Shown: one piece after another, positions 1 to 33,247 of the stretch
Layout of the letters: each line of letters starts with the position of its first letter
Position numbering within the stretch: the first letter of the stretch is position 1
From: Dysgonamonadaceae bacterium
Lineage (GTDB): Bacteria; Bacteroidota; Bacteroidia; Bacteroidales; Azobacteroidaceae
Length of the DNA stretch: 33,247 nucleotides
Direction: 5' to 3'
Assembly: GCA_031275735.1 (NCBI GenBank)
Contig: JAISOJ010000051.1
Location: 1-33,247, forward strand
Translations under genes and position numbers: made by a program
The notes under the pieces: model-generated
Seen by the model: the letters and a program-made list of their open reading frames with translations, nothing else
Databases searched by the model: none
Told to the model about the DNA's origin: nothing

Positions 1-1
1 G

Positions 2-238
2 GCTAAGAAAGTCATGTGTCATCGCCAGCTTTGGGAGAAGAGAGGACTTTTCATCTTTTTTCTCCCACCATACTCTCCGCATCTCAACCTCGCGGAAACG
101 CTTTGGAGAATACTCAAAGGAAAGTGGATAAAGCCACAGGACTATATTAGCAAAGACAATCTGTTCTACTCTGCAAACAGAGCCTTGGCTAATGTGGGAA
201 AAGTATTGTATGTGAACTTTAAAAATCATGCAGCTTAA
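2..238 (+). CDS. IS630-family transposase, C-terminal part (cut by window start)
   Basis: The reading frame enters from before the window, so only the last 78 codons are visible. The stretch FLPPYSPHLNLAETLWRILK (about residues 31-50 of the visible part) is the hallmark C-terminal block of IS630/Tc1-type DDE transposases. In it the Glu of NLAE is the third acidic catalytic residue, and the block PPYSPxLNxxE is diagnostic of the family. The enzyme would cut and join the ends of its insertion sequence, typically at TA targets. I cannot see the upstream DD residues, so I cannot tell whether the copy is intact. No clear terminal inverted repeat was recognised in the ~75 bp after the stop. It sits next to an XRE regulator, suggesting a mobile or accessory edge. 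Confidence 0.85.
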   Translation, partial: AKKVMCHRQLWEKRGLFIFFLPPYSPHLNLAETLWRILKGKWIKPQDYISKDNLFYSANRALANVGKVLYVNFKNHAA

Positions 239-255
239 TCATGAAGACTTACTTA

Positions 256-289
256 TTTGCAATTATTTTCAAATAGTTTATTACTTTTG
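256..289 (+). promoter_or_regulatory. Candidate Bacteroidota-type promoter for the HTH gene
   Basis: TACTTTTG at 282-289 matches the -7 consensus TAnnTTTG. TTTG at 256-259 can serve as the -33 element with a 22-bp spacer, slightly longer than the usual 19-21. Transcription would begin near 296, about 19 bases before the HTH start codon. This is motif matching only. Confidence 0.4.
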
Positions 290-314
290 TAACTAAAATA
301 TTACTTCTGGAAAA

Positions 315-554
315 ATGAAACAAGGTCCTAATACCATAATGCCTAATATTGCAAGAAATATCAAGCAAATACGTGAATTAAAAGATTACACTCAAGAATA
401 TATGGCGCAATTATTGGGCATCTCGCAATCAGCGTATGTAAAAATTGAACAAGGGGTTACTGTACTGAAAATTGACCGCTTACAACAAATTGCAGATACT
501 TATTATACTCTTCCGGTATCTTTTATGTTATTAGATTGGGATACATATAAATAA
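315..554 (+). CDS. Small XRE/Cro-type helix-turn-helix regulator
   Basis: A 79-residue protein made almost entirely of one HTH_3 domain (about residues 12-68). It begins IARNIKQIRELKDYTQEYMA and has the recognition-helix region LLGISQSAYVKIEQG followed by LKIDRLQQIADTY, the standard Cro/C1 fold. Such proteins bind DNA as dimers and regulate neighbouring or mobile-element genes. A second in-frame ATG at 339 (MPNIARNIK) is an equally good start. I prefer 315 because a candidate promoter lies just upstream and GGAAAA precedes the ATG. No partner toxin or phage gene is visible, so its target is unknown. The HTH call is firm; the role is not. Confidence 0.8.
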   Translation: MKQGPNTIMPNIARNIKQIRELKDYTQEYMAQLLGISQSAYVKIEQGVTVLKIDRLQQIADTYYTLPVSFMLLDWDTYK

Positions 555-641
555 CTTCATTTAAATAATAAATCAAAAATATAAAATGGTATGAAACGAT
601 CTTCTTTAACAAACACTCAAGGGTATGAGAACGGGTATTCG

Positions 642-680
642 TTTACTCGTCAACTCGTTTACTTATTAACTCATTTACGT
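642..680 (+). repeat. Degenerate 8-bp tandem repeat before the M23-like gene
   Basis: Five consecutive units read TTTACTCG, TCAACTCG, TTTACTTA, TTAACTCA and TTTACGT, ending directly at the ATG at 681. The consensus is about TTwACTCG. The block lies within the open frame that could start at 591, but it looks like intergenic simple repeat rather than coding sequence, which supports the start at 681. Confidence 0.6.
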
Positions 681-1601
681 ATGAAAAATATTCTTATTTC
701 AGGATTTACTATTGTTTTATTATCTGTATTTCAAGCAAATGCACAGTCATTTCAAGACATGAGCAACGCAGTGCAACTTTCGGACGATTTTGACGAAAAT
801 CAGGGGCGGCTTACTTTCTATGCCGACAATAAAGATTTTTGCGATTATTATTTATACATTTCCTTTGTTTATTCCGAAGGTTTTCAAGGTATGACTACCG
901 GCGCTTCGGTTGTTGTCAGTCATGGACAGCGGCAAATCAAGAGCTACAAGGTAGATGAAAAGGCAACTCGTTATGGCTACAATTACCGTTATGCAATGTT
1001 TAGGGGTAATCCGAACAAAAAACCGGATGTGGAGTTTTCATATTCTTTGCCTGTGGTAAACGGGGAAACGATTTTTGCAGAAACAACAGAAAACCAGGAG
1101 GGTTACCAGCTTGCTTTTGAGTTGCCAACCGATACTGTTTATGCCTGCCGTGGTGGTGTAATTTGTGATGATAATTTAAAGGATCACACCGCCAAGGGAT
1201 ATAAAAGTTTCAGCGATAGTCGCCATTTGTCACAAATAACCGTATATCATGCAGATGGAACTTTCGGGGAATATGTTTTTAAAGGAAAACCGTTGGTCTA
1301 TTCCGGACAGGACATTAAAATAGGTACACCCATAGCCATCGTAGACAATTCGTTGGAAAAATATTCGGTACGGTTTTCCGCTTATTTTTTAGATAAAAAT
1401 AAGGTTAAAGATCAAAACGTCGGCAACAAGCACACGCATTTTCGCCCGTTTTTCCAGACTTACGACGAAGGAAAAGTGCGTTTGGAAAATGGAAAAACAT
1501 ATATTTGTGAACTTACAGACGAAATGCTGATGCAGGACATGAGTAAGGGGGAACGGAAAAAATTCTTGAAAAACAGAACGAAGGAAACCGATGAAAAATA
1601 G
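681..1601 (+). CDS. Secreted degenerate M23/LytM-like protein
   Basis: A 306-residue protein starting with a signal peptide (about 1-22, MKNILISGFTIVLLSVFQAN then AQ). I chose the ATG at 681 over an upstream one at 591 because the signal peptide begins here and the intervening DNA is a short tandem repeat. The middle and C-terminal part resembles the LytM fold: TVYACRGGVI, then ITVYHADGTFGEYV, then VYSGQDIKIGTPIAIVDN. These correspond to the M23 series of a GxV strand, the H-x-DGTxxxY strand and the V-x-G-x-x-I-x-x-G-x-x-I segment. The zinc ligands are not preserved: the usual HxH near the end reads VRFSAYF. It is therefore probably a non-catalytic LytM-like protein. Its stop overlaps the start of the next gene by 11 bases, so the two are co-translated. 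Confidence 0.6.
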   Translation: MKNILISGFTIVLLSVFQANAQSFQDMSNAVQLSDDFDENQGRLTFYADNKDFCDYYLYISFVYSEGFQGMTTGASVVVSHGQRQIKSYKVDEKATRYGYNYRYAMFRGNPNKKPDVEFSYSLPVVNGETIFAETTENQEGYQLAFELPTDTVYACRGGVICDDNLKDHTAKGYKSFSDSRHLSQITVYHADGTFGEYVFKGKPLVYSGQDIKIGTPIAIVDNSLEKYSVRFSAYFLDKNKVKDQNVGNKHTHFRPFFQTYDEGKVRLENGKTYICELTDEMLMQDMSKGERKKFLKNRTKETDEK

Positions 1602-2382
1602 TAGTTTTTATATTGTTTTATTTTGTCTGTTACTGTCGGTCAAATTGGCGGCGCAGGAAAACCTGAAATTTATTGATAACGAAAATTTACTGACAAAAAA
1701 GGAAACGGCCTGTCTGGAAAAAGCAATTCAATATGAAGCGGATTTTTTCAACCGGCTTTTCCTTGACAAAACGGTGGATTTGTCGGCAATAAAATTTACG
1801 GTTGCCACCGGTTTTATGGAATTTATCAATGTCCAGGCGCAAGCGGGGGCATTACACGCCAATGCTTCAGGATTTTTCTCCTCAAGAGACAGTACACTGG
1901 TTGTTCTAAAAAATAAAAAATCGAAGTCTAATGGATTTTTATCAACCTGCTACCACGAATTGAGCCACGCATTTCTACACCTTCACGTGGGAGATAAATA
2001 CATTCCTGCATGGTTTAACGAAGGCTTGGCGGAGTATCTTGATCAAATGACATTTGACAAAAAGAAAATTGTACATCGTGTTAATAATTACGGTGTTATG
2101 CGCGTTAAAACGCTTATCGAACTCAAAGATCTCAATCTTTCGGAATTTGTAGAATGGAACTATCAAACGTTTTCACAAAAATCTTTTACACAGGAAGGTT
2201 ACGGTTATGCTGCCGGTTATTGTATGGTGCTTTTTTTGATGCAACAGAATGAAGAGCGGGCGATTACAATTTTCAGCAATCTTATTGGCGCACGTTCAAC
2301 CAAAGAAGTCTTTGACCGGCGCTATGCAGGCGGTTTTGCGCAATTTGAAAAGGATTTTATAGCGTATATCGAAAGTAAATGA
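1591..2382 (+). CDS. Secreted gluzincin-type metalloprotease (peptidase MA-like)
   Basis: A 263-residue protein with an N-terminal signal peptide (about 1-22, ending KLAAQ). The zinc site is clear: YHELSHAFLH gives His122, Glu123 and His126, and WFNEGLAEYL supplies the third ligand Glu144, 18 residues later. HExxH plus NEGxAEY is the peptidase MA/DUF1570-like gluzincin arrangement. It is expected to act in the periplasm or outside the cell; the substrate is unknown. The start lies 11 bases inside the upstream M23-like gene, indicating translational coupling. Pairing a pseudo-LytM protein with a protease suggests envelope work, but that is inference. The gene ends just before a stem-loop shared with the convergent lysine operon. 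Confidence 0.75.
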   Translation: MKNSSFYIVLFCLLLSVKLAAQENLKFIDNENLLTKKETACLEKAIQYEADFFNRLFLDKTVDLSAIKFTVATGFMEFINVQAQAGALHANASGFFSSRDSTLVVLKNKKSKSNGFLSTCYHELSHAFLHLHVGDKYIPAWFNEGLAEYLDQMTFDKKKIVHRVNNYGVMRVKTLIELKDLNLSEFVEWNYQTFSQKSFTQEGYGYAAGYCMVLFLMQQNEERAITIFSNLIGARSTKEVFDRRYAGGFAQFEKDFIAYIESK

Positions 2383-2391
2383 TTTTTATTT

Positions 2392-2420
2392 AATTCCGGG
2401 ATTTCATCCATCCCGGAATT
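2392..2420. terminator. Bidirectional stem-loop between convergent genes
   Basis: AATTCCGGGAT (2392-2402) and ATCCCGGAATT (2410-2420) form a perfect 11-bp inverted repeat around a 7-base loop. It lies between the stop of the protease gene (2382) and the stop of the thiolase gene (2426), which converge here. The flanks are AT-rich but lack a long T tract on either side, so efficiency as an intrinsic terminator is uncertain. Confidence 0.75.
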
Positions 2421-2425
2421 ATAAA

Positions 2426-3631
2426 TTAAACGGTTTGAAGAATCAGGGCGGTTCCCATACCACCTCCGATACACAGCGCCGCTAACCCGGTTTTCTTATT
2501 GCTACGTTTCATTTCATAAATCAGAGAAACGACAATCCGGTTGCCGGAAGCGCCGATAGGATGACCTAAAGCCAAAGCGCCGCCATTCGGGTTTGTTCTT
2601 TCTTTGATCCATTCTTCAGAAACGCCGTGCGTCTGCGCCAATTGTTTAATAACGGCTAAAGATTGTGCAGCAAAAGCTTCATTTAATTCAATGATTTCTA
2701 TGGCGTTTAGTGGCAAGGAAGATTTTTTTAACACTTTATCGATAGCAGGAACAGGCCCCATTCCCATTATGCTCGGATCGACTCCGGATTGAGCGGTAGC
2801 CGTAATTTCAGCTAAAGGGTTGATCCCCCATTTTTTTACTACTGTTTCAGAAGCCACTAAAACAAAACTTGCGCCATCATTTATTCCGGAAGCATTTCCG
2901 GCGGTAACAGTTCCATCTTTCTTAAAAGCTGGTTTCAATGCGGCTAATTTTTCAAGGCTAGTGGAGCGGTTCGGAAATTCGTCCGTATCGAAAACAAGGG
3001 TCGCTTTCTTGTTTTGGATGACCACAGGAACGATTTCCTCTTTGAATTTTCCTCCGTCAATGGCTGCGATAGCTTTTTGTTGCGACTGATAGGCAAAAAA
3101 ATCTTGCTCTTCGCGAGCGACGCCGTATTTTTCCGCTACATTTTCTGCTGTGAGTCCCATGTGTTGTTCGCTGAAAGCATCGGTCAGCCCATCGTAGACC
3201 ATGTGATCAATCGAAGTAAAATTACCCATTTTATAGCCGGTACGTATGTTCCCTGGAATAATGAAACCCGATCCGGACATTGATTCCGTACCGCCGGCTA
3301 AAATCAATCCGGCTTCTCCTGCTTTGATGCTATTGTAGGCCATAATAATGCTTTTCATACCGCTTCCGCAAATCATATTGATACCGTAAGCCGGCACTTC
3401 TTGAGGAATACCTGCTTGTATAGACGCTTGCCGGGCAACACCCTGTTTTTGTCCTGCCGACAAAACATTTCCGATAATCACTTCATCGATGGCTGCCGGA
3501 TCAATGTTCGTTTCTGCTACTATGTTTTTAATTACAGTCGCAGCCAAACTTGCTGCTGAAACAGGCGTTAAACTTCCTAAAAATTTGCCTATGGCTGTTC
3601 TTTTTGCTGCAATAATAAATATTTTTTCCAT
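2426..3631 (-). CDS. thlA: Acetyl-CoA C-acetyltransferase (thiolase)
   Basis: A 401-residue thiolase, normal length for the family. It joins two acetyl-CoA or, here, splits acetoacetyl-CoA with CoA into two acetyl-CoA. The acyl-accepting Cys is Cys88 in NMICGSGMKS, the GHPIGASG block near residue 358 holds the active-site His, and CIGGGMG near 388 holds the second Cys. It is the last gene of the 14-gene lysine operon, 5 bp after etfA. In this pathway the CoA-transferase makes acetoacetyl-CoA from the 3-keto-5-aminohexanoate cleavage product, and thiolase turns it into acetyl-CoA for ATP formation. The symbol atoB would be equally apt. Confidence 0.93.
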   Translation of the reverse strand: MEKIFIIAAKRTAIGKFLGSLTPVSAASLAATVIKNIVAETNIDPAAIDEVIIGNVLSAGQKQGVARQASIQAGIPQEVPAYGINMICGSGMKSIIMAYNSIKAGEAGLILAGGTESMSGSGFIIPGNIRTGYKMGNFTSIDHMVYDGLTDAFSEQHMGLTAENVAEKYGVAREEQDFFAYQSQQKAIAAIDGGKFKEEIVPVVIQNKKATLVFDTDEFPNRSTSLEKLAALKPAFKKDGTVTAGNASGINDGASFVLVASETVVKKWGINPLAEITATAQSGVDPSIMGMGPVPAIDKVLKKSSLPLNAIEIIELNEAFAAQSLAVIKQLAQTHGVSEEWIKERTNPNGGALALGHPIGASGNRIVVSLIYEMKRSNKKTGLAALCIGGGMGTALILQTV

Positions 3632-3636
3632 TTTTG

Positions 3637-4632
3637 TTATTTTTTTAATTTTTCAGTTAAAAGAGGTACAATTTGTTTAACATCACCTACAATACCCAAA
3701 TCGGCTATTTGAAAAATGGGAGCGAATTTGTCCTTGTTGATGGCAATAATGTATTTCGATTCTTCCATTCCTGCTAAATGTTGTATTGCTCCGGAGATTC
3801 CTAAGGCGAAATAGATGTCGGGACGGACGGTTTTCCCTGTCTGTCCTACTTGACATTCATGAGGCATTACTCCTGCATCGACCATTGCCCGGGAGGAAGA
3901 AACTTGTGCGTCGATGGTTTTTGCCAATTGCCGGAGGAGTTTGAATCCTTCTTCGTTTCCTACACCACGCCCACCCGAAACCAATACACGGGCTTCCGTA
4001 ATATCTATTCGGGTTTTTTCTTGTTTTACCGTGTCTATAATCCGGATTTTATTTATTTTCGAATGGTCGAATTGGATGGATACATTTTCGATTTTTCCTT
4101 TTCTTTGGGTATCGCGTAAACCCTTCTGCATAACTCCCGGACGGACGGTGGACATCTGTGGGCGATGTTCTTTACAGATAATTGTCGCCATCAGATTTCC
4201 TCCGAATGCAGGACGAGTCATCAGAAAATCGCCCTTATCCGAAATTGCCAATGCTGTGCAATCGGCAGTCAAACCGGTTTCGAGGCGAGCGGATACTCGC
4301 GGGCCTAAATCACGTCCGATTGTGGTGGCTCCCAACAGTAAAATTCCGGGACAATTATCGTTCACTATCCTACAAATTGCTTGCGCATAAGGCTCCGTCA
4401 GATAGGTCTCTAATTCGGGAGCATCTACGCAAAAAACCGTATCTGCTCCGTAGTATATACATTCTTGCGCTTTGTTGCTGATAGCATGTCCTAACAACAC
4501 GGCGCATACTTTTTCGTTCAGGGCATCGGCCAATTCCCTGGCTTTCCCTAATAATTCCAATGCCACATTTTGTATAATGCCTCCGCGTTGTTCGACAAAA
4601 ACATAGATATCTTTGTAATTTGATTTAACCAT
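3637..4632 (-). CDS. etfA: Electron transfer flavoprotein, alpha subunit
   Basis: 331 residues, typical for EtfA. The C-terminal FAD domain is clear: ARVLVSGGRGVG, then SSRAMVDAGVMP, then VGQTGKTVRPDIYFALGISG and GAIQHLAGME, the conserved FAD-binding series. The N-terminal half has the Rossmann-like ETF domain (VLLGHAISNKA...GADTVFCVD). With EtfB it passes electrons between NADH or ferredoxin and the acyl-CoA dehydrogenase encoded two genes upstream. In lysine-fermenting anaerobes this complex drives crotonyl-CoA reduction and may bifurcate electrons to ferredoxin; bifurcation cannot be proven from sequence alone. It follows etfB by 50 bp, the largest gap in the operon, and precedes thiolase by 5 bp. 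Confidence 0.93.
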   Translation of the reverse strand: MVKSNYKDIYVFVEQRGGIIQNVALELLGKARELADALNEKVCAVLLGHAISNKAQECIYYGADTVFCVDAPELETYLTEPYAQAICRIVNDNCPGILLLGATTIGRDLGPRVSARLETGLTADCTALAISDKGDFLMTRPAFGGNLMATIICKEHRPQMSTVRPGVMQKGLRDTQRKGKIENVSIQFDHSKINKIRIIDTVKQEKTRIDITEARVLVSGGRGVGNEEGFKLLRQLAKTIDAQVSSSRAMVDAGVMPHECQVGQTGKTVRPDIYFALGISGAIQHLAGMEESKYIIAINKDKFAPIFQIADLGIVGDVKQIVPLLTEKLKK

Positions 4633-4682
4633 AACTATATTTGTATTTTACCGACTTTGTCATTAAAGTTGGAAATTAATTT

Positions 4683-5468
4683 CTAATTAACAATGTGCTT
4701 TTCTTTTAATTTATTAATAATAATATCGACTGCTTCGGCAGGGCTTACTTCATAAAGTTGACTTGCCGGTTTTAATCCTTTGGTAAAAGATTTAGCTACC
4801 CGAGTAGGGGATCCGTTCAGTCCTAATTTATCTGCATTGATTGTTATGCGATCGGAGTTCCATATTTCTATTTCCTTTTCAAAAGCTTCCATAATTCCCC
4901 TTACCGACATATAACGGGCTTCGTTGGAACTTGAAAGGACAGTTAATACGCAAGGTATTTCCACTTCCAATAGTTGGTAACCGTCTTCGATAGATTTTCT
5001 CACGGTAATCTGCTTATCCCCGTCGTATTGCAAATTTTCGACATAAGTGACCTGGGGCAGGTCCAAATGTTCGGCGATTTGTGGTCCTACTTGGGCGGTA
5101 TCGCCGTCGATGGCTTGGCGTCCTGTGATGATTAGATCGTAATCCAATGAACGTAGCGCTCCCGCAAGGGTATGAGACGTCGCCAATGTATCGGCTCCGG
5201 CGAATTTTTTGTCTGTGAGCAAAATAGCTTTATCGGCGCCCATAGCGAAGGCTTCCCTTAAAATCGCTTCCGCCTGATGCGGCCCCATAGTAAGCACTGT
5301 GACATGAGCGCCGTAAAGGTCTTTTAATTGCAAAGCCATTTCAAGCCCTCCTTTATCGTCCGGATTCATTATACTCGGAACCCCTTCTCTTATCATGGTT
5401 CCTTTTACAGGATCTAGCCTAATCTCTGTAGTATCAGGTACTTGTTTGATACAAACAATTATATTCAT
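4683..5468 (-). CDS. etfB: Electron transfer flavoprotein, beta subunit
   Basis: 261 residues. The N-terminus MNIIVCIKQVPDTTEIRLDP is the classic EtfB start. The signature DYDLIITGRQAIDGDTAQVG binds the second nucleotide or flavin, and EIPCVLTVLSSSNEARYMS follows as in the family. It pairs with EtfA. The dinucleotide-binding region resembles Etf proteins that work with butyryl-CoA dehydrogenase. Cytoplasmic. It lies 13 bp after the acyl-CoA dehydrogenase gene and is read in the order bcd-etfB-etfA, the same set used for butyrate formation in clostridia. Confidence 0.93.
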   Translation of the reverse strand: MNIIVCIKQVPDTTEIRLDPVKGTMIREGVPSIMNPDDKGGLEMALQLKDLYGAHVTVLTMGPHQAEAILREAFAMGADKAILLTDKKFAGADTLATSHTLAGALRSLDYDLIITGRQAIDGDTAQVGPQIAEHLDLPQVTYVENLQYDGDKQITVRKSIEDGYQLLEVEIPCVLTVLSSSNEARYMSVRGIMEAFEKEIEIWNSDRITINADKLGLNGSPTRVAKSFTKGLKPASQLYEVSPAEAVDIIINKLKEKHIVN

Positions 5469-5481
5469 TTTCTTTTTCGAT

Positions 5482-6621
5482 TTACTTTAATAATTTAGAT
5501 GCAATTACCATGCGTTGCACTTCCGAAGTTCCTTCGTATATTTCGGTGATTTTGGCGTCTCGCATCATTCTTTCTACAGGATATTCACGGGTGTAACCAT
5601 AACCACCATGCAATTGTACGGCTTTTGTTGTCGCTTCCATAGCCGTTTCGGCGGCAAACAGTTTAGCCATAGCAGATTCGGCTGTATAATTTTGATTCGT
5701 ATCTTTCTTGTAAGCGGCAGAATAAACTAACAGGCGGGCTGCTTGAATTTTTGTTTCTAAGTCGGCTAATTGAAATTGCGTATTTTGAAATTGGCTGATC
5801 GGTTTTCCGAATTGTTTACGTTCTTTTACATATTTTACTGTTTCGTCTAAAGCTCCTTGTGCAATTCCCAATGCTTGCGCCGCAATACCAATACGTCCGC
5901 CGTCCAATGTTTTCATCGCTATACCAAAACCTTTACCTTCTTGTCCTAAGAGATTTTCTTTGGGAACAATACAGTTTTCAAAAATCAGTTCTCCGGTGGA
6001 AGAGCCTCTAATACCCATTTTTTTTTCTTTTTTCCCGACGGAAAATCCGGGGAACCCGTTTTCGACAATGAAAGCGGAGATTCCTCTTGTTCCTAACGAT
6101 TTGTCAGTCATAGCAAAAATGATATATACATGAGCATATCCGGCATTGGTAATGAATATTTTAGATCCGTTCAAGATGTAATTATCGCCGTCTTTTACCG
6201 CCATCGTTTGCTGCGCCGAAGCATCTGTGCCGGCATTGGGTTCGGTCAGTCCAAAAGCGCCAATCCATTCTCCCGAAGCGATTTTTGGTAAATATTTGTT
6301 TTTTTGTTCGAGGGTTCCCGATTCATAAATGGGCGCTCCGCAGAGGGAAGTGTGCGAAGAAAGGATAACTCCTGTGGTCGCGCAAACTCTTGATAATTCC
6401 TCGACTGCCATAACATACATCCGGTTGTTTCCGCCTGCTCCTTTGTATTCAAAAGGGAAAGGGATACCCATCAATCCTAATTGAGCCATTTTTTTTACAT
6501 TTTCCAGCGGATAGCGTTCCAATTCGTCTATTTCGGCGGCAACGGGTTTTATCTCTTTTTCTGCAAATTTTCTGATCATTTGCAGGAATAATTCTTGTTG
6601 CTTAGTCAATGAGAAGTCCAT
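5482..6621 (-). CDS. bcd: Short-chain acyl-CoA dehydrogenase (butyryl-CoA dehydrogenase type)
   Basis: 379 residues from the ATG at 6621 (MDFSLTKQQELF, the usual family start). The frame can be extended to a TTG at 6630 that overlaps the atoA stop, but the ATG start leaves a normal 5-bp gap. Family marks include FGLTEPNAGTDAS and FITNAGYAHVYIIFA for FAD binding. The catalytic base is probably Glu363 in EIYEGTSEVQ. With EtfAB it reduces crotonyl-CoA, made by the ammonia-lyase of this operon, to butyryl-CoA. Substrate choice is inferred from the operon. The product then donates CoA to acetoacetate through AtoDA. Confidence 0.92.
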   Translation of the reverse strand: MDFSLTKQQELFLQMIRKFAEKEIKPVAAEIDELERYPLENVKKMAQLGLMGIPFPFEYKGAGGNNRMYVMAVEELSRVCATTGVILSSHTSLCGAPIYESGTLEQKNKYLPKIASGEWIGAFGLTEPNAGTDASAQQTMAVKDGDNYILNGSKIFITNAGYAHVYIIFAMTDKSLGTRGISAFIVENGFPGFSVGKKEKKMGIRGSSTGELIFENCIVPKENLLGQEGKGFGIAMKTLDGGRIGIAAQALGIAQGALDETVKYVKERKQFGKPISQFQNTQFQLADLETKIQAARLLVYSAAYKKDTNQNYTAESAMAKLFAAETAMEATTKAVQLHGGYGYTREYPVERMMRDAKITEIYEGTSEVQRMVIASKLLK

Positions 6622-6626
6622 AAATA

Positions 6627-7283
6627 TCAAATTATCATTGGTTTTAAATCAGCAGCTGCAATCAAGGGAGCTTCCGTTACAGCTTGCACTTGTTCAAGGG
6701 TAAATTCGGGATGGATTTCCCGCAAAACAAAGCCTTTCGGACTTACTTCAATTACTCCCATTTCCGTAATAATCAGGTTGACTTGACCGGTAGCAGTAAG
6801 CGGAAGTGTGCATTTCTTTAGCAATTTAGGAGAACCTTTAACCGTATGTTCCATAGCAAGTATCACTTTTTTTGCTCCGACCAGTAGGTCCATTGCTCCA
6901 CCCATACCGGGAGTCCGCTTTCCCGGAATCATCCAATTAGCCAAATCGCCTTTTTCATCCACTTGTAAAGCGCCCAATACGGTCACATCGACATGTCCGC
7001 CACGAATAATCCCAAAAGAGGTTGCGCTGTCGAAGCAAGACGCTCCGCTATTCATACTGATAAAACTGCCGCCTGCGTCGGTGAGCTCGGGATCTTCTTT
7101 TCCTTCGGCAACAGGCGCCATGCCTAACAGACCGTTTTCCGATTGTATAATTACTCTTACGTCTTTGGGCAGGTAGTTAGGAATAAGCGTAGGCAAGCCG
7201 ATTCCCAAGTTCACAACGTCGCCGTCGCGCAATTCTTTTGCCGCCCGTTTAGCAATTGTTTCCCTTATTTGATCTTTTTCCAT
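6627..7283 (-). CDS. atoA: Butyrate-acetoacetate CoA-transferase, beta subunit
   Basis: 218 residues, the normal size for a class I CoA-transferase small subunit. The catalytic Glu is Glu49 in IQSENGLLGMAP, which forms the glutamyl-CoA thioester. GGxMDLLVGAKKVILAMEHT is another family block. The enzyme moves CoA from butyryl-CoA to acetoacetate, giving butyrate and acetoacetyl-CoA. Its alpha partner (atoD) is not next to it but is the first gene of the operon, more than 8 kb upstream; the nine genes between atoD and bcd place this subunit after kamE. It starts 9 bp after kamE and its stop lies 5 bp before the bcd ATG. Confidence 0.92.
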   Translation of the reverse strand: MEKDQIRETIAKRAAKELRDGDVVNLGIGLPTLIPNYLPKDVRVIIQSENGLLGMAPVAEGKEDPELTDAGGSFISMNSGASCFDSATSFGIIRGGHVDVTVLGALQVDEKGDLANWMIPGKRTPGMGGAMDLLVGAKKVILAMEHTVKGSPKLLKKCTLPLTATGQVNLIITEMGVIEVSPKGFVLREIHPEFTLEQVQAVTEAPLIAAADLKPMII

Positions 7284-7292
7284 AAAAATAGT

Positions 7293-8090
7293 TTATTTTT
7301 TAATTTTTAGATTTCTTCTTTCCATTTCTTGGGCAATGAACGACGCCACGTCGTCGGCGTAAGTATTCATACCGAATCCGGCGTCGTAACCCAGTTCTTT
7401 TGCTAATTCGTGTGAAATACGCGGACCTCCGCAAATCAAGATTACTTTGTCGCGAAGATTTTCTGCTTCAAGCATTTCAACTAATTCGGCGAGGTTTCCG
7501 ATATGGATATCTTTTTGGGTTACAGTTTGCGATACCAATAAAGCGTCCGCTTTCAATTCAATGGCTTTTGCAATAAAATCTTCGTTCAATATCTGGCTGC
7601 CGAGGTTATAGGCTTCGAACATTTCGTAACGTTCCAAGCCATAGTGTCCGGCAAAGCCTTTCATATTCATAATTGCATCGATACCTACTGTATGGGCATC
7701 TGTACCGGTACTCGCGCCTATGACAACAATGGGGCGTCCGATATGAGTACGAATAAAATGATCGGTTTCGTGCATGTCCCATTTTGTCGATTCCACTTTA
7801 GGTACGCGGATTGTTGTATAATCAACTGTTTGCGAACAATTTCCGTAACAATTAACAAAAGTGAAACCTTCCGTTAGTTCATGCATGTAAACTACTTGCG
7901 GGTTGTCTAAACCCAATTTTCGGAGCAACAGTTTAGCCGCTTCCATCGCTTCGTCGCCGATAGGGACAGGAAGAGTAAAGCTCAATTGCATTTTCCCGTC
8001 GTTCATTGTATCGCCGTAAGGCTTTACCTTCTTCAGGTCAAGCGTCCGGTCAAAATCGTTTTTTTCTGTCGAATACAATCCACCGCTCAT
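7293..8090 (-). CDS. kamE: Beta-lysine 5,6-aminomutase, beta (cobalamin-binding) subunit
   Basis: 265 residues. The base-off cobalamin motif DxHxxG is present as DAHTVG (Asp131-Gly136), with His133 as the lower cobalt ligand. Lys144 in MNMKGFAGHYG sits exactly at the position of the PLP-binding Lys144 described for the Clostridium sticklandii enzyme. With KamD it moves the terminal amino group of beta-lysine (or D-lysine) from C6 to C5, using adenosylcobalamin and PLP, and yields 3,5-diaminohexanoate. The gene begins inside the kamD stop (ATGA-type 4-bp overlap), which fits 1:1 production of the two subunits. Cytoplasmic. Confidence 0.95.
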   Translation of the reverse strand: MSGGLYSTEKNDFDRTLDLKKVKPYGDTMNDGKMQLSFTLPVPIGDEAMEAAKLLLRKLGLDNPQVVYMHELTEGFTFVNCYGNCSQTVDYTTIRVPKVESTKWDMHETDHFIRTHIGRPIVVIGASTGTDAHTVGIDAIMNMKGFAGHYGLERYEMFEAYNLGSQILNEDFIAKAIELKADALLVSQTVTQKDIHIGNLAELVEMLEAENLRDKVILICGGPRISHELAKELGYDAGFGMNTYADDVASFIAQEMERRNLKIKK

Positions 8091-9646
8091 AATTTCTTCG
8101 TTTTTAATATTTCCAAAAACGGATTATAATAGTTGATTCCTTTGGAGATAACGCCTTCAAGTCCTTTTCCGCCGTTTCGGGGACGTTTGATATCGGCAAA
8201 AAGACCTTTTTCCAAAGCCGTAAAAAGACCTTCCCGTTCAATGGTTTCCAATAAATCGGTAGCTTTACCGAGTACTTGTTGTGCTCTGCGTTGAATTATT
8301 CCGTCTTTTTTAAATTCGATTTCGTCACCGATATTTTTCATATTGTTGAAAATATATTTAGCATTTTCTATCGACAAATAACGATCGGACATGAAAGGCG
8401 TATGGATCGCTTCGGTAGGCATACCCAAAAGTTGGATTCCCTGATGAGTCCAAATACCCGCGATGTTGAACAAAGCATCCTGTATATGTCCTTTGAAAAT
8501 ATTACCGGTCATGTATTTTGTCGGAGGCATATATTTAAGCGGAGCGTTCGGAAAAATTTCACGTGCCATTTGTGCTTGCGCCAGTTCAAACAAAAACCCG
8601 TTTTCCAATTCAGGATCTATCTCAAAAGCATGTCCTAAGCCCATTTGTTGTTCGGGAAGCCCTGCCAGAAGCGCCAATTGCTCGTTGATGAGATCGGAAG
8701 CCAAAACGGTATGCGCCTGTTCAACAGCGTCGGCGGTAGTCAGGTAATTATCTTCGCCCGTATTGATGATAACGCCTGCGAACCCATTGATTACACGCGA
8801 CATATACTGGTCGATTAACGTTCGTTGCATATTGATGTCGCGAAAGAGTATCCCATAGAGAGCATCGTTTAGCATCACATCCAATCCTTCCAGAGCGCCC
8901 ATGGCAGCGATTTCCGGCATACAGAGTCCGGAGCAGTAATTGCATAGCCGGACGTAACGACCGACTTCTTCGCTCACTTCATCTAATGCCCGGCGCATGA
9001 TACGGAAATTTTCCTGCGTGGCAAATGTTCCTCCAAAGCCTTCTGTGGTTGCTCCGTAAGGTACATAGTCCAATAAACTTTGTCCGGTAGTGCGGATAAC
9101 GGCGATGATGTCCGCTCCTTGCCTGGCTGCCGCTTGGGCTTGTACCACATCTTCATAAATGTTGCCGGTGGCGACAATTACATAAAGATAAGGTTTACTG
9201 CCTTCGCCGAGGGTATGAAGGTAACGTTTTCTTTTGTCTTTTCGTTCCTCGACGCGTTTGATATTCTGTTCGATATAAGGTTGCAAAGAAGCTTTTATTT
9301 CGTTGTCGGAATGAATAGGTAATTTAATAAAATCCAATTCCCCTTTGGCTATTTGCATGGCAAGGGTTTGGGGATCGGCGCCGGTTTCGGCAATCGCATT
9401 TCCTAAATAAAATAGAATGCCTTGTCCGAGAACGTTTTGTTCTTTGATTTCGTCAATCAAACGGTTGGGAAGCGGTATTCCGTTTTCGTCCGTACCGTCG
9501 ATGCCTAACAACCGGCACAGGGTACGTTCAACAGCTACTGTCGTGTAATGATCGACAAACGATTGTACGTCGCGGGCGATTGCTTTCGATACCGTTCTGG
9601 CATGTGCTATTTTTTCAAAATCAAGTCCTAATTTACTTTTTTGCAT
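8087..9646 (-). CDS. kamD: Beta-lysine 5,6-aminomutase, alpha subunit
   Basis: 519 residues, close to the known ~516-residue alpha subunit, which forms a TIM-barrel. Conserved stretches include LPIHSDNEIKASLQPYIEQN and, in the barrel, DIIAVIRTTGQSLLDYVPYG and TTEGFGGTFATQENFRIMR. It binds the adenosylcobalamin adenosyl group and substrate, while KamE supplies the cobalamin- and PLP-binding domain. The start MQKSKLGLDFEKIAHARTVS agrees with the family. It follows the kamC ATPase gene by 19 bp and overlaps kamE by 4 bp. The enzyme is prone to suicide inactivation, which is the usual reason given for the two ATPase-like genes upstream. Confidence 0.95.
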   Translation of the reverse strand: MQKSKLGLDFEKIAHARTVSKAIARDVQSFVDHYTTVAVERTLCRLLGIDGTDENGIPLPNRLIDEIKEQNVLGQGILFYLGNAIAETGADPQTLAMQIAKGELDFIKLPIHSDNEIKASLQPYIEQNIKRVEERKDKRKRYLHTLGEGSKPYLYVIVATGNIYEDVVQAQAAARQGADIIAVIRTTGQSLLDYVPYGATTEGFGGTFATQENFRIMRRALDEVSEEVGRYVRLCNYCSGLCMPEIAAMGALEGLDVMLNDALYGILFRDINMQRTLIDQYMSRVINGFAGVIINTGEDNYLTTADAVEQAHTVLASDLINEQLALLAGLPEQQMGLGHAFEIDPELENGFLFELAQAQMAREIFPNAPLKYMPPTKYMTGNIFKGHIQDALFNIAGIWTHQGIQLLGMPTEAIHTPFMSDRYLSIENAKYIFNNMKNIGDEIEFKKDGIIQRRAQQVLGKATDLLETIEREGLFTALEKGLFADIKRPRNGGKGLEGVISKGINYYNPFLEILKTKKL

Positions 9647-9665
9647 AGATTTATTTATTCATTTT

Positions 9666-11081
9666 TTAGATCGTTTTTTCTTGGTTTCTTTTTGTTTGTT
9701 CTTCAATTAATTCCAATAATTCGGGCTCTATATCCAAAATGCGCATAATGTGAACAGCTTCACGAGGCGGCTCATCGCCGGTTTCTTCCTCAAGCGAATA
9801 ATCGATATAGCGGTTGATGCTGTCAATAGTAAGACGTTCGTTTATTGTTTCTTTCCTGAATCCTTTCACACGTAAGCGTTTACAGGAGGCTTTAATGTCG
9901 CTGTAATGGGTCGTAATCAGAGAATATACGCGATGTTTGGCAAGGAAAGCGGTAAGCGCGTTCACAATCGCTTTTCCCTCATCGGGATTAGTGGTACGAG
10001 CCGGTTCGTCAATCAGCGCTAATATATTTTTCCCTTCTTTAACGGCTTGTGCAATGTCGTTTATTTTTAGCGCTTCTGCTGCAAAAGACGATAATCCTCT
10101 CAAAGTGTCTTGTTCATCACCCATACAAAGCATTATTTCGTCGAAGCAAATGGTTGAAGCTTCTGAGGCGGGCAAATAAAATCCATATTGGAACAAGGTT
10201 TGCGCGAGCGCAATGGTTTTTAAGAGCGCCGATTTTCCCGTCATATTTGCTCCCGTAATAATCGTGGTTGTTTTTTCGATACAAATATCGACGGGTTGGA
10301 ATTTTTTGCCTTCCGAATGTAATGCCATTTGTATTTCCGGATTAAAGATAGCGGTATAGCGAATCGCTTTTTCGGAAATACCGGGTTTACAGAATTTCCA
10401 ATCAATTGCTTGTTGCGCTTTAGCTATGGACAGGTCGATTGCCGCAATTGCCGACAGAGCTTGGCCGATTGCCGTAACGTAGCCGCCAAGTTTCAGGGAA
10501 ATATTCTGCCGTATTTCATCTTCGATCGCAATGGTTTGGAGATACAATTCGTCGACTTCTTCCTGATTACTGTCGGGAGAAGCCTGTTTTAGTCTTCTAA
10601 TCTGTTTTCGTATTTTTGCTAATTTAGAAGAATAAGCGTCCACGATGTAAAAATGGGGAATGCGCGTATTGTCGGGGTCAAGCCAATGGATTACCTCTTC
10701 CAAAGAAGGAATGGGGAAGATGTCGATAAGTGCGTTTTCCATCATGCCGGCGATTGATTGGCTTAATAAAGAAAATGCTTTTATTTCAAACAATTCAATA
10801 TCGTCAAGAACTTTTTTTTGCCGTATCCTTTCTAATGTTCCGCGAATATCTTTTATTTCCGCCAACTGTCTGCGGACGGCAGATAAGATTTTTTCGCTGT
10901 CGGGACGCAAGATAAGTCGACGGCAAACTTCCATTTGATTCCATTCGGAAATTATTTGATCCGGTTGATTCATGGAAGGCATATCGAACAATAACCGGCG
11001 AGTTAAACCGGATTGTACGTCCAATTTATCGATTATGAACCTAAGTCCTTCTATTTTTTGTAAAGCATTTTTCAACAACAT
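9666..11081 (-). CDS. kamC: MutS-domain-V-like ATPase of the lysine operon
   Basis: 471 residues. The C-terminal half is a MutS-type ABC ATPase: Walker A GANMTGKS (277-284), Walker B LALIDEP (354-360) followed by ARTTNPDEG, and the switch His392 in TTHY. A helical region with clamp-like character (about 40-230) precedes it. There is no mismatch-recognition domain and no Smr domain, so it is not a DNA-repair MutS or MutS2. A MutS-like gene named kamC occurs with kamB between kamA and kamD in lysine-fermenting clostridia. The pair is proposed to keep the B12-dependent 5,6-aminomutase active. That role is inferred from gene neighbourhood. It starts 1 bp after kamB ends. Confidence 0.85.
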   Translation of the reverse strand: MLLKNALQKIEGLRFIIDKLDVQSGLTRRLLFDMPSMNQPDQIISEWNQMEVCRRLILRPDSEKILSAVRRQLAEIKDIRGTLERIRQKKVLDDIELFEIKAFSLLSQSIAGMMENALIDIFPIPSLEEVIHWLDPDNTRIPHFYIVDAYSSKLAKIRKQIRRLKQASPDSNQEEVDELYLQTIAIEDEIRQNISLKLGGYVTAIGQALSAIAAIDLSIAKAQQAIDWKFCKPGISEKAIRYTAIFNPEIQMALHSEGKKFQPVDICIEKTTTIITGANMTGKSALLKTIALAQTLFQYGFYLPASEASTICFDEIMLCMGDEQDTLRGLSSFAAEALKINDIAQAVKEGKNILALIDEPARTTNPDEGKAIVNALTAFLAKHRVYSLITTHYSDIKASCKRLRVKGFRKETINERLTIDSINRYIDYSLEEETGDEPPREAVHIMRILDIEPELLELIEEQTKRNQEKTI

Positions 11082-11082
11082 C

Positions 11083-12090
11083 TTACATCTGTTTTATGTC
11101 GTATACAGGTATCTTCAGGCTTTCTTGCAAGGCTTCGCTTAATCGAACGGAATCGAGCTGGTACCCATCCGGCGATTGAGGATTGATGCATACTCCGATG
11201 AATTTGTTTTTTAACGCCACTTTCAATTTTCCTCCGTTTTTCAGAAAGGCGTAATAGGATTCCGAAGAAGCAAAGATTCGAGTGAAATCTTTCACAATCA
11301 GAGTAATGTTCGGATTATGCTTTTGAATCCGCAAGAACCGTAAAAAGTTGTCGCTCACTATTCCTGCAACGAAAATAATGTTTCCGTACCGGAAAATATC
11401 TTCTTTACCGAATTCTTCCGACAATACGGAAGAAATTTGAAGGTCGTGAATTTCTCCTTCTTTGTCAATAGCCCAGATTCCTTTTTCAATACCGGACAAC
11501 CGGTCGGATAATTTTTGATCCGTCACTTCCGATTGAATCAAGTCGTATACGTACTTCGTTTTCCTGACTAATTCAGGTATGCTTTTTGACAAGGCGGCGC
11601 CGGTCGTCAGAATCAGGGCTTCGGTCACGCCGGGCGAACCTAAACTAAAACGTGAAATAGCTCCGTCGACAAGGGTAGTATGTACGCCCCTTTGCTTCAT
11701 TTTCACAATTAGTTCTTTCAGCGATCGGGTATCGGACGGTCCGGATAAAAGAATTTTTCCCGCAGTGACGGCTTTTGCCGTCACCAATCGTCCTAATGCC
11801 GTATAATTTTCACTCACATCGATGATTTCAGCCGTCAATTGTTTTTCGCGGTAATGTTTTTCGGAAGTAACAAAAAACATTCCTTCGCTGATTTCGATTT
11901 CAGGCTTTGCCGACTGCGTCACCCTGTCTATTCTTTCACCATCGACGCCGATAGAAGTAACGGCGAATAGTTTTCCCTCGTTTTTTATGTGATTCAGGAT
12001 ATAGTTCAGACATTCCGTTTTGCCGGTATTCTTTGCCATTCCCACAATGGAAACGCTTCGGTAATCGACTATTTCGTTGATGAAAGACAT
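11083..12090 (-). CDS. kamB: P-loop protein of the lysine operon, probable aminomutase maintenance factor
   Basis: 335 residues. A P-loop lies near the N-terminus, GMAKNTGKT (17-25), within VSIVGMAKNTGKTECLNYIL. No transmembrane segment is apparent and I recognise no other domain. Its place between kamA and the MutS-like kamC, 7 bp after kamA and 1 bp before kamC, matches the kamB gene of the clostridial lysine cluster. The family is proposed to act with KamC in reactivating or assembling the adenosylcobalamin enzyme KamDE, comparable in role to diol dehydratase reactivases but unrelated in sequence. The ATP or GTP preference cannot be read from the sequence. Confidence 0.8.
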   Translation of the reverse strand: MSFINEIVDYRSVSIVGMAKNTGKTECLNYILNHIKNEGKLFAVTSIGVDGERIDRVTQSAKPEIEISEGMFFVTSEKHYREKQLTAEIIDVSENYTALGRLVTAKAVTAGKILLSGPSDTRSLKELIVKMKQRGVHTTLVDGAISRFSLGSPGVTEALILTTGAALSKSIPELVRKTKYVYDLIQSEVTDQKLSDRLSGIEKGIWAIDKEGEIHDLQISSVLSEEFGKEDIFRYGNIIFVAGIVSDNFLRFLRIQKHNPNITLIVKDFTRIFASSESYYAFLKNGGKLKVALKNKFIGVCINPQSPDGYQLDSVRLSEALQESLKIPVYDIKQM

Positions 12091-12097
12091 GCATTTT

Positions 12098-13339
12098 TCA
12101 TTTTCCGTTTCTTTTGTTTCTTCTCAGTTCTTTCGGTTCGATAGATAACCGGACTCCGCTGAGAAGAGCAGCAACTCCTTCTTTGTTTTCTTTTTCACAT
12201 TCCGGACATTTACAACTTTCTTCGTAATTGACCGGTTGAGTGTAAGTGGTAACGACTCCTTCGTAGTTGCGCAAGATTATTTTCCCCGGCGATTGTGAAA
12301 TCAAATACGTAGGCATTACCGGAATTTTTCCGCCTCCTCCGGGTGCGTCTACGACAAAAGTCGGCACTGCGTAACCGGAAGTATGGCCGCGAAGATTTTC
12401 AATAATTTCTATTCCCTTCGAAACAGGCGTCCGGAAATGCTCAATACCGGTAGAAAGATCGCATTGGTAGATGTAATAAGGTCTGACACGCATCTTTACG
12501 AGGTTGTGTACTAATTGTTTCATTGTATACACGCAATCGTTAATTCCACGCAACAAGACCGATTGATTTCCTAACGGTATCCCCGCATCTGCCATGCGGG
12601 CGCAGGCTTCTATCGATTCTTCCGTAATTTCGTCGGAATGATTGAAATGGGTATTCACCCAAATTGGGTGGTATTTTTTTAGCATATTCACCAATTCCGG
12701 CGTAATGCGTTGCGGAAGAACAACCGGAACGCGAGTTCCGATGCGGATAATTTCGACATGAGGAATTACCCTTAGTTTTTTGATGATGTATTCCAGTTGT
12801 TCGTCCGAAATCAACAAAGCGTCTCCTCCCGAAAGCAAGACGTCGCGTACTTGAGGCGTGCGGGCAATATAGTCGATGCAACGGTCGATCCGTTCTCTGG
12901 GCATAGCTGCATCGTGATGCCCGGCGAAACGTCTTCTTGTACAATGCCGGCAGTACATGGAACATTGGTCGGTGATTAAAAACAAAACCCTATCGGGATA
13001 ACGGTGAGTCAACCCGGGTACGGGGGAATCACTGTCTTCATGGAGAGGATCATTCAAATCTGCCGCCGCCTTATGCAATTCCATAATCGAAGGCACCGAT
13101 TGCATCCGAATAGGGCAATGCCTATTGTCGTTGTCAATCAAACTCAAATAGTAAGGTGTGATGGCCATTCGGATGGTTTTAAGGGATTCGATGATTGCTT
13201 CTTCCTCCTCTACTGTGAGGTCGAGGTATTTTTTCAATTCATCGACTGTTTCGATCCGGTTTCTCACCTGCCATTTCCAGTCGTTCCATTCGCTATCGGC
13301 GACTTGTGGAAAAAACTGTTTGCGTTTACTTTCGGTCAT
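12098..13339 (-). CDS. kamA: L-lysine 2,3-aminomutase (radical SAM, PLP)
   Basis: 413 residues. The radical SAM cluster motif CSMYCRHC has Cys126, Cys130 and Cys133. PLP would bind Lys338 in [13 protein letters not shown]. Substrate-binding Asp294 (QCDLSTG) and Asp331 (VVDAPGG) are present. Structural zinc ligands Cys269 (RGINDC) and Cys376, Cys378, Cys381 (ESCKCPEC) are all there, each one residue later than in the Clostridium subterminale enzyme. It converts L-lysine to L-beta-lysine, the first pathway step. The zinc tail distinguishes it from the shorter EpmB-type proteins. It follows kdd by 15 bp and precedes kamB by 7 bp. Confidence 0.96.
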
Positions 13340-13354
13340 AGATGAAACGATAAA

Positions 13355-14398
13355 TTAGGCGTAAAGTTCGGTGAAAATTTCACGTAATTTTTCAGATTCC
13401 CTCAGTTCTTGCAGCGTAATTTCGGCATGTCCTTTGGTATAACCGTTTCCTACAATCATGGTCACGTCGCTTCCTATACCTTCGGCGCCTAATGCCGCTT
13501 TCGTGAAACTGGTTGCCATAGAGAAAAAATAAACCAAGCCGGTATCTTTGGTACAAAGAATGCTGGTCATTTCAGTATCGGTAATATTTACGTTGTTGAT
13601 TGTAACATCGCACATTTCGCCATGAGTCAATTGTTCGATTTTTTCCATAATGGGAACCGGTTGCGTTGCATCGGCGGCAAAAATATAATCGCAAAAACCC
13701 AATTTTTCCAGCCGCTCTGTGCTTCGTTGGCTGTGTGTCAATCCGATTACTTTTCCCGTAACGCCGGCGCGTTTTTTTGCTTCATAGCAACAAAGCATTC
13801 CCGATTTTCCTCCGGCGCCGATAATCAATACCGTATCGCCCGGTTTTACCAGTTTGGCCGTTTGAGCGGGAGCTCCGGCTACATCTAAAGCCGAAAGCGC
13901 TAAAGTTTCGGGCAAATCGGCGGGTATTTTAGCATAAATACCGCTTTCGAAAAGAATCGCCTTGCCGTCGATATCCACTTGATCAATTTCCGGACGAATG
14001 TCTTTTATCTTATCAATTCGAAGCGGGGTTAACGATAAAGAAACTAATGTAGCAATTTTATCGCCGACTTTTAAATCTATTTTTCCTTCAAGCGCTTCTC
14101 CTATTTTTTCGACAGTGCCCAGCAACATGCCTCCCGAACCGGTAACCGGATTACGGTGTTTGCCTTGTTTAGCGACAATATCAAGCATGATTTCGGCGAT
14201 TTTGGCTTTGTCGCCGCCCGCTTGTTCCTCAATTTGCGTAAAACTGGCGGAATCAATATTTAATGTTTGTACATCGATTAAAATTTCATTGTCGTAAATT
14301 TCGTCCATGTTGTTGTCTAACTTATTTGCCGGTTGCGGCAATACTCCTTTAGGTTCGATTACCCGGTGGATTCCATACTTATTTCCTTTTTTCATCAT
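13355..14398 (-). CDS. kdd: L-erythro-3,5-diaminohexanoate dehydrogenase
   Basis: 347 residues. A Rossmann nucleotide-binding loop is visible as VLIIGAGGKSGMLCCYEAKK (about 190-209). The N-terminal block MKKGNKYGIHRVIEPKGVLP is typical of Kdd. It oxidises and deaminates 3,5-diaminohexanoate with NAD+ to 3-keto-5-aminohexanoate plus ammonia. Two Met codons stand together at the start (14398 and 14395); either works. It is distantly related to medium-chain dehydrogenases, but the operon position between kce and kamA makes the assignment specific. Spacing is 17 bp after kce and 15 bp before kamA. Confidence 0.92.
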   Translation of the reverse strand: MMKKGNKYGIHRVIEPKGVLPQPANKLDNNMDEIYDNEILIDVQTLNIDSASFTQIEEQAGGDKAKIAEIMLDIVAKQGKHRNPVTGSGGMLLGTVEKIGEALEGKIDLKVGDKIATLVSLSLTPLRIDKIKDIRPEIDQVDIDGKAILFESGIYAKIPADLPETLALSALDVAGAPAQTAKLVKPGDTVLIIGAGGKSGMLCCYEAKKRAGVTGKVIGLTHSQRSTERLEKLGFCDYIFAADATQPVPIMEKIEQLTHGEMCDVTINNVNITDTEMTSILCTKDTGLVYFFSMATSFTKAALGAEGIGSDVTMIVGNGYTKGHAEITLQELRESEKLREIFTELYA

Positions 14399-14415
14399 AA
14401 AATTATAATTAATAT

Positions 14416-15246
14416 TTAACCATTTAATTGTTTTATACCTAATATTTGACGAGCTTCGGCAGGGTTTGCGATATCGCGTCCTAATTCTTTTGCCATGCGT
14501 ACCACTTTATCGACCAATTCGCCGTTGGATTTAGCCAATACGCCTTTAGCCAAATAAACATTGTCTTCAAATCCCACTCTTACATGTCCTCCATCAATGA
14601 TAGCTGCCATAGCAAGAGGAAATTCGTACCGTCCAACGCCGGCAACTGTATAAGTGGCGTCGGGAGGAATACTTCCACGCAAGAAAACAAAATCGCGCAA
14701 ATCGCCGCCGATTCCGCCATTTACTCCCATTACGAAATCAAAATGCATAGGAGTTTCGATAAACCCTTTTTTATGTAAACGGAGTACCATGTCGATCATG
14801 CTTTTATCAAAACACTCCAATTCCGGTTTAATTCCCCATTCAATCATTCGTTTTCCGAAATACTTAATCGTATTTTCGGTATTTACAAAAATATCATCTC
14901 CTCCAAAATTGAGCGTACCACAATCAAGGGTGGCCATTTCCGGACGAAGTTCGGTTGGTTGCAGGCGTTCGTCGTCGGTCATACCCACAGCTCCTCCCGT
15001 AGAAGGTTGTATAATTACCTCCGGACAAACCGCTTTGATACCATCTATTACTTCCTTAAAACGAGCTTTATCCTGTGTGGGAGTTCCATCGTCGTAGCGG
15101 ACATGGAGATGAATGATACTGGCTCCGGCATTATAAGCCGATAAAGCTTCTTTCACACATTCCTCTACCGTATAGGGTACGGCAGGATTATGTTCTTTGA
15201 GAACTTCAGCTCCACAGATAGCGGCTGTAATAATCAGTTTTTCCAT
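14416..15246 (-). CDS. kce: 3-keto-5-aminohexanoate cleavage enzyme
   Basis: 276 residues, a TIM-barrel of the BKACE (DUF849) family. The zinc pair His46 and His48 is in ASIIHLHVR. The third ligand is probably Glu227 in HVRVGFEDNV, equivalent to Glu230 of the Cloacimonas enzyme. The loop QPSTGGAVGMT is also typical. It condenses 3-keto-5-aminohexanoate with acetyl-CoA, giving acetoacetate and 3-aminobutyryl-CoA. Both products are used by other enzymes of the same operon (AtoDA and Kal). It lies 13 bp after kal and 17 bp before kdd. Confidence 0.94.
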   Translation of the reverse strand: MEKLIITAAICGAEVLKEHNPAVPYTVEECVKEALSAYNAGASIIHLHVRYDDGTPTQDKARFKEVIDGIKAVCPEVIIQPSTGGAVGMTDDERLQPTELRPEMATLDCGTLNFGGDDIFVNTENTIKYFGKRMIEWGIKPELECFDKSMIDMVLRLHKKGFIETPMHFDFVMGVNGGIGGDLRDFVFLRGSIPPDATYTVAGVGRYEFPLAMAAIIDGGHVRVGFEDNVYLAKGVLAKSNGELVDKVVRMAKELGRDIANPAEARQILGIKQLNG

Positions 15247-15259
15247 TTTATTTTATCCA

Positions 15260-15646
15260 TTAATGTATTAATCGCTGGTTTTCTTTTCTTACGACGCAGG
15301 TTCCGCTGGCGCGGCAAACAAGGATTGGTTCAGGTAAGACGTCGGCAGCCGATTCGGATATGTCCGGACGCGGTGCAACTACTTTGCGAGCTTCAAAAAG
15401 CATTCTTCGCGAGGAATTTCCGATCTGGATAATTTCGCCCGTGGCTTCGATATAGTCGCCGGCATATACCGGAGCTAAAAATTCGATTTTGTCGTAACCG
15501 GCAAATAAGCCTTCGTCGCCGTCGTGGATTATGAGCAATTCTGTGGCAACGTCGCCGAAAAGTTGCAGCATTTTTGCTCCATCCACCAGATTTCCTCCAT
15601 AATGAGCGTCGTGAGCGCTCATTCTCATTCGTATCATTGTTTTCAT
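15260..15646 (-). CDS. kal: 3-aminobutyryl-CoA ammonia-lyase
   Basis: 128 residues, a single hot-dog domain of the expected ~125-135 length. Visible blocks are [20 protein letters not shown], then [20 protein letters not shown] and [13 protein letters not shown], typical of MaoC/thioesterase-like hot-dog proteins and of Kal in particular. It removes ammonia from L-3-aminobutyryl-CoA to form crotonyl-CoA, the substrate for the Bcd/Etf complex. Position between atoD and kce supports the call. Cytoplasmic. Confidence 0.92.
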
Positions 15647-15663
15647 ATATAGTAAAATGACAA

Positions 15664-16308
15664 TTAGTTAACGATATAGTCCACAAAGATAGCCGGGGTT
15701 TTGACGTTTTCCGGGGCTATTTCTCCAATTTCCACCATTTCTTCGATTTCGGCGATGACACAGTCGGCGGCAGTCGCCATGAGCGGATTAAAATTCTGGG
15801 ATGTCCCCTTGTAGATCAAGTTTCCCAATTTATCGCCTTCACTTGCTCGTATTAAAGCGACGTCGGCACGTATGGGTTTTTCGAGCAAATACTCTTTTCC
15901 ATCCACAGAAATAATTGTTTTTTCTCCTGCTACCAGCGTGCCCAATCCCGTCGGCGTAAGAATACCTCCCAAGCCATTTCCTCCGGCGCGCACCCGTTCG
16001 GCTAAAGTTCCTTGCGGACAAAATTCGATTTCCAGTTCGCCTCGATTCATTTGTTCGATTGTTGATGGATTTGTTCCGATATGTGAAACATACAATTTCT
16101 TGACTTGTTTGTTTTCGATCAGTTTTCCTATACCTTTGTCGGGGTACGCGGTATCGTTGCAAACAACGGTTAAATTTTTTACTTTTGCTTTTACCAATGC
16201 GTCGATTATTTTAAGGGGTGTTCCATTGGCTAAAAAACCACCTATCATGACCGTCATTCCGTCTTTTACTTTGGAGGCCGCTTCGTCAATTGATATAAAT
16301 TTATTCAT
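15664..16308 (-). CDS. atoD: Butyrate-acetoacetate CoA-transferase, alpha subunit
   Basis: 214 residues. The N-terminal [20 protein letters not shown] and the [20 protein letters not shown] and [20 protein letters not shown] segments are classic class I CoA-transferase alpha blocks; the last holds the EFxPQGTLxERxRAGG signature. It works as a heteromer with AtoA. It is the first gene of the lysine operon, behind a candidate promoter at 16361-16368, while its partner atoA is separated by eight genes. The start [20 protein letters not shown] fits the family. Confidence 0.93.
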
Positions 16309-16333
16309 AACACTATGTTTAATAATAGGTAAC

Positions 16334-16354
16334 AGATATTGATATCTCTCAATA
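16334..16354. promoter_or_regulatory. Overlapping small inverted repeats, possible operator of the lysine operon
   Basis: AGATAT-TG-ATATCT (16334-16347) is a palindrome with a 2-base centre. It overlaps TATTGA-TATCTC-TCAATA (16337-16354). Both lie just downstream of the candidate -7 element, where a repressor or 5' UTR hairpin could act. AT-rich DNA makes such repeats by chance, so this is only a candidate. Confidence 0.25.
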
Positions 16355-16360
16355 ATTTGT

Positions 16361-16368
16361 CAAATTTA
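16361..16368 (-). promoter_or_regulatory. Candidate -7 element of the lysine fermentation operon
   Basis: On the minus strand the sequence reads TAAATTTG, an exact match to the Bacteroidota -7 consensus TAnnTTTG. It would start transcription near 16354, about 45 bases before the atoD ATG. No good TTTG -33 element exists at the usual spacing; the nearest gives only 12 bp. This may mean a weak or activator-dependent promoter. Confidence 0.4.
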
Positions 16369-16514
16369 CACCTTTTTATCCAAATAAAGAAATTTTTTAT
16401 TGAAAAAATCAAGAGAAATATATTAATATTAGTTAATTACCTAGAAATATGACAATCTTATTATTTGTAAACAAAGATGTTTTCATTAATTATTTGTAAA
16501 AAATATTGTATTTA

Positions 16515-16546
16515 TTTGCTAATAAATAGATAAATCATTATCTTTG
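16515..16546 (+). promoter_or_regulatory. Promoter of the rimP-nusA-infB operon
   Basis: TTTG (16515-16518) and TATCTTTG (16539-16546) match the Bacteroidota -33 and -7 elements with a 20-bp spacer, as near to consensus as can be. Initiation is expected around 16552-16555. This excludes the upstream GTG at 16557 as the rimP start and puts the leader hairpin at the extreme 5' end of the transcript. A 12-bp direct repeat (ATTATTTGTAAA at 16460 and 16489) lies upstream of unknown meaning. Confidence 0.7.
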
Positions 16547-16563
16547 TCTCCGAATTGTGGTGG

Positions 16564-16592
16564 AGGGAGGCAAAAGCCTCTCTTTTGTTTTT
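16564..16592 (+). terminator. Leader hairpin with T tract before rimP (possible attenuator)
   Basis: AGGGAGGC (16564-16571), an AAAA loop, and GCCTCTCT (16576-16583) form an 8-bp stem with one G-T wobble. TTTTGTTTTT follows. The shape is that of an intrinsic terminator inside the 5' untranslated region, about 12 bases after the predicted transcription start. It could attenuate or protect the transcript. Autoregulation through NusA, encoded downstream, is a reasonable speculation. Confidence 0.5.
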
Positions 16593-16598
16593 ATAATT

Positions 16599-17063
16599 AT
16601 GATTGAAAAATCGATTGTTAATAATATTATAGGTGATTTTCTGAAAGATTCGGAAAATTATTTGGTCGATATAGAGGTGAAACCGGATAATACCATTATT
16701 GTTGAAATAGACAATGATCGGGCGGTTTCGATTGACGATTGCATTGCTTTGAGCCGTTTTGTCGAATCTAAATTGAATCGCGACGTCGAGGATTATGAAT
16801 TGCAAGTCGGCTCTGCGGGGATATCCCAGCCGTTCAAATTGCATCGTCAATACCAAAAAAACACAGGAAAAGAAGTGGAAGTTCTTCTTAAAAACGGGAA
16901 AAAATATACCGGCATATTGAAAGAAGCCGGTGAAACCCGATTCGTCCTTACCGTTGAAAAACAAGTGAAACCGGAAGGCGCTAAGCGGAAAATCACGATT
17001 GAAGAAGATATGAATTTTGTTTATAATGAAATAAAATATACAAAAAATATAATTAGATTTTAA
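16599..17063 (+). CDS. rimP: Ribosome maturation factor RimP
   Basis: 154 residues from the ATG at 16599. A longer frame from a GTG at 16557 runs through the leader hairpin and would start at the very 5' end of the transcript, so I reject it. Conserved blocks are DNTIIVEIDNDRAVSIDDCI and DYELQVGSAGISQPF, the latter being the RimP signature ELEVSSPGxxRPL in Bacteroidota form. RimP assists 30S subunit maturation in the cytoplasm. It leads the translation/transcription operon and is followed 8 bp later by nusA. Confidence 0.93.
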   Translation: MIEKSIVNNIIGDFLKDSENYLVDIEVKPDNTIIVEIDNDRAVSIDDCIALSRFVESKLNRDVEDYELQVGSAGISQPFKLHRQYQKNTGKEVEVLLKNGKKYTGILKEAGETRFVLTVEKQVKPEGAKRKITIEEDMNFVYNEIKYTKNIIRF

Positions 17064-17071
17064 TAATATTT

Positions 17072-18325
17072 ATGGCGAGAAAACAAGAAACCGTTAGTAT
17101 GATTGATACGTTTGCGGAATTCAAAGAATTAAAAAATATTGATAGAACGATATTGATCAGCGTCCTCGAAGAATCATTTCGTAATGTAATCAGCAAAATG
17201 TTTGGTTCGGACGAGAATTATGATATAATTATCAATCCGGATAAAGGTGATTTCGAAATTTGGAGAAATAGGGAGGTAGTGGCCGACGACAATTTAGAAA
17301 ACCCTAATTTACAAATAACTCTTTCGGAAGCCCAAAAAATTGATCCGGATTACGAAGTGGGAGAAGAAATTACCGATGAAGTTAATTTTGCCGGTTTTGG
17401 TCGCCGCGCCATTTTGAACCTTCGGCAAGCTTTAGCGTCTAAAATTCTCGAATTGCAGAAAGATTCGCTTTATAATAAATATAAGGATCGCGTGGGGCAA
17501 ATCATTTCCGCCGAAGTTTATCAAATCTGGAAGAAAGAAATTCTTTTGTTGGATGACGAAGAAAATGAATTAATTCTTCCGAAAAGCGAGCAAATACCGA
17601 GTGATTTTTTTCGTAAAAATGAAACATGCCGGTCGGTAGTAGTGAAAGTAGATAACCAAAACAATAATCCGAAAATTATCCTTTCACGTACTTCTCCTTT
17701 ATTTTTACAGCGGTTGTTTGAACTGGAAGTTCCCGAAATTCACGACGGACTGATTACGATCAAGCGGATTGCTCGCATCCCGGGTGAAAGAGCTAAAGTA
17801 GCTGTCGAATCATACGACGATCGAATCGATCCGGTAGGCGCTTGCGTAGGAATGAAAGGCTCGCGGATTCACGGGATTGTTCGTGAACTTTGTAATGAAA
17901 ACATTGATGTTATCAACTATACCGCTAATACGGCTTTATTTATTCAACGGGCTTTGAGTCCGGCAAAAATATCTTCCATCAAAGTCCACGAAGAAGAAAA
18001 AAGAGCAGAAGTTTACTTGCGCCCGGAAGAAGTTTCTTTGGCAATCGGAAAAGGGGGATTAAACATCAAATTGGCCGACATGCTAACCGGATATAACATT
18101 GACGTATTTCGAGATGTTGATATCGACGACGAAGATATTTACTTAGACGAATTCACTGACGAAATCGAAGTTTGGGTAATCGATGCATTGAAAAATATCG
18201 GTTGTTACACGGCGAAAAATGTCCTTGCTATGGACAGGAACGCAATTATCGAAAAAGCAGATTTAGAAGAAAATACTGTAGATGAATTAATTAGCATTTT
18301 AAAAGCGGAGTTTGAAGAAGAATAA
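17072..18325 (+). CDS. nusA: Transcription termination/antitermination factor NusA
   Basis: 417 residues. Domain order: NusA N-terminal domain (about 1-130), S1 domain (about 135-200), KH1 with GACVGMKGSRI near 255-265, and KH2 with AIGKGGLNIKLA near 325-336. A short acidic C-terminal helix-hairpin-helix-like region ends in AEFEEE. NusA binds RNA polymerase and modulates pausing, termination and antitermination. It sits between rimP and infB, the near-universal order. No anomaly was seen. Confidence 0.95.
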   Translation: MARKQETVSMIDTFAEFKELKNIDRTILISVLEESFRNVISKMFGSDENYDIIINPDKGDFEIWRNREVVADDNLENPNLQITLSEAQKIDPDYEVGEEITDEVNFAGFGRRAILNLRQALASKILELQKDSLYNKYKDRVGQIISAEVYQIWKKEILLLDDEENELILPKSEQIPSDFFRKNETCRSVVVKVDNQNNNPKIILSRTSPLFLQRLFELEVPEIHDGLITIKRIARIPGERAKVAVESYDDRIDPVGACVGMKGSRIHGIVRELCNENIDVINYTANTALFIQRALSPAKISSIKVHEEEKRAEVYLRPEEVSLAIGKGGLNIKLADMLTGYNIDVFRDVDIDDEDIYLDEFTDEIEVWVIDALKNIGCYTAKNVLAMDRNAIIEKADLEENTVDELISILKAEFEEE

Positions 18326-18362
18326 TATACTAAATCTCGCTAAGAGATATTAAAAACAATAT

Positions 18363-21326
18363 ATGTCTATTAGATTAAATAAGGTAACAAGAGAATTAAA
18401 TGTAGGACTATCTACGGTCGTGGATTTTTTACAAAAAAAGGGGTTTTCCACCAAAGAGGATCCTAATGCAAAAATTGGAAACGAGGAGTATGAACTTCTT
18501 GTAAAAGAATTTAATAAAGATATAAATCTAAAACTTGAAACTGAAAAATTCAGCCAAGAACGCCATCAAAAAGAGAAAAAAGAAACAGTGGCGATAGAAG
18601 GTTATGAACCGAAGAAGATAGAAGAAATCAAAACCGAAATTCCTGAAGATATTAAACCTAAGTTTGTTACCGTTGGTAAAATAGATTTGGACGCTCTAAA
18701 CAAAAAGAAATCGGCTTCCCCTTCTGTGCAAGATATACCGGAAGAAAAAAAGGAAATCGACATTCAAGAAATAGTAGAAGTAGAAAAAGAAGAAATCGTT
18801 GAAGAAATTGTTCCGGATAAAATAGAAGAAAAGCAGGAAGAGCCGAATACAGAGGAAGTCTTTTTAGATAACTCCGATAATCAGGAAAATAAAGAGATAG
18901 AAAATCTTGAAGCTGATCGTCCGGAAGAGGAAATAATCAAGGAAGAATTACCGGAGCCCGTAACAAGCAACGTACCGGATGATTCATCTGCGGGAGAAGA
19001 AATTTTTAGTCTGAATAAACCTCGTATTCAAACAAATATCAAAGTAATGGGAAAAGTCGATTTGTCGTCTATCAATCAATCGACTCGTCCTAAGAAAAAA
19101 ACCAAAGAAGAAAAAAGAAAAGAAAGAGCTGAAAAAGAGCGAAAAGCGGCTTTAGCTGCTGAAATTAAAAAAGCGGCGCAAGCTGCCGAAATTAAAAAAA
19201 CGGCACAAGCTGCCGAAGTTAAAAAAGCGGCGCAAGTAGAATCCAAACCGGAACAGCGGGAAAAACCGGCCTTGGTCAAAAAAGCCGATATACAAGAATC
19301 CAAGAAAAAGAAACGTAACCGGATCAAACGTGAAAAAATAGATATTGAAAAGGGCGCGCTTCCTTTGTCCGGCAAACAAAATAATACACGTCTGAAATTG
19401 CGTAAGCCTTCCGTGAAAAATGAAGTCAATGAAGAAGATGTTCAAAAGCAAATCAAGGAAACGCTTGCGCGATTGACTAATAAGGGACAAAAGAAAGGCG
19501 CTAAATACCGCAAGGAAAAACGAGACGCCGTTTCACAACGGCAAAGCGAGCAATATGAAAAAGAAGCGCAAGCAAGCAAAATAATTAAAATTACGGAATT
19601 TGTTACGGCAAACGATTTGGCTAATATGATGAATATTCCTGTAGTTCAGATTATTTCTACTTGCATGTCTATCGGTATCATGGTTTCCATCAATCAGCGT
19701 TTGGACGCCGAAACCATTAACATTGTAGCTGATGAATTTGGTTACAAAACGGAATATGTCAGCGCCGAAGTAGTGGAAGCGATCTCTGAAGAAAAAGATA
19801 ATGAAGAAGACTTAATTGCCCGCCCGCCGATTGTTACGGTAATGGGACATGTCGACCACGGCAAAACTTCGTTATTAGATAATATTCGCAATACCAATGT
19901 GATTGCAGGAGAAGCCGGCGGAATCACGCAGCACATCGGAGCTTATAACGTAGAATTAAACGGCGGACGCAAAATTACATTCTTAGATACGCCCGGACAC
20001 GAAGCTTTTACGGCTATGCGCGCCCGGGGAGCCAGCGTGACGGATATAGCCATCATCATTGTCGCTGCCGACGATAACGTAATGCCTCAAACCATCGAAG
20101 CAATTAATCATGCATCAGCCGCCAATGTGCCGATGATTTTTGCGATAAACAAAATAGATAAACAGGGAGCCAATCCCGAAAAAATCAAAGAAACTTTGGC
20201 CGGAATGAATTATTTAGTCGAAGATTGGGGAGGCAAATACCAATCGCAAGATATTTCCGCCAAAAAAGGAATCGGCGTTCCCGAATTACTGGAAAAAATT
20301 TTATTGGAAGCCGAATTATTGGAGTTAAAAGCCAATCCCGATCGGAGAGCTATCGGTTCGGTCATCGAATCTTCTCTGGACAAAGGGCGCGGATATGTAG
20401 TAACGGCTTTAGTTCAAAACGGAACGCTTAAAATGGGCGACGTGATTTTGGCCGGAACTCATTTCGGCCGCGTCAAAGCCATGTTCAATGAGCGGAACCA
20501 GCGTGTCACCGAAGCCGGACCTTCCGAACCGGCGCTTATACTCGGATTAAACGGCGCTCCTACTGCCGGCGATATGTTCCACGTACTGGAAACCGAACAG
20601 GAGGCCCGCGAAATTGCGACGAAACGCGAGCAACTGCAACGCGAGCAAGGCTTGCGTACACAAAGATTGTTGACATTGGACGATATCGGGAGGCGAATCG
20701 CTGTCGGTAACTTCCAACAATTGAATATCATTGTGAAAGGCGACGTAGACGGATCGGTCGAAGCCTTGTCGGATTCGTTGATTCGTCTTTCTACCGAACA
20801 AATACAGGTAAACGTAATTCACAAAGGCGTCGGGCAAATTTCCGAATCGGACGTTATCTTGGCGGCCGCTTCCGATGCAATTATCGTCGGTTTCCAAGTG
20901 CGTCCTTCCCAATCGGCGCGGAAATCGGCTGAAAAAGAAGGCGTGGATATTCGCTTATATTCCATTATTTACGATGCTATCGCCGAGGTAAAATCGGCTA
21001 TGGAAGGGATGCTTTCCCCTAAAATTAAAGAAGAAATCACTGCTAACGTAGAAGTTCGCGAAGTGTTTAAAATTACCAAAGTCGGTTCGGTGGCCGGATG
21101 TATGGTAAAAGACGGAAAAATTAAACGGGGCAATAAAATACGCTTGATTCGCGACGGTATTGTTATTTATACCGGCGAATTGGGTTCGTTGAAACGCTTC
21201 AAAGACGATGTGAAAGAAGTGGCGCAAGGTTATGAATGTGGGTTGAACATCCACAATTTCAACGATATAAAAGTGGGAGATATTGTCGAAGCCTTTGAAG
21301 AAATAGAAGTGAAACAAACTTTATAA
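18363..21326 (+). CDS. infB: Translation initiation factor IF-2
   Basis: 987 residues. An N-terminal IF2_N-like domain ([20 protein letters not shown]) is followed by a long charged linker (about 60-400). Next come a second IF2_N block around 405-460, the G domain with G1 GHVDHGKT (495-502) and G3 DTPGHEAF, and the C-terminal EF-Tu-like and IF-2 domains. It carries initiator tRNA to the 30S subunit using GTP. The linker contains a 9-residue tandem repeat (residues 261-291). Bacteroidota IF-2 proteins are usually this long. It starts 37 bp after nusA. Confidence 0.96.
19143..19235 (+). repeat. 27-bp in-frame tandem repeat in the IF-2 linker
   Basis: Units are KAALAAEIK (19143-19169), KAAQAAEIK (19170-19196), KTAQAAEVK (19197-19223) and a partial KAAQ (19224-19235). 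The nucleotide units are nearly identical, indicating recent slippage. The peptide is an Ala/Lys/Glu helix-former in a flexible linker, so copy number can vary without breaking the protein. Confidence 0.8.
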
Positions 21327-21327
21327 A

Positions 21328-21399
21328 AGTTATGAGTTATGAGTTATGAATTAAACAAGGGTTCCCGGATTCATAACTTATAACTCATAACTCATAACT
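21328..21399. repeat. Long hairpin built of 7-bp tandem repeats between infB and cvpA
   Basis: The left arm (21328-21350) is three head-to-tail copies of AGTTATG plus AA. The right arm (21370-21399) is the reverse complement of four copies, one altered (AGTTATA). The arms pair over about 23 bp with one mismatch around a 19-base loop containing GGGTTCCC. The stem begins 2 bases after the infB stop and ends 3 bases before the cvpA ATG. It could modulate transcription or expose/hide the cvpA start. The same kind of short-unit repeat precedes the gene at 681. Confidence 0.8.
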
Positions 21400-21402
21400 C
21401 AA

Positions 21403-21903
21403 ATGTGCTGGTTGGATATAGTCATAATCATTTGTATAGCATTTGGTCTAATAAAAGGGTTGAAAGACGGCTTTGTTAAACAAATTGTTTCGTTTTTAGC
21501 CTTGATATGCGCTATATTTTTTGCGGGTCAATTGGCTCAACTGATGCGCGAGGCACTGCTCCGTTTCGGATTTTTCTCTTCCATGTCGTCCGGAATTTTT
21601 ACCGGGATTTGTTACATCTTAGCATTTTCCCTGATCATTATTGCGATTGTCCTTTTAGGGAAAATTGTCGATATAGCTATAAAAATGACTCCGGTAAAAA
21701 TACTCAATATCTTGCTTGGCGGAATATTCGGCGCTCTAATCTGGGTATTTTCTTTAAGCATTGTATTTAATCTTTTACAAGTTTTTGATTTCCAATCCCA
21801 ACTCATTAAAAAACAAACGCAGGAAAAATCAATTTTTTACGAAAACGTAAAGAATGTTGTTCCAACCGTTTATCCTTTTTTAAAAGAATATTTTAAAAAG
21901 TAG
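21403..21903 (+). CDS. cvpA: CvpA-family membrane protein
   Basis: 166 residues with four hydrophobic segments at roughly 5-22, 30-48, 64-88 and 103-125. The start [30 protein letters not shown] fits the CvpA pattern of DxxxxxxxxxxxxxGxxxGxxxxxx. CvpA proteins are inner-membrane proteins first linked to colicin V production in E. coli; their exact activity is not settled. The gene between infB and sufB is common in Bacteroidales. A large repeat-built hairpin lies immediately before its start codon, and sufB follows 4 bp after its stop. Confidence 0.85.
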
Positions 21904-21907
21904 AATT

Positions 21908-23356
21908 ATGACAGACGAAACTCACGACCTATTAAACCGGTTTACAAACAAAGATTATGAATATGGTTTTGTAACAGACATAAAGACGGATTTTATCCCG
22001 AAAGGATTAAATGAAGATATTATCCGGATGATTTCTACAAAAAAAAATGAGCCGGAATGGTTGTTGAATTTCCGGATGAAAGCTTTTCGATATTGGTTGA
22101 CGATGAAAATGCCGGACTGGGCGCATCTCCAAATCCCGCCTATCGATTATCAGGACATTATCTATTACGCTGCTCCGAAAATCAAAGCAAGTCCCCAAAG
22201 CTTGGAAGAAGTAGATCCGGAACTATTGAAAACTTTCGATAAATTAGGTATTCCTTTGCACGAGCAGAAAATGCTTTCCGGCATGGCGATAGATGCGGTG
22301 ATGGACAGCGTTTCCGTTAAAACGACTTACAAAGAAAACCTGGCGGAAAAGGGAATTATTTTCTGTTCGTTCAGTGAAGCGGTTCATAACCACCCCGATT
22401 TGGTACGAAAATATTTGGGAAGCGTAGTGCCTTATCGCGATAACTTTTTTGCGGCGCTTAATTCGGCTGTTTTCAGCGACGGTTCGTTTGTGTTCATCCC
22501 CAAAGGCGTTCGTTGCCCAATGGAATTATCCACCTATTTCCGGATTAACGCCATGAATACCGGACAATTTGAACGAACGCTGATTGTAGCGGAAGAAGAC
22601 ACTTACGTCAGCTACCTCGAAGGTTGTACCGCCCCGATGCGCGATGAAAATCAATTGCATGCCGCCATCGTGGAAATCGTGGTCTTAGACCGGGCGGAAG
22701 TGAAATATTCGACCGTTCAAAACTGGTATCCCGGCGACAAAAACGGTTTGGGCGGTATTTATAATTTTGTGACTAAACGGGGAATTTGCAAAGGAGAATC
22801 TTCCAAAATCTCTTGGACGCAGGTAGAAACCGGTTCGGCAGTCACATGGAAATATCCGAGTTGCATTTTAGCGGGCGACAATTCCATCGGCGAATTTTAT
22901 TCGGTGGCGGTAACTAATCATTTCCAACAGGCGGATACGGGAACGAAAATGCTTCATATAGGCAAAAATACGAAAAGCCGGATCGTTTCAAAAGGTATTT
23001 CTGCAGGGAAAAGCCAAAACAGCTACCGCGGCTTGGTACGGATAGGCAAAGGGGCGGAGAATGCCCGCAATCATTCGCAGTGCGACAGTTTATTGTTGAG
23101 CGATGTTTGCGGAGCGCATACCTTTCCCTATATGGACATACAAAACGAATCGGCTATTGTCGAACATGAAGCTACGACTTCCAAAATCAGCGAGGATCAG
23201 TTGTTTTACTGTAATCAGCGGGGAATCCCTACGGAAGAGGCCGTTGGGTTAATTGTAAACGGCTATGCCAAGGAGGTATTGAACAAACTTCCGATGGAAT
23301 TTGCGGTAGAAGCGCAAAAATTACTACAAGTCAGCCTGGAAGGAAGTGTGGGATGA
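21908..23356 (+). CDS. sufB: Fe-S cluster assembly protein SufB
   Basis: 482 residues, the usual SufB length. Conserved stretches: [40 protein letters not shown], then [16 protein letters not shown] with the conserved Cys, and [20 protein letters not shown] with the scaffold Glu/His region. SufB is the scaffold of the SufBCD complex that builds Fe-S clusters. The partners sufC, sufD and sufS normally follow directly in Bacteroidales, but here the next gene is on the other strand, ending 19 bp away. The radical SAM enzymes of this window depend on Fe-S assembly. The gene itself looks intact. Confidence 0.95.
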
Positions 23357-23375
23357 ACTGCGACTACTCAATTTC

Positions 23376-24752
23376 TTACTTTCCTACGTGATTACTCATT
23401 AAGTATTGCAGAGGGGAAAAGATGCGTGAAAACAAACTCCGGTCGTCGGTAATAATTTCGGCTTGCCCGTTCAGTTCGCCGGTAAAATCCAGCACTTTAC
23501 CCGTACCGGTTTTCAGTCCTTGGGGCAATTCCACTTCAATCGAGTAGTTGTTTTCGTTGGGAATAAGCGAGATAGTCCGCACTCGTCCTTGCAAAGTTCC
23601 GTATTCCATGTAAGGATATCCTTGTACTTTGATGTTTACCCGTTGTCCGGATTTAATTTTTCCCGAACCGGAAGAAGAACTTTGGATTCGCCCGATAATC
23701 TCGCCGGAATGGTGCGGAACGACTGCCAACACTTTATCGCCGGCAGTAACAAATTGATTGCTTTTCCAAAATGAATTAAAAGTAACCGTACCGTCTAAAG
23801 GGCTGATCAACAAATAAGTTTGTTCCCAACTTTCGATGGCGGACAGCAATTCGCCGTAGGCAGTTCTTAATTCCGACAAAACGCTGTTTTTTTCGCGCAT
23901 GTATTGAACATCCAATTTGGAAACCGATTCGATCAGTTGGCCATGTTCAATTTCATTGGAAGCCATACTTGTTTGCAATTGCTGCAACGACAAGCGGATA
24001 TTTAAGAATGTGTTTTCGGCGGCTTCCATTTCCGCTTCGGAAATAATCTTTTTTTCGTATAATCTTTTTTCCCGTTCATAAGCCATCCGGGCGATACTTA
24101 ATTCTTCTTCTTTCAATTCCAGTTGTTTCTTCAAGGCGGAAGAATAATGCTTATGACCGTTTATTTGCAATTGTAAAGCCTCTTTTTCTTTGCTGGTTGA
24201 ATTATAAGAGAGGAAGTTTTCATAATTGGTCGTTGTACGGAGAAAAGAAGAAAACGTATTTTGCAGGTTCCCCAATTCGTAATTGCTCGTTAATAAAGCA
24301 GGAGGAAAAATCAGGCTTGAATCGGTAATCAGGCATTGGGTCAAACCGGTTTTAAGCCTGTCGACGTCGTCTGTAAATGCCGGATTTTCAATTACCGCCA
24401 GCATTTGCCCCCGTTTGACTTCGCCTTTATCCGTACAATTCAATTCCTTAATTCTGCCGGAAGCTTTGGCGACCATCCATACCGGCGGATTTTCGGTGGT
24501 AACGACTATTTCGCCTACCACCATATCGGGGTATTTGAAAAAAAAGCTACCCACAATCAACAAGACAATTACCCCGCAGATTACCGATATGCCGCTGCGA
24601 ACTAAGATGTGCGGCGGACGAGTCAGAATATCATGCATTTCCTCGCTGCGTAATTCCAATTCGCCGGACGACGACGGCTGATTTGCGGCGTAAGGTATGC
24701 GGCGTGCGCGACTTGAATCTGCTTGGCGGTTGTTTAATTTATTTTCTGTCAT
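23376..24752 (-). CDS. HlyD-family membrane fusion protein of the peptide exporter
   Basis: 458 residues. A cytoplasmic N-terminus (about 1-50) precedes one membrane helix (about 51-74, LVRSGISVICGVIVLLIVGS). Then come a biotinyl-lipoyl-like half (ASGRIKELNCTDKGEVKRGQ), a long coiled-coil hairpin (about 165-310) and the matching C-terminal half (LLISPLDGTVTFNSFWKSNQ). This is the adaptor of type I secretion and C39 exporters, bridging the inner-membrane ABC protein to the outer-membrane channel. It starts 7 bp after the ABC transporter gene, so the two are co-transcribed. No TolC-like gene is seen in the window. Its stop lies 19 bp from the sufB stop. Confidence 0.9.
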   Translation of the reverse strand: MTENKLNNRQADSSRARRIPYAANQPSSSGELELRSEEMHDILTRPPHILVRSGISVICGVIVLLIVGSFFFKYPDMVVGEIVVTTENPPVWMVAKASGRIKELNCTDKGEVKRGQMLAVIENPAFTDDVDRLKTGLTQCLITDSSLIFPPALLTSNYELGNLQNTFSSFLRTTTNYENFLSYNSTSKEKEALQLQINGHKHYSSALKKQLELKEEELSIARMAYEREKRLYEKKIISEAEMEAAENTFLNIRLSLQQLQTSMASNEIEHGQLIESVSKLDVQYMREKNSVLSELRTAYGELLSAIESWEQTYLLISPLDGTVTFNSFWKSNQFVTAGDKVLAVVPHHSGEIIGRIQSSSSGSGKIKSGQRVNIKVQGYPYMEYGTLQGRVRTISLIPNENNYSIEVELPQGLKTGTGKVLDFTGELNGQAEIITDDRSLFSRIFSPLQYLMSNHVGK

Positions 24753-24759
24753 TGAACTA

Positions 24760-26955
24760 TTACAATTCTAATTGATTTTTAACCAAGTGGTAATAAACGC
24801 CTTGTTTTTTTGTTAATTCTTCGTGAGTACCGACTTCCGCTATTTCTCCTTTTTCCAGCACGACTATTTGATCGGCGTTTCGGACGGTGCTTAGACGATG
24901 GGCCACAATAACGACCGTTTTGCCTCGAAAAAAAGCGGCCAGATTATCCATAATCGTCCGTTCGTTGTTGGCGTCCAACGCATTAGTAGCTTCGTCGAAA
25001 AATACAAATTCAGGATCCTTGTATACGGCGCGTGCGATCAGGATGCGTTGTTTTTGCCCTTGGCTTAAACCGTGTCCTTCACTACCTATTTTCGTGTTGT
25101 AGGATAAAGGCAACGATTCGACGAAATCGTGGATATTGGCTACAACCGCCGCATGGAGTAATCGTTCCTTATCGATGCGTTCTACGCCAGGGGCAATATT
25201 GCGGGCAATGGTATCCGAAAAGATGAAGCCGTCTTGCATTACTACGCCGCAACGTTTGCGCCATTCTCTTACGCTATAAGTATCTAAATTATTATTACCT
25301 AAATAAATAGCACCTTTTTTCAAAGGATAGAATCCCAAAAGCAATTTGACTAAGGTGGTTTTTCCGCTACCGCTCATGCCTACAATAGCCGTCTGCTTAT
25401 GAGCGGGAATCGATATGTGAACGTCTTTCAGCGCCGGTACGCCAACGGCGGTTTCGTCGTACGAAAAAGTGATATTTTCCATGCGAAGGTCTTTGTTTCC
25501 GGGTATTTCCCTGACTTTGACTGCATCGGTCGATTCTTCGTCTTCTTTGCCATGTATTTCGCTAAGACGTTCCAAGCTGAGCCTGGCGTCTTGCGTTGAA
25601 CGGAAAAAACCGATGAGTTGATCGACCGGACCATTCAGTTGACCGATAATATATTGTACCGAAAGCATCATACCCAGCGTCATTTGTCCGCTCACCACCA
25701 ATTGGGCAACCAAGACCGTAATCAGGATATTTTTCGTTTGATTAATCAGGATAGCGCCCGAATCTTGGTATTGCCCTAGGGCTAAACCTTTGATCCGCAA
25801 ACGGAACAAGCGTGCCTGGATGCGTTCCCATTCCCAACGTTTTTGTTGTTCGCAAACGTTGAGTTTAATCTCCTGCATTCCGGTAACAAGCTGAATTACA
25901 TTGCTTTGATGTGCCGATTGCTGGGCGAAATTCTTATGATCGAGTTCGGCCCGCTTTTTCATGAACAGCCAGACCCAAAGGAAATACAAGGCGCTTCCGA
26001 CAAGGAAAATTCCGAATATTTTCAAGCTGTACAGGCAAAGAATAATCCCGAATATGACAATATTGAACATCGAAAAAAGGATGCTCAGCGTGGAATTAGT
26101 CAGGAAACTTTGGATACGGCTATGGTCGCCGATACGTTGAAGGATATCGCCGGTCATTTTCGTATCGAAATAGCCGATAGGCAGACGCATCAGTTTGATG
26201 AGAAAATCGGAAATCAAGGCGATATTGATTCTTGTGCCCAGATGCAACAATATCCATCCGCGGATAAATTCGACGGTCGAACTGCTGAGTGTCAGCGTCA
26301 ATTGGGCAATCAGTATTAAATAAATAAAGCCTATATTTCCGCTATTAACGCCGATATCGACAATGGACTGGGTGAGGAAAGGGAAAATCAATTGGAGTAA
26401 GCTCCCAAAAAGCAAGCCCAGAAAAAGCTGGAAGGCCAGGTTTTTATAAGGTCTTAGGTAGTTAAAGAGAAATGAAAAGCCTTTGCGGTTGATTTTTTCT
26501 TCTTCTTTGGAATAAAAATCGGGCGTTGGTTCCAATAACAAGGCTATGCCTTCGTTTTCGCCCTGATTCTTTGTGCTGTGCCAGCAATTACAAAATTCTT
26601 CTTGCGTGTATTTGAGTTTTCCGGAAGCTGGGTCGGCTACGTAAACCCAAACTCGCTTTCCTTTCTTTTTGATCCGGTAGACGACGACGAAATGGTTTTG
26701 ATTCCAATGAACGATGCAGGGTAAGGGAGCTTCTTCCAATTTTTGAAAAGAAAACCGAGCGCCCAAAGTCCGGAAACCGATTTGTTCGGCGGCTTCGCTG
26801 ATACCCAACAAGGAAACGCCTTCGCGCGAGATATGGGATTTTTCGCGGAGACCTTCCAAAGAATAAATACGGCCGTAATGGGCGGCGATCATACGGAGAC
26901 AGGCCGGACCGCAATCCATGGCGTCGTGCTGGAGGTAATGGGGGAAAGTTGGCAT
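24760..26955 (-). CDS. Peptidase C39 domain ABC exporter (leader-cleaving bacteriocin/RiPP transporter)
   Basis: 731 residues. The N-terminal C39 cysteine peptidase (about 1-130) has Gln9, catalytic Cys15 (HDAMDCGPACL), His88 (HWNQNHFVVVY) and Asp108 (ADPA), all intact. A six-helix membrane domain follows (about 165-450). The ATPase domain has Walker A GMSGSGKTT near 525, signature LSQGQKQR near 630, Walker B FVFFDEATNALD near 650 and the AHR switch. The enzyme cuts peptides after a double-glycine leader and exports the core. The 62-residue precursor encoded upstream ends its leader in VEGG, a fitting substrate. The first ~190 bp are repeated in decayed form at 32880-33070. Its composition is clearly less AT-rich than the radical SAM gene that precedes it by 31 bp. 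Confidence 0.95.
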   Translation of the reverse strand: MPTFPHYLQHDAMDCGPACLRMIAAHYGRIYSLEGLREKSHISREGVSLLGISEAAEQIGFRTLGARFSFQKLEEAPLPCIVHWNQNHFVVVYRIKKKGKRVWVYVADPASGKLKYTQEEFCNCWHSTKNQGENEGIALLLEPTPDFYSKEEEKINRKGFSFLFNYLRPYKNLAFQLFLGLLFGSLLQLIFPFLTQSIVDIGVNSGNIGFIYLILIAQLTLTLSSSTVEFIRGWILLHLGTRINIALISDFLIKLMRLPIGYFDTKMTGDILQRIGDHSRIQSFLTNSTLSILFSMFNIVIFGIILCLYSLKIFGIFLVGSALYFLWVWLFMKKRAELDHKNFAQQSAHQSNVIQLVTGMQEIKLNVCEQQKRWEWERIQARLFRLRIKGLALGQYQDSGAILINQTKNILITVLVAQLVVSGQMTLGMMLSVQYIIGQLNGPVDQLIGFFRSTQDARLSLERLSEIHGKEDEESTDAVKVREIPGNKDLRMENITFSYDETAVGVPALKDVHISIPAHKQTAIVGMSGSGKTTLVKLLLGFYPLKKGAIYLGNNNLDTYSVREWRKRCGVVMQDGFIFSDTIARNIAPGVERIDKERLLHAAVVANIHDFVESLPLSYNTKIGSEGHGLSQGQKQRILIARAVYKDPEFVFFDEATNALDANNERTIMDNLAAFFRGKTVVIVAHRLSTVRNADQIVVLEKGEIAEVGTHEELTKKQGVYYHLVKNQLEL

Positions 26956-26986
26956 TATTTGTCTTTAATATTATAGATATTGTAAC

Positions 26987-28843
26987 CTAAGCCAAAATTA
27001 TATCTGTATTAATTATACTTAAAATTTCTGAATAATCATAATTAGTGTAGAGAAAATATTCTGATTTTAACTCTAAAATAATTGGTATGAGTTCAGCTTC
27101 TTCAATAATAAAATTCCTTTTATTTAACATTTTTATTATTTCTTGTAAAGAAACAACTTCATAATTACATATCTTCAAAATTTCCCAATATATTGGTTTG
27201 TCGAATTCTATTTCTTTGATTTTTTTTCCATTATACAATTCTCGATAAAATATGCGACCTTCATCTTGTATTAAAATATATTTATATTCATTATCTAGAT
27301 AATGCTTTTCTATTAGCTCAAAATAAGTCCACATATTATTTATTTTATTTCCAACAAAAGCAAATAATGTAAATCTATCTTTTTGTTCAAAATATGTTTT
27401 AGGCAACATATAGACAATTGGATTTTCTGTCCAATTATCTAATTTATGTTCAGCTTCTATTTCTTTAAAATACCTAGAAGGATAACCAATAGCCAAATTA
27501 CTAACATTAAGATCAATATTTTTGTTTTTTAAATAGAATCTGTAAAAATGCAAATTATCTATAGATTCCTTTATATCATCATCTGTTTCTTCTAACAATC
27601 CGCGAAGAATATTAAGACCTCCTATTGTAATGGAAAAATGAGTAGCCCATTTTATAAATAATAAATTACTTGCGACAGTATTTTTTTTAGAAATCTTTCT
27701 CAATAAAGAATCACTAGGAGATTCATACCCAATTTGTACATGAGAGAAACCCGCTAAAGACATTTTCTTAATAATATTATAACTTAGCCCCTTAGAAATA
27801 ATCTCTGATAGCAAAATTTCAAAGTCTTCATGAACATTTTTTAAACAAATAAGTTTATCTAAAAATTCTTCGAATACTTTAATATTCCTTCCAACCATAT
27901 CATTGTCAAGAAATAAAAATTTTTTTATACTATAAGTATTCATTAACATATTTAATTCATCAATAATACGTTGATTATTTTTAACACGATAACGATATCC
28001 GTCATTCAAGAAGCAAAACTTACATTTTTGCCAGTGGCATCCACGACTCCCTTCGATTGGAAGTCTAATATCTTTAATGTTTTTTCTATTTTGAACAAAA
28101 AAATCAGAATAATCAGGTACAATAGATGAGTTTAAGTCGAAAAATTTCTTTTCGCGAGAAGCAGACATCTTTAAAGATTCTCCTTCTCTATAAATTAGAA
28201 AAGGAATATCTTTATTGTTTTCATCCTTTTTATCCAAAACATTTTGGTATAATTGACACAATGAATATTCTCCTTCACCCCAAATAGCTAAATCATAAAA
28301 AGTAAAATTCCGCATAATGGCCAATGCTTCGTCTTTTGTTCCAATTCCACCGATTAGAATCGTTGTGCTAGGATTTAATTTCTTAACCAATTCACATATT
28401 ACATTTGCTGGTATTAATTGAAATAATTTAGCTGACACTCCAAATAATTTACAATTATGAATATCTAAATTATTTAATTCAGAAACAATTAATTCATGTA
28501 ATTTTAGGGCTGATTGCTTTAAATGCTGGTCGAAAAAGGTATCTTCATTTATTAATTGTGGTGCAAAAGATCTATATACATATTTAACTCTATCAAAGGC
28601 TTCTTTATCATTATTTTGTATAGCTATATAATTAAGAAAAAAAAGAATATTTATATAATCATTGTTAATAGGGTGATCTATTTTTAGAAAATCTTTATTA
28701 TAGTTATCTAAAAAAATATTCCAATAAAACACTTTTATTCCTTCGTATCCATTATTTGTTAAAAAACTTTTTAAAATAGACAAAGGAGGAGAAGGCCAGT
28801 CAATATTGACAGGGGGAAGACAATTTAAAATGAGTGTATTCAT
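26987..28843 (-). CDS. Cobalamin-binding radical SAM RiPP maturase (rSAM_ocin_1-like)
   Basis: 618 residues from the ATG at 28843 (MNTLILNCLPPVNIDWPSPP). An ATG at 28867 would add 8 residues but falls in a 13-bp inverted repeat. The N-terminal B12-binding fold is indicated by TTILIGGIGTKDEA and YDLAIWGEGEYSLCQL (about 160-200), without a DxHxxG motif. The radical SAM core begins EGSRGCHWQKCKFCFLNDGY with Cys269, Cys274 and Cys277, a C-x4-C-x2-C spacing. The context SRGCxW...C.FC.LN...YR is that of RiPP maturation radical SAM proteins (TIGR03975-like), whose own spacing is also longer than C-x3-C-x2-C. A C-terminal winged-helix-like part (about 545-618) could bind the leader. Expected chemistry is C-methylation or another radical change of the precursor; which is unknown. 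Confidence 0.85.
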   Translation of the reverse strand: MNTLILNCLPPVNIDWPSPPLSILKSFLTNNGYEGIKVFYWNIFLDNYNKDFLKIDHPINNDYINILFFLNYIAIQNNDKEAFDRVKYVYRSFAPQLINEDTFFDQHLKQSALKLHELIVSELNNLDIHNCKLFGVSAKLFQLIPANVICELVKKLNPSTTILIGGIGTKDEALAIMRNFTFYDLAIWGEGEYSLCQLYQNVLDKKDENNKDIPFLIYREGESLKMSASREKKFFDLNSSIVPDYSDFFVQNRKNIKDIRLPIEGSRGCHWQKCKFCFLNDGYRYRVKNNQRIIDELNMLMNTYSIKKFLFLDNDMVGRNIKVFEEFLDKLICLKNVHEDFEILLSEIISKGLSYNIIKKMSLAGFSHVQIGYESPSDSLLRKISKKNTVASNLLFIKWATHFSITIGGLNILRGLLEETDDDIKESIDNLHFYRFYLKNKNIDLNVSNLAIGYPSRYFKEIEAEHKLDNWTENPIVYMLPKTYFEQKDRFTLFAFVGNKINNMWTYFELIEKHYLDNEYKYILIQDEGRIFYRELYNGKKIKEIEFDKPIYWEILKICNYEVVSLQEIIKMLNKRNFIIEEAELIPIILELKSEYFLYTNYDYSEILSIINTDIILA

Positions 28844-28866
28844 AAATTTATAAATTAAATAGTTCA

Positions 28867-28910
28867 TATCATTAAGTCAAATAATTTGATAATTATCTGA
28901 CTTAATGATA
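28867..28910. promoter_or_regulatory. Perfect 13-bp inverted repeat between precursor and maturase genes
   Basis: TATCATTAAGTCA (28867-28879) and TGACTTAATGATA (28898-28910) are perfect reverse complements around an 18-base loop, which itself contains the palindrome GATAATTATC. It lies 24 bases before the maturase start, after the precursor stop. No T tract follows on the minus strand. It may lower read-through or stabilise the precursor message, or be an operator. Confidence 0.6.
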
Positions 28911-28964
28911 AATAACTAATACATTCTATTCGTAAAACTACTATTCACCTCAATACTCTGAATA

Positions 28965-28998
28965 ACAAATCTAAATTGCAAATATCTAACAGATTTGT
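28965..28998. promoter_or_regulatory. Second, weaker inverted repeat after the precursor gene
   Basis: ACAAATCT (28965-28972) and AGATTTGT (28991-28998) form an 8-bp stem with an 18-base loop, 35 bases after the precursor stop on the minus strand. In AT-rich DNA an 8-bp stem may be chance. With the 13-bp repeat downstream it would give two successive hairpins in the precursor-maturase spacer. Confidence 0.3.
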
Positions 28999-29032
28999 AA
29001 TTTCTATAGAAATGAATAAGCAATTGAAGAAA

Positions 29033-29221
29033 TTAGAACTTTACAACGGCATTTATTCCAATATTAGGGGGAGGAGCATACGTATAAGTTTGTTTGGGAG
29101 GAGTATACCCAATTCCCACTTGATTCTCAATACCACCTTCAACTTTTGACAAATCATTATTCGTCAACTCATTAATAATAGAACATTTAATTTCATTTGA
29201 AAATAATTTTTTCTTTTTCAT
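29033..29221 (-). CDS. Double-glycine leader precursor peptide (putative RiPP precursor)
   Basis: 62 residues from the ATG at 29221 (MKKKKLFSNEIK). A longer frame from 29245 adds 8 residues without the typical MKKK start. The leader (1-30) ends in LTNNDLSKVEGG, with hydrophobic residues at -4, -7 and -12 and Gly at -2 and -1, the pattern cut by C39 peptidases. The 32-residue core is rich in Pro, Tyr, Gly and Asn, has no Cys, and contains GYTPPK and YTYAPPPN. Lack of Cys rules out a sactipeptide or lanthipeptide. It lies 189 bp upstream of the B12-radical SAM maturase and in line with the C39 exporter, so the three form a minimal biosynthesis and export unit. The final product is unknown. Confidence 0.85.
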   Translation of the reverse strand: MKKKKLFSNEIKCSIINELTNNDLSKVEGGIENQVGIGYTPPKQTYTYAPPPNIGINAVVKF

Positions 29222-29242
29222 GACTATTTTTTTTAATTCATA

Positions 29243-29275
29243 CAAAAATTTACATTTCTTATTACACTACAAAAA
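29243..29275 (-). promoter_or_regulatory. Possible promoter of the precursor gene
   Basis: On the minus strand TTTTTG (29275-29270) lies upstream of TAAATTTTTG (29252-29243). Spacing is near that of Bacteroidota promoters, but the -7 element has four bases rather than two between TA and TTTG. Initiation this close to the start codon would leave almost no 5' leader for the ATG at 29221. Weak candidate. Confidence 0.25.
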
Positions 29276-29563
29276 TTGTGGAATACACTCTTTCAATTAC
29301 ATATTCAAGACTTTATAAGTTGTTTTCCTTCCCCCCAATACATTTAAGCGTTAATTCATTTTCTACAATCAAATTTTGAAACTTCTATCGAAAAAGTATA
29401 AAGATATTTCTTTTGGTTTAAGAAGGGGAGTCTTAGCTAAAGAAACCATCGCTATATCTTCGCATAAAAATATTCACAAAACCCACTTGACTTAATTTAG
29501 AAAAGATAAAAACAGACAAATAATATTCTTGTAAACGAATCATTTTTATCTCCCTAAAAAAAA
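29246..29563. other. 318-bp AT-rich intergenic stretch upstream of the precursor
   Basis: No gene with start and recognisable product was found on either strand. A run of six C at 29331-29336 is unusual for this AT-rich DNA. The plus strand holds a ~39-codon open frame without a start codon around 29359-29478 that resembles nothing I know. The stretch probably carries the precursor promoter and the end of the barrel transcript. Confidence 0.5.
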
Positions 29564-30241
29564 TTACCATTCATTTAAAACCGGAGTCACATATTTGAAC
29601 GAATTCCAATTATTCCTATAATAACTATTCATAAACCTAATTCCAATTCCCATATTTTTGTAAATTTTAAATTGTAAATCTATTCCATAATAATTGCCTC
29701 CATTAATTGTAGGTTGCAGTAGCGGGTTTATACCTTCCCTCAGGGAAATTTGTCCAAAAGCTGTTAAACGTATTTTCTCATTGGGTTGCAAAACGGTTTG
29801 TAATGAAATCGAAGCGTTATTATATCGATTAGGCTGTAGGTATCCGACATATGAACTGGATATTGAAAAATTAATGTTGCCCCAAAAATAATCGTTTAAT
29901 TTGAATGCATTGTTTATCCCTACTACATCGCCGCCTTCCCTCCAGTCATAATAATTAAAACTGAAAGGAGATATCGTTAGATATTCAGAGTCAAAATAAT
30001 AAAGAGGCAGTGAAATATAATTTATTTTCATGGATGGAGAGAGGGAGAAAGAATCAGGAAATAAATCAGGAGAAATAGATGGCCGTATATCCGGTTTCTC
30101 TTTAAATAGAGAATATTCAGCTTGGACGCGACGCGATACTGTATCGTTTGAGAGCGAATCTAATTTTATTTCGCTATTCTGTGAATAAGAAATAAATACA
30201 AACTGAGCAAGTAAAATAACTGTTAAAATAAATCGTCCCAT
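29564..30241 (-). CDS. Small secreted beta-barrel-like outer membrane protein, family unknown
   Basis: 225 residues with a signal peptide (about 1-20, MGRFILTVILLAQFVFISYS, then QNSE). After a polar Pro/Ser-rich stretch (about 40-70) the protein alternates hydrophobic and polar residues with many Tyr and Asn, as in outer-membrane beta-strands (FWGNINFSISSSYVGYLQPN, then IRLTAFGQISLREGINPLLQ, YYGIDLQFKIYKNMGIGIRF). It has no lipobox. I do not recognise the family. It starts 10 bp after the larger barrel gene and is surely co-transcribed. Possible roles are a partner of that receptor, part of peptide release or uptake, or self-protection; none is shown. Confidence 0.65.
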   Translation of the reverse strand: MGRFILTVILLAQFVFISYSQNSEIKLDSLSNDTVSRRVQAEYSLFKEKPDIRPSISPDLFPDSFSLSPSMKINYISLPLYYFDSEYLTISPFSFNYYDWREGGDVVGINNAFKLNDYFWGNINFSISSSYVGYLQPNRYNNASISLQTVLQPNEKIRLTAFGQISLREGINPLLQPTINGGNYYGIDLQFKIYKNMGIGIRFMNSYYRNNWNSFKYVTPVLNEW

Positions 30242-30251
30242 AATTTTTAAA

Positions 30252-32543
30252 TTATTTGCCGAATCGAGAAGTATTGATTTCTTTTCGCTCTTTTTCCGTT
30301 ACATTTCCTCCAAAGCGATAAACGAACGATAAAGAAACAAAAGCTCGCGAATCCGGAAGTACATCCATATCTATATTTTGATTATCGTATTTCATTGTTA
30401 AATTAGGCGTCCAAGTATCCAAAATATCTGTACTCTTTAAATTGAGTTCTGCTTTTTTATTGCTGGAGGTCCATTTAATACCGGCGTCCAATTTGTATAC
30501 AGTCGTTAGTTCGGATGGCCCCTGCAAACTATTTGAGTAATAAAATCCCTTCAAATCTATTTTTATGTCCGGTTGATTCGAGAGCTTGATTGTATTGTCC
30601 CATTGAACATAAAAAATATACTTGCTTTTATCAAAAGAAATATCATGGAAATAAGTATTTTTCACCCTATAATAAAACCCATTCAAGGTTAAATGGGATA
30701 TATACCTTTTTTTCGTAAATGGAATCGTCAGATTGATGCCGCTCATCTGTTGATAGTCAAAATTAATGGTTTGGTAGATTAAAGATAATTTATTCGTTGA
30801 TTGATAAGGCAATTGGACAAAATAATCATCATTATAAATATTATATAACGTAACTATATATCTGTTTTTTAATATATAAGAAAGTTGTGCGGAATAAGAA
30901 ATATAGGGCTTCAAACGGGGATTACCCCGTATTTCCGCATAGCCGTTGAGATATGAAATATGGTCATTTATCTCCCAATAAGTAGGATAAATTTTATTCG
31001 TGGAAAAATTGAATTGGAAAATATGATCGGGAGAAAAAAAATAAGTGGACGATAAAGTCGGAAATAAAGACCATTCATCGTAATCATTCAATTTATAATA
31101 TTCAGTCATTAATGCCCCGGAAAGAGAAAGTTTAGGAGATATCGATTTGGAAAAGCCAGCATACATATCATAAGTATACTCCTTTTGATTATAATTTGTA
31201 TTCAATCCGCTCCAATCATACCCGTTTTGTGAATAGTAAAATTGAGAACTTTTTTCTTCTACATAAGTAAATTCGATACCATAACTTAAAGACCAATTAT
31301 TCTTTATTTGATGTTTTTGGTCAAGATAGGCCTTAATCCGATCAATACTTTGATCGGAATTTGTGCTGAATACGGTTTCTTTTTCTCTACTGGTATCTTT
31401 GAAATCCTGTTTCATCTGATTTTTATAATGTGTGTAATCAGCGCCTCCGCTTAGTCCAAGCCCGGAAGTATAATTCATACTTATATTATGCATTTGTATA
31501 GGAACAGTATTAGTCTTCTCATTGAAAGAATTGGAATAATTTCCCACCGCATCTTCCAAGGAATTATATTTCGGCACAAATTGAGTTGTATAAACCCCAC
31601 TGATATTATCTTTTTCAGTCAAAGCATAATCTAAACCTAAACGTAACAAATGAGTCAGTGATTCAGATTTGCCACGATTCGTTTGATTAATATTATAGAG
31701 TTGATTTTCAAAAAAATGGTGTGAATCAAGATCTAATCCTGTTCTTGTTTTTGATTCATTGACAGAATAAAGAATGTCTGTATAAATTTTCGAATTATTA
31801 TAAAAAAGACTTGCCCCTGTCCTATAATTATCATAGAACTTTTGCTCGTATCCGAGGTTTATTTGTCCAAATAAATTTTCAAAATGATCTTTTTTCATAA
31901 TTAAATTGATAGCAGCTCCTCTTACATGATATTGAGCAGGAGCAACATACATTATTTCGGCTTTGTTTATCATGGAGGATGGCATATTTTTTAGTAATTC
32001 AGCTAATTGAGGATAGGGCATAGTGGAAGGCTTTCCATTTATTATTATAGATAGTGTATTGGCGCCGGTAAGTAATAAATAGCCATTATCTTCCCTTACG
32101 CCAGGAAGTTCCAAAAGTGCGTCATAAGCGTTATTGACCGGTTTATTTTCGATCAAAAAAGGCATGTTATAGACAAGCTTGCCTTCAGATACTTCGATCA
32201 ATGGTCTCCTTCCTCTAACGCTTACTTCTTGTAACAGATTCGTTTTACGTTTCATACGAACAATCCCTACATCGGGATTGGTATATTCTTTTGTTTCTGT
32301 TTCGTACAACAAATGCTGAATGATTAACCGGAATGGTTTAACTGCTTTATTATAGGAAAAATTACCTAAAGTATCTGTATAGACAGACTGGACATAGATA
32401 GAATCCAGCGTCTGTAATACAACAGTTGCGTACTCGATAGAAATGCCTTCTTCATTTAAAACCCTACCTCGTATTTCCTGCCCTTGAACAGAAAAAAAAC
32501 TAAATAATGCAACAAAATTTATAATAATTTTTTTTATTTTCAT
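30252..32543 (-). CDS. Outer-membrane beta-barrel protein of the TonB-receptor-like PF14905 type
   Basis: 763 residues. Signal peptide about 1-22 (MKIKKIIINFVALFSFFSVQ). A carboxypeptidase-regulatory-like domain follows (about 23-100: IRGRVLNEEGISIEYATVVL...GNFSYN). Then comes a plug-like domain (about 110-220: AYDALLELPGVREDNGYLLL, LSIIINGKPSTMPYPQLAEL, and INLIMKK) and a long Tyr/Asn-rich barrel ending SLSFVYRFGGNVTEKE. This is the layout of outer_membrane beta-barrel family proteins related to SusC/FecA receptors. No extra N-terminal anti-sigma signal domain is present. In a peptide-producing locus it may import or bind the peptide, export it, or belong to a sensing circuit. The ligand cannot be read. 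The ~330 bp upstream contain no gene on this strand. Confidence 0.88.
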   Translation of the reverse strand: MKIKKIIINFVALFSFFSVQGQEIRGRVLNEEGISIEYATVVLQTLDSIYVQSVYTDTLGNFSYNKAVKPFRLIIQHLLYETETKEYTNPDVGIVRMKRKTNLLQEVSVRGRRPLIEVSEGKLVYNMPFLIENKPVNNAYDALLELPGVREDNGYLLLTGANTLSIIINGKPSTMPYPQLAELLKNMPSSMINKAEIMYVAPAQYHVRGAAINLIMKKDHFENLFGQINLGYEQKFYDNYRTGASLFYNNSKIYTDILYSVNESKTRTGLDLDSHHFFENQLYNINQTNRGKSESLTHLLRLGLDYALTEKDNISGVYTTQFVPKYNSLEDAVGNYSNSFNEKTNTVPIQMHNISMNYTSGLGLSGGADYTHYKNQMKQDFKDTSREKETVFSTNSDQSIDRIKAYLDQKHQIKNNWSLSYGIEFTYVEEKSSQFYYSQNGYDWSGLNTNYNQKEYTYDMYAGFSKSISPKLSLSGALMTEYYKLNDYDEWSLFPTLSSTYFFSPDHIFQFNFSTNKIYPTYWEINDHISYLNGYAEIRGNPRLKPYISYSAQLSYILKNRYIVTLYNIYNDDYFVQLPYQSTNKLSLIYQTINFDYQQMSGINLTIPFTKKRYISHLTLNGFYYRVKNTYFHDISFDKSKYIFYVQWDNTIKLSNQPDIKIDLKGFYYSNSLQGPSELTTVYKLDAGIKWTSSNKKAELNLKSTDILDTWTPNLTMKYDNQNIDMDVLPDSRAFVSLSFVYRFGGNVTEKERKEINTSRFGK

Positions 32544-32879
32544 TGAGCAATAGATTTATATTCTGTAAATTAACCCGTTTATATTAAAAGCATATAAAAT
32601 TTTTAAAGCTTAACTTTTTTTTATCTCTCAGTACATTTACAGGAGAAAGTAGCTTTTAGTTTAGTAAGGATAATTTAGTAGTGGCTTAAATTGACTGAAA
32701 AAGGATTTTTTGCTTACGTAAATAGTTAGTTATAAATATATTATTAACAATATAAAACAAAATCAACTAATTTGAAACACTACCAAATTTTTGCAATATT
32801 AAAAAAAAAAACTGAGATATACAAATCTTTTTCCAATTATTTTTTGTTATCCCTTGTTGTTTTATTGTTTTTTAATAAA
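32544..32879. other. AT-rich intergenic stretch upstream of the barrel gene
   Basis: About 336 bp with poly-A and poly-T runs and many stops in all frames; no gene, tRNA or clear promoter was recognised. It should contain the promoter of the barrel genes on the minus strand. Any remnant of the rest of the decayed exporter gene is no longer readable here. Confidence 0.5.
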
Positions 32880-33070
32880 TCCAATCGTTTGTAAATCAAT
32901 GTTTCAATTGCGTTGCTATCCGGTATGGAAACGCCTTTATGTGAAATATGGGATTTTTAGCAGAAATTTTTCATGAAATGAACATGATCTTAGTGCGTGG
33001 CAATCATGCGAAGGCAAGCCGGACCGCAATCCATGGCGTCGTGCTGGAGGTAAGAAGGAAAAGATTTCAT
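32880..33070 (-). pseudogene. Decayed 5' fragment of a C39 peptidase/ABC exporter gene
   Basis: The minus strand from the ATG at 33070 reads MKSFP then SYLQHDAMDCGPACLRMIAT and His, followed by an in-frame TAA. The intact exporter starts MPTFPHYLQHDAMDCGPACL. After the stop the homology continues without indels: KSHIS-x-x-GVS aligns with KSHISREGVS, with a second stop between, and then AIETLIYKRL against AAEQIGFRTL. About 38 bases around the active-site Cys (33013-33052) are almost identical to the intact gene, whereas downstream bases differ widely. The ATG overlaps the TGA of the upstream SPASM gene, so this was once the next gene of that operon. It breaks off within the first ~65 codons. 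Confidence 0.85.
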
Positions 33071-33247
33071 TCATGCATATTATTTCGAGCTATCCATTCT
33101 TCTACAGGATAATATCCTTCTTCACCGGCCCATTTGGCGATGTATGGGTTATAGTTGCATTTGGCCGGCTGAGAATAGATATCATTGGAATCTTGTAAAT
33201 ATGCTCTACAATCGGTGCAAATGTAACGAAATTCGCAATCTTTACAA
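33067..33247 (-). CDS. gwsS: C-terminal end of a grasp-with-spasm SPASM-domain peptide maturase (cut by window end)
   Basis: The last 59 codons of a gene entering from beyond the window. The visible part begins CKDCEFRYICTDCRAYLQDS and continues IYSQPAKCNYNPYIAKW. The Cys pattern C-x2-C-x5-C-x2-C plus a later Cys belongs to a SPASM auxiliary Fe-S domain. The wording CxDCEFRxxCxDCRAY...PAKCNYNPY matches GwsS-type maturases (TIGR04193) of the grasp-with-spasm peptide system, which act with an ATP-grasp partner. Its TGA overlaps by ATGA the start of the decayed exporter gene. The radical SAM core and the ATP-grasp gene would lie to the right of the window. Confidence 0.8.
   Translation of the reverse strand, partial: CKDCEFRYICTDCRAYLQDSNDIYSQPAKCNYNPYIAKWAGEEGYYPVEEWIARNNMHE

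Follow-up and report, generated by a model that had tools for sequence, protein, structure and literature searches.

A double-glycine peptide paired with a Cx4Cx2C B12-type radical SAM enzyme in a low-GC block at a C39 exporter locus of a Dysgonamonadaceae bacterium

The window analyzed here, a stretch of 33,247 bp, is one entire contig (C34) of a 2.43-Mb draft assembly (75.86% complete) of a Dysgonamonadaceae bacterium. All features lie on the minus strand, on which the gene order is beta-barrel protein, 225-aa protein, peptide, radical SAM enzyme, C39 exporter, and HlyD-type protein, and the six genes from the barrel through HlyD are all open. The first encodes an OMP_b-brl_3 outer-membrane beta-barrel protein of 763 aa (30252 to 32543; PF14905, 149.6 bits), and the second (29564 to 30241) encodes a 225-aa protein of unassigned family, with no Pfam or NCBIfam match at an E value of 1 and no PHROG match at 0.01; both belong to a block of low GC content. 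They are followed by a 62-aa precursor peptide (29033 to 29221), a B12-type radical SAM enzyme with a Cx4Cx2C motif (26987 to 28867), supported by profile and fold matches, and a C39 peptidase-ABC exporter of 731 aa (24760 to 26955), supported by Pfam and by the motifs DCGPAC, NHFV, and DPA. The gene for the HlyD-type membrane fusion protein, also matched by Pfam, lies just beyond the range originally described (23376 to 24752). The block is preceded by what is left of a second C39 gene, namely its start (32927 to 33070), which is recognized by alignment to intact C39 starts and contains in-frame stops, and, further upstream, by the C terminus of a radical SAM maturase of the grasp-with-SPASM type (TIGR04193; 33067 to 33247), which the contig end truncates. 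Open reading frames and profiles thus bear out the preliminary description of a 62-aa GG peptide, a B12-type radical SAM enzyme, a C39 exporter, and HlyD on one strand.

The leader of the precursor runs to VEGG, and the core is IENQVGIGYTPPKQTYTYAPPPNIGINAVVKF, with a calculated monoisotopic mass of 3488.834 Da when unmodified. The leader residues Leu(-12), Asp(-8), Leu(-7), Val(-4), and GG come near the C39 leader rule Leu(-12)-X3-Glu(-8)-Leu(-7) as quoted in PMC6363468, with Asp replacing Glu at -8. The bacteriocin_sig model matches the precursor with a score just over its cut-off, no Nif11 or nitrile-hydratase leader model matches it at an E value of 1, and the PHROGs search yielded no family for it. 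A scan with a leader pattern defined after inspection of this peptide gave one match in the small ORFs of the window, whereas 60 simulated windows averaged 0.08 matches; the small ORFs of 12 comparison loci had no match. The locus therefore contains the short gene-encoded precursor with a GG leader that characterizes double-glycine, C39-exported ribosomally synthesized and posttranslationally modified peptides (RiPPs).

The start of the radical SAM enzyme is more likely at 28843 than at 28867, giving a protein of 618 aa. Its structure model (pLDDT 85.9) matches the cobalamin radical SAM structures OxsB, TsrM, CysS, and TokK, best of all OxsB, over residues 1 to ~520 at 14 to 17% identity, and the predicted fold has the N-terminal B12-binding fold and radical SAM core of class B enzymes. 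OxsB also shows Cx4Cx2C in the alignment. The four enzymes have small molecules or a free amino acid as substrates. The Pfam B12-binding model scores under its cut-off in the window enzyme, and 12 of the 13 members of the enzyme family match it at an E value of 1 or better. PHROGs returned one function-unassigned family for the enzyme (E value of 7.8e-16).

The top NCBIfam model is rSAM_ocin_1 (TIGR03975), whose members include PoyB, PoyC, and the bottromycin enzymes. Its C-methyltransferases resemble the window enzyme in B12 radical SAM architecture, in peptide context, and in a near full-length profile kinship (E value of 7.7e-40). However, the enzyme scores 158.7 bits against a cut-off of 281.85, and the four of 12 relatives that were scanned are likewise under it (151.9, 165.9, 169.4, and 186.7 bits). 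The cluster motif is Cx4Cx2C in 13 of 13 members of the enzyme family, whereas all four TIGR03975 comparison proteins carry Cx7Cx2C, which we infer to be a defining trait of that model. According to PMC5682303, PoyC and the bottromycin enzymes carry Cx7Cx2C; GenD1 is said to have Cx4Cx2C in PMC4340712. Plain membership in rSAM_ocin_1 was rejected, since neither the cut-off nor the motif is matched, and the sub-cut-off scores together with the Cx4Cx2C motif indicate that, by sequence, these enzymes are a sister group to the Cx7Cx2C RiPP C-methyltransferases. Of the preliminary reading of the enzyme as rSAM_ocin_1 type, what survives is that this is its best NCBIfam model.

Behind the B12 and radical SAM core, the model adds strands at residues 520 to 527, 530 to 537, and 540 to 546, and then helices at 550 to 558, 566 to 575, and 582 to 594, with pLDDT values of 89 to 95. 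This domain (520 to 618) lies beyond most of the OxsB, TsrM, CysS, and TokK alignments, and residues 520 to 594 show the strict strand and helix order by which RiPP recognition elements are defined in PMC12710340. It is considered a putative leader-recognition domain and, as such, a lead from the structure model. The sequence libraries gave no support for a recognition element, with no PqqD-type match among the matches listed; one of 13 members weakly matched Lant_dehydr_N (E value of 0.02) and three of 13 a winged-helix model (best E value of 0.014), among 27 matched families that are mostly chance. The 50 VIA-align matches listed include no recognition-element protein as such, but the radical SAM core accounts for this list, which therefore does not speak against such a domain.

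A search with the single peptide in 45 genomes of the family found a relative in genome G038, which belongs to another genus (E value of 0.03). The G038 peptide has 60 aa and is 40% identical to the window peptide; the two have comparable MKKK-x-LFS starts and share GG, PPP, and VKF, and the G038 leader fits the rule quoted in PMC6363468 exactly (Leu-12, Glu-8, Leu-7). Pro, Val, and Phe are among the residues common to both cores. The first 36 codons of an enzyme gene start 89 bp downstream on the same strand, and this fragment matches the enzyme family with 34.7 bits (E value of 7.6e-10; model built without the window). It is cut off before a transposase gene, and transposase genes, presumably IS3-like, then reach the contig end. 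A two-peptide profile detected no third case below an E value of 0.001 in 393 genomes of the order or the 45 of the family, which are overlapping sets; since it includes the G038 row, its E value of 8e-34 there holds by construction, and the independent values for G038 are 0.03 for the single peptide and 7.6e-10 for the enzyme fragment. Among the genomes searched, the enzyme thus lies downstream in two of two that bear the peptide, a small number with one enzyme copy broken. The co-occurrence in relatives that is expected of a RiPP maturase and its precursor, and by which the preliminary reading was to be checked, was seen once outside the window, in G038, where the related peptide gene precedes the opening codons of such an enzyme gene, and a related peptide beside a broken copy of this enzyme in a second genus suggests that the pairing is real.

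Both peptide-enzyme gaps fold as hairpins. In the window, where the gap is 165 or 189 bp depending on the start codon, the hairpin of 20 pairs (28867 to 28910; -22.3 kcal/mol, z score of -5.0) ends at the earliest start codon that the enzyme gene could use; in G038 the z score is -2.8. Hairpins between genes are a usual means of setting peptide expression above enzyme expression. No Rfam model matched at its gathering score. The promoter element TAnnTTTG is present upstream of the G038 peptide and was not found upstream of the window peptide.

Other matches to the two-peptide profile were rejected as precursors. At an E value of 1, 112 of the 393 genomes of the order and 13 of the 45 of the family had some match; besides the two precursors, the best E values were 0.002 and 0.11, respectively. 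Six matches were opened: L096, L108, L115, and L117 each consist of or contain a small GG peptide of a different kind, and L097 and L112 yielded none. The viral contigs searched gave no match, and a plasmid search with the peptide returned seven records (best E value of 0.1), five of them in TrbI/VirB10 genes.

Full-length relatives of the enzyme are rare: the 392 other genomes sampled from the order include 12 with such a relative, at 31 to 38% identity, and a search from another center returned the same 12. Among 395 genomes of the class, only the window itself was found at an E value of 1e-30; a genome-contig scan added one weak relative from Cryomorpha (23%), and the small families of three relatives were positive in one of two, two of two, and one of six genomes, none additional to the known relatives. 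With the peptide profile and the GG pattern, such a peptide was detected near none of the 12; contig ends lie <300 bp upstream of the enzyme in G091 and G302 and within 500 bp downstream in G235. As a whole, the enzyme family thus has no fixed link to this peptide, and its dedication to the peptide is not supported. Two of the 12 lie directly behind a Peptidase_Mx1-like gene (L035, 10234 to 11085; L037, 12693 to 13487) scoring 26.3 and 24.4 bits (cut-off of 25.6), a different and possibly conserved pair with the enzyme. In G305, one of these two, the terminal part of an ABC transporter gene lies ~3 kb upstream of the enzyme, and the beginning of that gene, the place for a C39 domain, is off the contig. 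In G347, a second Cx4Cx2C B12 radical SAM gene (L036, 2294 to 4132) directly follows the enzyme relative, and the tree places its product with the Cryomorpha protein (L003). In G288, a Lys/Pro-rich ORF of 74 aa (L039, 11649 to 11873) lies 126 bp upstream of a long-branched relative and might encode a substrate of another kind; a shorter ORF further upstream (12079 to 12210) repeats its GVKPTxNPRT stretch. No RiPP sign was seen in the gene neighborhoods of the remaining relatives.

The enzyme gene has a GC content of 25.4%, the peptide gene one of 30.7%, and the two genes that precede them 32.7% and 32.9% (29% for the cassette block), in contrast to 45.1% and 43.7% in the C39 and HlyD genes. 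The SPASM end matches TIGR04193 with 68 bits over profile positions 294 to 333 of 342, the cut-off of 175 applying to the whole protein, of which only the last 59 residues are on the contig. The C39 remnant is traceable over ~145 bp, and its ATG overlaps the SPASM stop codon (ATGA). It is identical to the C39 start of the window in 110 of 145 aligned bases (76%) and to that of L084 in 113 of 143 (79%); it is slightly closer to the latter, so descent from the downstream gene is not required. In G004 (L063), a C39 gene directly follows a SPASM end that resembles this one (56% over 39 aa). The GC contrast, the SPASM end, and the remnant point, as the simplest history, to a low-GC block that entered beside an older SPASM-C39 locus and left the remnant.

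Nine family genomes contain exporter relatives at 75 to 86% identity. In one of them the relative begins at a contig end; among the other eight (75 to 83%), whose upstream DNA was compared, five have SPASM-type maturases of two kinds and none has the B12 enzyme. Where measured, the cargo genes mostly have a lower GC content than the exporter. Related exporters with other maturases indicate that the exporter is a generic, constant component next to which the maturases vary. Two related Cys-containing GG precursors (L081, 7764 to 7985; L084, 6037 to 6264) are each followed by a SPASM maturase and the exporter; the maturases are 87% identical, that of L084 being open over 497 codons, and the genes downstream of both loci are presumably uvrA-like.

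The explanation judged somewhat more probable than its rivals taken together is that of an acquired RiPP cassette. Given the genes and GG leader, the B12 radical SAM fold, the pairing in two genera, one with a broken enzyme, and the insertion beside an older exporter locus, all observed by computation, the cassette would have been acquired as a low-GC block, and the ribosome would make the 62-aa precursor. The enzyme would bind this substrate and C-methylate its core, likely at Pro, Val, or Phe, before the C39 domain cuts behind VEGG, and the ABC/HlyD exporter and an outer-membrane channel encoded elsewhere would release the product. Methylation is read from the kinship of the enzyme, and C-methylation of the core is considered the most likely chemistry; in bottromycin, Val, Phe, and Pro are methylated by B12 radical SAM enzymes (PMC5682303 and PMC11285071), and these residues are among those that the two cores share. 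The product might serve in killing of neighbors or in signaling. The preliminary interpretation is partly supported, in its GG-leader RiPP-type cassette, B12-type radical SAM enzyme, and C39 export, and not in the rSAM_ocin_1 type.

The same cassette could instead carry an enzyme that forms a carbon-carbon cross-link or another rearrangement in the manner of PbsB, which makes ortho-tyrosine carbon-carbon cross-links in biphenomycin-like peptides (PMC12257519). The top structural match, OxsB, is no plain methylase, and PbsB joins aromatic side chains one residue apart, a spacing found in the Tyr-Thr-Tyr of the window core. However, the G038 core has Phe-Ile-Gly there, and a conserved Tyr-X-Tyr cross-link site was rejected on this ground; moreover, the same source has PbsB acting on residues previously hydroxylated by an MNIO, and no MNIO is among the seven scanned proteins of the block and its flanks. 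Such chemistry is regarded as unlikely.

More doubtful still is an unmodified bacteriocin-like or signal peptide exported beside a radical SAM gene that is a chance neighbor with another job. GG peptides with C39 exporters require no maturase, and no such peptide was found beside the 12 enzyme relatives, but the enzyme starts after the peptide on the same strand in two genera (89 bp; 165 or 189 bp), which together with the rarity of the enzyme makes chance adjacency very unlikely. Similarly little credence is given to a decaying, nonfunctional insertion, or gene debris at an exporter locus, as the C39 start broken after the SPASM gene and the broken G038 enzyme might suggest, since the six genes are open in the window and the peptide retains the leader rules and shares core residues with its G038 counterpart. 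The acquired cassette with a putative C-methylating enzyme is thus preferred.

To our knowledge, few B12 radical SAM peptide methylases have been characterized. The lack of a Nif11 or nitrile-hydratase leader match in the window peptide is a further difference from the TIGR03975 enzymes. The Bacteroidales radical SAM and PCAT clusters of PMC10352776 share GG precursors, a radical SAM enzyme, and a C39 exporter with the window, but the words B12 and cobalamin are absent from its main text. The maturase end directly upstream is of the type found in grasp-with-SPASM clusters, whose maturase class differs from the B12 enzyme, and no ATP-grasp protein is among the seven proteins scanned. None of the open-access literature matches listed was recognized as describing, for this order, a GG/C39 peptide accompanied by a B12 radical SAM enzyme, which given that scope is weak evidence of newness. 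It is therefore offered tentatively, as a possibility less probable than not, that these systems form a new RiPP class, with Pro-rich, Cys-free cores that end in VKF and are modified by a hitherto unstudied Cx4Cx2C B12 radical SAM clade with its own C-terminal leader-binding domain, and with a low-GC block that moves from one exporter locus to another, these loci being docking sites at which maturases can be exchanged. As a sister group to the Cx7Cx2C enzymes with substrate and exporter adjoining, the system may offer a simple test bed for peptide C-methylation, and the GC contrast and gene scar show how maturases get swapped beside a fixed C39 exporter. Contig C64 of the same genome (L093, 525 to 7400) carries a GG peptide, a SPASM maturase, an S46 peptidase, OMP_b-brl_3, and a C39 exporter, and a beta-barrel gene lies upstream of C39 in three loci, those of the window, L082, and L093.
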